This document shows, one piece after another, positions 1 to 64,000 of a stretch of DNA of 64,000 bases (within the stretch, counting starts at the first letter, position 1; every line of letters begins with the position of its first letter). The notes beneath the pieces were generated by a model. It had not been told where the DNA came from, did not search any database, and saw nothing but the letters and a program-made list of their open reading frames with translations. The position numbers were made by a program, and so were the translations under genes. Source of the DNA: Larkinella soli (GTDB lineage: Bacteria; Bacteroidota; Bacteroidia; Cytophagales; Spirosomataceae); the NCBI RefSeq assembly GCF_003703975.1, contig NZ_QTJY01000008.1, positions 248,001 through 312,000 of the forward strand. Direction: 5' to 3'.

Positions 1-71
1 CCCCTCCGCTGCGATGTCGTGGAGGTTAAGATCCGTCCTCACCTTCAGGCCATCTGACCACCGGTTTACCC

Positions 72-1193
72 ATGGAATTCGAAACCGATCTGCTTGTCCT
101 TCGTCCGGACGATATCGATCTTCGTTTTTCTCCCCTCCGGGGGTCCGTGCAGGCGGAAACCTACATTCTGGGGGCTTTCAATCCCGGCATGACCCGGCTG
201 CCGAACGGCAATCTGCTGCTGATGGTCCGGGTGGCGGAAGCGCTTCGTCAGCCCATCGTCGGCACGGAGATTCACGCGGTCCGCTGGGACCCGGAGGCCG
301 GGTACGTCCTCGACGCCTATCTGCTCGATCAGGTCAACGCGGCCGACCCGCGCAAGTTCCAGCTCCTGACGCACCATTACAAGACGATGGCGCTTACCTC
401 GCTCTCCTGGATTCTGCCTGTCGAGCTGACTGCCGACGGCACGGAAGTGGTTCAGATTCATTACGATAAAATCATCGCTCCGCAGAAATCCTATCAGGAA
501 TACGGCGTGGAGGACGCCCGCGTCTCGAAGATCGGCGACACCTGGTACATGACGACCTGCTCGGTGAGTTCGGAGCGCCATTCCACCACGCTCTACACCT
601 CCGACGACGGGCTGAACTATACGCTTCAGGGCATCATCCTGGACCACCAGAACAAGGATATGCTGCTGTTCGAGGGGAAGGTGGACGGGCGGTTCTACGC
701 GCTCACGCGCCCGCTCGGCGACCTGTATTTCACCTATCCGCCCGGTAGCCCGTTCCACGCGGGGCCGTCGATCAACCTGGCGCGTTCGCCGGACGGCCTG
801 CACTGGAAGCCGCTCGACGAGCCGTTCATCCGCGCCCGGAAAGGCTCCACCTCGACCATGAAAATCGGCGGAGGCACCCAGCCCATCCTGACGGACGACG
901 GCTGGCTGATGCTGTATCACGGGGTGGAACTGAAAGGGCTGGTGGGGATCTACCGCACGTTCTGGGCGCTGCTGGATCGCGACGACCCGGTCCGCATCCT
1001 GCGGCTGGAAGACCGGACGCCGATTCTGGAAGCCCGCCCGGCACTGACCCAACCCATCGAAGACCAGATGTACCTGAGCGACGTGGTATTCTCGACGGGC
1101 ATCGTCGACGCCGGCGACCATTACATCGTGGCCTCGGGCGAAGCGGACCTCGCCTGTCGGATCACCCACATCCCCAAAACCGCCTTCCGGTGA
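72..1193 (+). CDS. GH130 family glycoside phosphorylase/hydrolase
   Basis: A 373-residue cytoplasmic protein (no signal peptide) that reads as a GH130 family enzyme, a five-bladed beta-propeller family that phosphorolyses or hydrolyses beta-mannosides. Seen directly: the NPGMTRLPNG stretch near residue 37, the YGVEDAR motif around residues 144-150 whose Asp148 would be the family general acid, and the GGGTQPI and YHGV stretches typical of the last blades. Length fits the family. The ATG at 72 is the first Met of the conserved region. It ends 3 bases before a GC-rich palindromic repeat and converges on glpD. Substrate (mannosyl-glucose, mannobiose or other) cannot be told from sequence alone. 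Confidence 0.85.
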   Translation: MEFETDLLVLRPDDIDLRFSPLRGSVQAETYILGAFNPGMTRLPNGNLLLMVRVAEALRQPIVGTEIHAVRWDPEAGYVLDAYLLDQVNAADPRKFQLLTHHYKTMALTSLSWILPVELTADGTEVVQIHYDKIIAPQKSYQEYGVEDARVSKIGDTWYMTTCSVSSERHSTTLYTSDDGLNYTLQGIILDHQNKDMLLFEGKVDGRFYALTRPLGDLYFTYPPGSPFHAGPSINLARSPDGLHWKPLDEPFIRARKGSTSTMKIGGGTQPILTDDGWLMLYHGVELKGLVGIYRTFWALLDRDDPVRILRLEDRTPILEARPALTQPIEDQMYLSDVVFSTGIVDAGDHYIVASGEADLACRITHIPKTAFR

Positions 1194-1195
1194 CC

Positions 1196-1300
1196 GGACC
1201 ACCCCCCGGCCCCCTCCTAAAACAGGAGGGGGAGGGCGCTGCTACTTTTCCTTCCTGCGAAGCCACCCCCTCCTTACCAAGGAGGGGGCCGGGGGTGGTT
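1196..1300. repeat. GC-rich nested palindromic element, copy 1
   Basis: About 105 bp filling nearly the whole gap between the convergent GH130 and glpD genes. The outer arms (GGACCACCCCCCGG and its complement) enclose two inner hairpins, each CCCCCTCCT/AGGAGGGGG with a loop of 4-7 bases. Copies 2 and 3 lie at 12806-12912 and 28150-28270. It probably folds as a cruciform and may end transcription from both sides here. Confidence 0.9.
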
Positions 1301-1304
1301 TAAT

Positions 1305-2960
1305 TCAGACCGTCGCCGACGGCAGAATCAGGCCGGCGGATTTGCGGAACCAGTCGATTTCGGCGTGGTAGTCGCGGACGGCTTTCCGGCGGTCGTCGTC
1401 GGACCAGTTCAACTCGGCGGCCATCAGGTCGGCGACGGTTTCGGCAATCCGGTCGGAGGTGCGCCAGTCGGTCAGTTCGAGGCCGAACCGGCGGGCCAGC
1501 ACGTCCTTCAGGGTCTGCGCCATCTCGGCCCGCACCACGAACACCACCTCCGCCGGGGTGTGGGGCAGCCCCTCCCACAGCGGCTCCCGCCACTCGGGCC
1601 GCTCGACCATCAGACGGGCGATTTCGAGGCTTTCGGTGCCGTACTGCCGGTTCAGGTGCTGGGCCACCAGTTCAGGCACTTCGTACTTCTGACACAGCAC
1701 CTTCCAGAAATCCTCGGCGTAGCCATCGGCGCCGACGAGTCTGATGGTGTCGGTCACGCAGGGCGTGCGTTCCCGGCCGAGAAGTTCGTAGCTTTTATCG
1801 ATGGTATCCATCGCCATCAGCCGGTAGGTCGTCCACTTGCCGCCCAGGATGCTGACCAGCCCGGAGGTGGGATCGACCTCCACCTCGTGGTCACGGACCA
1901 GCTCTTTGGAGTTGGCGTTCGGGTCGGCCTGGAGCAGCGGGCGCAGGCCGGCAAATCCGGCGATGACCTGGTCGGCGCTGAGGGGTATTTCGAAATACCG
2001 GTTTACGTATTCGATCAGATAATCGACCTCGGCCCGTTCCACCACCGGCTCCTGGTCGGTCAGTTCGGTTTCGGTTTCGGTCGTTCCGATCATCAGCTTT
2101 CCGTTGTAGGGAATGATGAACACCACCCGGCCGTCGTCGGTTTTCGGTACCAGAATGGCGGTATCCGAGCGCATGAGATCACCGGGAACGATGATATGGA
2201 CGCCCTTGCTGACCCGCATCCGACGGCCCATGCCGGGGTTGGCGAGCAGCCGGATGCGGTCTGCGAACGGCCCGGTGGCGTTGATGAACAGCCGCGACCG
2301 GACCCGCAGCAGCCGGCCCGTCAGGACGTCGCGCACGTGCAGCACCGCCAGCCGCCCTTCGGCATCCTTTTCGAAATCCCGGGCTTCGGCGTGGTTGAGC
2401 GCCACCGCCCCGTAGCGCATGGCGGTTTTCACCAGCGACATGTTGTAGCGGGCGTCGTTGAGCTGGCCGTCGTAGTAGAGAACCGCACTGTGAATTTTAT
2501 GGATCAGAGACGGGTTGCGCTTCAGGGCCTGTTCCTTGTTGAGCCATTCACTGCGGCCGAGGCTGAGGTCGCCCGAGAGGGCGTCGTACATTTTGAGGCC
2601 GGCCGTGTAGTAGATGCCTTCCATCCAGCTCATGCAGGGGGTCAGCAGGGCGAGCGGATGGGCCAGGTGGGGCGCGTTGCGGATGAGGGTCAGACGCTCG
2701 TGCAGGGCCTTTTTCACCATGTGGTACTGGTTCAGATCCGCCTTCTTGACGGCCTGTTCCAGATACCGGACCCCCCCGTGAATCAGCTTGGTCGATTTGC
2801 TGGAGGTTTCGGAAGCGAAGTCGTGTTTTTCGATCAGGATGGCTTTCAGGCCCCGGCTCTGGGCGTCGAGCAGACAGCCGGCTCCGGTAGCTCCACCGCC
2901 GATGATACAGATATCGAATTCCTCGCTGTCGGCTCTCTCAAGTTGCTGGGCGCGCTGCAT
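1305..2960 (-). CDS. glpD: Aerobic glycerol-3-phosphate dehydrogenase, FAD-dependent
   Basis: Oxidises sn-glycerol-3-phosphate to dihydroxyacetone phosphate at the inner membrane, passing electrons to the quinone pool. About 551 residues from the chosen Met. Seen directly: an N-terminal FAD-binding dinucleotide fold with GGGATGAG near residues 21-28, the family block SSKSTKLIHGG shortly after, the GLKMYD stretch, and a C-terminal helical domain (residues about 390-551) typical of GlpD. An in-frame Met 20 codons upstream (3020) is possible, but residues before MQRAQQ look like untranslated leader. No glpF or glpK is next to it. It lies 132 bases downstream of a TonB receptor gene on the same strand, with no clear terminator between. 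Confidence 0.93.
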   Translation of the reverse strand: MQRAQQLERADSEEFDICIIGGGATGAGCLLDAQSRGLKAILIEKHDFASETSSKSTKLIHGGVRYLEQAVKKADLNQYHMVKKALHERLTLIRNAPHLAHPLALLTPCMSWMEGIYYTAGLKMYDALSGDLSLGRSEWLNKEQALKRNPSLIHKIHSAVLYYDGQLNDARYNMSLVKTAMRYGAVALNHAEARDFEKDAEGRLAVLHVRDVLTGRLLRVRSRLFINATGPFADRIRLLANPGMGRRMRVSKGVHIIVPGDLMRSDTAILVPKTDDGRVVFIIPYNGKLMIGTTETETELTDQEPVVERAEVDYLIEYVNRYFEIPLSADQVIAGFAGLRPLLQADPNANSKELVRDHEVEVDPTSGLVSILGGKWTTYRLMAMDTIDKSYELLGRERTPCVTDTIRLVGADGYAEDFWKVLCQKYEVPELVAQHLNRQYGTESLEIARLMVERPEWREPLWEGLPHTPAEVVFVVRAEMAQTLKDVLARRFGLELTDWRTSDRIAETVADLMAAELNWSDDDRRKAVRDYHAEIDWFRKSAGLILPSATV

Positions 2961-3092
2961 GGATGGGATCGGGTTCGGTTGAAACACAAAGTTCAGCAAA
3001 GAGAAGCACAGTTGATCCATGAACCTTCGGATAAACTTTTGCCCTCCTTGCTGAAAACCCCATTCCGGCTGTCTGTCAATGCCTTTTCCGCC

Positions 3093-5957
3093 TTACCGGC
3101 TGATCTGATCGAAGGTCAGCGAAACGTAATACAGCCCGCCGATCTGCGCCAGCCCATAGCCCTGGGAATAATACTGATTCAGGATATTCGACCCGCCCAC
3201 CTTCACGATGGATTTGAGCGACGGCAGCTTGTACGACACCTGGGCGTCGAGGCTCGTCCAGGACGGCAGCCAGGCGTCGCCCGCCGTGGTGCCCTGCTCG
3301 ACCCACATCCGGTCCGTCCAGCGGTAAGTAACCGCAAATCCGAGTTTCGGCGTCAGGCGCGGGTTGGCGAGGGTGAGGTTGTAGCGGTTTTCGGGCGAGA
3401 TAAAGAAGTTCCGCCCGAGCTGCGACACCTCCGGGTTGCTCATCCGGCGCTTGACGACCTCCGCCCCGGCCCGGTCCTTCACCACGTTGCCCTGGGCATC
3501 CCGCAACGTGATCAGACCCACCTGACGGGCATAGTTGGCCGCGACGGTAAAGCCCTTTCCGATGGCGTAGTCGGCCCCGAGGCCCCAGCCGTTGACGAAG
3601 ATTTCGTTGTAATTATTGAAATTGACCTGGAGCGAGCGGAAGGCGTTCGTGCTGAAGTCGGCGATCTGGCCGTTGTTGGGCTGGTAAAAGTTCTGGGCCG
3701 CGATGAAGTCGGAGTAGGTGCTCCGATACAGAAAGGCGTCGATGTACAGCTTGTTGAACAGCAGCGTCTTATACCCCACTTCCCAGGTTTTGATCTTTTC
3801 CGTCGTGAACCGGGTCGGGTCGTAGGCGCGGCTGCGGAGCTGGGCTTCGGTCAGGCGGCCGGCCACAAAATCACGGACGTCGTTTTCGAGGTAAGCCGGG
3901 TTGCTGAACAGCCCGGCGGTTTCGGCGGCCACCCGCGCTCCGCCCACTTCCCCGCCCCGGCCAGCCGGCGGCACGGCAAAGAGTTGTCCCGGCGAGGGGT
4001 TACGGAAGGCGCTCTGCCACGAGCCCCGGAAGTTATGCGCCCCGAGGCTCAGCACCGCCGACGCCCGGGGCGTAAAACCGCCCTCGAAATACTCGTTTTT
4101 GTCGTAACGCACCGCTACCGTCGGCTTCAGGCTCACCCGCGACCCGATGCGGAACTCCTTCGAAGCCTGGGCGTAGGCGCCATACTCGTCGATGGTGTAT
4201 TCCGAACCGTCGGCCCGCAGCGGAACGGCCGTCCCGGCGGTGTTGATCACGTATTTGCGCAGGCTCGCGCCCACCACCAGCTCGACGATGTCGAACAGGC
4301 TCCGGAAATTATACATGCCCTCGTAATGCCGGAGTTCGGAATTGTCGCGCGCCCGGGTGCCCCGGATGTTGATCAGGCCCGGCACGTTCTGGTTCGTGAG
4401 CGTGTTCGTCACGGCATCCTTCACCTGATCGAAACCGGCCGAGCCCGGCAGAAAGCGGCCCTGGTCGGCGGCCGTCCGGGCCTGGCCGATGTTGCCGCCG
4501 TTGGCCGCGAAGGCCGTCGCGAAGTCTTCGGCCCACTGGTTCAGCGGTTTCCAGGCGTTGTTGATGATGGCGGCCGTCTGCCCGATATTATAGCCTTCGG
4601 CTTTCTGGCGGGTGGTGTAGGCCCGCAGGAAGAAGTCTTTCCCCCGCACCTCGGCCTTGACCTGATGGCGCTGGTAATCAGGGAAATATTCGCGGAAACC
4701 GGCCGTGCGGATAAAGTTGCCGTTGCCGTAATACCAGCCCACGGAAGCCTCGATGTCGCGGGTGATGCGGTAATGCAGCGACACGTTCGCCCGGTTGTTG
4801 AACACCTTGCCTTCGTTGCCGACCAGGTCGAGTTCGGTGTAGCCGGTGCGCGTTACCAGTTTGCCGGCCAGGGCCGGAACGCGGTAATCGGCCGGAAACC
4901 GGAAGGCGCCCCCGGCGTTGATGTCGTCGCCGTAGATGTTCAGCCCGTCATATTCGAAGTTGGTGTTCGGGTCATTGTTGGGTACGTAGCCGATGCCGGT
5001 CGCGATGCCGCCCCGGTCGGCATCGACGGCGAAGAAGTTGGAGCGGGCGCGGGTCAGGCGGTCGCTGTAGTCGTCGGCGATGAAGTCGGTGCCGGCCAGC
5101 CGCTGGAAGCTTACCTTAAAGGCGAACCGCTGCCCGATCTGCCGGGCATACCGCGCCGAAAAGTCCAGATACGGTTTCGGGCCGAAGCCGTCCTTCCCGA
5201 CGTTGTTCACCCCGACCTTGACCTGGGCGCTCAGGCCCAGGTAGTCGAAAGGGCTTTTGGTACGGGTCAGCATGAGGCCCTGGAGGGCGTCGGGGCCGTA
5301 GAGCGCCGAGGAAGCGCCCGGGATGAGTTCGATGCTTTCGATGTCGAGGTCCGGCACGCCGGCTACGTTGCCGAAACCGAAGCCCAGCCCCGGCGACCGG
5401 TTGTCCATGCCGTCGGTGAGCTGCACGAACCGGTTGTTGTTATTGGCGCCGAACCCGCGGAGGTTCACCGATTTGAACGTCAGGCTCTGCGTCAGCAGAT
5501 CGACGCCCTTGATGTTCTGGAGCGCGTCGAAGGGCGTGGCCGCGGGCGACTGCTGAAACTGCCGGGGGCCGAGCTTCTCGACCGTCACGGCGGCTTTCGT
5601 GATACTTTCCTCAACCCGGCTGGCCGACACCACGATCTCGTCCGCCAGCAGCGCCGACTCCTCCAGCGCCACGTTCAGTTCGGTAGCCGACGCGACGGCC
5701 TTCTCCTGGGCCTTGTATCCCACATAGCTGAATACCAGGGTGATGGGCTCGGTGGTCGGCAGCGTCAGCCGATAGGAGCCGTCGGCGTCCGAGATCGTCC
5801 CGACGGTTCGGCCCTTGATGACGATGCTGACGCCCGGCAGGCCCTTTCCGGAACTGGCATCGGTTACTTTGCCGGATACCAGGGACTGGGCCAGACCGGG
5901 TACGGCCGACAGGATCAGAAAGATCAGCCCCGTCCAGTTCGTAAGGATTGACTTCAT
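3093..5957 (-). CDS. TonB-dependent receptor with carboxypeptidase-regulatory-like N-terminal domain
   Basis: An outer-membrane import receptor of about 954 residues. Seen directly: a signal peptide ending near GLAQS, a CarboxypepD_reg-like beta-sandwich (VSGKVTDASSGKGLPGVSI onward, about residues 27-110), a plug domain (about 115-230, with VNLRGFG and SSALYGPDALQGL), then a long beta-barrel ending in aromatic-rich strands. No SusD partner follows, so it is not a classic SusCD pair. It is more likely a receptor for a siderophore, vitamin or small oligomer; the ligand is unknown. Two Met codons lie side by side at 5963 and 5957; the second directly precedes the Lys of the signal peptide and is preferred. 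Confidence 0.92.
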   Translation of the reverse strand: MKSILTNWTGLIFLILSAVPGLAQSLVSGKVTDASSGKGLPGVSIVIKGRTVGTISDADGSYRLTLPTTEPITLVFSYVGYKAQEKAVASATELNVALEESALLADEIVVSASRVEESITKAAVTVEKLGPRQFQQSPAATPFDALQNIKGVDLLTQSLTFKSVNLRGFGANNNNRFVQLTDGMDNRSPGLGFGFGNVAGVPDLDIESIELIPGASSALYGPDALQGLMLTRTKSPFDYLGLSAQVKVGVNNVGKDGFGPKPYLDFSARYARQIGQRFAFKVSFQRLAGTDFIADDYSDRLTRARSNFFAVDADRGGIATGIGYVPNNDPNTNFEYDGLNIYGDDINAGGAFRFPADYRVPALAGKLVTRTGYTELDLVGNEGKVFNNRANVSLHYRITRDIEASVGWYYGNGNFIRTAGFREYFPDYQRHQVKAEVRGKDFFLRAYTTRQKAEGYNIGQTAAIINNAWKPLNQWAEDFATAFAANGGNIGQARTAADQGRFLPGSAGFDQVKDAVTNTLTNQNVPGLINIRGTRARDNSELRHYEGMYNFRSLFDIVELVVGASLRKYVINTAGTAVPLRADGSEYTIDEYGAYAQASKEFRIGSRVSLKPTVAVRYDKNEYFEGGFTPRASAVLSLGAHNFRGSWQSAFRNPSPGQLFAVPPAGRGGEVGGARVAAETAGLFSNPAYLENDVRDFVAGRLTEAQLRSRAYDPTRFTTEKIKTWEVGYKTLLFNKLYIDAFLYRSTYSDFIAAQNFYQPNNGQIADFSTNAFRSLQVNFNNYNEIFVNGWGLGADYAIGKGFTVAANYARQVGLITLRDAQGNVVKDRAGAEVVKRRMSNPEVSQLGRNFFISPENRYNLTLANPRLTPKLGFAVTYRWTDRMWVEQGTTAGDAWLPSWTSLDAQVSYKLPSLKSIVKVGGSNILNQYYSQGYGLAQIGGLYYVSLTFDQISR

Positions 5958-6117
5958 AGGCATACGTATTTACATTTACATCATACTAAGTCTACCAACA
6001 AAGTAAACTTTTTCTGCAAAGATGAACAACAAACGAATACCTTGCCACGGGCATTTGAAAAAATATAGGGCGGAGAGGTTTCCGGACCGGGCTGCGGGGG
6101 TTTGATGGTTATTCCCG

Positions 6118-6125
6118 TACCTTTG
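6118..6125 (+). promoter_or_regulatory. Candidate -7 box for the LysR operon
   Basis: TACCTTTG matches the Bacteroidota -7 consensus TAnnTTTG and sits 35 bases before the LysR start codon. A TTTG lies only 13 bases upstream (6101), shorter than the usual 19-21, so the -33 box is doubtful. Confidence 0.4.
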
Positions 6126-6160
6126 GGTAGAAATACCCTGTAACGTATTGCGCCTGATTG

Positions 6161-7060
6161 ATGGAAGATTTCCGACTGAAAGTATTTCACAGTGTAGCCC
6201 GTAACCGCAGCTTTACGAAAGCCTCCTCCGAACTGTTCATTACCCAGCCCGCCGTCACCAAACACATCCGGGCGCTCGAAGACTCGCTGGGGCTGCGGCT
6301 GTTCGACCGGCGGGGCAACACCATCGTGCTGACCGAACCCGGCGAGGTGCTGTACCGGTATGCCAACCAGATTTTCGCCCTGTATCAGGAAGCGCAGACG
6401 GAGCTGAACGCCTTCAAGAACCAGCTGACCGGCTCGCTGCGGCTCGGAGCCAGCACCACCATTGCCCAGTACCTGATTCCGGCCCTGCTGGCGTCGTATT
6501 ACGAGCGCTACCCGCACATCCACCTCAGCCTGATGAACGAGAACACCGAAATGATCGAGAAGGCGGTGCTGGCGAAGGAAATCGATCTGGGGATCGTGGA
6601 AGGGCAGAAACACCACGCGGGTCTGAAATACCATGATTTTCTGAAGGACGAACTGGTCGCGGTGGCGCATACCGGCAGCCGGTACAGCCGCCTTCAGGAA
6701 ATCACCCTGCCCGAACTCGCCACGGTCCCGCTCGTCCTGCGCGAACGGGGCTCGGGTACGCTGGAGGTGATCGAGGAGGCCCTGCACCGGCGGGGCATCC
6801 GGCTGTCCTCCCTCCAGATCGTCATGCACCTCGGCAGTTCGGAGAGCATCAAATCCTTTCTGGAACACGCCAACTGCCTGGGCATCCTGTCGACCCGCGC
6901 CATCGAGAAGGAGGTGCAGAGCAATACGCTCAAAGTCATTCCGATCCGGGATTTCAGCCTGTCCCGTACGTTCAGTTTCGTCCATTTGCAGGGGCAGCCC
7001 GAGGGATTGGCGGCCAATTTTATGACCTTTGCCAACCGGTATTTTCAACGTCCCGACTAA
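6161..7060 (+). CDS. LysR-family transcriptional regulator (CysB-like)
   Basis: A 299-residue DNA-binding regulator. The N-terminal winged helix-turn-helix (residues about 1-62: FRLKVFHSVARNRSFTKAS, then ITQPAVTKHIRALE) is textbook LysR, followed by a periplasmic-binding-protein-like effector domain with SLRLGASTTIAQYLIP at the first lobe. ATG at 6161 is preferred over the adjacent TTG at 6158. It is divergent from the receptor gene (203 bases between start codons) and 13 bases ahead of a flavin monooxygenase gene, so it probably controls its own operon. The effector could be a sulfur or sulfonate metabolite, given the neighbour, but that is inference. Confidence 0.92.
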   Translation: MEDFRLKVFHSVARNRSFTKASSELFITQPAVTKHIRALEDSLGLRLFDRRGNTIVLTEPGEVLYRYANQIFALYQEAQTELNAFKNQLTGSLRLGASTTIAQYLIPALLASYYERYPHIHLSLMNENTEMIEKAVLAKEIDLGIVEGQKHHAGLKYHDFLKDELVAVAHTGSRYSRLQEITLPELATVPLVLRERGSGTLEVIEEALHRRGIRLSSLQIVMHLGSSESIKSFLEHANCLGILSTRAIEKEVQSNTLKVIPIRDFSLSRTFSFVHLQGQPEGLAANFMTFANRYFQRPD

Positions 7061-7073
7061 ACGATTTTCCAAT

Positions 7074-8237
7074 ATGCTGACCGAGCCGATTCTATCCGTT
7101 CCGATCCGGACCACCGGGCGCCTGGCCGAAGTGGCCTGGTTCGACGACCTGTGCGGGGGCGACACCGAATTTCTGGGGGTACTCGATCCCGACCGCCGGA
7201 GCAGCTACGAACACTGCCGCGACATCCTGCTGACGGCCGAAGAAATGGGCTTCGGCAACATCCTGCTGCCTTCCTCCTACATCGTGGGGCAGGAAGTGAT
7301 CCCCTTCGCCGGGGCGATGGGGCCGCAGACCCGCTCCATCAACCTGCTGACGGCCCTGCGCACGGGCGAAATCTTCCCGACGATGCTGGCCCGGCACATC
7401 GCCACCCTCGACCACATCCTGAAAGGCCGCCTGACCGTCAACATCATCAACTCCGACATTCCGGGGCTGAAGGAAAGCCCCGAACTGCGCTATAAACGCT
7501 GCTCGGAAACCATCGAAATCCTGAAACAAGCCTGGACCCGCGACCGCATCGACTTCGAGGGCGAGGTCTACAACGTCCACATGAGTTCGACCGACCCGGT
7601 CCGACCCTACCAGCAGAACGGCGGGCCGCTGCTTTACTTCGGCGGTATTTCCGACGGTTCGAAGGAGGTCTGCGCCCAGTACTGCGACGTCTTTCTGATG
7701 TGGCCCGAACCGGAGGAGAACCTCTACGCCACCATGCAGGACCTCTCCGAGCGGGCCGCCCGCTACGGCCGGACCATCGACTTCGGGTTCCGGGTTCACG
7801 TCATCGTCCGCGAAACCGAAAAAGAGGCCCGGGCGTGGGCGCAGCACATCATGTCTCGCTTCGACCCCGAACGGTTCAACCTGAAAGACCGCACCCAGGA
7901 CAGCAAATCGCTGGGCGTGCTGCGCCAGGATGAACTGCGGACCCGTTCCACCGACGATTACCTCGAACCGCTGCTCTGGGGCGGCATCGGCCGGGCACGG
8001 TCGGGCTGCGGGGCCGCGCTGGTCGGGACGCCGGAACAGATTCTGGAAAAACTGAACCGGTATATGGACATGGGGTTCCGGTCGTTCATCCTGTCGGGGT
8101 ATCCGCTGATCGAGGAAAGCCGGATCTTCGGAGAACTGGTGCTGCCCCACCTGCCTAAAGCGCAGCTGTCGGTGGTGCAGGGCCGGACCCCCGCCGAGGA
8201 ACCCGTCACTCCCCTAACCACCGCCGAACTACACTAA
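7074..8237 (+). CDS. LLM-class flavin-dependent monooxygenase (alkanesulfonate monooxygenase-like)
   Basis: A 387-residue TIM-barrel oxidoreductase of the bacterial luciferase-like family, using reduced flavin to oxidise a small organic compound. Seen directly: an N-terminal barrel start (TTGRLAEVAWFDD), AEEMGFGNILLPSS, the TMLARHIATLDHILKGR stretch that surrounds the flavin site in SsuD-type enzymes, LLYFGG(I)SDGSKE, and the C-terminal GTPEQILEKL. The ATG at 7074 is used because the longer frame overlaps the LysR gene. Second in an operon with LysR (13-base gap) and a dehydrogenase (20-base gap). Closest by feel to SsuD or a related sulfonate/nitrile monooxygenase; substrate unproven. Confidence 0.88.
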   Translation: MLTEPILSVPIRTTGRLAEVAWFDDLCGGDTEFLGVLDPDRRSSYEHCRDILLTAEEMGFGNILLPSSYIVGQEVIPFAGAMGPQTRSINLLTALRTGEIFPTMLARHIATLDHILKGRLTVNIINSDIPGLKESPELRYKRCSETIEILKQAWTRDRIDFEGEVYNVHMSSTDPVRPYQQNGGPLLYFGGISDGSKEVCAQYCDVFLMWPEPEENLYATMQDLSERAARYGRTIDFGFRVHVIVRETEKEARAWAQHIMSRFDPERFNLKDRTQDSKSLGVLRQDELRTRSTDDYLEPLLWGGIGRARSGCGAALVGTPEQILEKLNRYMDMGFRSFILSGYPLIEESRIFGELVLPHLPKAQLSVVQGRTPAEEPVTPLTTAELH

Positions 8238-8257
8238 CAACCAACTTATTATCCCGA

Positions 8258-8974
8258 ATGACATTACAAGGTAAAACCGTCCTGCTGACCGGAGCATCCC
8301 GGGGCATCGGCCGTACGCTGGCCCTCGAACTGGCCCGGCAGGGCGCCCACCTCGGGCTGGTGGCCCGCTCCGAATCCGAACTGCAAAGCCTCAAAACCGA
8401 AGCCGAATCCCTCGGCGGCACGGTAGAAATCTTTCCGGGAAGCGTCACCGACGAAACGCTGGCGACACGGGCCGTCGAGACCCTGACGGAACGTTTCGGC
8501 CGGGTGGATTTTGTAATCAATAACGCCGGCTACGGCCTGTTCGGCCCGACGGAGAGTTTCACCTCCGAACAGTGGTCCGACCTCTACGACACCAACGTGA
8601 AGGGCACCTTCCTGTTCAGCAAAGCCGCCCTCGGGCCGATGAAAGCCGCCGGACAGGGTCACATCATCAACATAGCCTCCGACGTCGCCAAACGGGTATT
8701 CGACGGCGGGGCGCTGTATGCCTCCTCGAAATTTGCCCAGGACGCCTTCTCGGCCGCCCTGCGCAAGGAGGTCCGTCGGCACGGCATCAAGGTGTCGGTG
8801 GTGTACAGCGGTCTGGTCGACAGCGCCTTCCATACCGACCCGCAGGGTCACGAAAAACACGCCGACTGGCTGACTACGGAGGACATGGCCCGGACGATCC
8901 TGTACATCATGGAGCAGCCCCGGCACGTGGTCATCGACGAACTGATGATTCACCCTCTTTCTCAGGAATATTGA
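8258..8974 (+). CDS. Short-chain dehydrogenase/reductase
   Basis: A 238-residue classical SDR that oxidises or reduces a carbonyl with NAD(P). Seen directly: the cofactor motif TGASRGIG (residues about 11-18), NNAGYG (about 88-93), catalytic Ser141 (IASD), Tyr154 and Lys158 (YASSK). The basic residue in the TGASRG turn suggests NADP preference. It closes the three-gene operon: a hairpin terminator begins six bases after its stop codon. Its product may be linked to the monooxygenase reaction upstream, an inference from position. Confidence 0.93.
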   Translation: MTLQGKTVLLTGASRGIGRTLALELARQGAHLGLVARSESELQSLKTEAESLGGTVEIFPGSVTDETLATRAVETLTERFGRVDFVINNAGYGLFGPTESFTSEQWSDLYDTNVKGTFLFSKAALGPMKAAGQGHIINIASDVAKRVFDGGALYASSKFAQDAFSAALRKEVRRHGIKVSVVYSGLVDSAFHTDPQGHEKHADWLTTEDMARTILYIMEQPRHVVIDELMIHPLSQEY

Positions 8975-8979
8975 AACCA

Positions 8980-9003
8980 CCCCGGCTGCGGCCGGGATTT
9001 TTT
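8980..9003 (+). terminator. Rho-independent terminator after the SDR gene
   Basis: Stem CCCGGC / GCCGGG with a four-base loop, followed by ATTTTTT. It separates the LysR-monooxygenase-SDR operon from the symporter gene that starts 27 bases later. Confidence 0.8.
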
Positions 9004-9029
9004 ACCCATCGTAATCCTGCTTAATCGGT

Positions 9030-10826
9030 ATGATTAGTCAACTAACCACCATCGATTTTATCGTCCTGATCGCCAGCCTGCTATTTCTGGTGGCCGCCAG
9101 CGCCTTTGCGGGGCGAAAGAAGAAGGATTCGGAAGATTATTTCATGGCCGGCCGGTCGCTGCGATGGTGGTCGGTGGCGGGGTCGATCTACGGCACCAAC
9201 ATCCACGCCCAGCAGATCATCGGGATGCTCGGCATCGGGTATTCCATCGGCTTCGCGCAGAGCCATTACGAGGTGCTGGCGGTGCCGGCCATTCTGATCC
9301 TCTGCTACCTGTTCATCCCGATTTACCGGAAGCGGTCGGTATTCACGCTTTCCCAGTTTCTCGAACACCGCTACAACGAACAGGCCCGGCTGGCCTACAC
9401 GGTGCTGATCGTGGCGTTCATCGTCATTCAGCTGATTGCCGGCTTTTACATCGGCAGCCGGACGCTCGGCCTGCTGTTTCAGGGCAGTTCGTTCGAAATT
9501 AGCTACCTGCAGGGCATCCTGCTCATCGCCGGGGTGACGGTGCTGTTCACCGTGTACGGGGGAATGGACTCCGTCGTCGTGGCCGACAACATCCTGACGG
9601 TCCTGATGATCTTCACGGTCCTGATCGTGGGCGTGATGACGCTGACCCAGCCCGAAATAAAGGGCATCGACGGGTTGCTGGCGCTCGACCATGCCCAGCC
9701 CGCCGACCAGCAGAAGATGCACCTCTACCTGCCGGCCGACCACCCCCGGCTCCCCTGGCTGGGGATCTTCACCGGCCTCAACATCCTCCATTGTTTCTAC
9801 TGGACCACCAACCAGTACCAGGTACAGAGGGTGCTGGCGGCCGCGTCGGACCGGGATGCCCAGCTGGGTACGATTGCGGCCGGTTTTCTGAAACTGAGCA
9901 TTCCCTTCTTCTCCATCGCCAGCGGGGTGGCGGCCTATTACATCTTCAACCACCGGTTCGGGGCCGGCAGCGTCAAACCGGACGACGCCTTTCTGAAGCT
10001 CATGGCGACGGTGGTCCCTTCCGGCTACGGCATCATCGGCCTCACCCTGGCCGGCCTGACCTGCGCCATCTTCTCGGCGATCTACTCGATGATGAACTCG
10101 GTGACCACGCTGCTGGCCTTCGACATCTACCGAAAATACCTGAACCGCCGGGCTTCCGACCGCCAGACCGTGCAGTTCGGGCGGCTTTCGGCCGTGGCGA
10201 TCTGCGCCGTGGCCACCGTTCTGACCCTCTGGACCTACGACCCGGCTTCTTCCGACAATTTCTTCCTGCAGCTGGCCGACCAGACGTCCTACATCAAACC
10301 GAGCCTGGTGGCGGTGTTCTTCGTGGGGATTCTTTACGCCGGAGCGCACCCGCGGGCGGCCGTGATCGCGATGCTGGCGGGGCCGGTCTTCGGGCTGCTG
10401 GCCGACCTGCTCTACAACCACGTGCTGGCCACCATCCCGGCCGTGCGCGACCTGTTCGGTGCCCGGCTCAACTTCCTCTACCGGGTGTTCATCATCTGTA
10501 CCTGCTGCACGCTTCTGCTGCTCGGCCTCAGCCGTCGCTGGAAACAGGGCGGTCCTGTGAAGGCGCCGGACCTGGTGCTGTCGGCACCCGGACTGGCGCG
10601 CTGGATCTGGATTTTTCTGGGGCTGGAGGGCCTTCTGATCGTTGGGGTGCTGACCGGCCTGCTTCGGCCGCAGACGGCCGCCTGGCCCGGCGCCCTCATC
10701 CCGATGGCGCTGTTCCTCAGCGCCTATGCCCGGAAGCCGGCCGGCGGGTCGCTGCTAGCCTCCGATCTTTTCTATGCAGGACTGCTGAGTTCGGTGACGG
10801 TCTGGATTCTGTTTTTCTTTGCATAG
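9030..10826 (+). CDS. Sodium:solute symporter (SSS family)
   Basis: A 598-residue inner-membrane transporter with about 14 hydrophobic segments. Seen directly: the family's N-terminal GRKKKDSEDYFMAGRSL loop after TM1, the sodium-site region GSIYGTNIHAQQIIGMLG, YGGMDSVVVADN in the middle, and NILHCFYWTTNQYQVQR before the next helices, which resembles SGLT-type sugar or polyol symporters. The first Met at 9030 begins the first membrane segment. It follows a terminator, so it is probably transcribed separately from the upstream operon. A 133-residue membrane protein gene starts 56 bases downstream. Solute unknown. Confidence 0.9.
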   Translation: MISQLTTIDFIVLIASLLFLVAASAFAGRKKKDSEDYFMAGRSLRWWSVAGSIYGTNIHAQQIIGMLGIGYSIGFAQSHYEVLAVPAILILCYLFIPIYRKRSVFTLSQFLEHRYNEQARLAYTVLIVAFIVIQLIAGFYIGSRTLGLLFQGSSFEISYLQGILLIAGVTVLFTVYGGMDSVVVADNILTVLMIFTVLIVGVMTLTQPEIKGIDGLLALDHAQPADQQKMHLYLPADHPRLPWLGIFTGLNILHCFYWTTNQYQVQRVLAAASDRDAQLGTIAAGFLKLSIPFFSIASGVAAYYIFNHRFGAGSVKPDDAFLKLMATVVPSGYGIIGLTLAGLTCAIFSAIYSMMNSVTTLLAFDIYRKYLNRRASDRQTVQFGRLSAVAICAVATVLTLWTYDPASSDNFFLQLADQTSYIKPSLVAVFFVGILYAGAHPRAAVIAMLAGPVFGLLADLLYNHVLATIPAVRDLFGARLNFLYRVFIICTCCTLLLLGLSRRWKQGGPVKAPDLVLSAPGLARWIWIFLGLEGLLIVGVLTGLLRPQTAAWPGALIPMALFLSAYARKPAGGSLLASDLFYAGLLSSVTVWILFFFA

Positions 10827-10882
10827 ACGTATACGGCGGGGTTCCCTTCGTCGTTGTAGCCGAAAGACTCTCTCCCACTTAC

Positions 10883-11284
10883 ATGCGTAATAACGTATTT
10901 TTTTATCTCGTCCTGCTGGTTTTAACGATGGTTGACGCCTGGCTGCTGGCCCACCCGAACCTCATCGGTCGGATCGGTATTTTCTGGTTCGATTACGATT
11001 ATCTCGAAACCCTCCCGAAAGCCATGGGAACGGTGGGCATCACGGTGCTGGTGGCGGTCCTGCTGAGTCTGGCCATCAAACGGGTGCTTAGCCGGCCGCC
11101 GGCGATCGGGCTGGCCGCGGCTTTACTTGCCTTCTGCGTGTTTCTCACCTTTCAGACGTTCGTCAAATTCACCTCCGGGACCTACCAGTTCACGGGATCA
11201 GGCTTCAAGACCGGGGCGGTGCTGCTGCCAATTATCCTGACCATCGTGTTCGGAAAAACGACGGCGGACGTTATCCGTAAATAA
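10883..11284 (+). CDS. Small integral membrane protein, unknown function
   Basis: A 133-residue protein with about four hydrophobic segments (residues about 5-23, 48-66, 73-90, 108-126), no recognised family. The start is the ATG of MRNNVFFYL; the same frame is open far upstream, but only because it is a shadow of the symporter gene. The hydrophobic periodicity and N-terminal charged residues support a real membrane protein. It may be co-transcribed with the symporter. Confidence 0.7.
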   Translation: MRNNVFFYLVLLVLTMVDAWLLAHPNLIGRIGIFWFDYDYLETLPKAMGTVGITVLVAVLLSLAIKRVLSRPPAIGLAAALLAFCVFLTFQTFVKFTSGTYQFTGSGFKTGAVLLPIILTIVFGKTTADVIRK

Positions 11285-11344
11285 CCGGCCGGCCGCCTAA
11301 AACCGTCATTTTACGCCGGACACCTACCGTTCCCTCAATCCTAC

Positions 11345-11376
11345 TTGCTTTTTAGTCAGGCGCTTAGCTACCTTTG
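11345..11376 (+). promoter_or_regulatory. Candidate promoter, TTG-N21-TACCTTTG
   Basis: TTG at 11345 and TACCTTTG at 11369-11376 match the Bacteroidota -33/-7 pattern with 21-base spacing. It would serve the acyltransferase gene with a leader of about 165 bases. A small palindrome (TTGCG/CGCAA) follows the -7 box. Confidence 0.5.
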
Positions 11377-11547
11377 TTGCGCATTCGCAATACACTACCT
11401 TCGTTTACCTGCAACGGACACCGCCTGCGGTTCCGAACCTCTTCATGAAGCGGCCTGACGGCCGGCATTTGCTTTTTTACGTCCATTTTATCGTTCCATC
11501 CGCCCTGTCGTTCCCGGCTGCGGTCAGACCATCCATGCCAGTATTTT

Positions 11548-12756
11548 ATGAAACATTCTGTTCCTTACCTCACCACACTGACACCGCTTCGGGGCATTGC
11601 GGCCCTGCTGGTGGTCATCTATCATTCCGACCTGATGCTGGCTCCCTTCGTGGATCATTCCCAAACCGGCTTCATGAAAAGCGGCTGGCTCTGGGTCGAT
11701 TTCTTTTTTGTCCTGAGCGGCTTCGTGCTGACCCACGCCTACGGCGGCCATTTCCGTGAAAAAGTGACCTGGGCCGGCTACCGGAAGTACATGCTGGCCC
11801 GCTTCGCCCGGGTGTATCCGCTTCATTTTCTGACGCTTCTGGCGGCCGTCGGGGTAACGGTGATGGTCCGCGCGCAGGCCGACGGGATGGACCCGTTCCT
11901 GGGGGCGATCTTCGACCTGAAGGCCATTCCGGTATCCCTGGTGCTGGCGCAGTCGCTGCATACCTGCATCACCGCCCCCCTGAACACGCCCTCCTGGTCG
12001 CTGAGCACGGAGTGGTGGGTGTATATGGTTTTCCCGCTGCTGGTGGGGCCGTTCTCCCGGCTTCGGGGCATCGGCCGCCTGGGTGCTCTGATCGGTATTG
12101 CCGGTCTGTTTCTGGGCGTCATGTATTATCTGGTTCCCAATTACAGTGACAACGGGTTCGTCAAACCGGGGCAGTATACCCCGCCGACCCTCAACACACT
12201 GACGGACTGGGGCCTGGTCCGCTGTCTGGCCGGCTTCCTGCTGGGGATGCTGTTCCATGAACTCTACCGTCACGGCATCGGCTACCGGCTGCTGCGGAGC
12301 GGCTGGGCCTTCCTGGCCTCCTTTGTCGGGGTGCTGGCGGCCATGCACTTCGCCATCCACGACCTGCTGATCGTCTGCTTCTTTCCGTTCATCATCCTGA
12401 CGGCCGCCTGGAACGAAGACTTCATCAAGCGGGTGCTGGAAACGCGGCCCCTGCAACGCCTGGGCGACTGGTCGTTTTCGATCTACATGGTCCACATCCC
12501 GATCGCCTTTTTCCTGACGGCCGTGTTCATTCTGCCGAACCACCCGAAGATGTACTCCAGCTTCCCGGCCTGGATGTCGACCCCGTTCCCTCCGGGCGGC
12601 CCAGTGTGCCTGGTGCTGCTGGTCCTGACGCTCGGAACGGCGGCTCTGACTTACCGGTATGTCGAGGTTCCGGCCCGGAACTACATCAACCGGCGGTTCG
12701 GTCACCGGCGGCAGGCGTATCCGGTCAATGCGTCCGTATCGGAAGTTACACTTTAA
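11548..12756 (+). CDS. Acyltransferase 3 family membrane protein (OafA-like)
   Basis: A 402-residue multispanning protein that O-acylates a surface sugar. Seen directly: LTPLRGIAALLVVIYHS at residues about 10-26, with the Arg and the catalytic-type His of the family, WVDFFFVLSGFVL (about 50-62), and the RFARVYPLHFL stretch (about 88-98), then ten or so membrane segments to the end. Length is normal. It stands alone: a nested palindrome and a strong terminator follow. Acceptor (O-antigen, exopolysaccharide, peptidoglycan or lipid) cannot be told. Confidence 0.9.
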   Translation: MKHSVPYLTTLTPLRGIAALLVVIYHSDLMLAPFVDHSQTGFMKSGWLWVDFFFVLSGFVLTHAYGGHFREKVTWAGYRKYMLARFARVYPLHFLTLLAAVGVTVMVRAQADGMDPFLGAIFDLKAIPVSLVLAQSLHTCITAPLNTPSWSLSTEWWVYMVFPLLVGPFSRLRGIGRLGALIGIAGLFLGVMYYLVPNYSDNGFVKPGQYTPPTLNTLTDWGLVRCLAGFLLGMLFHELYRHGIGYRLLRSGWAFLASFVGVLAAMHFAIHDLLIVCFFPFIILTAAWNEDFIKRVLETRPLQRLGDWSFSIYMVHIPIAFFLTAVFILPNHPKMYSSFPAWMSTPFPPGGPVCLVLLVLTLGTAALTYRYVEVPARNYINRRFGHRRQAYPVNASVSEVTL

Positions 12757-12805
12757 GCGATCGTTTGGCGAAAAGATTTTTTCCCCGACCGGTTGGCCGG
12801 CGAGC

Positions 12806-12912
12806 GGACCACCCCCCGGCCCCCTCCTAAAACAGGAGGGGGAGTGCGCTGCCGTTTTTAAGACCTGCGAAGCTACCCCCTCCTTCAAAAGGAGGGGGCC
12901 GGGGGGTGGTCC
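12806..12912. repeat. GC-rich nested palindromic element, copy 2
   Basis: 107 bp with the same architecture as copy 1: perfect outer arms, two inner CCCCCTCC hairpins and a conserved centre containing gcgctgcc and tgcgaagc. It lies 49 bases after the acyltransferase stop codon. Confidence 0.9.
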
Positions 12913-12963
12913 GGCGCCCCTCGTTCCCCGAGATGAAGGCTTCAGGCATTTCCCTTTCCGTTT

Positions 12964-13002
12964 GGCCGGAGGCAGGGGCGTTCCCCTGCCTCCGGCCTTT
13001 TT
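12964..13002 (+). terminator. Strong terminator hairpin
   Basis: A perfect 15-bp stem (GGCCGGAGGCAGGGG with its complement) around a CGTT loop, followed by five T. It would end transcription from the acyltransferase gene before the amidohydrolase gene. Confidence 0.9.
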
Positions 13003-13098
13003 ATCGAAAAGTTTTTCTCCGGCGGTCTTCCATTTCCCCGGTTTTGACCGATCTTTATTTCCGGTGATTACCTGTAAAGACGGCCAACCGATACCGGA

Positions 13099-14379
13099 AT
13101 GTTCCTGCTTAACTACCTCCGCCTGCCGGCCCTGTGGCTGGCCCTCTCCTTTTTCGATCAACCCCCTGCCGGCCGGTTTGAGGAGGCCGCCCGGCTGCTG
13201 AAACCCGACCGGGTGTTCGACGGGGAGACGATGCACGAAGGCTGGGCGGTGCGGGTCCGGGGCGAACGGATCGAGGCCGTGGGGCCGGCGGGCAGCGTTC
13301 CGGCGGCCGGTGCGGAGGTCGTCGACCTGAAAGGCACCACCCTGCTGCCCGGGCTCATCGAGGGCCATTCCCACCTGCTGCTGCATCCCTACAACGAAAC
13401 GAGCTGGAACGACCAGGTGCTGAAAGAACCCCGCGCCTACCGCGTCGCCCGGGCCACGGTCCACGCCCGCAAAACGCTGCTGGCCGGCTTCACGACCGTC
13501 CGGGATCTCGGCACCGAGGGGGCCGATTACGATGACGTGGGGCTGAAACAGGCCATCGCCCAGGGCCTCATCCCCGGCCCGCGGATGATCGTGGCAACCC
13601 GGGCGCTGGTGGCATCCGGCAGCTACGGCCCCAAAGGCTTCAGCCCCGACCTCGACGTGCCGCAGGGGGCCGAGGAAGCCGACGGCCACGACCGGCTGAT
13701 TCAGGCCGTCCGGCGGCAAATCGGCAGGGGAGCCGACGTGGTGAAGGTCTATGCCGACTACCGCTGGGGCCTCATGGCCGACGCCCGACCGACCTTTTCC
13801 CTGGAAGAAATCAGACTGATCGTGGAAACCGCCCGTTCCAGCGGCCGGCCGACGGCGGCCCACGCGGCTACGGCGGAAGGCATGCGCCGGGCCATTCTGG
13901 CGGGCTGTGAAACCATCGAGCACGGCGACGCCGGTACGCCCGAAATCTTCGCGCTCATGAAGGAACATAAAACCGCCCTCTGCCCCACCCTCGCGGCCGG
14001 CGACGCGGTCAGCCAGTATCGCGGATGGAAGAAGGGCGTCGGTCCGGAGCCGGAGAACGTGCGGCAGAAACGGGTCACCTTCCGGCAGGCGCTGGCGGCC
14101 GGGGTGACGATCTGCTTCGGGGGCGACGTGGGGGTGTTCGCCCACGGCGACAATGCCCGCGAACTGGAGATGATGGTAGAATACGGAATGAAACCGCTGG
14201 ACGTGCTGCGTTCGGCCACCTCGGTCAATGCCGACGTCTTTCACCTGACCGACCGGGGCCGCATCCGCCCCGGGCTCCTGGCCGACCTCGTGGCCGTCGA
14301 GGGCGACCCGGCGCAGGCCATCCAGGCCATCCGCAACGTCCGGCTGATCATGCAGGGCGGGAAAGTGGTCAATAACTGA
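13099..14379 (+). CDS. Metal-dependent amidohydrolase (imidazolonepropionase-like)
   Basis: A 426-residue TIM-barrel hydrolase of the amidohydrolase superfamily. Seen directly: metal-binding His90 and His92 (GLIEGHSHLLLH), the bridging Lys region VVKVYADY (about 215), His in AHAATAEGMRRAI (about 255), His in ETIEHGD (about 275), and the metal Asp in FGGDVGVFAHG near 345. The N-terminus is hydrophobic and may act as a signal or anchor (LRLPALWLALSFF), as in the exported dipeptidase-like members of this group. Its end overlaps the 3' end of the opposite-strand DUF5615 gene by 11 bases. Substrate not predictable. Confidence 0.9.
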   Translation: MFLLNYLRLPALWLALSFFDQPPAGRFEEAARLLKPDRVFDGETMHEGWAVRVRGERIEAVGPAGSVPAAGAEVVDLKGTTLLPGLIEGHSHLLLHPYNETSWNDQVLKEPRAYRVARATVHARKTLLAGFTTVRDLGTEGADYDDVGLKQAIAQGLIPGPRMIVATRALVASGSYGPKGFSPDLDVPQGAEEADGHDRLIQAVRRQIGRGADVVKVYADYRWGLMADARPTFSLEEIRLIVETARSSGRPTAAHAATAEGMRRAILAGCETIEHGDAGTPEIFALMKEHKTALCPTLAAGDAVSQYRGWKKGVGPEPENVRQKRVTFRQALAAGVTICFGGDVGVFAHGDNARELEMMVEYGMKPLDVLRSATSVNADVFHLTDRGRIRPGLLADLVAVEGDPAQAIQAIRNVRLIMQGGKVVNN

Positions 14380-14721
14380 TCAGTGTATCCCGCCCCATTT
14401 TGACCATTTCCGCTCCGGATTCAAAAAGGGATACTATGGTCGGCAGAAACAAGTCGAGCAGGTCGACCAAATCGTTGTTTTTAATATTTCCTATCTCCAG
14501 ATGTAGAATTTTCGGAGGAGCGCCTTCAAGAAAGAACCGGTCCGGAAAGTCGTTATCCTTCGTGATTACAATTCGGCCTTGCTCAACGGCAATGGCTCGG
14601 ATTTGAGCATCTTCCAGAAACTGCCCTTGCGGAAATGAAATACTATGAATGGCATCATAACCCTTCCTCTGAGAAACGAAACCAGCACGGGCGGAAGCTG
14701 GGTATCAATGAAGAACTTCAT
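14369..14721 (-). pseudogene. DUF5615 PIN-like protein, frameshifted
   Basis: Read from the ATG at 14721, the frame gives MKFFIDTQLPPVLVSFLRG, the conserved start of DUF5615 PIN-like nucleases. After about 20 codons the family sequence continues in the next frame (GYDAIHSISFPQG, then IVITKDNDFPDRFF with its acidic residues) to a TGA at 14369-14371. One base is missing near 14670, where GGAAGGG stands in place of an expected GGAAAGGG. The total of 353 bases fits 117 residues with one deleted base. It follows the DUF433 gene by 31 bases, the usual antitoxin-toxin order. The deletion may be real inactivation or a homopolymer sequencing error. Confidence 0.85.
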
Positions 14722-14752
14722 CAATTAATAATGGTGCAGAAAAGCAGCCGGT

Positions 14753-14992
14753 TCAGGCGACGGATTGAGGATTGATGATTGATTTGGCATTTGCTATTCG
14801 GGCGGCAAACAGCAGGCAGGCCTGGATGTCGGCTTCTTCCAGAAACGGATAGTCACTCAGGATTTCAGCAGGCGTCATCCCGGCCGCCAGCAGTTCCAGC
14901 AGTTGAGCCACCGTAAACCGCATATTACGAATAGACGGCTTACCGGAACTGACCTTCGGATTTATGGTGATTCGCTGCAGTAACTGTTCCAT
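14753..14992 (-). CDS. DUF433 family antitoxin-like protein
   Basis: A 79-residue protein with the DUF433 pattern: ITINPKVSSGKPSIRNMRFTV followed by LLELLAAGMTPAEILSDYP and a short helical tail. DUF433 proteins carry a helix-turn-helix and are usually encoded just before a DUF5615 PIN-like protein, as here, so it is likely an antitoxin and repressor of the pair. The ATG at 14992 is preferred over a TTG at 14998. The partner is frameshifted, so it may act alone. Confidence 0.88.
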   Translation of the reverse strand: MEQLLQRITINPKVSSGKPSIRNMRFTVAQLLELLAAGMTPAEILSDYPFLEEADIQACLLFAARIANAKSIINPQSVA

Positions 14993-15027
14993 AACCAATT
15001 GTTTCTTTCAAAGGTAAAGAAGCCCGC

Positions 15028-16110
15028 TCAGATCATCAACAGGCGCCAGATGCCGGAGAGCAGGATCAGCAGCAGCGAGGCCGGGGTCAGGACTTTCCAG
15101 CAGAGGAACATCATCTGGTCGACGCGAACCCGGGGGAAGGTCCAGCGGACCCACATCTGGGCCAGCACGGCCAGCAGGGCTTTCGACAGGAGCCAGAAAG
15201 CGGCCGTAATATTGCCCCAGACCGTGCCCGGCACCCCGCTCGTCCAGTCGGCCAGCCGGATGGGGCCGAGGTTGGGCAGGGGCGTGTTCCAGCTGCCGAG
15301 GAACAGAATGGCTCCCAGAAAGGAAACCAGCAGCATCATGGCGTATTCCGACAGGAACAGGAGCGCAAACCGCATCCCGCTGTATTCGGTATGGAACCCG
15401 GCCACCAGTTCCGACTCACCCTCGGGCAGGTCGAAGGGGGCGCGGTTGCTTTCGGCCAGGGTCGTGATGAAGAAGATGATGTAGGCGATGAGCAGAAAGG
15501 GGTTGCGGAAGATGTTCCAGCTGAAAATTCCGCCCCAGTCGGTGACGTTGATGCCGAGGGCTTTGATCCCGAACAGGTAGTTGGCTTCGTAGGTGTAGAT
15601 GCCCTGCTGGAAGCTGATTTCCTGAAGGTTCAGCGTCTGGCAGATCATGACGGCGCAGAGGATCGTCAGGCCGAGCGGTATTTCGTAGGAAATGATCTGG
15701 GCCACCGAGCGCATGGCCCCGAACAGCGAATATTTGTTGTTGGAACCCCAGCCCGCCATCAGGATGCCGATCACGTCGAGGGAGACGATCGCCATCAGGT
15801 AGAACACGCCCACGGCGGCCGCCGAGCCCTGGAGGTCGGGCGTCAGGGGGATCACGGCAAAACCGGCGAAAATGGCCGCGAAGATGACCATCGGGGCCAG
15901 CAGAAACAACCGGCGGTCGGCGGCTTTCGGCACGATGTCTTCCTTCTGAAGCAGTTTCAGCAGGTCGGCGATCAGCTGCAGAAGGCCGTATTTCCCGACT
16001 TCCATCGGCCCCAGGCGGTCCTGAATGAAGGCCGACACCTTGCGTTCGAGATAAACCCCGACCACAACGAAACCGACGGCAATGACCAGAAAGATCGGAA
16101 GTGCAAGCAT
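15028..16110 (-). CDS. nuoH: NADH-quinone oxidoreductase subunit H
   Basis: The membrane subunit of respiratory complex I that forms part of the quinone chamber. 360 residues with eight or so membrane helices. Seen directly: YLERKVSAFIQDRLGPMEVGKYGLLQ split over residues about 20-45 (the ERK and R-GP motifs of the quinone cavity), SYEIPLGL, the LAESNRAPFDLPEGESELV loop, and GFHTEYSGMRFALLF. The ATG at 16110 starts directly at the first membrane helix; longer starts run into an unrelated leader. No other nuo gene is adjacent on either side, which is unusual for complex I. Confidence 0.95.
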   Translation of the reverse strand: MLALPIFLVIAVGFVVVGVYLERKVSAFIQDRLGPMEVGKYGLLQLIADLLKLLQKEDIVPKAADRRLFLLAPMVIFAAIFAGFAVIPLTPDLQGSAAAVGVFYLMAIVSLDVIGILMAGWGSNNKYSLFGAMRSVAQIISYEIPLGLTILCAVMICQTLNLQEISFQQGIYTYEANYLFGIKALGINVTDWGGIFSWNIFRNPFLLIAYIIFFITTLAESNRAPFDLPEGESELVAGFHTEYSGMRFALLFLSEYAMMLLVSFLGAILFLGSWNTPLPNLGPIRLADWTSGVPGTVWGNITAAFWLLSKALLAVLAQMWVRWTFPRVRVDQMMFLCWKVLTPASLLLILLSGIWRLLMI

Positions 16111-16244
16111 GGAACGACGACGTTCGGACGAACGATTCAGACGCCAAATATACGCACACCGGGCGGAATGCCGGTCGACACCCTGAAAATACCGACCGCA
16201 AACCTTTTTCCTCAACGCCCGGTTGCTTCTCAAAACCCCATCGT

Positions 16245-17564
16245 ATGCCTGAAACCATTACCCGGCCGATTGCCCTGTTCTGGTACCGCCGGGACCTCCG
16301 CCTTCACGACAACGCCGGTCTCTACCACGCCCTCCGCAGCGGCTACCCCGTCCTGCCGGTATTCATTTTCGACACCGACATTCTCGACCGGCTCGAAGAC
16401 CGGGCCGACCGGCGGGTGGAATTCATTCACCGGACCATTCAGGAAATGCAGGACGCGTTCCGGGCCATCGACACCTCGCTGATCGTCCGCCGGGGAAAAC
16501 CGCTCGACGTCTTCCGGGACCTGCTGCGCGAATACGACGTCCGGGCGGTTTATACCAATTATGACTACGAGGTCTACGCCAAAAACCGCGACGGGGCCGT
16601 CGCCGACCTACTGCGCGAGAACGGAGCCGGCTTTCATGCCTTCAAGGACCAGACCATTTTCGACCGGAACGAAGTCCTGAGCGGCAGCGGCACGCCCTAC
16701 ACGGTGTTTACGCCCTACAGCCGCACCTGGCACGCCCGGCTGAACGATTTTTTCCTGAAACCCTACCCGACGGAGCGGTATTTCGGCCATTTTCTGTCCC
16801 TGAACCAACGGTCGGTGCCCTCGCTGGAAGAACTCGGCTTTACACCGCTCAACGAGCCTTTTCCGGAAAGAACCGTCGCCGGCCGGCTGCTCCGGGACTA
16901 TAAGGAAACCCGGAATTTTCCGGCCCTCAGAGGCACCAGCGAACTGGGCATTCACCTCCGCTTCGGCACCCTGAGCATCCGGGAAGTGGCCCTGCAGGCC
17001 CGCGAACATAATTTCACCTTTCTGAACGAGCTGGTCTGGCGGGATTTTTACTTCCAGGTCCTCGACCACTTCCCCCACGTCGAAACCGGCTCCTTCCGGC
17101 GGGAATACGACCGGATCGAATGGCGCAACGACGAGGAGGAATTCCGGCGGTGGTGCGAAGGCCGGACCGGTTATCCGATCGTCGACGCCGGTATGCGCCA
17201 GCTGAACGAAACCGGCTGGATGCATAACCGGGTCCGGATGATCACGGCCAGCTTTCTCTGCAAACACCTGCTCATCGACTGGCGCTGGGGAGAAGCGTAT
17301 TTCGGCCGGAAACTCCGTGACTACGATCGGTCGGCCAACAACGGCGGCTGGCAGTGGGCCGCGGGTTCGGGCACGGATGCCGCCCCGTATTTCCGGGTGT
17401 TCAACCCGACGCTTCAGGCGCAGAAGTTCGACCCGAAGGGCGAATACATCCGGCGGTGGGTGCCGGAGTTCAACTCCCTCGACTATCCCCCGCCGATGGT
17501 CGAGCACACCTTTGCCCGCAACCGGGCCGTCGACACCTATCGGAAAGCCCTGCGGCCGGATTAG
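16245..17564 (+). CDS. phrB: Deoxyribodipyrimidine photolyase / cryptochrome family
   Basis: A 439-residue flavoprotein that uses blue light to repair pyrimidine dimers. Seen directly: the N-terminal antenna domain (WYRRDLRLHDNAGLYHAL, residues about 10-27), then the FAD-binding helical domain with TSELGIHLRFGTLSIRE, WRDFYFQ, and the signature block NNGGWQWAAGSGTDAAPYFR near residues 365-384, as in class I CPD photolyases. Length is slightly below the E. coli enzyme. Gene symbol is given by family resemblance. It starts 134 bases from nuoH and is divergently transcribed from it. Confidence 0.9.
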   Translation: MPETITRPIALFWYRRDLRLHDNAGLYHALRSGYPVLPVFIFDTDILDRLEDRADRRVEFIHRTIQEMQDAFRAIDTSLIVRRGKPLDVFRDLLREYDVRAVYTNYDYEVYAKNRDGAVADLLRENGAGFHAFKDQTIFDRNEVLSGSGTPYTVFTPYSRTWHARLNDFFLKPYPTERYFGHFLSLNQRSVPSLEELGFTPLNEPFPERTVAGRLLRDYKETRNFPALRGTSELGIHLRFGTLSIREVALQAREHNFTFLNELVWRDFYFQVLDHFPHVETGSFRREYDRIEWRNDEEEFRRWCEGRTGYPIVDAGMRQLNETGWMHNRVRMITASFLCKHLLIDWRWGEAYFGRKLRDYDRSANNGGWQWAAGSGTDAAPYFRVFNPTLQAQKFDPKGEYIRRWVPEFNSLDYPPPMVEHTFARNRAVDTYRKALRPD

Positions 17565-17628
17565 ACAATTCCAACGATTCTTATAATTTTAGGGTCGGTT
17601 TGCCAACGGAACCACCCTGAATAACGGC

Positions 17629-19989
17629 ATGAATCACTTTTCCGCCTGCTGTCTCCTCTTCCTGCTGACTTTGCTGAATCCGGGCGCTTCTGCTCAGCGT
17701 CTGACCTTATCCGGGAAGGTGGAAGACGGTGCTACCGGAAAACCGCTCCCCGGCGCCGGCCTGAGCGTACTCAGCGTCGGGGCCGGCACTACCACCAACG
17801 ACAGCGGCCGGTACGTCCTCGACCTGCCGCGCGGCTCGTATCTGATCCAGATTTCGGCGGTCGGCTACAAGACGGCGCTGGAACGGGTGGTGCTGAACGC
17901 CGACCGGTCGATCACGTTCCGGCTTCAGTCCCGGACCATCGACCTCGACGAGGTGCAGGTCAAGGACCGGCGCGAAGATCAGAACGTGGAGGACGTGCGC
18001 ATGGGACGGGTGCAGATCGACGTGCAGCAGCTGAAAAAGCTGCCCATGGTGCTGGGCGAACCCGACATCCTCAAGGCGCTGGTGCTTCAGGCCGGCGTCA
18101 CCACGGCGGGGGAAGGGGCCGGCGGGTTCAACGTCCGCGGGGGCCGCACCGACCAGAACCTCGTCCTGCTCGACGGCGCACCGCTGTTCAATACCAGCCA
18201 CCTGCTCGGATTTTACACGAACGTCAGCCCCGACGTGGTGCAGGACATCAACCTTTACAAAGGCACGTTTTCGGCCCAGTACGGCGGCCGTACCTCCTCC
18301 CTCCTGCTCATGACGACCCGCCCGGGCAACGCCGATGCCTGGCGGGTTTCGGGCGGAATCAGCCCCATCAGCGGCCGGGTGGTCGTGGACGGACCGATCG
18401 CGAAGAAGCTGACGCTGCTGGCGGGCGGGCGCATCGCCTTTCCGAGCTGGGTGCTCCAGCTGTTTCCGCAGCGAACTACGGCTCGTGAAAGCCGGGCTTT
18501 TTTTTACGACGGCAATTTCAAACTTCAGTTTACTCCCAACGCGACCAACACAATCTCGCTCTCCGGCTACCGCAGCCAGGACCGGTTCAAGTTCCCGGGC
18601 GATACGCTCTACGGCTGGCAGTCGAACGTGGCGTCGGTGCGGTGGAGCAGCCTGCTGACCCGGAATCTGCAACTCAATGTGACGGGGCTGTACAGCGGCT
18701 ATCAGTTCAGCGTGGACGGGCAGCGGGCAAGCTATGAATTCGACCTGACGGCGGCCATCCGACACCGGGAAGTCAAGGCGGACCTGTACTACACCCTCCG
18801 CGACCGGCACCGGATTCAGGTCGGCCTCAACGGCATTTCCTATCAGGTGCAGAAGGGAAACATCGAACCGGTGGGCGACGCATCCAGCATCAACCCCAAA
18901 CGGCTCGAACCGGAAAACGCCCGGGAAGGCGGGGCCTATCTGCACACGGAATGGACCCTGACCCCGTCCCTGACGCTCCAGGCCGGCCTGCGGTATTCGG
19001 CCTATGCCCTGGTGGGGCCGCGAACGATCTACCGGTACGAAGCGGGCGTCGTGCCGTCGCGCGAAACCATTACGGACTCGACCCTGTACGGGTCGGGACA
19101 GACCGTGAAGACCTACGGCGGCTGGGAACCCCGGCTGGGGCTGCGGTTCCAGTTCGGGCCGGCCACCTCCCTGAAGCTGAATTACAGCCGGATGCGGCAA
19201 TACCTCCAGCTGATTTCCAATACCACCGCCATCACGCCCGTCGACTTCTGGAAGGCCAGCGACCCCTTCGTGCCGGCCCAGGTGGCCGACCAGTATTCGG
19301 TCGGTATTTTTCAAAACCTGGCCGACAATGCCGTCGAGCTTTCCCTGGAAGGGTATTACAAAACCATCGACAACCTGGTGGAATACCGCAACGGCGCCAC
19401 GCTGCTGCTGAACGAGACGCTGGAAACCGACCTGCTGAAAGCCCGCGGACGGGCCTACGGTCTGGAGTTCAGCCTGGCCAAAAACAGGGGGCGGCTTACC
19501 GGTCAGCTCAATTACGTTTACGCCCGCTCGCTGGTGGCCGTGCAGACGCCGTTCAGCGAGCTGCTTGTCAATCGGGGCGAGTGGTACCCGTCGAATTTCG
19601 ACAAACCGCATAACCTGAACGTGCAGGCCCGGCTGGCGATGAAATACAAATGGACCTTCGTCGCCAATTTCGTCTACAGCACCGGCATCCCGGCCACGTA
19701 CCCGGACGGGCAGTATGTATTTGATAATCAGCCGACCCTCAATTATTCGCGCCGGAACGCCGACCGCGTTCCGGCCTATCACCGGCTGGACGTTTCCTTT
19801 TCGAAAGATACCCGGCTAACGGCCGCCCAAACCCGGTACGGTATCTGGACACTCGGCGTCTACAACGTCTATGCCCGGAAGAACCCCTATTCGATCTATT
19901 TCACCCGCGTGTTTTCCAGCACGCGTTCTTACCGGCTGGCCATTTTCGGTATGTTCATTCCTTCCATTACGTATAATTTCTATTTCTGA
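17629..19989 (+). CDS. TonB-dependent receptor with CarboxypepD_reg-like domain
   Basis: A 786-residue outer-membrane receptor. Signal peptide (residues 1-22, ending ASAQR), a CarboxypepD_reg-like domain (about 23-105), a plug with GAGGFNVRGGRTDQNLVLLDG split near residues 160-185 and YKGTFSAQYGGRTSS, then a beta-barrel ending in an aromatic terminal strand (SITYNFYF). The stop codon overlaps the ATG of the DUF4249 lipoprotein gene by one base, a fixed pairing in Bacteroidota in which the two are believed to form a receptor plus surface lipoprotein unit. Cargo unknown. Confidence 0.92.
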   Translation: MNHFSACCLLFLLTLLNPGASAQRLTLSGKVEDGATGKPLPGAGLSVLSVGAGTTTNDSGRYVLDLPRGSYLIQISAVGYKTALERVVLNADRSITFRLQSRTIDLDEVQVKDRREDQNVEDVRMGRVQIDVQQLKKLPMVLGEPDILKALVLQAGVTTAGEGAGGFNVRGGRTDQNLVLLDGAPLFNTSHLLGFYTNVSPDVVQDINLYKGTFSAQYGGRTSSLLLMTTRPGNADAWRVSGGISPISGRVVVDGPIAKKLTLLAGGRIAFPSWVLQLFPQRTTARESRAFFYDGNFKLQFTPNATNTISLSGYRSQDRFKFPGDTLYGWQSNVASVRWSSLLTRNLQLNVTGLYSGYQFSVDGQRASYEFDLTAAIRHREVKADLYYTLRDRHRIQVGLNGISYQVQKGNIEPVGDASSINPKRLEPENAREGGAYLHTEWTLTPSLTLQAGLRYSAYALVGPRTIYRYEAGVVPSRETITDSTLYGSGQTVKTYGGWEPRLGLRFQFGPATSLKLNYSRMRQYLQLISNTTAITPVDFWKASDPFVPAQVADQYSVGIFQNLADNAVELSLEGYYKTIDNLVEYRNGATLLLNETLETDLLKARGRAYGLEFSLAKNRGRLTGQLNYVYARSLVAVQTPFSELLVNRGEWYPSNFDKPHNLNVQARLAMKYKWTFVANFVYSTGIPATYPDGQYVFDNQPTLNYSRRNADRVPAYHRLDVSFSKDTRLTAAQTRYGIWTLGVYNVYARKNPYSIYFTRVFSSTRSYRLAIFGMFIPSITYNFYF

Positions 19990-21023
19990 TGAGGTGGTCG
20001 ATCCTGTTTCTGATTCCGGCGGGGCTGACGGCGGCCTGCATCAACGAAGTGAACCTGCCCATCCGGAGCGAAACGCCGATTCTGGTGGTCGATGGAGTCA
20101 TTACCAACGAAGCGCCCCCGTATACCATCCGGCTCTCGCGCTCCGGCACGTTCAGCTTCAACCAGGAAACACCGGAGGATGAGGTGGTTCAAAACGCAGT
20201 AGTGACGATCAGCGACGACCGGGGCCGCAGCACCCCTACAATCGGGAGCGAAAGCCGGCCGGGTTATTACCTCACCACCGATTCCACGTTCCGGGGCCAG
20301 GTGGGACGGTCCTATACGCTGTCAATCACGCTGCCCGACGGCAAGCGGTACGTGTCGCGGCCCGAGACGATGCGGCCCGTGCCGCCCGTCGACAGCCTGT
20401 ATGCTCAGCTGGTGCAATCCAACACCGGCGCGAATGCCTACCAGTATTTTGTGTATCTGGATACGAAAGACCCGGCCTCGGAACGGAACTATTACCGCTG
20501 GGCGGCCTACAGCTACACCAGCCGGCGATCGACCGGCGTTCTCTGCTGCCTGAGCTGCACGGCCATCTGTTTCGACCGTTGCTGGACGCAGTTGTTCAGC
20601 CGGGCCGTCAACATCGCCGACGACGAAGCCACGAACGGCAACACCATCGCCGACCGGCTGATCATCCAGTCGCCGGTCTTTACGCCCGGCCCGACGCTGG
20701 TGGAGGTGCAGCAATACAGCCTGACGCAGGAGGCTTACGGCTTCTGGAAAGCGTTTCAGGAACAAAGCACCCGGGTGGGCAGTATTTTCGACCCGCTGCC
20801 GGGACCGATCATCGGCAATGTGGTCAATGCCGCCGACCCGAACGACCGGGCGCTGGGTTACTTCGGTGCCTCGGCCATCGCCCGGAAACGGCTCCGCATC
20901 ACGGGTGAGGAAACGTACCGGAATGCGCCATTCGGCTATTTCAGCTCTTTACCGGTTCCCTTCGGCGATTGCCGCCGGACCTACGGCGCGGATGCCCCGG
21001 TGACGGAACCGCCGGGCTGGTAA
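19989..21023 (+). CDS. DUF4249 family lipoprotein
   Basis: A 344-residue lipoprotein: lipobox LTAAC with Cys17 after a short hydrophobic leader. The mature part has the DUF4249 layout: a beta-rich N-terminal half (ILVVDGVITNEAPPYTIRLS) with a Y-x-L-T-T-DSTF turn, then VRLxVTLPDG-like strands. A dense cysteine patch near residues 183-197 (LCCLSCTAICFDRC) holds six Cys, suggesting disulfides or metal binding outside the cytoplasm. It overlaps the receptor gene by one base (TGATG) and is surely translated with it. It probably acts as the accessory lipoprotein of that receptor. Confidence 0.9.
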   Translation: MRWSILFLIPAGLTAACINEVNLPIRSETPILVVDGVITNEAPPYTIRLSRSGTFSFNQETPEDEVVQNAVVTISDDRGRSTPTIGSESRPGYYLTTDSTFRGQVGRSYTLSITLPDGKRYVSRPETMRPVPPVDSLYAQLVQSNTGANAYQYFVYLDTKDPASERNYYRWAAYSYTSRRSTGVLCCLSCTAICFDRCWTQLFSRAVNIADDEATNGNTIADRLIIQSPVFTPGPTLVEVQQYSLTQEAYGFWKAFQEQSTRVGSIFDPLPGPIIGNVVNAADPNDRALGYFGASAIARKRLRITGEETYRNAPFGYFSSLPVPFGDCRRTYGADAPVTEPPGW

Positions 21024-21044
21024 GTTCCGGGCTGGTAAGCCGGA

Positions 21045-22292
21045 TTACATGGCCTTCCAGCCGATGGTCCAGGCCGGATTGCCGGGTTTGATCTGCTCGG
21101 CTTTCGGCAGCGGCACCCCAGCCAGACCAGTCTGCGGGTTCAGGCAGATCATCGTCAATTGGTAGGGCTGCTTCGTTTGCTCGGAAACGAACCCGGTGGA
21201 CCTCAGGAAGATCTGCCCGTTTTTGCGGTCGATGTCATCGACGACGGCCATCATCAGGTCGTTGCGACCCAGTTTCCGTTCGCCGATCTCCACCTCTCTG
21301 GTTAGGCGGAACCGCCAGACCTGACCGACGGCCAGCTTACCGGGTTTTTCGAGCCGGGCTTCCACGTCGCCCCGGAAGGCGGTGGCAGGGGCGGTTTCGG
21401 GCCGGGCGCGGGTCAGGGCTCCCAGCAGGCTGTCCACCGATGCGGCTTCAAATTGCAGGGTCAGGCTTTCCTTCGGTTCGATGGGAACACCGACGGGTTC
21501 GGGTTCGTCGGCCGGGATGAGGCCCTGCCGGACGGCCTCGGCGCGTTCACGCTCGTAGTCGTTGCCCAGGGAGGCCATCAGGTTCGAGGTCAGGTACTGG
21601 CCGGGAAACTGGAAAAATTCCTTGACGGCGACGATTTTGTAGAGGTAATCGCTCGTCTCGGCGTTCATCGAGAGAAAATAATAGTTGGTTTCCCGCTGTT
21701 TCTTCATGTGGGACTGCATCCGGCCGATTCCGCCGTTGTAGGCGGCCGCCACCATCGTCCAGCTGCCCAGGTTGCGGTGCAGGATGCGGAGATACCGGCA
21801 GGCCGCGTCGGTGGATTTGCGCAGGTCCCTGCGTTCGTCCACCTTCTCATTGACGGTCAGGCCCAGTTCGAGGGCGGTTTCGGGCATCAGCTGCCAGTAC
21901 CCCATCGCTCCCTTATGGGAAACGGCGTCGGCCTTCAGGCCGCTTTCCACCACGGCCAGGTATTTGAAGTCGTCGGGGATGCGGTATTTCTTCAGAATGG
22001 GTTCGATGACGGGAAAGAAGTGGGAAATGGCCCGCCGGCGGAAGTTCATCAGGTGGTTCTGGGAGGTGACGTTCCGCATGAGCGCCACCGACAGGTTGTG
22101 GGCCACGGCGCCGTGTTCGACCGGCACGGGTTCCCCGCAGAAATGAACGCCCGAACGGGCCGCTACGACCGGCCGGCCGCCGGAGCCGGTTTTCGTTTTC
22201 CGAAGGTGTTTTTGGGCGGAAGCCGGCACGCCTGCCGTCAGGCAGAGGCATCCGGCCAGTAATATCAATCTGATTATACGCTGTTGATGCAC
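21045..22292 (-). CDS. Lytic transglycosylase (SLT domain), paralogue 1
   Basis: A 415-residue periplasmic peptidoglycan-cleaving enzyme. Signal peptide ends at PASAQK (residue 27). The SLT domain spans about residues 95-235, with catalytic Glu116 in YLAVVESGL, KGAMGYWQLMPETALELGL, and AAAYNGGIGRM. The C-terminal 150 residues form a separate domain not recognised by name, containing KLGRNDLMMAVVDDI. No LysM repeats are seen. It shares the preceding motif FCGE-x-VP with the neighbouring paralogue, so the pair arose by duplication. It is separated from that gene by a terminator and so is transcribed on its own. Confidence 0.9.
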   Translation of the reverse strand: MHQQRIIRLILLAGCLCLTAGVPASAQKHLRKTKTGSGGRPVVAARSGVHFCGEPVPVEHGAVAHNLSVALMRNVTSQNHLMNFRRRAISHFFPVIEPILKKYRIPDDFKYLAVVESGLKADAVSHKGAMGYWQLMPETALELGLTVNEKVDERRDLRKSTDAACRYLRILHRNLGSWTMVAAAYNGGIGRMQSHMKKQRETNYYFLSMNAETSDYLYKIVAVKEFFQFPGQYLTSNLMASLGNDYERERAEAVRQGLIPADEPEPVGVPIEPKESLTLQFEAASVDSLLGALTRARPETAPATAFRGDVEARLEKPGKLAVGQVWRFRLTREVEIGERKLGRNDLMMAVVDDIDRKNGQIFLRSTGFVSEQTKQPYQLTMICLNPQTGLAGVPLPKAEQIKPGNPAWTIGWKAM

Positions 22293-22382
22293 GATTTAAG
22301 AGCCTGGTCCTCAGTTAAAAACAACGCCGACCAGCCGATTAGTGTTCACTTTAGACGGAGTTTTTAGCAAAAGGTCAAAATG

Positions 22383-22419
22383 AAAAAGGGAGAAATTCCG
22401 AAGAGTTTCTCCCTTTTTT
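22383..22419 (-). terminator. Terminator between the two transglycosylase genes
   Basis: A 13-bp perfect stem (AAAAAGGGAGAAA and complement) with a ten-base loop, flanked by A on one side and T on the other, so it can work in both directions. It follows the stop codon of the 22438-23523 gene. Confidence 0.85.
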
Positions 22420-22437
22420 GACGGTTCCTTTGCCTGT

Positions 22438-23523
22438 TTAGACCCAGTCCCAGTCGAACAGGGGCTGGAATTTGCGTTTGGCGGCCAGGAAGACCTGATA
22501 CAGGCTCCGGCGACGGAAGCGCAGCACCCGCAGGCCCATCAGACCGGCCATGGCCGAGGTGGGCTGAACCGGAGACGACGACATAGACGGTGCCCCGGCA
22601 TCGTCGTCATCCCGGGTGCCGGGTTCGTCCTCACCGATGATCTGTGCGAGGGCTTCCTCCAGGAAGTTCCGCTTCCGCGGTCCCCAGGTTGGTTCCGGCT
22701 CCGGCCCCGACCGGACAACCGGCGGCTGATACGGAACGACCCCCGGCTGGAAACGTTCGCCCGGAACAGGGCGGGTCAGGTCGGACAGCACATCGGAGCT
22801 GATCATGTCGCGATACAGGCGCGGACGGGTCAGCAACTCCTTATAGGCCAATACCCGGTAGAGGTACATCCGGGTTTCACGATGCAGCCGCAGGGCAAAA
22901 TAGCTGCGGTTATTCTGCTTTTCGATGTGGTCCTGAACATGGCTGGCTCCGCTGTTGTAAGCGGCTGCCACCAGCGACCAGGACCCCAGTTCAGCGTACA
23001 GACCACGCAGATACCGACAGGCGGCAATGGTGGCTTTCCGCAGGTCTTTCCGCTCGTCACGGCCCGGTTCGACAACCAGGCCCATTTCGCGGGCGGTCTG
23101 CGGCATCAGTTGCCAGTATCCTGCGGCTCCCTTCGGGGAGATGCTGTTGGCTGTCAGGTCACTTTCGACCAGCGGCAGAAAACGAAAGTCTCTGGGAATG
23201 CGGTACTTCGCTAGGATCGGCTCGATGATCGGAAAGAAATGCACAGCACGTTTCCGAAGCCGAAGCAGGTAATCCCGATGGCGGGATTGCTGGAGTAATA
23301 CGGTCACCCACCGCCGGGTGACGGCCGTTTGGTGCAGGGGGACATCCTCCCCACAAAACTGCACCGGATGCAAACTCTGGATGGTTTCAGTCCCTGGTAC
23401 CACGACACTGACGGGACCGCTGGGAAGGGGCGCAAATTGACTCGAATCCACGCCCGACGCCGTCTTCAAACCCAACGGTTTGATGGTCGACAGCAGAAGG
23501 GAAAAACTAACTTCTTTGATCAA
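22438..23523 (-). CDS. Lytic transglycosylase (SLT domain), paralogue 2
   Basis: A 361-residue relative of the adjacent gene. The SLT domain covers about residues 98-240: catalytic Glu120 in FLPLVESDL, KGAAGYWQLMPQTAREMGL, AAAYNSGASHV. The N-terminal 45 residues look like a weak or atypical signal (MIKEVSFSLLLSTIKPLGLK), and the C-terminus is Pro-rich and low-complexity (residues about 265-340), possibly a linker to the cell wall. It shares FCGE-x-VP and the NF/RLRKRAV-HFFP block with paralogue 1. Probably cleaves murein during growth or division. Confidence 0.87.
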   Translation of the reverse strand: MIKEVSFSLLLSTIKPLGLKTASGVDSSQFAPLPSGPVSVVVPGTETIQSLHPVQFCGEDVPLHQTAVTRRWVTVLLQQSRHRDYLLRLRKRAVHFFPIIEPILAKYRIPRDFRFLPLVESDLTANSISPKGAAGYWQLMPQTAREMGLVVEPGRDERKDLRKATIAACRYLRGLYAELGSWSLVAAAYNSGASHVQDHIEKQNNRSYFALRLHRETRMYLYRVLAYKELLTRPRLYRDMISSDVLSDLTRPVPGERFQPGVVPYQPPVVRSGPEPEPTWGPRKRNFLEEALAQIIGEDEPGTRDDDDAGAPSMSSSPVQPTSAMAGLMGLRVLRFRRRSLYQVFLAAKRKFQPLFDWDWV

Positions 23524-23670
23524 AACGGACTAAATTGTGGTTTACGTCAACAGGACGTTCACGGTTTAACAAAAAGCCGGTTTTACGAAGTTAGTTGATT
23601 TACTGCTAATTACCAAATTCGTGATCTAAAAAAACTGCTAATCGGCTTATCCAACGGACCGATCATTTTA

Positions 23671-25818
23671 TCAAACGGTTCGGTCCATCAGGGCGGCCAC
23701 GATCCGGATTTTTGCGTAGTCATAACGTCCCTGAAGATACTCATAAACCGGCTTCACCGCGTTGTTTTCCAAGCCCACACGGGCGATGGCGCGTTCGATA
23801 TCCAGCCGCTCGGCAGTGCTTACCAGCCCCTCCAGATCGACCTCATAATTGTTTTCGGCCAAAAAAATCAGGTGCATCGCAACAGTGGAAGGAGACAGCT
23901 TCCTTTCTTCGGCAATTTCTTCTACGGACCGGCCGTTCCGGTAGAGTTCGTAGGTGAGCAGGTGGGTCGCTCCCTTCAGACTGGTGCCTTCGCGGGCCTG
24001 CCCGGTCAGGAAGGAAGCAATTTCATCCATGAACCGCCTGCCGAACAGCTGAAGCTTTCGTTCCCCCACCCCGCTCACGCTGCGGAAGGCCTCGGAGGTC
24101 GTCGGCCGGATTCGGCTCATTTCTTCCAGCGTGGAATCGGTGAAGATGACGTACGGCGGCACGTTCTGCTCGTCGGCGAGTTGTTTCCGGAGGGTCCGCA
24201 GGCGCTCGAACAGGCCGTCGCGGGCGGATTCGGTTTTGGTCTTCGGCTTCTGGGCGGCTTTCAGCTGGGCGGCATCCTCCGGCTTGATCAGTTCCGCTTT
24301 CCGGCCCTGAAACAGCACCGCATCGGCCAGAATCCCTTTTTTCAGGGCGTAATGATCGTTATAGGCCACCTCGATGACGCCGATGTTGATGAGCTGATGC
24401 AGGTACGTACGCCATTCGTCGAACTTCAGGTCGCTTCCGGCGCCGTAGGTTTTGATGAGGTGATAGTTGTTCTGCATCACCGCCTGGTTCCTCGATCCCC
24501 GCAGCACGTCGATCAGGGTGTTCATCGGCACCTGCTCCCCAAGCCGGATGATGGCCGACAGGGCCTTCTGGGCGATGACCGTGCCGTCGAAGGTCACCCT
24601 CGGGTTCCGGCAGATGTCGCAGTTGCCGCAGGGTTCGCCGAGGTCTTCCGAGAAATAGCTCAGCAGAATCTGCCGGCGGCAGGAATGGGCTTCCGCATAC
24701 TGCTGGATGCGCTCCAGTTTTGCCATTTGAAGGCCGATGTTGGCCGGGGCGTTTTCGGCGAGCATCTCCTTCCAGGAAGCGACGTCGGCGAAGCTGTAGA
24801 ACAGCACGGTTTCGGCCGCCGAGCCGTCGCGTCCGGCCCGGCCGATCTCCTGATAAAAGCTTTCGAGGTTTTTGGGCAGGTTGTAATGGATGACCCAGCG
24901 CACGTTGGACTTGTCGATGCCCATGCCGAAGGCAATGGTGGCGCAGATGATCCGGACCTCATCCCGAACAAAGGCGTCCTGCACCCGCGAGCGGCTTCCG
25001 GCGTCCATTCCCGCATGGTAATAATCGGCGCGGTAGCCCTTTTCCTGAAGCTTGGCCGCCAGCGATTCGGTCGATTTGCGGCTTTGGCAATAGATGATCC
25101 CGCAGGTGTCGGGCTGCTGAGCGACAAACCGCTCGATCTGCTGCAGGCGCTTGGTGCCGGGCAGCACCTTCAGGCTCAGGTTGGGCCGGTTGAAGGAAGC
25201 GATGAACACCGCCGGGTCGTTCAGATGAAGCTGGTCGACGATGTCCCGGCGGGTCAGCTTGTCGGCGGTTGCGGTGAGGGCCACGACGGGCACCTCGGAA
25301 AAATGCTTTTTCAGCAGACTCAGCTGGGTATATTCCGGCCGGAAGTCATGACCCCAGGAGGAGATACAGTGGGCTTCATCGACTGCAAACAGGCTGATGG
25401 ACAGCGTTTTCAGAAAGACGAAAAACGACTCCGACATCAGCTTTTCGGGCGAGACGTAGAGCAGCTTCAGTTTTCCGGCCTGACAGTCCTGCTCGATCTG
25501 GCGCTGCTCGCGGCCGCCCTGGGTGCTGTTGAGGTAAGCCGCCGGAATGCCGTTCAGCAGCAGGGCTTCCACCTGGTCTTTCATCAGGGCGATCAGGGGC
25601 GACACCACGATGCAGACGCCGGCTTTCATCAGGGCCGGAATCTGAAAACAGACCGACTTGCCCCCGCCGGTCGGCATCAGGACGAGCGTATCCCGCCCGG
25701 CCAGGATGGACCGGACAATGTCTTCCTGCATCGGCCGAAACCGGTCGTAGCCGTAATACCGCTTCAGGAAATCGACGGGATTGGCGGTCGGAGTGATTAG
25801 TTCGTTCATACTCTGCAT
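23671..25818 (-). CDS. recQ: ATP-dependent DNA helicase RecQ
   Basis: A 715-residue 3'-5' helicase for recombination and fork repair. Seen directly: Walker A PTGGGKSVCFQ (residues about 48-58), the DEAH box VDEAHCISSWGHDFRPEY, motif VI QEIGRAGRDG, the RecQ zinc site (C-RRQ, then CGNCDIC near residue 400), the winged-helix domain, and an HRDC domain (about 540-620) with a further helix-turn-helix tail, as in the long RecQ form. Start codons at 25818 and 25809 are both possible. The nearest plausible promoter is at 25957-25987. Confidence 0.95.
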   Translation of the reverse strand: MQSMNELITPTANPVDFLKRYYGYDRFRPMQEDIVRSILAGRDTLVLMPTGGGKSVCFQIPALMKAGVCIVVSPLIALMKDQVEALLLNGIPAAYLNSTQGGREQRQIEQDCQAGKLKLLYVSPEKLMSESFFVFLKTLSISLFAVDEAHCISSWGHDFRPEYTQLSLLKKHFSEVPVVALTATADKLTRRDIVDQLHLNDPAVFIASFNRPNLSLKVLPGTKRLQQIERFVAQQPDTCGIIYCQSRKSTESLAAKLQEKGYRADYYHAGMDAGSRSRVQDAFVRDEVRIICATIAFGMGIDKSNVRWVIHYNLPKNLESFYQEIGRAGRDGSAAETVLFYSFADVASWKEMLAENAPANIGLQMAKLERIQQYAEAHSCRRQILLSYFSEDLGEPCGNCDICRNPRVTFDGTVIAQKALSAIIRLGEQVPMNTLIDVLRGSRNQAVMQNNYHLIKTYGAGSDLKFDEWRTYLHQLINIGVIEVAYNDHYALKKGILADAVLFQGRKAELIKPEDAAQLKAAQKPKTKTESARDGLFERLRTLRKQLADEQNVPPYVIFTDSTLEEMSRIRPTTSEAFRSVSGVGERKLQLFGRRFMDEIASFLTGQAREGTSLKGATHLLTYELYRNGRSVEEIAEERKLSPSTVAMHLIFLAENNYEVDLEGLVSTAERLDIERAIARVGLENNAVKPVYEYLQGRYDYAKIRIVAALMDRTV

Positions 25819-25956
25819 CGTATGGTTCAGCCCTTCGGATGAGTTGGAAGCAGGGAAGCCGAAAGTGGCGACCCTGCCGGTCAGGAAAGAAAACGGAGGA
25901 AAATCCGAATATCAAAAATACGAAATTCGGACCGGAATCGCTCAGCAAGCGGGCCG

Positions 25957-25987
25957 CAAATATACCACCTTTTTATTTGCTTGCACA
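25957..25987 (-). promoter_or_regulatory. Candidate recQ promoter
   Basis: On the minus strand, TGTG, 19 bases, then TATATTTG: the -7 box matches TAnnTTTG exactly and the -33 box matches TTTG at three of four bases. It would give a leader of about 130 bases. Confidence 0.5.
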
Positions 25988-26120
25988 TCTATTTTTTATT
26001 CTTTGCCGAATCCTGATCCTGCCGAACCCGGAGCCACCGGGACCGGTTCCCAACTTTTAGTGTCTAGGAGGTGATTCAAACATTTTGGTGCCGGGAGAGC
26101 GGCCCGGCAACCGGGATTAT

Positions 26121-26160
26121 GCGTAAGTTTGAGATTCAGTAACATCTGCAAACTTTACGC
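26121..26160 (+). promoter_or_regulatory. Inverted repeat just before the S9 peptidase gene
   Basis: GCGTAAGTTTG and CAAACTTTACGC form an 11-12 bp inverted repeat with a 17-base loop, ending six bases before the ATG at 26167. The left arm contains TAAGTTTG (26124-26131), a match to the -7 consensus. It could be an operator over the promoter or a leader hairpin over the start codon. The rest of the 348-base gap back to recQ shows only the recQ promoter. Confidence 0.55.
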
Positions 26161-26166
26161 AACTCC

Positions 26167-28080
26167 ATGAAAAAAACCGGGTTTCTGGGTGGCCTGCTTC
26201 TTCTCTCGCTGGCGACCTACGCACAGAACCGGCTGACGCCCGAACAGCTCTGGAAACTGGGCCGCGTGTCGGGTCTGGGCCTTTCGAAAGATAAAAAATA
26301 CGTGCTGTACGCCGTCAGCACCCCCAGCATCGAAGAAAATAAAAGCAGCCGCAAAACCTACCGGGTACCCATTGCAGGCGGCCCAGCCGTCGAAGTTGAC
26401 GACCCCGATGCGCTGCTCGAAAACACCAAAATTTCTTCGGACGGGAAGCACATCATCCGCAGCGAACCCGTGAAAGTGCTGGACATTACCAGTGCGGATA
26501 AATACCCGGACCTGAAAAAATCGAATGCCTACGTCTACACCTCCCTGAATTACCGCCACTGGGATACCTGGGAAGACGGAAAATTCGACCATGTGTTCGT
26601 GGCGCCCCTGGAAAACGGCAAACCCGGCAAGGCCAGAGACCTGATGCCGAACGAACCGTACGACTGCCCCCAGAAGCCCTTCGGCGGGGAGGAAGACTAT
26701 ATCTGGCACCCCGACGGGAAACACATCCTGTACGTCACCAAAAAGAAATTTGGGGCCGAATACGCCGTCAGCACCAATACCGATCTGTACGAATATGACC
26801 TCACGACCGGCACGACGCGCAACCTGACCGAGGAAAACAAGGGCTACGACGTCAATCCAGAATATAACCAACAGGGCCAGCTGGCCTGGATGCAGATGAA
26901 GCGCGACGGCTTCGAATCCGACAAGCAGGACCTGGTGGTGATGAACGGGACGGTCAAAATGAACCTGACCCAGCAGCGGGACGACATTCACGTGGAGGGC
27001 TTCAAATGGGCCGAAGACGGACGGAGCCTGTTCTTCTATGCGCCCATCGACGGTACGGTGCAACTGTTTCGGGTAACGTATCCGGGCCTGACCAAAATGA
27101 TGCCGGTCATCTCCCAGATCACCAAAGGCGACTTCGACGTCACGGGCATCGTCGGGCAAACCGGCAACACACTCATCGTCAGCCGCACCACCATGAACAA
27201 CCCCACGGAACTGTTCGCCGTCGACCTGACCGGCGGTTCCATGAAGCAGCTGACCCACGTCAACGACGATACCATGAAGGGGCTGGGCGTCTGCAAAACG
27301 GAACGGCGGCTGGTGACCACCACCGATAAGAAGAAAATGCTGGTCTGGGTAATCTACCCACCCGGTTTCGATGCTTCGAAAAAATACCCCACGCTGCTCT
27401 ATTGCCAGGGCGGCCCGCAATCCCCGCTGACCCAGAGTTATTCCTACCGCTGGAACTTCCAGCTGATGGCCTCGCAGGGCTATATCGTCGTGGCCCCGAA
27501 CCGGCGGGGAATGCCCGGCCACGGCACCGCCTGGAACGAGGACATCAGCAAGGACTGGGGCGGACAGGTGCTGAAAGACTACCTGAGCGCCATCGACGAA
27601 GTCGCAAAGGAACCCTTTGTGGATAAAAACCGCCTGGGCTGCGTCGGACCGAGTTTCGGGGGTTACTCGGTGTTTGCGCTCGCCGGCACCCACGAGAAGC
27701 GGTTCAAGTCGTTCATCGCCCACGACGGCGTGTTCGACTTTAAAAGCATGTACGGCACGACCGAGGAATTGTTCTTTGTCGACTGGGAGTTCGGCGGCCC
27801 GTACTGGGACAAAAAGAACAAAGCTGCCGGGAAGTCGTTTGAGATGTCGCCCAGCAACTTTGTCGATAAATGGGACACGCCCATCTTCATCATTCAGGGC
27901 GGGCGGGATTACCGCGTCCCCATCGAGCAGGGTCTCCAGGCGTTCCAGGCGGCCCAGCTCCGCGGCATCAAAAGCAAGCTGCTCTACCTGCCCGACGAAA
28001 ACCACTGGGTCCTGACCGCGCAGAACGCGCTGGTCTGGCAGCGGGAGTTTTACAAATGGCTGGAGGAGACGCTGAAGTAA
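26167..28080 (+). CDS. S9 family serine peptidase (prolyl oligopeptidase / dipeptidyl aminopeptidase-like)
   Basis: A 637-residue exported peptidase that removes peptides or dipeptides from oligopeptides. Signal peptide ends at TYAQN (residue 19). A beta-propeller covers residues about 25-370 and an alpha/beta hydrolase domain about 385-637. Seen directly: nucleophile Ser496 in GPSFGGYSVF, Asp581 in GGRDYRVP, His613 in DENHWV. Length matches the acylaminoacyl-peptidase branch. It stands alone between recQ and a palindromic repeat, preceded by an unusual inverted repeat at the start codon. Confidence 0.93.
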   Translation: MKKTGFLGGLLLLSLATYAQNRLTPEQLWKLGRVSGLGLSKDKKYVLYAVSTPSIEENKSSRKTYRVPIAGGPAVEVDDPDALLENTKISSDGKHIIRSEPVKVLDITSADKYPDLKKSNAYVYTSLNYRHWDTWEDGKFDHVFVAPLENGKPGKARDLMPNEPYDCPQKPFGGEEDYIWHPDGKHILYVTKKKFGAEYAVSTNTDLYEYDLTTGTTRNLTEENKGYDVNPEYNQQGQLAWMQMKRDGFESDKQDLVVMNGTVKMNLTQQRDDIHVEGFKWAEDGRSLFFYAPIDGTVQLFRVTYPGLTKMMPVISQITKGDFDVTGIVGQTGNTLIVSRTTMNNPTELFAVDLTGGSMKQLTHVNDDTMKGLGVCKTERRLVTTTDKKKMLVWVIYPPGFDASKKYPTLLYCQGGPQSPLTQSYSYRWNFQLMASQGYIVVAPNRRGMPGHGTAWNEDISKDWGGQVLKDYLSAIDEVAKEPFVDKNRLGCVGPSFGGYSVFALAGTHEKRFKSFIAHDGVFDFKSMYGTTEELFFVDWEFGGPYWDKKNKAAGKSFEMSPSNFVDKWDTPIFIIQGGRDYRVPIEQGLQAFQAAQLRGIKSKLLYLPDENHWVLTAQNALVWQREFYKWLEETLK

Positions 28081-28149
28081 ATCAAACAAAAACCGGAAAT
28101 CCCGCCGGCCACTAAGGGGTTGGTTGGGGAAGCGGTTTGGCATCCTGTT

Positions 28150-28270
28150 GACCACCCCCCGGCCCCGCCCCGGCGGCCCGGCCTTCTTAGCAAGGAGGGG
28201 GTGGCACCGCAGGGTTTGAATCGGGCAGCGCTCTCCCCCTCCTGTTTTAGGAGGGGGCCGGGGGGTGGTC
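28150..28270. repeat. GC-rich nested palindromic element, copy 3
   Basis: 121 bp, inverted relative to copies 1 and 2, with a longer and more diverged left arm (extra GCCCCGGCGGCCCGG block). The inner hairpins CCCCTCCTTG-type and CCCCCTCCTGTTTTAGGAGG and the outer GACCACCCCCCGG arm are retained. It lies between the convergent S9 peptidase and DUF1772-like genes. Confidence 0.9.
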
Positions 28271-28295
28271 GGCGGGGCTTCCGGTTTCCACGGGC

Positions 28296-28808
28296 TTAAC
28301 GGACCGGTTCCGGACGGACGGTGAAGACCGATTGAGGCTGCCTGGTATAGCTGCCGTTCAGGCCCAGGCCGGTACAAATCACACCCGCCAGGACCACCGC
28401 CGACCGCAGGTAGTTCATCCGGCTCCACTCCTGCCAGGTCTGCCGGAGCGTTTCGACATCGGTCAGTTTTGCCGTCAGGAACATGATTTCGTTGCGGGGG
28501 TAAAAGTAGCCGAAGGTAAACGCATCGGCGCCGACGAAGAGCAGGAAAGCCGCACCCAGATACCGCCGGAGCGACGGATGGGATTTCCAGTGCAGCACAA
28601 GTGACAACAGGCTCAGCACCTGAAGAGCGGGTGAAACCGCCCGGAAAAAGGTGCCGGGGTTCACGGTCTGGTAATACGCCCGGGCGGTGGCGATGGACCG
28701 GGGCAGGTCTGCGCCCCAGGCGGGGGCGTCGACGATGGAATTGTACAGGTTGACAAACAGCACTCCGCCGGCAACCGTCAGGGTGGAGAATAAAAGGATT
28801 CGTTTCAT
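28296..28808 (-). CDS. DUF1772-like membrane protein
   Basis: A 170-residue protein with four membrane segments (about residues 3-22, 55-75, 80-100, 140-158), resembling the DUF1772 / anthrone-oxygenase-like family: NLYNSIVDAPAW near the first helix, FFRAVSPALQVL, and the central FYPRNEIMF and W-SRMNYLR stretches. The ATG at 28808 begins the first helix; a start 22 codons earlier overlaps the regulator gene. It lies 56 bases downstream of the AraC regulator gene on the same strand and may be its target. Function in these bacteria is unknown. Confidence 0.75.
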   Translation of the reverse strand: MKRILLFSTLTVAGGVLFVNLYNSIVDAPAWGADLPRSIATARAYYQTVNPGTFFRAVSPALQVLSLLSLVLHWKSHPSLRRYLGAAFLLFVGADAFTFGYFYPRNEIMFLTAKLTDVETLRQTWQEWSRMNYLRSAVVLAGVICTGLGLNGSYTRQPQSVFTVRPEPVR

Positions 28809-28863
28809 CGTATTTGTGTTTTTTTCGACAAAACTACCTTCCTCGCCCCGGCCGGAATTGTAC

Positions 28864-29706
28864 TTAACGGACATTTTCGAGAATGTGCCCCGGGACCCGG
28901 CTTTTCCGCAGCCGGTATTCGCCCGGGGTCAGGCCCGTAAACAGCCTGAAGGCCTTGATGAAGTGCGACTGATCGACGAATCCGCAGGCGTAGGCCGTTT
29001 CCGTTAGGGAGAGCGTGGAGTGATGAATGAGATCGACGGCCTGAAGATATTTCCGGTAGAGCAGCGTTTCTTCGGTATTCATCCCTGTGAGGGACAGAAA
29101 CTTGCGGGAGAGCTGCCGGGGCGAATAACACAGCAGGTCGGCCAGTTCGGCCACCGACCCCACCGGCCTGACTTTTCCGCTTAGAAAACTTCCGAACCTC
29201 TGTTCCCGAAGCGGCATTCCCGACAGCCGGTTGCCGGCCCAGTCCGAAAAAAGAGCCACCCGATCCTGGAAGGTCGGCTGCTCACCCAGCCGGTGCCAGA
29301 GCGAATCGAAAACCGGAGCCACCAGCGTTATCTCCACGCACTGGTTGGCAAATTCCCCGGCCGGGATGCCAAAAAGCGGCCGAATGGCGGCCGGGTTGAA
29401 GGCCACGCCGAAGAAAAGCTGCTTTTCAGGAAGAGTCAGCACCAGCGGGCTGGAATTGTAGCCGTTGATGAAACAGCGGGGCAAAGCAAAAGACCGGCTG
29501 CCCAGCCGGGCCGAAAAACCGGGCGACTCCTGCAAATTGAAGATAACCTCGATCACCCCCTTCGGAACGATCGTTTCCTGCTGAAACAGGGCATTGCTCC
29601 GATCGACCTGCCAGAAGAGTTCGATGGAAGCCCTGAGCAGAGGGTGTTGCGGGATGTGGTGATGCTGACTCACCGGGTGGCCGGGGGTTTGTGATTCGCT
29701 GCTCAA
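28864..29706 (-). CDS. AraC-family transcriptional regulator
   Basis: A 280-residue regulator. The N-terminal ~160 residues form a DUF6597-like sensor domain (FWQVDRSNALFQQETIVPKGVIEVIFNL over two stretches), and the C-terminal ~100 residues are the double helix-turn-helix: VAELADLLCYSPRQLSRKF and LTETAYACGFVDQSHFIKAF, then FTGLTPGEYR. A single upstream gene (asnS) is separated by a hairpin-forming repeat. It probably controls itself and the downstream DUF1772-like gene. Confidence 0.9.
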   Translation of the reverse strand: MSSESQTPGHPVSQHHHIPQHPLLRASIELFWQVDRSNALFQQETIVPKGVIEVIFNLQESPGFSARLGSRSFALPRCFINGYNSSPLVLTLPEKQLFFGVAFNPAAIRPLFGIPAGEFANQCVEITLVAPVFDSLWHRLGEQPTFQDRVALFSDWAGNRLSGMPLREQRFGSFLSGKVRPVGSVAELADLLCYSPRQLSRKFLSLTGMNTEETLLYRKYLQAVDLIHHSTLSLTETAYACGFVDQSHFIKAFRLFTGLTPGEYRLRKSRVPGHILENVR

Positions 29707-29769
29707 TATTCATTATTCGCTATTCAAAACCAACGTAAGATCGAATAATGAATAGTGAACAGCGAATCA
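29694..29769. repeat. AT-rich imperfect inverted repeat
   Basis: Arms of about 26 bases (ATTCGCTGCTCAATATTCAT... against ...GAATAGTGAACAGCGAAT) separated by about 18 bases. It overlaps the start of the AraC gene and lies after the asnS stop, so it may end asnS transcription. Such ATTCATTATTCG tracts are common in Bacteroidota intergenic DNA. Confidence 0.6.
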
Positions 29770-29817
29770 GGAAAGGCGTTTTGGGTTCGGAGCAACCCGA
29801 TTCGTCGGCGGTATCCG

Positions 29818-31272
29818 TCAGAAATCGGCGCTCTTGGGTGTCCGCGGGAACGGGATGACGTCGCGGATGTTCCCCATGCCGGTGACGAACAGCACGAGCC
29901 GCTCGAACCCGAGGCCGAAGCCGGCGTGGGGTGCCGAACCAAACTGCCGGGTCTGGAGATACCACCAGAGGCTTTCCGGTTCGATGCCCACTTCCCGCAC
30001 CCGGGCCAGCAGTTTTTCGAAATCGTCCTCCCGCTGCGAACCGCCGATGATTTCGCCGATGCCGGGAAAGAGAACGTCCATCGCCCGCACCGTCGGACCT
30101 TTTTCGGTCTCCGATGCCTCGTTCTGTTTCATATAGAAAGCCTTGATGGCTTTCGGATAGTTGGTCAGGATCACCGGCTTTTTAAAGTGCTTTTCGACCA
30201 GGAAGCGCTCGTGTTCCGACTGCAGGTCGATGCCCCATTCCACCGGGTACTGAAACTGGCCTTTCTTATGCGGTTTCGACTGAAGCAGGATGTCGATGGC
30301 TTCCGTGTAAGTGATCCGGACAAAATCGTTGTCGACCACGAACCGCAGCTTTTCGAGCAGGCCCAGTTCGCTTTGTTCTTCTTTTTTCTTCGTCTTTTCC
30401 TCTTCCTTCAGCCGCTGATCGAGAAAAGCCAGGTCGTCGGCGGCCTGGTCGAGGGCGTAGCGGATCACGTATTTGACGAAGTCCTCGGCCAGATTCATGT
30501 TGTCTTCCAGCTCGTAAAAGGCCATTTCCGGCTCGATCATCCAGAACTCGGCCAGGTGGCGGGTGGTGTTGGAGTTCTCGGCGCGGAAGGTCGGACCGAA
30601 GGTGTAGATTTTGGAGAGTGCCATGGCCCCCAGTTCCCCTTCCAGCTGCCCGGACACGGTCAGGTTGGTTTCCCGCCCGAAGAAGTCCTGTCTGAAGTCG
30701 ATGGCGCCCTCGTCGGTACGGGGCAGGTGGTTCAGGTCGAGCGTCGTGACGCGGAACATCTCGCCGGCCCCTTCGGCATCGGAGGCCGTGATGATGGGTG
30801 TATGCAGGTAAAAGAACCCGTTGTCGTTGAAATACTTATGAATCGCGTAGGCCAGGGTATGCCGGATGCGCAGCACCGCGCCGAAGGTGTTCGTACGGGG
30901 GCGCAGGTGGGCGATTTCCCGCAGAAATTCGAGGGAGTGCCGCTTGGGCTGGAGGGGATACTGTTCCGGGTCGGCGGGGCCGTACACGTGAATTTCGGCT
31001 GCCTGGACTTCTACCTTCTGGCCCGAGCCCTGCGATTCGACCAGGGTGCCGGTCACGGCCACGCAGGCGCCCGTCGTCACCAGCCGCAGCACGTCTTCGC
31101 TGATCCGGCCCGGCTCGGCCACGGTCTGAATCGTATGGATCGTGGAGCCGTCGTTGATGGCAATGAAGATGGCGTTTTTACTTTCCCTTTTCGTCCGGAC
31201 CCATCCCTTGACCGTGACGGTGGAGCCGGTGGTCGTCGAAGCAAGTAACTCTTTGATTGGTAAAAGACTCAT
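29818..31272 (-). CDS. asnS: Asparaginyl-tRNA synthetase
   Basis: A 484-residue class IIb synthetase that charges tRNA-Asn. Seen directly: an N-terminal OB-fold anticodon-binding domain ([24 protein letters not shown] in two stretches, about residues 19-100), motif 2-type residues in [28 protein letters not shown], and motif 3 [27 protein letters not shown]. The insert rich in Lys and Glu (about residues 280-300) is common in Bacteroidota AsnS. Divergent from rpoN. Confidence 0.97.
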
Positions 31273-31301
31273 TACAACAGCAATTAAGTGAAAGACGGCT
31301 G

Positions 31302-31309
31302 CAAAGTTA
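31302..31309 (-). promoter_or_regulatory. Candidate -7 box for asnS
   Basis: TAACTTTG on the minus strand matches TAnnTTTG, 29 bases before the start codon. No clear -33 box at the right distance. Confidence 0.45.
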
Positions 31310-31442
31310 AGTCATATCTCGTAACTATGAAGGGGTTTGCCGGATTACGCCAGGAATTCCATTTCCTCGTTTTTTCCTATTTAAAAACTTCATTCTCAAT
31401 TATATTTATTGCTATTTTCTGGGGAGCCGACCTGACGTAAAA

Positions 31443-31460
31443 CAATTTTAATTAAAATTG
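31443..31460. promoter_or_regulatory. Perfect 18-bp palindrome upstream of rpoN
   Basis: CAATTTTAATTAAAATTG is a perfect palindrome, 71 bases before the rpoN start codon, in an AT-rich island inside a GC-rich gap. It may be an operator for a dimeric regulator; no regulator is implied by the neighbours. Confidence 0.5.
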
Positions 31461-31531
31461 GTCTGGAATTTGATAGGGGCGACACGGAACGTCCGGACCC
31501 GGATTCGTGCTCTTGAAGATTGTTTCGATTT

Positions 31532-32983
31532 ATGCAGAGACTTAGCCTTACCCAATCCTTACAGCAAAAGCTGTCCCCGCAGCAGATTCAGTTTATCAAA
31601 CTGCTGCAGATTCCGACGGCCGAACTGGAGACGCGTATCGAGGAAGAACTGGAAATAAATCCGGCGCTGGAAGAAGGCGCCGACGATTACGACGAACCGG
31701 CGGCCGACGATCCGTTTGCCGACGAGTACGACGATGATTACAAGGAACGTAACGACGAAATCGACCTGGGCAGTTACCTGAACGAGGACGATTACAACGG
31801 TTACAAAATGCAGGGGGACGGCAATTACGGAGAGGAAGAACGGGAAATGCCGGTAGCCAACCGCTCGACGTTGACGGACACGCTCATGCAGCAGTTCGGC
31901 TACCTCAACCTCGACGAACGCCAGGAGCTGATCGGGCTCCAGCTCATCGGCAGTATCGAGAGCGACGGTTACATCCGGCGGTCGATGCAGGCCATCGTAA
32001 ACGACCTGGCCTTCTCTCACAATATATTCACCGACATTGACGAACTGGAAGAAGTGCTGAAAAAGGTTCAGACCTTCGACCCGCCGGGCATTGCGGCCCG
32101 GACGCTTCAGGAATGCCTGCTGCTCCAGCTTCAGCGCAAAGACCTTTCGGACCCCGCCGTACCGCTGGCCATTCGGATCATCGACGGCTTTTTCGAGGAA
32201 TTCTCCAAAAAGCACTACGACAAAATTCAGAAGCGCCTGAACATTTCGGAAGACCAGCTGAAGAAGGTAATCCAGGTCATTACCAAGCTGAACCCCAAAC
32301 CCGGCTCGGTGGAAGGTGAGGACGGCGCGGTGCAGTATCTGATTCCGGATTTTATCCTGACGAACAACAACGGGAAGCTGGAACTGACGCTGAACTCCCG
32401 CAACGCGCCCGAACTGCGCATCAGCCGGTCGTTTGCCGAAATGCTCGATACGTACGAGAAAAGCGACAAGAACAACCGTTCCCTGAAGGAAACCGTCTCG
32501 TTCGTCAAGCAGAAACTCGACGCGGCCAAGTGGTTCATCGACGCCATCAAGCAGCGGCAGGCCACCCTGCTGAAGACGATGAACGCCATCGTGAAATTCC
32601 AGTACGACTTCTTTCTGGAGGGCGACGAAACCAAGCTGCGGCCGATGATCCTGAAAGACATCGCCAACCTGATCGACATGGACGTCTCGACGGTGTCGCG
32701 GGTGGCCAACAGCAAGTCCGTGCAGACCGAATTCGGGATTTATCCGCTTAAATACTTTTTCTCGGAAGGGATTTCGACCGAATCGGGCGAGGACGTCAGC
32801 AGCCGGGAGGTGAAAAACATCCTGAAAGACCTGATCGACAACGAGCCGAAAAGCAATCCCCTGTCGGACGATAAACTGGAGAAACTGCTCAATGAGCGGG
32901 GATACAACATTGCCCGGCGGACGGTCGCCAAATACCGGGAGCAGCTCAATATTCCGGTGGCGCGGCTTCGCAAGCAGTTGTAA
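31532..32983 (+). CDS. rpoN: RNA polymerase sigma-54 factor
   Basis: A 483-residue alternative sigma factor. Region I is Gln/Leu-rich (LSLTQSLQQKLSPQQIQFI and on), region II is acidic (residues about 50-95, EEGADDYDEP and DEYDDDY), then the core-binding domain and the C-terminal RpoN box (ARRTVAKYREQLNIP, last 30 residues). The ATG at 31532 begins region I; a TTG four codons earlier is unlikely. It would require AAA+ activators, none of which is in the window. Divergent from asnS and followed by a membrane protein gene. Confidence 0.96.
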   Translation: MQRLSLTQSLQQKLSPQQIQFIKLLQIPTAELETRIEEELEINPALEEGADDYDEPAADDPFADEYDDDYKERNDEIDLGSYLNEDDYNGYKMQGDGNYGEEEREMPVANRSTLTDTLMQQFGYLNLDERQELIGLQLIGSIESDGYIRRSMQAIVNDLAFSHNIFTDIDELEEVLKKVQTFDPPGIAARTLQECLLLQLQRKDLSDPAVPLAIRIIDGFFEEFSKKHYDKIQKRLNISEDQLKKVIQVITKLNPKPGSVEGEDGAVQYLIPDFILTNNNGKLELTLNSRNAPELRISRSFAEMLDTYEKSDKNNRSLKETVSFVKQKLDAAKWFIDAIKQRQATLLKTMNAIVKFQYDFFLEGDETKLRPMILKDIANLIDMDVSTVSRVANSKSVQTEFGIYPLKYFFSEGISTESGEDVSSREVKNILKDLIDNEPKSNPLSDDKLEKLLNERGYNIARRTVAKYREQLNIPVARLRKQL

Positions 32984-33054
32984 GCGGGGGGTTCAGGCAG
33001 AAATTCAAACCGGATACAGGGGCAGACGATGGCGGTACATTTCCGGTTTTAACC

Positions 33055-33062
33055 TATTTTTG
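33055..33062 (+). promoter_or_regulatory. Candidate -7 box for the PAP2-like gene
   Basis: TATTTTTG matches TAnnTTTG, 44 bases before the proposed TTG start. No convincing -33 box. Confidence 0.4.
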
Positions 33063-33106
33063 CAAGCTGAAGGGTATTTACTTCACCTGAATTACTGCCT
33101 GTTCCA

Positions 33107-33751
33107 TTGACTTTGAATACGCGTCTTGCCCAAATTCTGTCAGCGGTTTTCCACCCGTTGCTAATGCCGACGATCCTGTTCGGCATCCTGCTGTTTACGG
33201 CACCCGGCACCCTGAATCTATACGCGCTGGGCCTGACGGCGAAGCTGAGCCTGCTGGTGCTGATCTGCATCAGCACGTTCTTCGTTCCGGCCTTTCTGAT
33301 CTATTTTCTGTACCGGGCCGGCTTCGTCTCCAGTCTCCATCTCGACAGCCTGGCCGACCGGCGGCTGCCGTATTTCCTGACGGCGGTTCTGTATACGGCC
33401 ATCACGCTGATGTTCGCCTTCCGGATGCGCCCCCTATCGGAGCTTGTCCCGGAAATCGGGATCATCCTGGGGAGCATTACGGTGTCGGTGACGCTGGTCG
33501 GGCTGATCAGCCTGTTCTGGAAGATCAGCGCCCACAGCGTCGGCATCAGCGGCATGATCGGTGCGCTGCTCGGGATTGCCGTTAAGTTCGGCGAGTCCGA
33601 TCTGTTGTACCCGTTACTGATTCTGGTTATGCTCGCCGGTCTGCTGGCGAGCGCCCGTCTTCACCTGAACGCCCACACGCCCCTCCAGATCGGGGCAGGC
33701 CTCTGCCTGGGGCTGGCGGTCAGCCTGACGACGGTCACGTTACTGGTTTAG
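33107..33751 (+). CDS. PAP2-like membrane protein
   Basis: A 214-residue protein with six membrane segments. The pattern KISAHSVGISGMIGA (about residue 140) and, 40 residues on, ARLHLNAHTPLQIGAG resembles the His-containing active-site motifs of PAP2 lipid phosphatases, though the N-terminal KxxxxxxRP motif is not evident. The start is uncertain: there is no ATG before LLMPTILF, and TTG codons at 33107 and 33113 give the family-like opening NTRLAQILSAVFHPLL. It may dephosphorylate an isoprenoid or phosphatidate; low certainty. Confidence 0.7.
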   Translation: MTLNTRLAQILSAVFHPLLMPTILFGILLFTAPGTLNLYALGLTAKLSLLVLICISTFFVPAFLIYFLYRAGFVSSLHLDSLADRRLPYFLTAVLYTAITLMFAFRMRPLSELVPEIGIILGSITVSVTLVGLISLFWKISAHSVGISGMIGALLGIAVKFGESDLLYPLLILVMLAGLLASARLHLNAHTPLQIGAGLCLGLAVSLTTVTLLV

Positions 33752-34028
33752 GAATTGGGGGATTAAGGAGTTGGGGAGTTACGCACCGCCCGATTTTGTC
33801 CTCCCGGTGGTATTGTCATCCCGGGGAACGAGGGAGCTTGAGCTTCGGCGCTCCGTCAGACCGGCCATTTAGCCACAAGATCCCTCCTGCGTCGGGATGC
33901 CAGAAAGCGGGCAGGATGACAAACAGGCAGCGCATAACTCCTGACCCTTAGATCTTTAAGCCCAAAACCTCTTAACCCCAAAACTCCTAATCTCCCCAAC
34001 CCCTTAACTCCCAAACTCCCCTACTCAA
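33752..34028. repeat. Composite intergenic inverted repeat
   Basis: No gene. Outer arms are G-rich/T-poor tracts (GGGGGATTAAGGAGTTGGGG on the left, ACTCCTAATCTCCCCAACCC-like tracts on the right), inverted to each other. Inside them is a second imperfect inverted repeat, TCATCCCGGGGAACGAGGGA against AGATCCCTCCTGCGTCGGGA, also seen widely in Bacteroidota genomes. It looks like one repeat inserted into another. Confidence 0.7.
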
Positions 34029-34030
34029 CT

Positions 34031-34825
34031 ATGTTCTCTTTCCTTCTCTATTCCATTTCCGACGGCGTCTGCCGGATCACGCTGAACCGGCCGGAGGTGT
34101 ACCATGCCCTGAGTCCGGGGCTGATCCATGAAATCCGGGACGCGGTGGAAGCGGCCGGGGCCGACGAGTCGGTGCGGGTGATCGTGCTGACGGCTTCAGG
34201 CGACCGGGCCTTCAGTTCCGGGGCCGACCTGAAAGAAGCTTCCGAACCCATCCAGGCCGGCGAGCGGCTTTCGCTGGGAGAAAAGCTGCGCACCACCTAT
34301 CATCCCATGATTCTGGCGATCCGCAGTGTCCCGAAACCGGTCATCTGCCGCCTGAACGGGTTGGCGGCCGGGGCCGGCTGTTCCCTCGCGCTGTCCTGCG
34401 ACCAGGTGATTATGGCGGAGGAAGCCTATCTGTCGCTGCTGTTCGTCGGCATCGGGTTGATGCCCGACGCCGGTTCTACCTATTTTCTGCCCCGGCTGGT
34501 GGGCCAGCAGAAGGCGTTCGAGTTATGTGCGACGGGCCGTCGGGTGTACGGGCCGGAAGCGGAACGGCTGGGACTCGTCAGCCGTTCCGTTCCGTCGGCG
34601 GACCTGGACAAGACTGTGGAAGAGCTGGTTTCCTACTACGCTTCGGCACCTACCCAGGCCATCGGGGCGATGAAGCTGGCCCTGAATCAGTCGTTAACAA
34701 ATTCACTGGAAGAGCAGATGGAGAAAGAGGCTCAGTATCAGGATTTACTGGGTTTCACCAAGGATGTCGCGGAAGGCATCGGGGCGTTTTTAACGAAAAG
34801 GAAGGCGGTTTTCAGCGGAAAATAG
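34031..34825 (+). CDS. Enoyl-CoA hydratase/isomerase family protein (PaaG-like)
   Basis: A 264-residue crotonase-fold enzyme. Seen directly: the oxyanion-hole motif AFSSGADLKEA (about residues 57-67), GLAAGAGCSLAL (about 114-125), and FVGIGLMPDAGSTYFLPRLVG (about 138-158). In that last block a PDAGS pattern stands where hydratases have a second Glu, as in PaaG-type epoxyphenylacetyl-CoA isomerases. So an isomerase of the PaaG branch is more likely than a true hydratase. No other paa genes are nearby. The ATG follows directly after a composite repeat. Confidence 0.85.
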   Translation: MFSFLLYSISDGVCRITLNRPEVYHALSPGLIHEIRDAVEAAGADESVRVIVLTASGDRAFSSGADLKEASEPIQAGERLSLGEKLRTTYHPMILAIRSVPKPVICRLNGLAAGAGCSLALSCDQVIMAEEAYLSLLFVGIGLMPDAGSTYFLPRLVGQQKAFELCATGRRVYGPEAERLGLVSRSVPSADLDKTVEELVSYYASAPTQAIGAMKLALNQSLTNSLEEQMEKEAQYQDLLGFTKDVAEGIGAFLTKRKAVFSGK

Positions 34826-34846
34826 CCAATATTATTTGCGGCACCT

Positions 34847-34877
34847 TTTGACATTAATCGTTTTCCTCTTACTTTTG
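34847..34877 (+). promoter_or_regulatory. Promoter of tRNA-Arg
   Basis: TTTG (34847-34850), exactly 19 bases, then TACTTTTG (34870-34877): a complete match to the Bacteroidota -33/-7 consensus. Transcription should start about 25 bases before the tRNA. Confidence 0.85.
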
Positions 34878-34910
34878 CAGTCCCAACCGGGAGCAGTGAC
34901 ATCATGTCCC

Positions 34911-34984
34911 GGACTCGTAGCTCAATTGGATAGAGCATCTGACTACGGATCAGAAGGTTTGGGGTTCGAATCCCTACGAGTCCG
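34911..34984 (+). tRNA. tRNA-Arg (anticodon ACG)
   Basis: A complete cloverleaf: acceptor stem GGACTCG/CGAGTCC, D stem GCTC/GAGC with the AATTGGATA loop, anticodon stem TCTGA/TCAGA with loop CTACGGA (anticodon ACG), variable AGGTT, T stem TGGGG/CCCTA and loop TTCGAAT. Discriminator G; CCA is not encoded. It reads CGN Arg codons after deamination to ICG. It marks the junction between the core chromosome and the accessory region, a common integration site. Confidence 0.98.
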
Positions 34985-34994
34985 CAGTGAAAAT

Positions 34995-35028
34995 CAGCCA
35001 CTTAGCAAAAATGTTGAGTGGCTTTTTC
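34995..35028 (+). terminator. Terminator after tRNA-Arg
   Basis: Stem AGCCACT (34996-35002) and AGTGGCT (35017-35023) followed by a T-rich run. It lies 11 bases after the tRNA. Confidence 0.8.
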
Positions 35029-35034
35029 TTTTTA

Positions 35035-35058
35035 GTTGCAATACAAGTTGCAATACAA
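35035..35058. repeat. Two tandem copies of GTTGCAATACAA
   Basis: A 12-bp direct repeat immediately after the tRNA terminator. Its place, at the tRNA edge of a mosaic region, suggests recombinase arm sites of a lost integrase-type element. No tyrosine recombinase gene is present in the window. Confidence 0.65.
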
Positions 35059-35408
35059 ATATCCTTATTGAATAAATTAAGATAAAGTATGCCTTTCCGA
35101 CTAGAAGGACCCGGGTAGGGAGAGAAGTTTTTACGGAGCGTAAGGTAGAGTTTCCTGAAATTTGGCTACCGGCCATTATTTTGGCCATACCGGATCTAAA
35201 TCTTATCGCGCGGGTACAGCTCTTCTAGATAACTTTTTTGTCCCGGGACGAAGAATGTACGGACACCAACTCCTACCCAGTCGAGCAGATCGGCGTGACG
35301 ACGGCCACTGTTAGTCAGCTCTCAGCCCCTGCAGCAGATCTAGAAGGCGGCATATGTAGTCGAAGAGGATGGTAAGCTATAGGAAAATAAACGACGGATG
35401 TACCCCTC
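35059..35408. other. Gene-free stretch at the start of the accessory region
   Basis: No convincing coding frame, RNA or promoter is seen. Short palindromes such as GGCTACCGGCCATTATTTTGGCC-like arms (near 35161-35185) occur. It leads into the iteron-like repeats. Confidence 0.6.
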
Positions 35409-35496
35409 GCTGAAAACGCTTCAGACCCTATGTAAAAATTTTACAGAGCCTATGTAAAAAATTTATATAGGCTCTGTAAAATTTTTACTTAGGCTC
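35409..35496. repeat. 22-bp iteron-like tandem repeats, cut by an IS element
   Basis: TGTAA cores start at 35431, 35453, 35475 and (inside the IS end) 35497, exactly 22 bases apart. Each unit reads TGTAAAAATTTTACA-like followed by GGCTC/GCCTA; a more diverged unit precedes them at 35409. The core is itself palindromic, so the block also folds into a long hairpin. A 22-bp period is that of plasmid replication iterons. The right end is the left tip of IS copy 1. Confidence 0.8.
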
Positions 35497-36360
35497 TGTA
35501 AGCTTCCCAGTAATTGTAGCCTTACCCACATTAGGACAGCAAGTGTTTAGACTTCTGTGGTTTTCACTTGCCTGGCATAGGTTGCTGGAGCCAGACCACC
35601 CAGCGACTGATGAGGATGAATCGGATCGCCGAAGCGAACGATTGTACTGATCAACCCACTCATCCGACAAGATCCGGACTTGTTCCAATGACTCGAATAG
35701 ATAAGCATCCAACACGTCCTCTCGAAACGTGCGATTCAACCGCTCAATGTAACCGTTCTGCATCGGTTTTCCCGGCTGAATGTATTGAATCCTAATATGG
35801 TTCCCTTCACACCATTCTTTGAATTTATCTGCAATAAACTCCGGGCCGTTATCTACTCGGATTCGCTTTGGCAGGGGACGTTCCAAGGCAATCATTTCCA
35901 AAACATCAATCACTTTCAGAGCTGATAACGAGAAATCAGCGTGAGCGGCTAGGACCTCGCGACTACAGTCATCTATAATCGTCAATACCCGGATTTTTCG
36001 TTTACTTACCAGTGCATCAGAAACAAAGTCCATGCTCCAACATTGATTAATTTCTTGGGGAACCTTCAATGGTTGTTTCACCCGTGCCGGTAGTCTCCGT
36101 TTATGCCGCCTTCGATGTTTTAAGTTCAGCAAACGATACACCCGTAGCACCCGCTTGCGATTCCACGTTAGCCCTTCATTTCGAATCTTGCCATAGTAAT
36201 CATCAAAACCGCGCGTGGGATATAGTTCAGCATATCTCCGAAGTTTATCAATGACCGGCTGATCGTTCTTTTTACTCTGATAGTACCAGTGGGAACGATG
36301 CATTCCCACCACTCGACAAGCCCTGCCTACAGACACCTTTTCGTCCACGGCCCACTCCAC
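35485..36360 (-). pseudogene. IS3 transposase OrfB, C-terminus frameshifted
   Basis: The DDE integrase of IS copy 1. The catalytic regions are intact: Asp in WSMDFVSDALV, Asp in RVDNGPEF, Glu in YIERLNRTFRED. After DQYNRS (near 35640) the frame changes, and the family ending HPHQSLGGLAPATYARQ lies in another frame, stopping at 35547. A 16-base length difference from copy 2 at this point explains the shift. The read-out tail therefore runs through the IS end. Probably not functional. OrfB would normally be made by a -1 slip on the A7 run at 36391-36397. Confidence 0.85.
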
Positions 36361-36716
36361 TAATTCCTTCTGTTGACAAGGCTTTACAGCTTTTTTTCAA
36401 TGATCTCCTTAGCCAATTTGTAATCCAGACTTAACTCAGCATACATCTGCTTTAGGCGACGATTCTCATCCTGAAGGGCTTTCAACTCTTTTAAATGACT
36501 AGATTCCATCCCGTTGTATTTCTTCCGCCAATTGTACAAAGTGGCTTTGGAGATGCCGTACTCACGACAAACATCCATAGCCTCTCGTCCTACTTCGTAC
36601 TGCTTGAGGATGGCTACGATCTGGGACTCGGTGAAGTTCTTCTTTTTCATGTAACAGTTAAAATTAGACCTTTTCGAGTCTAATCCTACACTGTCCTAAT
36701 TAGTGGGAAGCTTACA
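35497..36716 (-). mobile_element. IS3-family insertion sequence, copy 1
   Basis: 1220 bp bounded by terminal inverted repeats beginning TGTAAGCTTCCCAGTAATT; the right end carries one mismatch (AGTGGG for ACTGGG). Contains orfA and a damaged orfB on the minus strand. About 85% alike in protein to copy 2 at 58668-59869, which lies in the opposite orientation. Flanking bases (CTC left, TAT right) show no target duplication, so this copy took part in a deletion or exchange after insertion. It cuts the iteron array on the left and a nuclease-like gene on the right. Confidence 0.92.
36384..36650 (-). CDS. IS3 transposase OrfA (copy 1)
   Basis: An 88-residue helix-turn-helix protein: FTESQIVAILKQYEVGREAMD, YGISKATLYNWRKKYNGM, then a leucine-zipper-like C-terminal helix (LKELKALQDENRRLKQMYAEL). 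Ends at the A7 slippery run in EKKL where ribosomes slip -1 to make the OrfAB fusion. Intact, and nearly identical in sequence to OrfA of copy 2. Confidence 0.93.
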   Translation of the reverse strand: MKKKNFTESQIVAILKQYEVGREAMDVCREYGISKATLYNWRKKYNGMESSHLKELKALQDENRRLKQMYAELSLDYKLAKEIIEKKL

Positions 36717-36953
36717 TATGTTAACTAATAATGCGATATCCCCGTATAGATTCTCTTGACTACCTCTGTTTTTGAAAGATTGCCAATCAACAATTTTAGA
36801 CCAACCATTGAAGGCTATAGTTTTTTTACTCAAAATAGATCTGAGATCTTTCATTAATAAATACGTCAGGTGATTTTCATCCCACTCGTGTGGAAATGAT
36901 TCTATGCAAATAGATTTAAATTTATTTTCCAGAGCGTTTAGTGTCCTTAACAT
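36717..36953 (-). pseudogene. 5' fragment of a nuclease-like gene cut by IS copy 1
   Basis: The first 79 or so residues of an unrecognised protein, starting MLRTLNALENKFKSICIESF. After about 79 codons the frame runs into the IS right end (KLPTN). The pattern ENHLTYLLMKDLRSIL followed 40 residues later by ENLYGDIALLV resembles the start of PD-(D/E)xK-type proteins, with Asp in YGDIALLV as a possible metal ligand; this is inference. AT-rich, like the next two genes, and on the same strand 30 bases after the 36984 gene. Its 3' part is not in the window. Confidence 0.65.
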
Positions 36954-36983
36954 ATTGTAAGTGTGATATATGACCTATGCTTA

Positions 36984-37526
36984 TTAATCGATTGGTGTCC
37001 ATCCCAGAGCGATTTCAATTTTTCTTCTATATTGTGTATCTATCTGCCTTGGAGCTTTTCTAATGTACTCTTCAGCTAACTTTCTTGTATTGTACTCAAG
37101 GTTATCTAAATGTTTAATTACATAGTCTACAGATGGCTGTTCACGGTTTGTAAATTCGCTGAATGATAAGCCTGTCCATACTGCCGCATCAAGATTTTTT
37201 GTTTCTAACCACTTTACGATTGTAGCTTTGATTCCTTTATCTTCTTTATCGGTTACTTCTACAAAGTGAATATCATCAAGTCTGTATGCGTTTTCACGTT
37301 CTTTTAAAGAAGCTCTTGCATCATCGATATTACTAACTGTCATCAATGCCCAAAGCACTCTCACTGGGTGAGCATTCTCATCAATAATAAAAGTAATCCT
37401 TTTGTTCTTAGATTGTCTACTCAGCTCAACTGGTAGCAATGGCCCATCTTCAAACCATTTGTTCTGTACAAGTAATCCACCTGGATTCCATATGAGTGAT
37501 CCCCATCCTAAGCAAGCGATATTCAT
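36984..37526 (-). CDS. Conserved protein, possible gamma-glutamylcyclotransferase-like fold
   Basis: A 180-residue soluble protein. It opens MNIACLGWGSLIWNPGGL, where GWGSL resembles the substrate loop of gamma-glutamylcyclotransferase-like proteins, then WFEDGPLLPVELSRQSKN, ITFIIDENAHPVRVLWA, and ends EYIRKAPRQIDTQYRRKIEIALGW. Such proteins are frequent in mobile regions of bacteria, but the function is not established. AT-rich, 10 bases after the PIN gene, and ahead of the truncated nuclease-like gene, so the three form one cluster. Confidence 0.65.
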   Translation of the reverse strand: MNIACLGWGSLIWNPGGLLVQNKWFEDGPLLPVELSRQSKNKRITFIIDENAHPVRVLWALMTVSNIDDARASLKERENAYRLDDIHFVEVTDKEDKGIKATIVKWLETKNLDAAVWTGLSFSEFTNREQPSVDYVIKHLDNLEYNTRKLAEEYIRKAPRQIDTQYRRKIEIALGWTPID

Positions 37527-37536
37527 TGATGTAAAT

Positions 37537-38561
37537 TTAAGTATCTAAAAAGTCCCATTCATCCCCAAGAACCCAGCGTAAAGCAGAGAGCTTACCGTTG
37601 AGCATACCCCATTCAAAATTATTCCAAGGCCCAAGGTTTTTCTTGCCAAACTGTTTTTCTTTCTCTTTAGCTGCTTTTCTAGCACCATTGTATACTTCCC
37701 TTGACGTTACATTGGGGTTATATTTTCCGGCATCTTTTTTAGTAGCAATTCTTAGTTCACCTATTTTAATGCGGTATAACCAATTTTGATATCGGTTGTA
37801 CCAAATTTTATCCATAAGTTCATTCATTGCTTCTAATATATCGGACAAACTTCTTGTCTCTTCAACCCATTCGTGCTCGAGCATTAAATCTGATACCAAT
37901 TTTGGTCTTATTTTTTGAACAGCTTCTGTAAGCTTTATATAATACGAAGATTTGATTTTAGTAAATATGAATTCAATATCAGGATGAGGTAACTTATTAT
38001 TACCGTTGGGTAGGCTAAAATCCGAAGTATTATGGGTTACGAAGGAAAATTTTACTCCTGCTGACTTTTTGTTACTTACATAGTCCGCGTAGATCTCAAT
38101 CAGAATGGCATCATTAAAGCTATTTTTGCCACCATGAAACGGAGCTTTTTTATTTATAGCTCTTTGAGCAGCACGTAATTTTATTTTATCGCTCGTTTCA
38201 ACAATGTCGCTGCTTTTAAGCAGCTTCTCTATTCGGGTGACAGCAAGAGCGGCTGACTCACCAAGTTCAGGGATCTTATAATCTATATTGTTTAAATGAT
38301 TCAAAACGGCTTGCTTGGTTTCCTGATCACCTAATTTATTTACAGCGTCTTTCACACGCTTTATAACGGCAGAAAGGCTTTTGCCATTTTCTTTTATAAC
38401 TCTTCCTTTGTGCGAGAAAATTCATCAATTACTGTTTGAGGAACGATTAATGATAGTTCGTTTATACTAATTAATTCTTCGACTATATCTAAAATCTTCT
38501 CATAATCAGGGTCTTTTGCTAGATCTAACCATACACAAGTATCAACTAAAAGCTTATGCAT
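37537..38561 (-). pseudogene. PIN-domain ribonuclease-like protein, frameshifted
   Basis: Read from the ATG at 38561: MHKLLVDTCVWLDLAKDPDYEK, the opening of a PIN domain with its first catalytic Asp, then VIDEFSRTKE with the acidic second residue. At about 38405 the frame hits a stop; adding one A (AAGGAAGAG to AAGGAAAGAG) restores VIKENGKSLSAVIKRVKDAV and joins the 272-residue downstream frame, which holds the third acidic site NSFNDAILIEIYADY and FVTHNTSDFS. The total of 1025 bases fits 341 residues with one lost base. A DUF4935-like PIN ribonuclease is likely. The lost A in a short run is the same kind of change as in the DUF5615 gene. Confidence 0.8.
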
Positions 38562-38580
38562 ATTGCTAATATAGTAATGG

Positions 38581-38766
38581 CTATAGAGGGTTATTAATCA
38601 GATCTATAAATTGGTTTACCTTTTTAACAGCTTCTTGAAAAGATGGTATTGAATGACTTGGAGCATATGACTTTCTATTAACAAAGCGTTCATATTCAGT
38701 TGAATACTCAGAGTCTGAGTGGCCTTGTGCTTTCGTCGGTACCCGATAGTAGCAGATGTAGTTCAT
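38581..38766 (-). CDS. Chimeric small protein with a recombinase-like N-terminus
   Basis: A 61-residue frame. Its first 17 residues (MNYICYYRVPTKAQGHS) match the N-terminus of the serine recombinase encoded divergently at 38922 (MNYVAYYRVSTKMQGRS), but the catalytic Ser is replaced by Pro. The remaining 44 residues (EYSTEYERFVNRKSYAPSHS and on) are unrelated to recombinases. It ends 19 bases before the PIN gene start, the position of an antitoxin. It may be the original PIN partner with a recombinase gene start grafted onto it. Expression is not proven. Confidence 0.5.
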   Translation of the reverse strand: MNYICYYRVPTKAQGHSDSEYSTEYERFVNRKSYAPSHSIPSFQEAVKKVNQFIDLINNPL

Positions 38767-38975
38767 AGATCCTTATAACATTAAAAACAGGTGTTCCACA
38801 GTTTAATTCACCAAAGATAATGGTTTATGGCATTTTACAAACGCTCGTTTGTTAAAGGCCATAAACACCTTATCTTTCGCCTTTCCGTCCGTGGAACACT
38901 CTAGCGGACCCTAATGACTCTATGAATTACGTTGCCTACTACCGGGTTTCGACGAAGATGCAGGGCCGCTCGGGC
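38714..38975. repeat. Long inverted duplication centred on 38845, spanning two recombinase gene starts
   Basis: Both strands mirror each other about one point: start codons (38766 and 38922), GTGTTCCAC/GTGGAACAC (38791, 38891), AAAGATAA/TTATCTTT (38813, 38870), GTTTATGGC/GCCATAAAC (38823, 38858) and ACAAACG/CGTTTGT (38837, 38846). The similarity continues about 50 bases into each coding region. It may contain the recombination site of the enzyme, and it can extrude as a large hairpin. Confidence 0.85.
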
Positions 38976-39584
38976 CTGGGTCTAGCCGATCAGCGATCGA
39001 TCGTGAGCCGTTACCTGAGGGAGGGCGATCAGCTGGTAGCCGAGCTGACCGAGGTTGAGTCCGGCCGCAAGAGCGAACGGCCGCAGCTTCAGGCCGCCAT
39101 CCGGGCTTGTCAGCAGCACGGAGCAAAACTGCTCATCGCGAAGCTCGACCGGCTGAGCCGCAACGTGGCCTTCGTGATGACGCTGCGGGACTCGGGCGTC
39201 GACTTCGTGGCCTGTGATCTACCCGATGCCAACACGCTCACCGTGGGCATGATGGTGACCTTCGCGCAGTTTGAAGCCGAGCGGACCTCGGAGCGCACCC
39301 GGGCCGCCCTGGCTCAGAAGAAAGCACAAGGGTTTCGGCTGGGTAGCCCCCAGAATCTTACGCCGGAAGCCATCGAAAAGAGCCGGGTGCTGCGGCAGGG
39401 GCTGGCCCGGTCCCACAAGGCCAATATCCAGGCCACCCAATTGGCGACCCTGTACCGGGCCAAAGGCATGACCTACGCTCAGATTGCCCAGCTGCTCAAT
39501 GACACCCACTATCAAACCCGCCGGCAGAAGCGCTTCGACGGCAAGACGGTCTACCGCTTGTTGAAACGCCAGGAGTCCGAGTAA
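38922..39584 (+). CDS. Serine recombinase (resolvase family)
   Basis: A 220-residue site-specific recombinase. Catalytic Ser10 in AYYRVSTKMQGRSGLGL, the conserved LIAKLDRLSRN (residues about 71-81), DLPDANTLTVGMM and AQFEAERTSERTRAALA at the E-helix, then a C-terminal helix-turn-helix (YRAKGMTYAQIAQLLND, and RFDGKTVYRLL). Length fits small resolvases. Richer in GC than the neighbours on its left, with which it shares an inverted repeat. It may act on the palindrome just before its start. Whether it resolves, inverts or integrates is unclear. Confidence 0.92.
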   Translation: MNYVAYYRVSTKMQGRSGLGLADQRSIVSRYLREGDQLVAELTEVESGRKSERPQLQAAIRACQQHGAKLLIAKLDRLSRNVAFVMTLRDSGVDFVACDLPDANTLTVGMMVTFAQFEAERTSERTRAALAQKKAQGFRLGSPQNLTPEAIEKSRVLRQGLARSHKANIQATQLATLYRAKGMTYAQIAQLLNDTHYQTRRQKRFDGKTVYRLLKRQESE

Positions 39585-40014
39585 AAAGTGGCGATGCTAC
39601 TTGCCAAACAGTGGCCGTTTTGGAGGAAGCCTTGTAAGGCGGTCTTCTCTGGGCAACCCCGAAGACCGCCTCCGGCGATAACGCTCCCAGTTGAGAATCC
39701 TGTCCCTTCTTCTACCTGCTGAAGTACGAGTTCGACGGCTCCAACCGCTGGAATGGCCTCGGCTTGCGGTTCTACTGCTTGTCCTGAGCCGCGCGTTTGT
39801 GGGCTCTTTTGAGTCTGGGCCGTGGGTCTGGCCGTTTTTGTTGCTCCAGCTGTTGTCCGGACTTGTCCGGACACGTCCGCCCTTCTGAATATTCTACCGG
39901 GCGGTTTTGCCAGGCCTGCTTTGAATGGTCAGCATTTGCCACCTCAAGCCGATGTGGACACGCCAACGCTGGCCAGGGAACCAAGAGCAGGAAAACCTCG
40001 CAAGGAAATACTTC
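39585..40014. other. Gap between recombinase and response regulator
   Basis: Several short overlapping frames exist on both strands, none with a recognisable family or consistent start. Proline- and arginine-rich translation suggests decayed or non-coding GC-rich DNA. A GTCCGGAC pair (39859-39871 region) is the only short repeat noticed. Confidence 0.5.
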
Positions 40015-40443
40015 CTACGAAGAAACGAAGGGCCGGTCATCGCCCCCATAGTTGCAGAGTTTCGTCATCAGGTCTTTGATCTCCATTAGATCCAGGGGCT
40101 TGAGCAGAAAGTTGCTGGCGCCTAATTCTAAGCTGCTCTGCCGGTGCTCCTGACTATCCCGGTTGGTGATGATGACCACCGGTACGGACTGCCATTGGGG
40201 GTGCTGCTTCAACACCCCGAGGGTTTGAAACCCGTCCATTTTAGGCATGTCCAGATCAAGAAGGATCACTTTCGGGCCGTCCTCCCCCGGAGTCTGGCCG
40301 GATTCGATCCAGTCGACCAGGTCGGCCCCGTCCGAAAAAAACTGCATCCGGCACTGGGGGATGAACCGCATCACCACCTGCTGCACCAAAAAACGATAAT
40401 CCGACGCATCATCGACAAAATAGATCACCCTCGAGTCCGGCAT
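40015..40443 (-). CDS. Single-domain response regulator
   Basis: A 142-residue receiver domain with no output domain. Acidic pocket Asp11/Asp12, phospho-acceptor Asp63 (ILLDLDMPKMDG), Thr in VVIITNRD, and Lys in FLLKPLD. It lies 36 bases after the giant kinase gene on the same strand, so it is probably the phosphate acceptor of that kinase and signals by protein-protein contact or acts as a sink. Confidence 0.93.
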   Translation of the reverse strand: MPDSRVIYFVDDASDYRFLVQQVVMRFIPQCRMQFFSDGADLVDWIESGQTPGEDGPKVILLDLDMPKMDGFQTLGVLKQHPQWQSVPVVIITNRDSQEHRQSSLELGASNFLLKPLDLMEIKDLMTKLCNYGGDDRPFVSS

Positions 40444-40479
40444 GTAAGAAATTTCGTAAACAGATTACACAACAACCCA

Positions 40480-43400
40480 TCAGGCGGCCTTGTTCGGCGG
40501 CACGCTGACCGGAAACTGCAATTCGAACCTCGTTCCGCTTCCCGGCTTACTTTCCACCGACAGGCGCCCGCCCAACAGGACGCAGAGCCGTTTGACGATG
40601 GACAGGCCGATGCCCTCCCCTCCCGGCCGGACGGTTTTCTTACGCGCGCCGGCCGTCGAACCGTCGGAGGGAAGCGGGGGCTGGTCTCTCAGCCGGCTCA
40701 GCTGGTCCGGTGAAAGCCCCGGGCCGGTATCCGCCACCCACAATTGCCAGCCTGATCGGTTTTCGGCCTCTTTCCAGCCGATCGTAACCCCGCCCTGGTC
40801 GGTGTATTTCAATCCGTTCAGCAGCAGGTTCTGCAGGATGCGACGCAGTTGAACCGGGTCGGTTTCCACCTCCAGGTTTGGGGGTCCCTCCGTTTTGACC
40901 CATAGATTTCGTTCCTGGACCACTGCCTGAGCGCCGGCGGTCAGTTCCTCCACCAGCCGGGCCACATTCTGCCGGCTGACCTGAAGGGTCTCCTGCCCGG
41001 CTTCCAGGCGGGCGAAATCCAGCAGATTCGTCATCAGCTGGGTCATCTGCTGAATGTTGCGTTTGATCATCTGGATCATCTGGTTCCGCTCCGCTTCGCT
41101 GCCGGCCATGCCCAGCAGCTGGGTGGCCGAGGCAATCACGCCCACCTGCCCCCGCAAGTCGTGCGAGGCCGACCGAAGCAGCTCGCTGCGATCCCGGAGC
41201 GAATCACGAAGCTGGGACAGGGCCTGGGCGCTCCGGCTGGCCTGTTCCAGCTCCGTCAGCCAGTCCTGCTGCTGGGCCTGGGTCTTTTTCAGGTCCGTGA
41301 TGTCCAGACCCGTCAACACCAGTCCGTCGTCCTGGCGGTTGACGGCCACGCCCAGCCAGCGGTCCTGCGGGGGGCCTTCCAGGAATTTCTCGTCATACCG
41401 CGACTGGTTCGACCGATAGACTTCGTGAAGGTACTCCAGGGTTTGTTCGCCCCAGAGCAGCGTACGGAACCGTTCGGCCGACTGCCCCAGCAGTGTCCCG
41501 ATGGGCTGATTGAAAAATTCGGCTAGTTTCTGGTTGCCCACGGCCAGCCTGAAATCCAGAATTTCTCCCGAGCCGTCTTCGGCATGAACGGCTTTCAGCA
41601 GGCCGATGGACGCCGGGGAAGCGTCCAGCACGGCCTGAAGGTTTTCGGCGCTCCGGCGGATTTCCTCCTGGGCCAGCCGCAGGTCCGTAATGTCCCAGTC
41701 GATGCCCAGCACCCGCTGCAGCTCGCCGTTTTCACCCGGCAGAACCACCCCTTTCAGTCGGAGGGTTTTGACGGTGCCGTCCACCTGAATTCGCAACACC
41801 TCTTCAAAAGGGCCGTCGCCCCGCTCGATCTGGGCGATGATACTCCCGGCCGTGGGCCGGTCGACCTTCAGCGCGTGCTCCAGGTAAGTCGACAGGGTTA
41901 CCGGTGTACCCACTTCCAGCCCAAACAGATGATACATGCCCTCCGACCAGACAAAGCGGCCGGTTTCCCGATCGTATTCCCAGCTGCCGATGCGGGCCAG
42001 CGATTCGGTCTGCTGCTGGAGCGTCTGATTCCGGATGGCTACGGCCTGTTCGGCCCGTTTGCGCTGGGTAACATCGCGGGCAATCGTGGATACGCCAATG
42101 ACGTTTCCCTTTCCGTCCTTTACCGGTGACAAGACGATTTCCAGCATCATCTCCCGACCGTCTTTGTTGATCCGGACGGTATCATACTGCTCCACCTGCT
42201 GCGAATGCTTGATCCGGTCGGTATTCTTCAGTACTTCGGCCAGGTCCGCGGGCAGGGTTAGCATAGTCAGTGGTTGGCCGATCACCTCCGAGGCCTGATA
42301 GCCGTACAGCTCCTGGGAGGCCTGATTCCAGCTGGTGATGATCCCGTCAAAATTGATCGTCAGCACCGAATCCTGCGACGACTCGACAATCGAAGCCAGA
42401 AAGAACCGGGCTTCTTCGGCGGCCCGGCGCTCGGTCAGGTCCCGCATGATTTTCACAAAGCCCAGCAGCCGGCCCGTGGCGTCGGTCAGGGGGGAGACCG
42501 ACCCCGACCCCCAAAACCGGGTGCGGTCCTTGCGCACATGCCAGCGTTCGTTCTGGGCCCGGCCGTTCTGGCGGGTAGTCTGCTCTTCGTGGTCGGGCTC
42601 TCCCCGCCGGCGATCTTCCGCCGTAAAGATGATGTCGCCCGACTGGCCGATGATTTCGGCTTCGGAATACCCGAACATGGCCTGAGCACCGGGGTTCCAG
42701 CTGGTGACGCGTCGCTCCAGGTCCTGGGTGAAAATGGCGTAGTCGGTGGCACTTTCAATCACCAGCCGTAGGCGTTCTTCCGACTGGCGCACGGCCTCCT
42801 CGGCGGCTTTGCGGGCGGTGATGTCCACGAAGGTGATCACGATGCCGTTGATGCGGTCCTCGGCCGTTCGGTAGGGCAACACCCGCATCATGAATACCCG
42901 TCCATCAATGGTGCGAACTTCCCGTTCCACGGGTTGCAGCGTCTCCAGCACCCCTTGGGCATCTTCCTGCAGGTGCGCGTAGTCCAGCCGGTTGGTGATG
43001 TCGCTCAGGGGCCGGCCCGTATCGGCCGGGATCAGGTTGAAGATCGAGCGGGCGGCCGGCGTAAACAGATTCACCCGGAAGCCCCGGTCGAGAAACAGGG
43101 TGGCCAGGTCGGTGGAGTTGATTAGGTTCTGGAGGTTATTTTTGGTCAGGAAGATCTCCTCCACTTTGACCTTCAGCTCCTGGTTGACCGTCGTCAGCTC
43201 CTCGTTGATCGACTGAAGCTCTTCCTTGCTGGTTTCCAGTTCCTCGGCCGCCGAGCGCAGTTCCTCGTTCATGGCCTGAAGCTCCTCATTGGACGCTTTC
43301 AGCTCCTCGGCCTGGGTTTCATGGAATTCCGTCGAGTTCCGCAGCTGCGCCTTGACGCGGATCAGTTCCTCTTCCAGGTGGCGGGCGACGGATTCCTCCG

Positions 43401-45351
43401 AGGTGCGGATGTCGTCCGCCTGGCCGATATCCTCCGTGGCCGGCTCAAAGAGCACCAGAAAGAAACCCCGGGCCGGATCACTCTGGCCGAGGACGGGCCG
43501 CACCTGGATAGTGATCGTCTCGGTCTGGTCGCCGGTGCGCAGCACCAGGTTGCGGGCCTTGACGTTGGTGCGCTGCTGGACGGCCTGGTAGAAGGCCGAG
43601 CGCAGTTCCAGCCGCAGCTCCGGGCGGATGAGCTTCAACAGGTTTTTCGAAGGCTCCCCGCCGGCGATCTGCAGATAGCGCCCGGCCCGCTCCGACAGGT
43701 GCAGAATATCGTACTCCTCATTGACGACGATCGAGGGGGGCGCATACTGTTCGAGTAGCTGGTGATGCAGCTCCCCGTAATTGGGGCGGCTCACCGGGGG
43801 GCGGGCCTCCCCTTCGGCGGCCGGTTCCGGCGGGCGTTTTTTTTCGGGCAGCAGCGAGGGGATGGTTTCCGGAATCGGATACGGCCGCGTGGTCACCTGC
43901 CGGCTCTGGTAGAGGTGGTCCTCCCGGCTGACGGGCGCGAAGAGGTCCCCCGCCCCGTCGGGGGTTTCCGACAGGCCCAGCATCAGAAAACCGCCGGGCT
44001 GGAGGGAAAAATGAAACGTTTCCATCACCCGCTCCTGGGCGGTGGGGTTGAGGTAGATCAGCAGGTTCCGGCAGCTGACCAGATCCATCCGCGAGAACGG
44101 GGGGTCTTTCAGTATGTTGTGGTGGGCGAACAGGACCATCTCGCGGATTTCCCGCCGGATGCGGTATTCCTCGCCTTCCCGGAAAAAAAAGCGGTGCAGC
44201 CGTTCGGGCGACACGTCGGCGGCATCGTTGAGCGTATACCGGCCTTCGCGGGCGGGGGCGATGGCGGCCTCGTCGATGTCGGTGGCAAAGAGCTGAACCT
44301 TCGGCGCGTCGGGGAGGCCCAGGGTCTGTTCGGCCAGCAGCATGGCCAGCGAGTAGGCTTCCTCCCCGGTGGCGCAGCCCACGACCCAGACCCGGACCGT
44401 ATCCTCGGCCTTTTTGCCCTGAAGCAGCCGCGGCAGCACCTCCTGCTCCAGGGTGGCAAACGCTTTGCCGTCACGGAAAAAGTTGGTGACCGAGATCAGC
44501 AGGTCCTTCAGCAGGGCCTGCGTTTCTTCGGGATGTTCGCGCAGGTAGGCGGCATAGGCCGGCAGATGGGCCAGCCCCCGAACGTTGAGGCGCCGTTCGA
44601 TCCGGCGCATCAGGGTCGGGCGCTTGTAGTTGGAAAAATCGTGGCCGGTGCGCAGACGCAGCTGCGTGAAAATCTCGCGCAGGGCCTGCTGCTGCTCCTC
44701 GGGCCGCGTCTCATTTTCGACCGGAATCCAAACCGTGCCGAGGTTTTGCCGGTAGGCGATGAGCCGTTCCGGTATCTTCGCCACCGGCAGAATCTCATCG
44801 ACCAGGTCGGTGGCGATAGCATGGCGGGGCATTTCCTGAAAGGCCGCTTCCCGGGGGTTCTGCACGAACACCACGCCCCCGTTTTCCTTGATGCGCTTGA
44901 TACCCATCGAGCCGTTGGCCCCGGTGCCGGACAGAATCACCGCCACCGCCCCCGGGCCGTGCGATTCGGCCAGCGTCCGCAGGAAGATATCCACCGGCGC
45001 CCGCCGGTCTTCCAGGCGGGAATTGGCTTCTACGACCAGCAGGCCTTCCTGCATGGTCAGGTGTTTGTTGGGCGGTACGACGTAGACGTGATCGGGCAGA
45101 ACCCGCACGGATTCGGACACCTGCGTCACCGGAATTCGGGCCACGCCCTGCAGGATTTGCGCCAGCTGGCTGTCATAGTCGGGCGACAGGTGCAGGATCA
45201 CCACATAGGCCATGCCGGAATCGAAAGGCACCTGCTTGAAAAATTCGGTCAGCGCTTCCACTCCCCCGGCTGACGCCCCAAGGCCCACCATCAGCATGTT
45301 ATCGGGCGTAGGAAGGGATGGTTTCTGCGGATTTGATTTCTTTTTTTTCAC
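40480..45351 (-). CDS. CheB-CheR-PAS sensor histidine kinase fusion
   Basis: A 1623-residue cytosolic signalling protein. In order: CheB methylesterase-like domain (about residues 20-195; Ser27 in GASAGG, His54 in ILHLSPDY), CheR methyltransferase (N-part about 225-265, SAM site VWVVGCATGEEAYSLAML near 320, SCRNLLIYL near 415), a PAS-like domain, a long coiled coil (about 650-735), four or five PAS/PAC modules with YDV-type repeats, a HisKA domain with SASHDLRGQV, and a HATPase (N box and GxGxG) at the C-terminus. In the CheB part the catalytic Asp of the LSGTGxDG motif is Asn146 (SGTGANGSMG), so esterase activity is doubtful. It has no transmembrane segment, so it likely senses a cytosolic or redox signal. 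Confidence 0.93.
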   Translation of the reverse strand: MKKKKSNPQKPSLPTPDNMLMVGLGASAGGVEALTEFFKQVPFDSGMAYVVILHLSPDYDSQLAQILQGVARIPVTQVSESVRVLPDHVYVVPPNKHLTMQEGLLVVEANSRLEDRRAPVDIFLRTLAESHGPGAVAVILSGTGANGSMGIKRIKENGGVVFVQNPREAAFQEMPRHAIATDLVDEILPVAKIPERLIAYRQNLGTVWIPVENETRPEEQQQALREIFTQLRLRTGHDFSNYKRPTLMRRIERRLNVRGLAHLPAYAAYLREHPEETQALLKDLLISVTNFFRDGKAFATLEQEVLPRLLQGKKAEDTVRVWVVGCATGEEAYSLAMLLAEQTLGLPDAPKVQLFATDIDEAAIAPAREGRYTLNDAADVSPERLHRFFFREGEEYRIRREIREMVLFAHHNILKDPPFSRMDLVSCRNLLIYLNPTAQERVMETFHFSLQPGGFLMLGLSETPDGAGDLFAPVSREDHLYQSRQVTTRPYPIPETIPSLLPEKKRPPEPAAEGEARPPVSRPNYGELHHQLLEQYAPPSIVVNEEYDILHLSERAGRYLQIAGGEPSKNLLKLIRPELRLELRSAFYQAVQQRTNVKARNLVLRTGDQTETITIQVRPVLGQSDPARGFFLVLFEPATEDIGQADDIRTSEESVARHLEEELIRVKAQLRNSTEFHETQAEELKASNEELQAMNEELRSAAEELETSKEELQSINEELTTVNQELKVKVEEIFLTKNNLQNLINSTDLATLFLDRGFRVNLFTPAARSIFNLIPADTGRPLSDITNRLDYAHLQEDAQGVLETLQPVEREVRTIDGRVFMMRVLPYRTAEDRINGIVITFVDITARKAAEEAVRQSEERLRLVIESATDYAIFTQDLERRVTSWNPGAQAMFGYSEAEIIGQSGDIIFTAEDRRRGEPDHEEQTTRQNGRAQNERWHVRKDRTRFWGSGSVSPLTDATGRLLGFVKIMRDLTERRAAEEARFFLASIVESSQDSVLTINFDGIITSWNQASQELYGYQASEVIGQPLTMLTLPADLAEVLKNTDRIKHSQQVEQYDTVRINKDGREMMLEIVLSPVKDGKGNVIGVSTIARDVTQRKRAEQAVAIRNQTLQQQTESLARIGSWEYDRETGRFVWSEGMYHLFGLEVGTPVTLSTYLEHALKVDRPTAGSIIAQIERGDGPFEEVLRIQVDGTVKTLRLKGVVLPGENGELQRVLGIDWDITDLRLAQEEIRRSAENLQAVLDASPASIGLLKAVHAEDGSGEILDFRLAVGNQKLAEFFNQPIGTLLGQSAERFRTLLWGEQTLEYLHEVYRSNQSRYDEKFLEGPPQDRWLGVAVNRQDDGLVLTGLDITDLKKTQAQQQDWLTELEQASRSAQALSQLRDSLRDRSELLRSASHDLRGQVGVIASATQLLGMAGSEAERNQMIQMIKRNIQQMTQLMTNLLDFARLEAGQETLQVSRQNVARLVEELTAGAQAVVQERNLWVKTEGPPNLEVETDPVQLRRILQNLLLNGLKYTDQGGVTIGWKEAENRSGWQLWVADTGPGLSPDQLSRLRDQPPLPSDGSTAGARKKTVRPGGEGIGLSIVKRLCVLLGGRLSVESKPGSGTRFELQFPVSVPPNKAA

Positions 45352-45385
45352 GGGAATCAGCGACCAGGGGGTTCAGAAAAAAAGG

Positions 45386-46039
45386 TTAACATTCGGTGGC
45401 CAGCGTATCGGCCTGTTCGCGGAGCGAATCATTGCTCAGCGGTTCATGGCTCATCACCGCCTGCCGGACCAGACCGGCGCGTTGCAGGGCTTCCTGGGCT
45501 TTTTTAAAATACATCCCGGCCCGTTTCGGCCGGTTGGCCTCGGCAACATGGTCGCCCAGGTGATTCATCAGCAAAACGCTTTCTTCCACCACCCGAAGGG
45601 CCGTAAACCGCGTATCTTCTACTTTCTGGGTCATGGCCACCAGCAGCGAATCGGCCGGATAGGCGTGCCCGGTATGACAACGGAACCGCGCCAGGCGGCC
45701 ATCCTTCAACCGCGTCAGCACCCCGTGGCATTCCGGACAGGTAAAGGGAGTCCGTTCACCTTTGACCTGCACCGACGCCTCCACCACCAGCAGGTGATGA
45801 TCCGGGGAGCCACGTAAATCCGGGCCCGATACCAGGGGTTGCCCATCGTGGGCATGAGCGACCGGAAGGGGGGTGAGACGGCTCCGCACCTGCGGCAACA
45901 CGCCCCGCACGGTGGGGGCCATATGCCAGACGATAAAAACAGAAGCCTCCAGGTCGGAGGGCAGGGCCGCCACGATTTTTTTGATGGCTTCAAAACCGCC
46001 CGCTGAGGCACCGATGACAATCATATCTCGTTTTGCCAT
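45386..46039 (-). CDS. CheB-like protein with its catalytic core deleted
   Basis: 217 residues against 340-350 in intact CheB-type proteins. The N-terminus is normal (MIVIGASAGGFEAIKKIV, Ser12; VWHMAP with its His; DHHLLVV), then after VQVKGER the sequence jumps straight to the C-terminal zinc-knuckle-like part (FTCPECHGVLTRL, then RFRCHTGHAYPADSLLVAMT). The middle segment that holds the LTG-x-G-x-DG catalytic Asp is missing in frame. It opens the operon, 34 bases ahead of the kinase. It may serve as a docking or decoy protein rather than an esterase. Confidence 0.85.
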   Translation of the reverse strand: MAKRDMIVIGASAGGFEAIKKIVAALPSDLEASVFIVWHMAPTVRGVLPQVRSRLTPLPVAHAHDGQPLVSGPDLRGSPDHHLLVVEASVQVKGERTPFTCPECHGVLTRLKDGRLARFRCHTGHAYPADSLLVAMTQKVEDTRFTALRVVEESVLLMNHLGDHVAEANRPKRAGMYFKKAQEALQRAGLVRQAVMSHEPLSNDSLREQADTLATEC

Positions 46040-46372
46040 TCCGATCCTGGTTCAGAAGGTCAACCAATTCAAAACCTAAATGGCCATTCAAATCCGAATA
46101 AAACCTTTAGGCTTTCAACCATGATGAGTTGAAACAAGGGAAATCTAAGTAAAAAAGCAATGGAAGGGGAAGAGATACAAGGAAATCGCTCGTTCTCTTA
46201 CCAAGACATCCTGTTCATAAAAGCGTTCTAGAGGACAGGGTGTTCACAGATCTCGCTGGTTTTAAAGCTGTCGGCCTTGGGTTTAACCGTCCTCTCGACG
46301 TAGCCTTTGCCCTGCCCCTTGCCTACGCTGATCCAAGCGGTGGGCCGCCGTACCAAGTTGAGTGTCCTACTA
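46040..46372. other. Gene-free stretch upstream of the CheB-like gene
   Basis: No gene recognised. The 5' region of the chemotaxis-like operon lies here on the minus strand; no box matching TAnnTTTG was seen. Confidence 0.4.
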
Positions 46373-46489
46373 CTACTTATCGGATGATCTAGCCCAGGTA
46401 GGCCCGGGGATGCGTTCCCGCTCGTAGGGCGCCAGAGTGGCAAAAAGGTACGGCTTTGTTCTTGCGGAGGAAGAGGCCTTCTTTGTCAT
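46373..46489 (-). CDS. Small hypothetical protein
   Basis: A 38-residue frame starting MTKKASSSARTKPYLFATLA. It begins nine bases after the stop codon of another small frame, the spacing of an operon, but no family is recognised. It could be the remains of a longer gene. Confidence 0.25.
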   Translation of the reverse strand: MTKKASSSARTKPYLFATLAPYERERIPGPTWARSSDK

Positions 46490-46498
46490 TAGGTAACG

Positions 46499-46624
46499 TT
46501 AGTTCAGGTAGATCATACAAACAGGGTCGTACACCCACTCGCCCGGAATGCGCGGGCGGAGCTCGGCCGCATCAGCCCGACGCATAAGCAGTTGGGAATC
46601 CTGGCGGGGGCGACAAAGCTCCAT
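46499..46624 (-). CDS. Small hypothetical protein
   Basis: A 41-residue frame starting MELCRPRQDSQLLMRRADAA and ending EWVYDPVCMIYLN. Amino-acid use looks protein-like, but no homology is recognised. Confidence 0.25.
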   Translation of the reverse strand: MELCRPRQDSQLLMRRADAAELRPRIPGEWVYDPVCMIYLN

Positions 46625-46937
46625 CGGGGAAAGGTCGTTCTTATGGATAGGCCCGTTTCATGGGGCAAGGTTTATCCCTTGAAAGGGAGGGAGAATACAC
46701 GAATTGAACAGGTCTTAAAGGGTCGTTTAAGCCTTGTAAAATAGTCTTTTCGCCCTGCTTCTCCCTTTCTGAAGCCTGAAATTTTGCTCACGGGAGATGT
46801 CCTTTGAATCATCCCTGGCCCAGCCTTCGGGAAAGTCATTCAAAACATGTACCTTTCCTCGCCCCTTTTTACACCTGTCCTGATCATTCACCCCTCATTC
46901 TCTCTATAGAGCGAATGACCCTTCCGATGTTGACCCG
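46625..46937. other. Gap before the zinc-ribbon gene
   Basis: No gene seen. A CTTGTAAAA motif occurs at 46732-46740, the same core as the downstream 31-bp repeats. Confidence 0.4.
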
Positions 46938-47582
46938 GTGACTACTTGTCAAACCTGTGAGCAGCCCCTGCTGGACGGCCGCTCCGACAAACGCTTTTGT
47001 TCTTCCCGCTGCCGCATGCAGCACCACCGCCGGCAGAAAGCCGTGTTGACCTCCCCCGGCAAACACCTGCGCCGATCGCTGACCCTGAACAAGCCGATTC
47101 TCTTTCAACCTACGGAGGAAGAGGAGCTGGAGGTGACGCCCACCTGCATCTGGGTGCCCCGACCGCTGTACGACCAGGACCTAAAGCTGCTGAACACCGT
47201 GCTGTGGCTACGCGACGATCTGGTGTACCTGGAGAACCTCGATGGCCAGGAAGGCGAAACCAACCCCGGGGTGGAATGGGAGAAGTGGGATGGCAACGAT
47301 GTCAGTGACCACTTTACGGCCCAGTGGGTGGGTCTTGAAGGCTATTTCAACACCCTCAAGCGGGCCCAGGGGCCCATGGGCCGCGAGTTGGCCAGGCACT
47401 GGCCACGGCTGGAGGCCGCCTACCGACTCATCCAGCAACAAATGCGGAAGTTCGTCGCGACCTACCAGATGAAGTCCGGGCGTTATGTGGCTCACCTGGA
47501 GGCCGGCTTCTTAGACCAGGTGGAGGTGTTTCGCCAGGATCTGGGTCTGTTGTGGTATGAACTGGAGGAAGCCACCCGGTAG
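46938..47582 (+). CDS. Zinc-ribbon protein of unknown function
   Basis: A 214-residue protein. Residues about 4-33 form a four-Cys zinc ribbon, CQTCEQPL then KRFCSSRCRMQHHRRQK, like the small FCS-type ribbons of DNA-binding and plasmid-borne proteins. The rest is helical and acidic, with a conserved-looking WEKWDGNDVSDHF and a long C-terminal helix (residues about 140-210). The start codon is GTG. It is immediately followed by the GTCAC and TTGTAA repeat arrays, so it could be the protein that binds them. That link is inference. Family not recognised. Confidence 0.65.
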   Translation: MTTCQTCEQPLLDGRSDKRFCSSRCRMQHHRRQKAVLTSPGKHLRRSLTLNKPILFQPTEEEELEVTPTCIWVPRPLYDQDLKLLNTVLWLRDDLVYLENLDGQEGETNPGVEWEKWDGNDVSDHFTAQWVGLEGYFNTLKRAQGPMGRELARHWPRLEAAYRLIQQQMRKFVATYQMKSGRYVAHLEAGFLDQVEVFRQDLGLLWYELEEATR

Positions 47583-47584
47583 CC

Positions 47585-47748
47585 GTCACCCAGGCGTCAC
47601 CGACCTATCACTGAAACCAGATACGTCACTCGCCCTGAGCCCTGATTCGTCACGAAAGGAAGCGAGCCGTCACTAAGCCGTTACCGGGAGGGAGGGAGCA
47701 GTTTCCGATGTAGCCCCACCCGTCACCGAGCTGTCACCAAAGCGTCAC
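47585..47748. repeat. GTCAC repeat array
   Basis: Eight GTCAC cores (47585, 47596, 47625, 47649, 47669, 47722, 47733, 47744) and two near-matches (ATCAC at 47607, GTTAC at 47680). The most frequent step is 11 bases, one helix turn. It begins three bases after the stop codon of the zinc-ribbon gene. Confidence 0.75.
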
Positions 47749-47807
47749 GAAAAGACGCCCTTTGGTCTTTCGTCGTCGAGGGCGGCCACCAGGACAGTTT
47801 TTACAAG

Positions 47808-47931
47808 CTTGTAACCGGTTGTAAAAACGCCGTTTTAGCTTGTAAACCCTTGTAAAAGGGGCTCATCGTCTTGTAAAAGCTTGTAAAAAGGGCACGAAAG
47901 AGGGGTAAGCGGTTGTAAAAACTAGGCTAAT
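47808..47931. repeat. Four tandem 31-bp units with paired TTGTAA cores
   Basis: Units start at 47808, 47839, 47870 and 47901. Each has two (C/G)TTGTAA(A/C) cores 10 bases apart (11 in the last); in the fourth the first core is decayed. Core starts fall at 0, 10, 31, 41, 62, 72 and 104 bases, multiples of about 10.4, so all face one side of the helix. Left of it, TTACAAGCTTGTAA forms a perfect palindrome (47801-47814). The rest of 47932-48298 shows nothing else. Confidence 0.85.
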
Positions 47932-48298
47932 CGCTGGTAGTAAGCTTTTTCCTAGCGTAGGAAACCCCGACAGCTGCCCTAAATCGGCCTTCAGAAGGTA
48001 AATATCCCTGTTTGGGAGGCATCAGAAGACACTGTTAAAGGGTTATTGTACCTTTCCACCCACTACGGTAAAGCTATAGCCGACTATTGAGAGATTTAGA
48101 ATGCTAGGTTCGTGGCGGATCAAGCCTTTTTTAGGACGAAACTAGGGTAGGGGACGCTAGGGAGACACTGCCTTCTATGGCGGTGTTCATCGGCGTTGAA
48201 TTTTTTAGTGACTCCCTGAGCGGAGCAACCAGGTATTAAGAAAATATAAGCTTTTCTTAAATCGAATAGGCGACTCCCATAACGACGTAAAGTGTCCC

Positions 48299-48426
48299 AA
48301 AAAAGGAGCTTTTCCCGAGACGAATTAATAAAGATGCCTGGCCACTTATTAACGGAATCGTTTCAGTTTTCTACATTCGCTTTATCGATTCGACTATTCC
48401 TTTCTTAATCGGTTATGAAAACACTA
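48299..48426. repeat. Dispersed 128-bp repeat, copy A (upstream region plus gene start)
   Basis: Matches 61265-61392 in reverse complement at about 80-85%. It covers the upstream region and the first four codons (MKTL) of the 48415 gene. Shared blocks include GAGACGAATTA, GGCCACTTATTA, AATCGTTTCAGTTTTCT and CATTCGCTTTAT. Probably the shared promoter region of a former gene pair. Confidence 0.85.
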
Positions 48427-48876
48427 TCTGCTTTTCTATTTATTTGGATGATAAGCGTCCAGCTTTGCTTGGCTCAAGCGACAAAACCGGCTTTAGATAC
48501 GGACTCTACCTTTCGCCGGGCGCTTCAGGAGATTCGCTACCCTGAACTTAGACGGCTAGCCCAGCAAACGACCATCGTTTTTGTTCAGTTTACCCTTACT
48601 CCGCAAGGGAAAGTCACCCAGATCAAGTATTTGAATGAGGATGAGGTGGATAACCCTTTTGTCTATGAGGTTCAACAGATCGTCGAGCAACTACCTACCT
48701 TACCAGCTTTGTATGCTGGCGAGTATGTATTGCCCGTCGGGTTTGAATCGGAAAACAGCCAGGGCAAGAAACGACTCACCAAAGAAGACCGGGCGGCCCT
48801 GGCCCGCACCTTCGTTCAATTAACCCGCGCCCGCGTGTTGCTCAGCGAAGTCTATGTGCCGGCTTCGAATTGGTAA
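48415..48876 (+). CDS. Exported TonB-C-like protein
   Basis: A 153-residue protein with a clear signal peptide (MKTLSAFLFIWMISVQLCLAQ, cut near residue 21). The mature part has the order of a TonB C-terminal domain: IRYPELRRLAQQTTIVFVQF, LTPQGKVTQIKYL, VYEVQQIVEQLPTLPA. It lacks a membrane anchor, so it is more likely a periplasmic protein of the same fold than an energy transducer. Its upstream region is duplicated at 61265-61392, where the rest of the paralogous gene is gone. Confidence 0.75.
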   Translation: MKTLSAFLFIWMISVQLCLAQATKPALDTDSTFRRALQEIRYPELRRLAQQTTIVFVQFTLTPQGKVTQIKYLNEDEVDNPFVYEVQQIVEQLPTLPALYAGEYVLPVGFESENSQGKKRLTKEDRAALARTFVQLTRARVLLSEVYVPASNW

Positions 48877-49131
48877 ACTAGAGAGACGTTCTTCGAAAGA
48901 AAATGCCTAGGATTAATTAAACGGCGAACGCTTACCAAGGGCTTGAATCCGGCTTTCCCTCCGACAGATAGGAGAATAAGCCCCTATCCCGACCGCTCTA
49001 TTTAAGATGAGGTCAGCCAGCATACAAAGCCGATCTTAGCACTCCAGCCTAGTCTGAGCGTGTGCCTTATTTCAACCCATTCGATGGGTTACCATCAAGC
49101 AAGAAACCAAAACGCATTGTTGCACCTTAGC

Positions 49132-49455
49132 CTACTTGGTGGCCTGCTTAGTGGTTATTAAAACGACTCCATTCTGGGCTTGAGGACCATATTTAGCAAG
49201 TAATTCAGGACTCTGTTTCAGCACCGTAATGCTCTCAATGTCCTCGGTAGTGAACTTGCGACCATGGATTTGGGCCTGCTTCAACTCCTCCACCTTAACC
49301 TGGTTGAGAACATAGACCGGAGGATTTACTTTCAAAGCGTTTCTACTCGCCAGTCGAGAAGGAGAAACGGCCTCTTTGGAAGAATGGCAGCCTGCGAGCA
49401 AACTAAGGCCGATGCTGGCCGCTAGAAGGGGAAGGATAGAAGGCTTTAAGCTCAT
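49132..49455 (-). CDS. Small lipoprotein with a TonB-plug-like motif
   Basis: A 107-residue protein. Lipobox LSLLAGC after a short leader. The C-terminal half (SITVLKQSPELLAKYGPQAQNGVVLITTK, in two stretches) matches the plug signature of TonB receptors (xxAxxxYGxxAxNGVVxITTK) without barrel or transporter parts. Such stand-alone plug peptides are common in Bacteroidota and their role is not known. The ATG at 49455 is preferred over an upstream Met because it directly precedes the signal sequence. Confidence 0.75.
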   Translation of the reverse strand: MSLKPSILPLLAASIGLSLLAGCHSSKEAVSPSRLASRNALKVNPPVYVLNQVKVEELKQAQIHGRKFTTEDIESITVLKQSPELLAKYGPQAQNGVVLITTKQATK

Positions 49456-49766
49456 GGCGATCTGTTTTTTATGCCAAGCTATCAATAAAAATAATCAGTT
49501 TAAACTCGTACCAGCTTAACTTTTTTAGTAGCTGAATTGGGCAACAAAGTTCTGATCGGATTTGCTAGGGACAGAAGAAAATATTTCCATGGAAACCGTT
49601 GGGTGAATCGTTTTTAAACCGATGATAAAAGTCTAACCAAATAAAAATGCGGCTTTTTTACCAAAAGGAAGAAGGTGCCTGACCACTTTAATTACAAATG
49701 CTTATTGGTAGGATACGTTAAAATGTAAGATCTAAATAGACCACCTTATGAAAGCTTGGGTACTAG

Positions 49767-49892
49767 TCGGCTTCCTTTCCAACGACCATCCTCATCGATC
49801 CCAGTGGTAAGATCTTATATCGCGGTTCGGGTAAAGAGTCCTTCCAGCGGATCAAAGAGCGGCTGGAAAAAGAAAAAGCAAATGGCAAGTAA
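49767..49892 (+). pseudogene. C-terminal remnant of a thioredoxin-like protein
   Basis: A stop-bounded fragment reading SASFPTTILIDPSGKILYRG and ending KERLEKEKANGK. The FPTT with the cis-Pro and the LIDPSGKIL strand are hallmarks of TlpA/thioredoxin-like C-termini. The catalytic CxxC part upstream is gone and a stop codon lies just before the fragment. Confidence 0.75.
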
Positions 49893-49955
49893 TTATCTGG
49901 CTTTTCAAAAAGCAACATAATTTCATTTATAGAACGAATCGAGCGCAAAAAAGAC

Positions 49956-50174
49956 ATGACTAAAGAGCAATATACTACCAGAGCCAGATGGCTATTGGCC
50001 ACTACCATTGTCCTGACCATCGCCTTGGCTCGAAACGAGAAAGCAATCAAAGCGTTTCTTACTCGGACCGTACCAACTTTAGGTAGCTATTATTGGGTAA
50101 GCCTTGTTTTCTTAGTGAGCTTATGGTTTGCAGGATTTTACTATACCTTGAAGGGCCTTCTCACAAAGCGATGA
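49956..50174 (+). CDS. Small membrane protein, unknown
   Basis: A 72-residue protein with two hydrophobic segments (residues about 12-24 and 45-65). It begins ATG ACT AAA GAG, ends in KGLLTKR, and has no recognised family. The opposite-strand frame over the same bases is less protein-like. Confidence 0.5.
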   Translation: MTKEQYTTRARWLLATTIVLTIALARNEKAIKAFLTRTVPTLGSYYWVSLVFLVSLWFAGFYYTLKGLLTKR

Positions 50175-50381
50175 ATAAGTCTCCGGAATAAATCTATCCT
50201 ATTTTCATAAAAAATGCCTTTTACTAAGATCCAAAATCCGATCACGCCTATTTGTGGCTGATTTATGGCTGAAGCTCAGTCTAGCCAACTAGACACCTTG
50301 ATTAAAACACTAAATAAAGCGACTCAGGTAGCAATAAAGCGCTGAAGGAAGAGTTATTTTATCGCTCCTCCTTAGAATGTT

Positions 50382-50777
50382 ATGTCGATGAAAAAGCTGC
50401 ATGTAATCTCAGTAGTTGCTGCCATGAGTAGTTTTTTTCTAGCCTGTAGTAAGCCGTTTCCACCAGCTTCTCAAAAGATAGGTCAGCGTCGCTTGCAATT
50501 GGTATCTCCTGACGGAGTACGCATTGCAAACTCGATAGAGGAATTGAAAAGCCGGATTGAATCGTCAGGGATTGGATGGGACGATAATCGGGGAGAAAAT
50601 CCGCGAATGCTTGAGCCCATCACCATTACGAAAATCACCTATGGCCAAGAAAAAGGCTCTCCGCCTCTCCCACCCACTATGGGACAAAAGGTGAAGGTCA
50701 CTTTGGCAAACGTTCATTACAAAACATCAACAGGAAAAAAAGCCGTTTATTGGCTTTCAATTTTCCAGCCTTACTAA
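50382..50777 (+). CDS. Small lipoprotein, unknown
   Basis: A 131-residue protein with lipobox FFLACSK (Cys22 after Met-Ser-Met-Lys-Lys). The mature part has an extended Lys-rich surface and strands such as RLQLVSPDGVRIANS and VKVTLANVHYKTS. No known family; it would be anchored in an outer or inner membrane by lipid. The first of two nearby Met codons is used; the Met two codons later (50388) is equally possible. Confidence 0.65.
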   Translation: MSMKKLHVISVVAAMSSFFLACSKPFPPASQKIGQRRLQLVSPDGVRIANSIEELKSRIESSGIGWDDNRGENPRMLEPITITKITYGQEKGSPPLPPTMGQKVKVTLANVHYKTSTGKKAVYWLSIFQPY

Positions 50778-51016
50778 GCGTGTCAGTTTCTTTATCAAGC
50801 AGGCTATAATCTGGTTCGAGTCTACTTCAACAAAGTTGTTCTACCAAATGCCCGAATAGTAAGACGCTCCTATTCTTACAGTCGTCTTATTAAAGGAGCC
50901 TTATTTGAGAATAAGTAAGTTGGCAGTTACAAAGCAGGACCAACAACACATTTCTATTTAGTAAGAAGCAAACGGACGTTTATTGCTATCGATCTCCGGT
51001 CCGGTAGTTACTTACT

Positions 51017-54000
51017 TCAATTCTGAATCTGGTTTCCCGGATCGAGTAATTCATTAACCAGCTTTAAAAGAACCTCTAAATCCACCGGCTTGACCAGATG
51101 ACCATCGAAGCCGGCCTCCTGCGTCCGCTGCCGATCTTCGTCCTGTCCATAACCGGTTAAGGCAATTATGATCATCGCCCGGCCCCAAGACTGCTGACGA
51201 ATTAACCGGCAGGTTTCATACCCATCCAGATCGGGCATGCCGATGTCCAGCAGAATAGCCCTTGGTGCCAGGCTTTCGGCCGCTTCAAGTCCCGCCTGCC
51301 CGCTGTTTCGAGTGTGCATCTCAAAGCCTTTTAACTTTAACAGCAGACTCAAGGTCATGGCCGCATCCGGATTGTCATCGATCACTAACAGACGCTGTCT
51401 GACTGCCTGGTCGGTGGAACGCTCCGGGGAGGTAGGCTGTGACTCGGCGGCCTTGTGGAGGGTGGGTAAGTGAACCGTGAACGTACTCCCCTGGCCCAGC
51501 CCTTCGCTCTGGGCTTCTACCCGTCCACCATGCAGCTCCACCAGGCGCTTGACCAGAGTCAGCCCCAGGCCTAAGCCCCCCTGCGAACGGGCGGGCGAGT
51601 TATCCACCTGCACGAACAGCTCAAAAATGGTTGATAACTGGTCCTTCACCAAGCCAATGCCGTTATCCCGTACCTCCAGGATCGCTTCACCCGCCCGATG
51701 CGCCAGACTTAGCCAAACCTGACCACCCGGCCGGGTGTAGCGCAGGCCGTTGGTCAATAAATTAGTGACTACCTGCGCCAGTCGGGTCGCATCGCCGTCT
51801 ACATAGATCCCAGCCGCTGGCAACCCTACCGTTAAGCGCCGGTCCTGGGGTTGATAGAGCGGTTCGATGGCCTGGGCCGTCTGACGCACGATGTCTACGA
51901 CATTCACGCGCTGTTTCTGCAGTTCGATTTTGCCCCGACTGATGCGGCTCACATCCAGTAGGTCATCCACCAGCCGCACCAGGTGGTCGGTTTGCCGATT
52001 GATCATGACCACCGTGGAAAGCATCGTCTCGGGGTCACCAGCGGTTAAGCTCAGGATTTGCAGGCCTGATCGAATGGTGGACATGGGGTTGCGCAACTCG
52101 TGGGCCAGCATGGCCAGAAATTCGTCCTTGCGCCCGTCGGCCTCCCGCAGGGCCTGCTCCATGCGTCGGCGCTCGGTCAGGTCGCGGGCCACTTTGACGT
52201 ACCCCAGCAACTGCTCGTCGGCATCGTACAGCGGCGACATGACGCCCGATAGGTACAACCGGGAATTGTCCTGGCGGATATGGTCGCGTTCGTCGGGGGC
52301 CCAACCCTGCCCTCGGGCCAATGCCATTTCTTTTTCTAACTCGCCCCTGGCCCGGTCTTCGGGCGTAAAGATGATCTCGCCGGACTGCCCGATGGCTTCG
52401 CTCTCTGCATAGACGAATAGCTGCTGGGCCCCCTGATTCCAGCTGGTGATGCGGCCCAGCGGATCCAGGGTGATGATGGCGTGGTCGGCAATACTGTTGA
52501 GCACAATCTGCAGCCGCTGCTGCGAATCGCGCAGGGCCTCCTGGGCTTGTTTTGCTCCGGTAATGTCGCGGCTGATTTTGGTAAAGCCGATCAACCGTCC
52601 CGCTCGGTCGTGGATGGCCGTCATGATTTCGTTCACCCAGAACCGTTCTCCGCCTTTTCGAATGCGGACACTCTCCCGCTCGGCCCGGCCGCTTTGGGTG
52701 GCCTGCTCCATTTCCTGAGCCAGTTCACCCGCGGCTACCCCTTCCGGCGTGTAGAATAGTGATATATGCTGGCCCATCACTTCCTGGACGGAGTAGCCTT
52801 TCACGCGTTGCGCCCCTTCGGTCCATTCGGTGATCATACCGGCGGGGTCGATGCGGAAGATAGCGTAGTCGGGCAGGTTCTGCACCAGGATGCGGAAGCG
52901 TTCTTCGCTCTGCCGCAGGGCCTCCCCGGCCTGGTGGCGCTCCACAAAATCGGCGGCTTGCCGGGCAATGACATCCAATAAGCCTAATTCCCGCTCCGTT
53001 GGCGTGTGCACCGTCTTCCAGTGGTTGGAAAGCATCCCCACAATTTTGCCCGAGCGGGAAATCAGCGGTGTCGTTTGCACGGCTCGCAGGCCCGAGCGGC
53101 GATAGGCTTCCAGATCCCCCGTGCCCTGCAGGGACGCTTCGGTTTCCACATCGGGCACAATCACCCGCTTGCCTTGGGCTAAGGCCACCCCGCAACTGCT
53201 GGCCGATGTGACGTCGACCCACTCCCAGAAGTGGGCCGACTCTGAATGGAACCCCTGCCAGGCCAGTAATTGCAGCGCATGCTGGTCGGCAAACAACCGT
53301 TGCAGGCTGACCGTGTCGGCGTGCATGATGGCTTTGGCCGCCTCCATGATTTGTTCGTACAACATTTCCATGTTGTCCGCTTCGATTAAGCGGCTGCTGA
53401 TCAGCTGGAGTTGTTTGGAATCGGCCAGTTCGCGGGCTAATCGGGCTTCACTATCCCGCAGGGCTTCGTCGGTGCGGGCGCGTTCGAGGGATTCAGTATG
53501 GCGGGAGAGGATGATAGCGGCCGCCTGCGTGACCGCATCGGCGAGCACCAATTCGGAGGCGGTAGCCTGGTGTACGTGGGTAAAGTACAGGGCAAAACTA
53601 CCGATCGCTTTGCCGTCCCGCGTCAGGATCGGATACGAGCTACAGGATCGAAAAGTATGGGCTGCAGCCAGGTGGCGATAGGGTTGCCAGAGCGGGTCTT
53701 CGAAGACATCCCGCGTGATGGCAGGGCGCCCGGTCGCAATCGCATAACCACTACAAAACGAGTCTTCCCCAATGGGAAATCCGTCCAGCGCGCCGGTGTA
53801 GGTTTGGGGCATGTCGCCAGCCCCCTCAATGGCATGCAAGCTGGCCCCATCGGGATAGGCCAGGTAAAAGGCCGTCCGCACATCGCTGCCCAATTGGGGT
53901 TTGACCATCTGGATGAGCGTATTCAATGAGCTGGCCAGAGGCTCATCGTTAATAGCCGACTGAAAGGCTTCTTTCTGGATGTGGGTACGCTGTTCGCTCA

Positions 54001-54940
54001 TCCGTAAGGCTTCCTCCGCGCGGGCGCGTTCGAGGGCCTCCCAGGTCCGTTCGGTCACCTCATCGATCAACTTAATGTCAGCGGATGTCCAGCGCCGGGG
54101 CCGGGCCGAGACGGCCACAATCGACCAGAGCGGCTGGCGCTCCCCGTGGCGCAGGGTCGATGCCACCAGGGCCGAAAAGCCAAGGGCACCCAGGTTTTGC
54201 CGGTCCAGATCAGTCAGCCCGGCTGTCTGGCCAACGTCGTTGATCACCAGTGTTCCCTCGAAGGCAACCCGCAGGGCGTCGGGAAAATCGGACAGGCGAA
54301 CGCTGTCGGGCACGGGCGGCACTCGGTCGTTTCCCACCTGATGGGTGAACTCGCCCCGGTCCTCGGCGAGCCGGTAGACGCCGATGTAACAGCGGTCGAG
54401 CTGCACTTGCTCGGCGAGCCCTTGGAGGGCACAGTTTGCCATAGCATCCGCATTTGGCTGTATCCGTAAGGTGTCGGATAGCTTGAGCAGGAACGCCTGG
54501 TGTTGCTGGCTCTGTTTGCGGTCGGTGATGTCGTTGAAGAGAATGGCCACCTGGTGACTTTCCGAAGGGCCAAAGGGAAAGGCGAAGACCTCATACCAGA
54601 CGCCGCCGGCTAAATGAGCCGCCTGCTGCTCAACGTGCACGGGCTGGCGGGTCCTGACCACCTGGGCGTAAAGGTCAAACCAATGTTGTTCATGGGCCGG
54701 TTGCAGGGCCCGCATGGTCTTGCCCACGACGCCCGCCAGGCCGGTTTGTTGCTCGAAGACGGCGTTGACTTCCAGGAATCGGTAATCCAGTGGCTGGCCT
54801 TTTTCCTCAAAGAGCACGTCAATGATACAAAACCCCTGTTGCATGTAATCAATCAGGGTCCGGTATTTATCAGGGCCATCAGGCCTGTCGGAGGGGCTGA
54901 CAGTACTCTGGTGGGGATCGGGTTGTGGTGGCGTGTTCAT
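51017..54940 (-). CDS. Hybrid sensor histidine kinase (PAS, GAF, PAS, HisKA, HATPase, REC)
   Basis: A 1307-residue soluble sensor. In order: PAS (about residues 25-140), GAF (about 160-310), GAF (about 330-490, with SFCSGYAIATGRPAI), GAF (about 515-660), PAS (about 690-800), PAS (about 815-930), HisKA with the phospho-accepting His in LAHELRNPMST (about 945), HATPase (about 1055-1165; NLLTNGLRYT and GLGLTLVKRLV), and a C-terminal receiver (about 1185-1300; Asp in ILLDIGMPDLDG). No membrane segment. It starts alone; the receiver at the end means it can pass phosphate internally. Ligand unknown. Confidence 0.92.
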   Translation of the reverse strand: MNTPPQPDPHQSTVSPSDRPDGPDKYRTLIDYMQQGFCIIDVLFEEKGQPLDYRFLEVNAVFEQQTGLAGVVGKTMRALQPAHEQHWFDLYAQVVRTRQPVHVEQQAAHLAGGVWYEVFAFPFGPSESHQVAILFNDITDRKQSQQHQAFLLKLSDTLRIQPNADAMANCALQGLAEQVQLDRCYIGVYRLAEDRGEFTHQVGNDRVPPVPDSVRLSDFPDALRVAFEGTLVINDVGQTAGLTDLDRQNLGALGFSALVASTLRHGERQPLWSIVAVSARPRRWTSADIKLIDEVTERTWEALERARAEEALRMSEQRTHIQKEAFQSAINDEPLASSLNTLIQMVKPQLGSDVRTAFYLAYPDGASLHAIEGAGDMPQTYTGALDGFPIGEDSFCSGYAIATGRPAITRDVFEDPLWQPYRHLAAAHTFRSCSSYPILTRDGKAIGSFALYFTHVHQATASELVLADAVTQAAAIILSRHTESLERARTDEALRDSEARLARELADSKQLQLISSRLIEADNMEMLYEQIMEAAKAIMHADTVSLQRLFADQHALQLLAWQGFHSESAHFWEWVDVTSASSCGVALAQGKRVIVPDVETEASLQGTGDLEAYRRSGLRAVQTTPLISRSGKIVGMLSNHWKTVHTPTERELGLLDVIARQAADFVERHQAGEALRQSEERFRILVQNLPDYAIFRIDPAGMITEWTEGAQRVKGYSVQEVMGQHISLFYTPEGVAAGELAQEMEQATQSGRAERESVRIRKGGERFWVNEIMTAIHDRAGRLIGFTKISRDITGAKQAQEALRDSQQRLQIVLNSIADHAIITLDPLGRITSWNQGAQQLFVYAESEAIGQSGEIIFTPEDRARGELEKEMALARGQGWAPDERDHIRQDNSRLYLSGVMSPLYDADEQLLGYVKVARDLTERRRMEQALREADGRKDEFLAMLAHELRNPMSTIRSGLQILSLTAGDPETMLSTVVMINRQTDHLVRLVDDLLDVSRISRGKIELQKQRVNVVDIVRQTAQAIEPLYQPQDRRLTVGLPAAGIYVDGDATRLAQVVTNLLTNGLRYTRPGGQVWLSLAHRAGEAILEVRDNGIGLVKDQLSTIFELFVQVDNSPARSQGGLGLGLTLVKRLVELHGGRVEAQSEGLGQGSTFTVHLPTLHKAAESQPTSPERSTDQAVRQRLLVIDDNPDAAMTLSLLLKLKGFEMHTRNSGQAGLEAAESLAPRAILLDIGMPDLDGYETCRLIRQQSWGRAMIIIALTGYGQDEDRQRTQEAGFDGHLVKPVDLEVLLKLVNELLDPGNQIQN

Positions 54941-55355
54941 GAGGAAGGCGGACGATGTATTGGGTGAACCACCGAGCGGAGGATATGTTCTCTACTGGGC
55001 GGGTAAGTGAACAAACAGCTACTCACTCCCTAGGCGAACACCTGAGGGATTAAACAAAAAGGTAAAACACCCTCGTCTCTAATGTTTTTCGAAACGCCCG
55101 AATTTTGGAACAGCAAACTAATAAATGAAGCATGGTTGATACTTCGTCCTTTTAAAGGAGGGTTTTAGGAAACCCTTCCACAGCCTTATTTTCTTACCAC
55201 TAGAGACTACTTCCTTTCCGTTCTTCAGCACCCCCGGTTGATTCGCCGGGGCGGTGCGCCGCTGCGAGGCGCTTGTTTTACCCATTTCGTTAACCCCTCG
55301 CGGGCTCCTCCATTCGCTTTTAGGCATGGTCCTATGGCCCTGAGCTTTCCTTTTC
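54941..55355. other. Gap before the hybrid kinase gene
   Basis: No family recognised. A frame on the minus strand at 55118-55366 overlaps the small frame next to it by 11 bases but is Arg/Lys-rich and lacks recognisable domains; it is not called. Confidence 0.4.
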
Positions 55356-55571
55356 CTAAGCCTCATCCAGGTCTACCTGTTCATCGGCCCATTGCTGTGC
55401 CCCAAGAACGTCCCCTAAGGGGATTTCTGCCGTCGTGTACTGGTGTTGATTAGTAAATGTAATGAGCTTCCAGCGGCTACTCTGACCCATGACTCCGTAC
55501 AACACCGACCCATCCGATCCCAAAAAACAGGGGGTTCGGGGGTATTCGCTTGTCTGTTCGCTCCATTCCAT
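55356..55571 (-). CDS. Small hypothetical protein
   Basis: A 71-residue frame reading MEWSEQTSEYPRTPCFLGSD, WKLITFTNQHQYTTAEIPLG and ending EQVDLDEA. The composition is like a real acidic protein but no family is recognised. It lies 20 bases after the desaturase gene, on the same strand, and could be a downstream partner. Confidence 0.4.
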   Translation of the reverse strand: MEWSEQTSEYPRTPCFLGSDGSVLYGVMGQSSRWKLITFTNQHQYTTAEIPLGDVLGAQQWADEQVDLDEA

Positions 55572-55591
55572 TGACGCTGTTTGTTACCCGG

Positions 55592-56671
55592 TTACTTTTC
55601 TCCTAACCCTCTCAGCATTCGGATATGCGAGCGAAGCGCGTAAAAAAAGGATGGCTTCCGGTTATAGGGCAACGCGTATTCCTGGGCCGTCTGCTGCACA
55701 ATCGGGGCCAGAGCCCGGTAGTGTATATGCGAAATAGTCGGAAAAAGATGATGCTCAATCTGGTAATCCAGACCACCAATAAACCAGGAAAGAGCCACCG
55801 GACACTGGAAATTAGCTGTGGTTTGCAGCTGGTGAATGGCCCAGCTCGTTTCAAGCTGGCCTTGCGTGTCGGGAACGGGGTGCCTAGCCCCTTCGACCAC
55901 GTGCGCCAGTTGAAAAATCGTACTCAGAACCACGCCCGCCGTCAGGTGCATCACCAGGAACCCCAGTAGCCACTTTCCAAACGAAAGATCCGTCATTAAA
56001 AGCGGCAGGACGGCAATAAACACCAGATAGAGCGCCTTGCCACTGATTAGAATGCCGATGTCAAGCCGGGAGAAAGCCTGGTTCGGCTTCTTGTCCTTTT
56101 GATGAGTATACTTATACGCCTGGCGAAAGTCTTTTACCAGAAACGAGAGGGTCATCAGACCGTAGAGGAAAAACGCGTAGAGATGCTGGTAGCAGTGGAT
56201 TTTCCGGTGAGGGTCACCCGGGGATAAGCGGAGCAAAAACTTGCCGGTAATGTCTTCGTCCACGTCGTGGATGTTGGTATAGGTATGGTGAAGCGTGTTG
56301 TGCTGAATCTTCCAGTTTAAGACATTTCCTCCTACCAGGTAAAGACTCCCGCTAAATAAGGTATTGATCCAGGAAACGCTCGAAAAAGAACCGTGATTGG
56401 CATCATGCATGACGGCCATGCCCACGCCGGCCGTACCCAGGCCCATGGCAACGGCAAAACCCAGGCAGGCCCATGGTGGAAATTGATTGGTTAGAATCAG
56501 CCCGTAAGGCAGCAGCAGTAGACCTAACATAAAGAGTCCTTTCCACACCAATGATTGGTTTCCCAGTTTTGAAAGTGACTTTTGCTTAAAGTACAGGTCT
56601 ACTCGGTGTCGTAGCACCGGAAAGAACCGGGATTGATCCCGATTAGAAAACTTCACGTCCTGGGGTTTCAT
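55592..56671 (-). CDS. Fatty acid desaturase (acyl-CoA / linoleoyl type)
   Basis: A 359-residue di-iron membrane enzyme that adds a double bond to acyl chains, adjusting membrane fluidity. Seen directly: histidine boxes HDANH, HNTLHH and QIEHH, membrane segments between them (about 45-65, 70-90, 155-175, 205-225), and the DVDEDITGK loop. Typical of the delta-6/front-end desaturase branch without a cytochrome b5 part. Transcribed away from its neighbour on the right; cold or redox regulation is plausible but unseen. Confidence 0.92.
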   Translation of the reverse strand: MKPQDVKFSNRDQSRFFPVLRHRVDLYFKQKSLSKLGNQSLVWKGLFMLGLLLLPYGLILTNQFPPWACLGFAVAMGLGTAGVGMAVMHDANHGSFSSVSWINTLFSGSLYLVGGNVLNWKIQHNTLHHTYTNIHDVDEDITGKFLLRLSPGDPHRKIHCYQHLYAFFLYGLMTLSFLVKDFRQAYKYTHQKDKKPNQAFSRLDIGILISGKALYLVFIAVLPLLMTDLSFGKWLLGFLVMHLTAGVVLSTIFQLAHVVEGARHPVPDTQGQLETSWAIHQLQTTANFQCPVALSWFIGGLDYQIEHHLFPTISHIHYRALAPIVQQTAQEYALPYNRKPSFFYALRSHIRMLRGLGEK

Positions 56672-57052
56672 AATCAGCGTGTATGCTTAGTCATTCCTGT
56701 TTTCAGCCGATGACCGCATTCGCAGCGGCGCCAGTAGCCCCGTTTCTTGGCGACGGACCTACGCTAACGGCAATGAAGAGGTCTATGTGTTGATAAACAA
56801 TGCGTTCGACTGCTCCTCTGAGATCCAAGGAGAATGTAAGGCAACGGCCCCAGCGGCATGTCGTTGCCGCCCGGGGTGGATTCAGGGAAAAAGCCGTTGA
56901 GACCCAGCTTAGCGGTGTCCTACGATCGATACGTTGCCACCGCTAAGCTGGATGACAGCTCGTTTTCAATTCGGGTCGAACCACTACCTCAATTATTGTC
57001 GCTGCTTCATGAAAGATGTCGTTTCTTGATTAAGGGGTCTCTTTAGGGTAGG
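56672..57052. other. Intergenic region with one doubtful small frame
   Basis: A 62-residue frame at 56858-57046 (SYDRYVATAKLDDSSFSIRV) ends 7 bases before the next start codon but has no recognised family and may be decayed DNA. No promoter box was seen. Confidence 0.3.
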
Positions 57053-57467
57053 ATGGATAAGAAGATGTTACTAATGGTGCTTGACGGGATAAATAAGGGT
57101 ATCCCCTGGACCAACCTGGTCGTTTCGGCCGAAAGTGAAGAGGCGGCTTTCGAGCTGATTGCTCACTATGTGGACCAGGGACTGGTCCTACACCAGGTTT
57201 TAGTCAATCAGGACGGCTCTTGGATAGAGTGGCCCATTGATTTATTTAGCGGCGAGCCCCTCACGGACCGGTTTGATTCCCTGCAAACCGAATGGGAGAC
57301 CCAGTTGAGCGAACGCCCCTGGTGCTCCTGGATCTACGAACTATCCAGTCCAATCGGCGGTTGGTGGCCTACTACGAGCAGCAAATGCAGTACACGACCT
57401 GGCTTACCTCCAACAGCTCACCGACCGCGTCCAGCAATTAGAACATCAATTACTGCTCACCAAATGA
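57053..57467 (+). pseudogene. Coiled-coil protein, frameshifted twice
   Basis: The first 85 residues read well (MDKKMLLMVLDGINKGIPWT, then AESEEAAFELIAHYVDQGLV). Near 57310 the coding sequence continues in another frame (LVLLDLRTIQSNRRLVAYYEQQ) and near 57393 in a third (DLAYLQQLTDRVQQLEHQLLLTK), ending at TGA 57465-57467. The restored tail is an amphipathic coiled coil. Function unknown; probably dead or badly sequenced. Confidence 0.6.
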
Positions 57468-57537
57468 TGGATGAGCCTTCTAATTAAGTCGTTACGGGCT
57501 ACCCGTTAAAAATTCGAACCCCGTCCACCACTTGGCT

Positions 57538-57987
57538 TCATCGGGTGAATAAAGTATGAACAAACCAATACTCCCGTATAATTTGAAGATGATCCAGCCA
57601 GCCTTTATAGGTCATCGGTTTTAGAAGGTAGGAGTTCGCTCCCATCGTGTAAGCGTCCTGAATGTCTTGCTTTAGGGAGGAGACGCTAAACACCAGAACC
57701 GGGATGAGATACGTTGGAGAAGTAGACGTTTTTAGTCGTTGCAGGAACTCGATCCCCGTTTCTCGCTGGGGAAGGTATAAATCCAGCAAAATCAACTGCG
57801 GCCAGCCACTGGCTGAATCTTGGCATAGTTGGAGGTACCTCTCGGCTTCGGTCACTGAGGAGACCAGGATCAGTGAGACTTCGGGCAAGGCATCCGCCAT
57901 GGCTCGGCTGATGATGTCACGCTGATCTAGTTTATCCTCGATGAGTAAAATACGGGCTTTGTTGCGGGGCGTCCTAGCCAATGCCAT
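57538..57987 (-). CDS. Single-domain response regulator
   Basis: A 149-residue receiver domain: acidic pocket in LLIEDKLDQRD, phospho-acceptor Asp69 in ILLDLYLPQRETG, and LLKPMTYKGW near the end. The Lys of the active site is kept, and the usual Thr/Ser is in VFSVSS. No output domain. Separate from other kinases in the window; it may serve the hybrid kinase or an off-window partner. Confidence 0.88.
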   Translation of the reverse strand: MALARTPRNKARILLIEDKLDQRDIISRAMADALPEVSLILVSSVTEAERYLQLCQDSASGWPQLILLDLYLPQRETGIEFLQRLKTSTSPTYLIPVLVFSVSSLKQDIQDAYTMGANSYLLKPMTYKGWLDHLQIIREYWFVHTLFTR

Positions 57988-58161
57988 CGGTAAAGTGCAG
58001 GGGATTGATAGCCGTTTTAAAGATAGTCATTTGAATGAAAAATCAAATCGTAGGGTCGCTAAGGATACTTAGTAGAATTATAATGACTGTCGATCAAAAC
58101 GCCCGTTAAATGAGAAAACCGAAATAAGAAAGGAAGCCTATCTACTTGAGCAAATTCCGTC

Positions 58162-58667
58162 TTACTCCTTGATGGTAGGGCTCTTCTTGGAAAACCGCAA
58201 ACGCTTCAAGGTGCCATCTTCCTGCACGGCATAGACCTTCTTTCCTACGATGAGCCAGCCTCCCTTTGGGTTACTCCGCAGCGGTTCTTCCCGAGGGCTC
58301 TGGCGTTTGGCTTTTGCCGGGGAAGGCTCTTTCAGCCAGCGGTAAATCGTCGCCCGGCTGACACCCAACAACTGCCCGATCTCCTGGGCCGTCTTTTCCT
58401 GCTGCTCAAACAGGGTCCGGGCGGCCTGGGCCTTGGATTGAGCCTCTGGGCTGAGCCCTTTCGGCCGGCCTCCCTGTCGACCCCTAGCCCGAGCCGAGGC
58501 TAAGCCGGCCCGAGTCCGTTCCCGAATCAGATCTCTTTCAAACTCCGCTAACGAGGCAAACAGGTTGAAGACGAGCCGGCCATGGGCCGTGGTCGTATCG
58601 ATGGCATCGTTGAGGCTCTTAAAGCCGATGTGTTGTTCCTGGAATGTGTTGATCAGGTGGATGAGCT
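58162..58667 (-). pseudogene. 3' part of a Hin/Pin-type DNA invertase, cut by IS copy 2
   Basis: The last ~168 residues of a serine recombinase. Seen directly: GFKSLNDAIDTTTAHGRLVF, LAEFERDLIRERTRAGLASA, ARGRQGGRPKGLSP and a helix-turn-helix GQLLGVSRATIYRWL, followed by a 55-residue basic tail. The catalytic Ser and first ~60 residues would lie right of the IS, but the sequence beyond 59869 does not continue the gene. The IS has a matching 3-bp CTC on both sides, so the break came with its insertion and the 5' part was lost later. Confidence 0.85.
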
Positions 58668-58734
58668 CTGTAAGCTTCCCAGTAATTAGGACAGTGTAGG
58701 ATTAGACTTGAAAAGAGCTAATTTCAACTGTCAG

Positions 58735-59001
58735 ATGAAAAAGAAAAACTTCTCCGAAACCCAGATCGTGGCTATCCTCAAGCAGTATGAAGGAGGGCGA
58801 GAGGCAATGGATGTCTGTCGTGAGTACGGCATTTCGAAAGCCACTTTATACAATTGGCGCAAAAAATACAATGGGATGGAATCGTCTCATTTAAAAGAGC
58901 TTAAGGCCCTCCAGGACGAAAATCGTCGTCTTAAGCAAATGTACGCGGAGTTGAGCCTGGATTATAAACTGGCCAAGGAGATCATCGAAAAAAAGCTGTA
59001 G
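58735..59001 (+). CDS. IS3 transposase OrfA (copy 2)
   Basis: An 88-residue DNA-binding protein with the same helix-turn-helix and zipper helix as copy 1 (KNFSETQIVAILKQYE, YGISKATLYNWRKKY). The A7 run at 58988-58994 (EKKL) is the -1 slippery site to the OrfB frame, giving an OrfAB fusion. Confidence 0.94.
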   Translation: MKKKNFSETQIVAILKQYEGGREAMDVCREYGISKATLYNWRKKYNGMESSHLKELKALQDENRRLKQMYAELSLDYKLAKEIIEKKL

Positions 59002-59021
59002 AGCCCTGCCAGCAGAAGGAG

Positions 59022-59819
59022 TTGGTCGAGTGGGCGGTAGAGGAAAATGTGTCGGTAGGCAGGGCTTGTCGTGTAGTGGGAATACACCGCTCTAGATGGT
59101 ACTATCAGAGCAAAAAGGACGATCAGCCCGTAATTGATAAACTCCGGGCATATGCGGATTGTTACCCCACTCGCGGTTTCGATGATTACTATGGTAAGAT
59201 TCGAAATGAGGGAATAAAATGGAATCGTAAGCGGGTACTACGGGTGTATCGCTTGTTGAATCTAAAGCATCGAAGGCGACATAAACGTAGACTTCCGGTT
59301 CGAGTCAGGCAACCCTTGCAGGTTCCTCAGCAAGTTAATCAATGCTGGAGCATGGACTTTCTCTCAGATGCCTTGGTGAATAAACGCAAAATCCGAGTTT
59401 TGACGATCATGGATGATTGTAGTCGCGAAGTCTTGGCGGCCCATGCTGATTTCTCGTTGTCAGCACTGAAAGTGATTGATGTTTTAGAAATGATTGCCCG
59501 GGAGCGTTCCTTACCCAAGCAGATCCGGGTAGACAATGGCTCGGAATTTATGGCGGATAAATTCAAGGCATGGTGTGAGGCACATCATATCACGATTCAA
59601 TACATCCAACCAGGAAAGCCTATGCAGAACGGATATATTGAGCGCTTGAATCGTACTTATCGAGAAGATGTGTTAGACGCTTATTTGTTCGAATCACTAG
59701 AAGAAGTCCGTATGCTATCTGATGAATGGATGGATCATTTTAATCGCTTTCACCCTCATCAATCATTAGATGGAATGGCGCCATTGAAATATGCCATGCA
59801 AAAAATAACGAAAGTCTAG
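59022..59819 (+). CDS. IS3 transposase OrfB (copy 2)
   Basis: A 265-residue DDE integrase-like transposase: HTH (RACRVVGIHRSRWYY), then catalytic Asp in WSMDFLSDALV, Asp in RVDNGSEF and Glu in YIERLNRTYRED, ending HPHQSLDGMAPLKYAM. Apparently intact. The fusion would join through KKAVEPCQQKELVEWAVEE. The sequence starts at a TTG codon if made alone, but ribosomal slippage from OrfA is expected. Confidence 0.94.
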   Translation: MVEWAVEENVSVGRACRVVGIHRSRWYYQSKKDDQPVIDKLRAYADCYPTRGFDDYYGKIRNEGIKWNRKRVLRVYRLLNLKHRRRHKRRLPVRVRQPLQVPQQVNQCWSMDFLSDALVNKRKIRVLTIMDDCSREVLAAHADFSLSALKVIDVLEMIARERSLPKQIRVDNGSEFMADKFKAWCEAHHITIQYIQPGKPMQNGYIERLNRTYREDVLDAYLFESLEEVRMLSDEWMDHFNRFHPHQSLDGMAPLKYAMQKITKV

Positions 59820-59869
59820 TTACTCAATGTCCTATTTCAGGTAAGGCTTCAATTACTGGGAAGCTTACA

Positions 59870-60378
59870 CTCTCAAAAGACAACTCAGTAGCAATATCAG
59901 GCATCCAAACCGAAACTTAGCTGACTATTGAGAAAGCCGCCGGATGTATTGCTAAAACCATAAATTAGATCTTCGTTGTGATATAGGAGAAGCCGCCGCA
60001 AACGTACTCAAAAAGGGCAATCAACCGCCAATCAAACATGATGATTTAGTAGTAAAGCAAGTAGAATAGTAGGAGGTCAGTCTAAAACAGAGTTAAGTTA
60101 CTAAGTGACGTTTAATTCGAGAAGCTTATTAGACAGCCTCCATTCAATCTTCATCCATAGTCATTTAGCACGAAGCGGTCTGAAAAGGCAAGAGAACAAC
60201 AAAATAGCTTTTGGATAGCCAACCCCATGAAGGGCCGACGTGACTACAAGTTAAGCACAAGACCCGCCTAAAGCTCGCCTAGGTTGGCCGCAGCTACCAC
60301 CCACTTTTCTATTGAAGTAACTATTGAAGCCGGTATTTATCACTTACTTTTACCGTGGTTTCATTTCCATTCAATTTT
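59870..60378. other. Gap after IS copy 2
   Basis: No whole gene. Short frames such as LSKDNSVAISGIQTET right after the IS, and LRCDIGEAAANVLKKGNQPP followed by IKHDDLVVKQVE near 59975-60070, look like coding remnants of lost genes, but no family is certain. Confidence 0.4.
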
Positions 60379-61185
60379 ATGAGAAACCTTTTCAGACTTA
60401 TTCTCATCCTTTTGTCTCTTACACGCGTCACGGTGGTCTTTTCTCAACCTAGTGGTCAGCCTCATTCCATTGAAGTTAATGGTATTCGCCTCTATTATGA
60501 AACATTTGGCCAAGGCAAGCCCCTGCTGCTGCTCCATGGCTGGACACAAACCGGTTCGTTTTGGAAGCCATATATTGACGAATACGCTAAAAGCTATGAA
60601 GTGTATGTGGTTGACTTACGCGGACATGGTAAGTCCTCACCCTTGGCAAAAGACTTCTCGATTCAGAGAGCTGCCGCCGACCTTCGCGGAATGATCCAAA
60701 AATTGAATCTTGCTCCGGTTAGGATCATCGGTCTAAGCTATGGGGGGCTGCTAGCTCTGGAAGTAGCCGCTTCGGAGGGGAGTATGATTGACCGGATGGT
60801 ATTGATTGGAACCTCGAACCGATACATAGGCAAAGAGAGCCTCAAGGACAAGCCGCCTTTTCGCTATGAGCAGTTGGAGGTTTCCTTCAAGAATTATCTC
60901 AAAGAGCAACACCCACAAGGCGAAGAACAGATTAGGGCGCTGTTTAACCCGAATTTAGATTATCAAATAAACATACCAGCACCGGTTTTAGAAAAAATAC
61001 CAACAAAGGTTCTCATTGTAAATGGTGATTCAGATGAGATAGTGGGGCTGAATGGAGCCATCGAGATGCACCGGCACTTACCTAATTCAGCATTATGGGT
61101 CATACCGCAAGCTGGTCATTTAGCCCTATCAACTGACAATCAGCAGGAATTTATACGTTTAACAAAATCCTTTCTATCCAGATGA
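60379..61185 (+). CDS. Exported alpha/beta hydrolase
   Basis: A 268-residue hydrolase with a signal peptide (MRNLFRLILILLSLTRVTVV, cut near SQPSG). Seen directly: oxyanion residues LLLHGWTQTG, nucleophile Ser in IGLSYGGLLAL, Asp in NGDSDEIVGL, His in QAGHLALST. Fits the carboxyl-ester or lactone hydrolase group. The ATG at 60379 begins the signal peptide; an earlier in-frame Met (60355) adds only an unlikely leader. Confidence 0.88.
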   Translation: MRNLFRLILILLSLTRVTVVFSQPSGQPHSIEVNGIRLYYETFGQGKPLLLLHGWTQTGSFWKPYIDEYAKSYEVYVVDLRGHGKSSPLAKDFSIQRAAADLRGMIQKLNLAPVRIIGLSYGGLLALEVAASEGSMIDRMVLIGTSNRYIGKESLKDKPPFRYEQLEVSFKNYLKEQHPQGEEQIRALFNPNLDYQINIPAPVLEKIPTKVLIVNGDSDEIVGLNGAIEMHRHLPNSALWVIPQAGHLALSTDNQQEFIRLTKSFLSR

Positions 61186-61264
61186 TTTGAATGTAGTTTC
61201 CTACTTTGAAAGAGCCGCTTGCCCAGATTTAGCGATGAATGGGTCTAAGGTTTTGCCAGTGGAT

Positions 61265-61392
61265 GAGCGTTTTCATAGCCTTACCAGAAAGGGATAGTCG
61301 GATTAATAAAGCGAATGGAGAAAACTGAAACGATTTCGGTAATAAGTGGCCAAGCATCTTTATAATTCGTCTCAGAAAAAGTTCCATTTTTG
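61265..61392. repeat. Dispersed 128-bp repeat, copy B (upstream region plus gene start)
   Basis: Inverted relative to copy A (48299-48426). On the minus strand it ends with ATGAAAACGCTC at 61276, matching the first codons of the 48415 gene, but the frame stops after about 15 codons. It marks a paralogous gene of which only the front remains. The rest of 61186-61604 shows nothing else. Confidence 0.85.
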
Positions 61393-61604
61393 AGAATAAG
61401 TGGTTCGACTTCCACTGATCCGGGGACCGGCATCATCGGCTGTTGACTGATGGGAATCAGGCTTCTTGCTCCGCGCTCTGATTAGAGCTGCACTAGCCAG
61501 TCTAAAAATCAACATCCACAGCGGCGAAGGGGAAGCTGGCCAGAGCCTCTCCTCTTGCCTTGCCCGCAGTCGCAGACAACTGCCTCCGGCTTTCCTGCTT
61601 TTAT

Positions 61605-62627
61605 TCAGCTCACCCGTTTCAGGCTGATATTCTCCACCGGTCGAATCACTAAAGGCACTTTCTCTACTTTCACCGAACTACTATCCAATCCAAACCAACG
61701 ATCTTCTGAGGTGGTAAAGCCCTTGATAAAGAAGTAAATGTTCATTATCAACCGCTCTTTTAGGGGCAAATCATTCTCAAAAGAGAGGAATTTTTCCAGC
61801 ACCACGAAGCGGAAGTCGCCGATCACGTTTTGCCGATTGAGCGATTCGTAGCGACTAGTGATGTCCACCTCCTTATTTTTCACCATGTCTTCGATCACCT
61901 TCCGGAAGAACAGGTTGATCCGCTGCTCGACGCGGAACCCGAGCCGGAACGTAATCTTGTAGACGTCGTCGGGGGCGATGGTGTTGACCTTGTATTCCAT
62001 CGTATACGGATCGTCGGTCGTATCGACGTGGATGAACCAGTAGATGTCGGCCCGCTTGGGCCGCTTCTGAAAGATCGAATAGATGACCTTCGTTTCAATC
62101 TCCGATTGGCGGGCGGCGTTGCTCATGAAGACCAGGTGGGTGGCGTATTTGGGAATGCTGATGTCCCGGCTCAGTTCCTTGAAGGGTTGCAGGTAGTGAT
62201 CGATGCGGACGTATTCGGTCAACCGCATCTTGATGAGAAAAGCCGCCAACCAGATATACATCACCCCAGCGATGAGTGAGCCGATCAGCAGCGACACCCA
62301 GCCTCCATGCGGAAATTTCTCCAGATTCGCGACCAGAAAAGCGCCCTCAATGGCTAGGTAAACGACCACAAACAGAATCACCCCCCAGACTGCATACTTC
62401 TTGATGTAGAGGTAATAGGCCATCAGCATCGTGGTCATCAACATCGTCAGCGTGATGGCTAGCCCGTAGGCGGCTTCCATGTTGGCCGCTTCCCGAAAGT
62501 AGAGCACCACGCCGACGCAGCCCAGCCAGAGCAGCAGGAAAGACCGCCGTCGATGAGTTCGAGTTCGTCGCGATGAACCATCACTTCCCATGATTCCAAA
62601 AAAGGAGCGTGGAAGAGAGGATATCAA
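61605..62627 (-). pseudogene. C-terminal half of a Kup potassium transporter
   Basis: About 310 residues of a Kup-type uptake protein: CVGVVLYFREAANMEAAYGL, LTMLMTTMLMAYYLYIKKY, ALVANLEKFPHGGWVSLLIG-like, IPKYATHLVFMSNA, RADIYWFIHVDT. A whole Kup has about 640 residues, and the N-terminal ten helices are missing. The first ~28 residues are unrelated, Arg/Ser-rich. A truncated gene, probably not working. Confidence 0.85.
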
Positions 62628-62837
62628 GCCTTCTTTTAGGATAACGCGGCTCTCTCGCCGATCCGTAGGCCAGCCAGGGAAGGAAGGACACGTTGACCGA
62701 TTCGCTTCGGATCAATTTAACCGCCCCTGAGAGAAGCTCCTGGCCTTATTCCATCCTCCAAGCCCTCACCCGATGGTGGGCCATACCGTTACCGTCAGGG
62801 TAAAAGTACCCCCTCGACAGCCGCTCCATGGGAACAC

Positions 62838-62920
62838 GTTACAACTCCCCTTCAAAAAGTTACAACCCCGTTGTAACGAGGTTGTAACCTGGTTGTAACG
62901 GGTCACAACCTCGTTGTAAC
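62838..62920. repeat. Phased GTTGTAAC array
   Basis: Octamers GTTGTAAC or its complement GTTACAAC begin at 62838, 62859, 62870, 62881, 62892, 62902 (GTCACAAC) and 62913. Steps are 21, 11, 11, 11, 10 and 11 bases, so every site faces the same side of the helix. There is no coding frame in 62628-63306 apart from this array. Confidence 0.85.
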
Positions 62921-63306
62921 CCGGCGGTCATGGCCTAGAAAGCGGATTGGGGTTCGTTGGGAATGAAATCGAGGCCGGATGACGCAGCTGTTCTCCCGAA
63001 ACGGGGGATCTTACGTCGAGTGGACCAGGCACTAATGATTTTGGGCGTTACTGTAGGGGCGTGAAGATTGAGGGTCAGTCCATCCACTTAGGCCAACCGA
63101 TGCAAAACCCCTACGTTGAACCGCACCGGCGGCCCGGGGTTCCATCGACTATATCCAGAAGCAGTTCCGGATGCTTACTTATTTTTTGACCTTGGCTCAC
63201 CGGGGCGCCAGGGCCGTCAGGCCAAATCTATAAAGAAGGTCTGAACGATATGATTTACATTTAGTTAAAAAAACTCTTATCTTCATAGCATATTGCTGAT
63301 CGATTA
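62921..63306. other. Gene-free stretch
   Basis: No coding frame is convincing. Reading frames break every few dozen codons. Confidence 0.5.
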
Positions 63307-63676
63307 TGTCAGAGGTAAAACGTCCATTTAATGGACTAGGAGAGGATTGATTGGCAGGTCTACCTGTTTCCAATTATGAGGTGTCCCTTGATTGGTATTA
63401 ACGGCTTTTCGGTTGCGAACCCCGTTTTTTTCTAACGAAGTGGAAGCTGTCTGGCCCGTAGCCAATCACCGGCTGATTTACATTGTTGTCTTACCAGAAC
63501 ATGCCGGACACTCGATTTAGAATGGGATGAGGGCCGACTTGGAATCGGTCATTGCCCAGATGGCAGCCTGAGGCATCCATTTTAAAACGCAAGAATTACC
63601 TGGGAGCAATACCCTCCAAGTAATGGGTTATGACCCGGACGGAAACGAAATGGGGCTTATCCATGTCGGGTCATAG
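63307..63676 (+). pseudogene. Decayed glyoxalase/VOC-family gene
   Basis: From ATG 63307 the frame reads MSEVKRPFNGLGED, stop, LAGLPVSNYEVSLDWY, stop, RLFGCEPRFF, then frameshifts to NEVEAVWPVANHRLIYIVVL and later FKTQELPGSNTLQVMGYDPD and GNEMGLIHVGS. LPVSNYEVSLDWY and YDPDGNEM(G) are the hallmarks of a VOC (glyoxalase/bleomycin-resistance) fold. At least two stops and two frameshifts are present. Confidence 0.8.
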
Positions 63677-64000
63677 AATCGGAGAGGATTATAAAGTGCC
63701 TATTAGTAAGCAATTCAAACGACACCATAGATCAGAAATAATCAATCCCATTGGAGGAAGGCCAATCATGATCCCTACGATGCGCAAACCGGGCGTTAGC
63801 CCTGCCCTACCTAACGCCGAGATTACCCAGTATGGTCTCAAGAATAAACATTTCTCCCATTAGGGAACAAACGATTAACCCCCGCAGATCGACGGCTGGC
63901 AGGTCATAGACTACGGTTAATGTAGTTTTTTTGCTGAGTAAATGGATGAATAGTTATTTCAGAGGGGCTTCCTGTATTTTGCAGAAAGCAAAATTAACCA
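63677..64000. other. End of window, no gene seen
   Basis: A 77-residue frame overlapping the end of the VOC remnant has no recognisable family and is not called. Confidence 0.4.

Follow-up and report, generated by a model that had tools for sequence, protein, structure and literature searches.

Organization of the locus

The DNA analyzed here, a stretch of 64,000 nucleotides that we call the window, comes from contig 7 in a bacterial genome of 6.92 Mb and 82 contigs. It contains a gene for a 214-amino-acid protein, followed by an array of GTCAC/GTTAC sites, an array of TTGTAA cores and a noncoding segment (Table 1). The order gene, GTCAC array, TTGTAA array is the one that an earlier, sequence-only reading of this DNA had described. 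An Rfam scan of positions 46000-48500 gave no match to an RNA family, and promoter and terminator predictions yielded counts near the shuffle level. A terminator-like hairpin can be drawn near 48107, within the noncoding segment, and matches of this kind were equally frequent in shuffled sequence.

Table 1. Features of the arrays and their surroundings in the window.
Feature	Position	Strand	Remarks
Single TTGTAAAA 5′ of the zinc-finger gene	46734..46741	+	possible operator, noted post hoc
Gene for 214-aa protein with N-terminal CxxC...CxxxC zinc finger	46938..47582	+	candidate binder
GTCAC/GTTAC array, nine GTNAC cores	47585..47748	+	R = 0.89 at 10.6 bp
Inverted TTGTAA core (eighth core)	47801..47806	-	gives TTACAAGCTTGTAA with the first + core
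Phased array of seven TTGTAA cores	47809..47918	+	R = 0.986 at 10.4 bp
Degenerate core GGGTAA	47903..47908	+	10 bp 5′ of the seventh core; completes the unit 4 pair
Noncoding segment directly 3′ of the array	47921..48310	+	~81% identity to G000:C37:27-439
Degenerate core TGGTAG	47935..47940	+	in phase (+126); TTGTAA in the diverged C37 copy
Second array, GTTACAAC/GTTGTAAC cores and one GTCACAAC	62838..62920	both	

The TTGTAA cores lie on one face of the helix

The seven TTGTAA cores of the + strand start at 47809, 47819, 47840, 47850, 47871, 47881 and 47913 (offsets of 0, 10, 31, 41, 62, 72 and 104 from the first), each exactly where the sequence-only reading had placed it. That reading had also proposed a 10.4-base period that keeps the cores on one helix face and is unlikely to arise by chance, and both points are borne out by our analysis. 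Coherence at 10.4 bp is close to complete (R = 0.986), and in 20,000 random placements of seven non-overlapping cores, scanned over periods of 10 to 11 bp, such coherence was never reached. When both weak in-phase sites are added to the seven cores, R is 0.96 at 10.5 bp.

The density of the sites, too, is far above that of shuffled sequence. When the 180-bp array region was shuffled 2,000 times with dinucleotides kept, no shuffle had more than two + strand cores, and more than two per 110-bp stretch were never seen in 100 shuffles of the whole window. The longer word TTGTAAAA occurs nine times in the window vs. 1.19 times expected, with five occurrences at most in 100 shuffles. The base that follows the cores of the array is usually A or C. 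The DNA of the array matched none of 149 other genomes of the family.

The zinc-finger gene and the GTCAC array

A first alternative to the reading developed below takes the product of the adjacent zinc-finger gene as the binder of the arrays, controlling either itself or the segment 3′ of them, with gene and array as one module. We consider this unlikely. Gene, GTCAC array and TTGTAA array are directly consecutive, the GTCAC array beginning directly after the stop codon of the gene, and a single TTGTAAAA lies 5′ of it, all of which argues for a module. A second copy of the gene, truncated and frame-disturbed, is found at G000:C19:10643-10892. Over 70 codons, of which 45 specify identical residues, dN (~0.3) is below dS (~1.0), again in favour of a module. 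GTCAC/GTTAC sites likewise come directly after the C19 copy, the two copies appearing to differ there by a step of 11 bp, but no TTGTAA array is present. Of the two arrays, then, only the GTCAC array accompanies the gene in both copies.

The distribution of the protein also counts against a role at the TTGTAA sites. Its C-terminal 165 residues matched none of the 389 other genomes of the order (390 with its own), although TTGTAA arrays do occur in other genomes of the family. We found no full-length relative of the 214-aa protein in the genome_contigs, plasmids or viral_contigs collections, and among nine genomes of the genus it matched its own genome only. Matches at E ≤0.001 were obtained in 45 of 150 family genomes, its own included; the others cover only the N-terminal finger and lie in different proteins, in frames of ~100-200 aa (29 loci inspected). 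Moreover, the finger itself is weakly defined, with all Pfam matches of the protein below threshold (DUF2116, E 0.02) and a single-sequence structure prediction of low confidence (mean pLDDT 55). The zinc-finger protein, which the sequence-only reading had put forward for binding tests, is a possible binder of the GTCAC sites and a weakly supported one for TTGTAA. Two matches confined to the finger, one to a phage primase-polymerase (E 0.03) and the other to PHROG 8643 (E 7e-4), were too weak for use.

The nine GTNAC cores (offsets 0, 11, 40, 64, 84, 95, 137, 148 and 159) are phased more loosely than the TTGTAA cores, 7 of 20,000 random placements reaching their R of 0.89. Three GTNAC cores spaced by exactly 11 bp occur at two places in the genome, both inside the window; among 41 family genomes the same pattern occurs at 12 places in 8 genomes, vs. 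6 for the reversed control. Three GTNAC arrays of the family (L069, L075 and L076) have spacings of ~10-11 bp, with the words GTGTTACAGGG, GGTTACC and GACGTCACAAG, and the genes beside them look unrelated by eye.

Cores more alike than spacers

The TTGTAA array had been described as 31-bp tandem units with two cores each. This holds mainly for the spacing of the cores and less for the sequence between them. In units 1-3 all core bases are identical (12/12), whereas only 5-8 of 17 spacer bases are alike. With unit 4 included, the values are 10-12/12 for cores and 2-8/17 for spacers, a contrast that is partly built in because the cores were selected as identical words. Shifted by 31, the array matches itself at 43 of 62 bases overall, and at shifts of 10, 11, 20 and 21 the identity does not exceed 0.43 over the first four cores. 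Tandem Repeats Finder detected no 31-bp unit in the window. Cores that are more alike than their spacers are the pattern that selection on the sites would predict.

The opposite view is that the array is a functionless short tandem repeat, with a unit of ~10 or 31 bp, that expanded and then drifted. Such repeats exist: among 59 stretches of genome_contigs with the 31-bp layout, a search made with no control word and discounted here as evidence for the layout, 42 are 10-bp-type TTGTAA satellites. The GTCAC array has seemingly changed by one 11-bp step, and the identity at shift 31 given above points the same way. Those satellites, in contrast, have identities of at least 0.85, vs. the ≤0.43 of our array at shifts of 10, 11, 20 and 21; the cores have stayed alike while the spacers have not, and the alternation of 10 and 21 bp, closing with 32, preserves the phase. 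A decaying repeat seems to us improbable.

Least probable of the alternatives is that the array is intrinsically curved DNA, in which TTGT would be incidental. Curved DNA has A-tracts in helical phase, and so has the array, as judged from sequence ranks rather than a bending model: its phased A-tract power ranks 1-14, depending on the measure, among 63,877 stretches of 124 bp, and five of the seven + cores continue into AAAA or AAAAA. Curvature stays a serious rival, since by its A-tracts the array is the leading candidate for curved DNA in the window. The first core (TTGTAACC) is in phase, yet it has no A-tract; phased A-tracts are missing from the second TTGTAA array (rank 6,394 or lower); and the common core is longer than bending requires.

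A second TTGTAA array in the window

The second array, likewise phased, carries TTGTAA on the + strand at 62871, 62882, 62893 and 62914 and on the - strand at 62839 and 62860, its GTTACAAC/GTTGTAAC cores recurring at ~11 and 21 bp. It adjoins a C-terminal fragment of a Kup-type potassium transporter, of which two near-full-length relatives are encoded elsewhere in the genome. Pairs of the form TTGTAA-N3-6-TTGTAA number 11 in the 6.9-Mb genome, vs. 4 for the reversed control, and 6 of the 11 lie in the window, 5 of them in its two arrays. Eight congeners have 4-17 such pairs per genome, so the genome total is ordinary while the clustering in the window is not. The copy of the 47921-48310 segment on C37 has TTGTAA at the in-phase position that reads TGGTAG in the window.

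Dense TTGTAA arrays in the family often lie beside primase-type genes

A three-core TTGTAA pattern had matches in 56 of 222 family genomes. Their number (103 vs. 64 for the reversed control, from summed rows; 78 vs. 43 once the outliers G014 and G076 are left out) is in modest excess over the control, and many of the sparse matches may therefore be due to chance. In G014, with 25 pattern matches, we observed a dispersed repeat, TTGTAATTGTTTGTAATTATAGTAATTT, in many contigs, and a similar one occurs in L155.

We fetched 30 loci automatically, the window included, and counted sites within 150 bp of the match. Nine of the 30 have at least 7 sites. A primase-type gene lies within ~240 bp at six of these nine, to be read with the origin of the markers in mind, as eight of the fetched loci supplied the marker genes and, of the six positives, five coincide with loci of that pool, two being marker sources and only L096 fully separate. 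No primase-type marker was found at any of the 21 fetched loci with 5 sites or fewer. The dense arrays at L112, L114 and the window have no primase-type marker nearby; a SocA/Panacea-type gene is present at L133, which coincides with L112. In a set of 20 loci judged by eye, which overlaps the 30, a marker gene accompanied 10 of the 11 loci with 5 or more sites and 1 of the 9 that have 4 or fewer. In this family, then, dense TTGTAA arrays often associate with primase-type genes of integrative elements.

Direct family scans of L086, L087, L123 and L126 identified DUF6371 with a zinc ribbon, BT4734-like plus PriCT-2, and DUF3987 proteins, that of L126 also matching PHROG DNA primases. The genes flanking these element arrays include HTH_17 proteins, and one group has a tyrosine integrase near mnmE; matches of the small flanking proteins to excisionase and NikA are below the curated cut-offs. 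A module recurs in eight loci (L121, L122, L124-L126, L134, L135 and L139), where a DUF6371-type gene is followed by a dense TTGTAA array. A small protein with a sub-threshold likeness to excisionases comes next in five of them, and the module ends in a protein whose match, NikA-like or DUF6290, is sub-threshold. In DUF6371 elements the array is found at the 3′ end of the primase-type gene, before the small DNA-binding-protein genes, and in the other group of elements before the HTH_17 or primase gene; either placement suits the control of replication or of expression.

Like the DUF6371- and BT4734/DUF3987-type element arrays, the window array is intergenic and dense (8 sites vs. 4-11 in 13 element arrays), is built on the same core and has a periodicity in the 10-bp range. 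The periodicity is weak in the elements, where 119 same-strand pairs at up to 110 bp, from the 13 arrays, weakly favour a period of 10.2-10.5 bp (mean cosine 0.48). The element arrays differ in that they mix strands and in that 11 bp is their commonest distance (21/119 pairs), followed by 9 bp (10 pairs), with 10 bp seen only twice, whereas in the window array 10 bp is the commonest spacing and 21 bp is also used. The window array resembles the element arrays in core and layout and differs from them in exact spacing. It also differs in its flanks: tblastn found neither the primase-type nor the small DNA-binding-protein genes of the elements beside it, and none of the element-array genes in the window, C37, the C19 stretch or the contig end.

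TTGTAA arrays in viral contigs

The 0/10/31/41 layout of TTGTAA, with 1-2 bp of play, was found in 27 viral stretches, vs. 19, 19 and 10 for three control words of the same composition, an excess that is small before filtering. After removal of coding and satellite cases, 14 of the 27 remained for TTGTAA, vs. 4/19, 2/19 and 1/10 for the controls. The 14 arrays form 6 independent groups, of which 4 adjoin replication genes. In L204, L207 and L208 these encode DUF5906/D5-type proteins, and in the L200 group they form an operon that includes VRR-NUC and primosomal proteins. A gene with a sub-threshold DUF6290/NikA-like match lies ~1.2 kb from the array in L202, and L217 has neither a replication gene nor a NikA-like gene. 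Around the four control-word groups we saw no primase among the neighbours, judged by eye. Small as these numbers are, the viral comparison points the same way as the family loci.

Comparison with known systems

Several architectures share traits with the window array. As at iteron origins, its sites are directly repeated and in helical register; the iterons of RK2, P1, F and R6K are alike in having several directly repeated sites, though the literature puts them at 17-22 bp or longer, vs. 6-8 bp for our core. One source (PMC4980987) describes Rep proteins that bind iterons cooperatively, with the location of the sites in space being important, and reports that half a turn inserted between iterons abolishes cooperative Rep binding. 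No initiator, Rep or primase gene adjoins the array, as judged by Pfam scans of 15 window proteins and tblastn with element proteins.

The parC/tubC centromeres bound by ParR, ParG-like and TubR proteins are, like the window array, arrays of short repeats. PMC5016525 describes the assembly of ParR on parC and, more generally, small proteins that bind repeats of this type, some of them assembling along the DNA and repressing their own operon. Among the 15 window proteins scanned there was no gene for a par motor or a centromere-binding protein. At one family locus (L137), three TTGTAA sites lie directly 5′ of a ParA-type ATPase gene.

A putative array of sites for a protein that assembles along the DNA

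Taken as a feature of the sequence, the TTGTAA array is best read as a phased array of putative protein-binding sites. The sequence-only reading had gone further and suggested a cooperative DNA-binding protein. The part of this suggestion that concerns the sites is supported by the phasing, by the core present in the C37 copy and by the dense arrays of the family, while binding by a protein, its cooperativity and the derivation of the array from an element of the type described above are what we infer from them. Since the host is bacterial, a binding test with nuclear extract, as that reading had proposed, is inapplicable.

We tentatively favour, at somewhat under an even chance, the view that the array is a set of phased sites on which the subunits of a protein would line up along one helix face. 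It may be what is left of a control region of an integrative mobile element, either orphaned or degraded, a reading to which we are led by the absence of element genes from the window. A protein that recognizes ~6-8 bp could bind at every one or two turns on one face, and adjacent subunits would touch, building a strip along the DNA, in an architecture of the iteron, centromere or multi-operator type. In an element, the resulting nucleoprotein strip would set replication or repress a flanking promoter, and the array in the window may still act on the noncoding segment 3′ of it.

A wider proposal, which we put forward as a long shot, is that TTGTAA is the common core of phased control or origin arrays in unrelated primase-bearing integrative elements and phages. 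The window would then hold a reduced form of such a region, in which a lineage-specific zinc-finger gene is accompanied by two phased arrays, first GTCAC and then TTGTAA. The kind of feature is already known; its TTGTAA version, like a link between this core and primase-bearing elements, is without description in the literature searched, which covered few subscription journals. Phased site arrays mark places where a protein may form a filament or a loop on DNA. If the association with primase-type genes holds, a 6-bp word combined with helical phasing would be a simple finder of element control regions, of use for the poorly described integrative elements of this family and for phages, and the initiator or repressor would be directly testable.

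Other repeats in and around the window

A number of further repeats were noted in the course of this analysis. A sequence of ~130 bp is present in three copies of ~85% identity, at 48295-48440, 61266-61395 and G000:C37:6526-6646; it lies 5′ of a small TonB_C-domain gene, and a similar gene is also found on C37. An array of 22-bp repeats (TGTAAAAATTTTACATAGGCTC) at 35413-35501 lies where an rve-type transposase gene ends; it may represent a transposon end and was set aside as a separate feature. Lastly, the start of C37 (L002 1-27) and the end of C7 (L082 end) are alike by eye over ~28 bp in opposite orientation, and are perhaps the ends of one insertion sequence.
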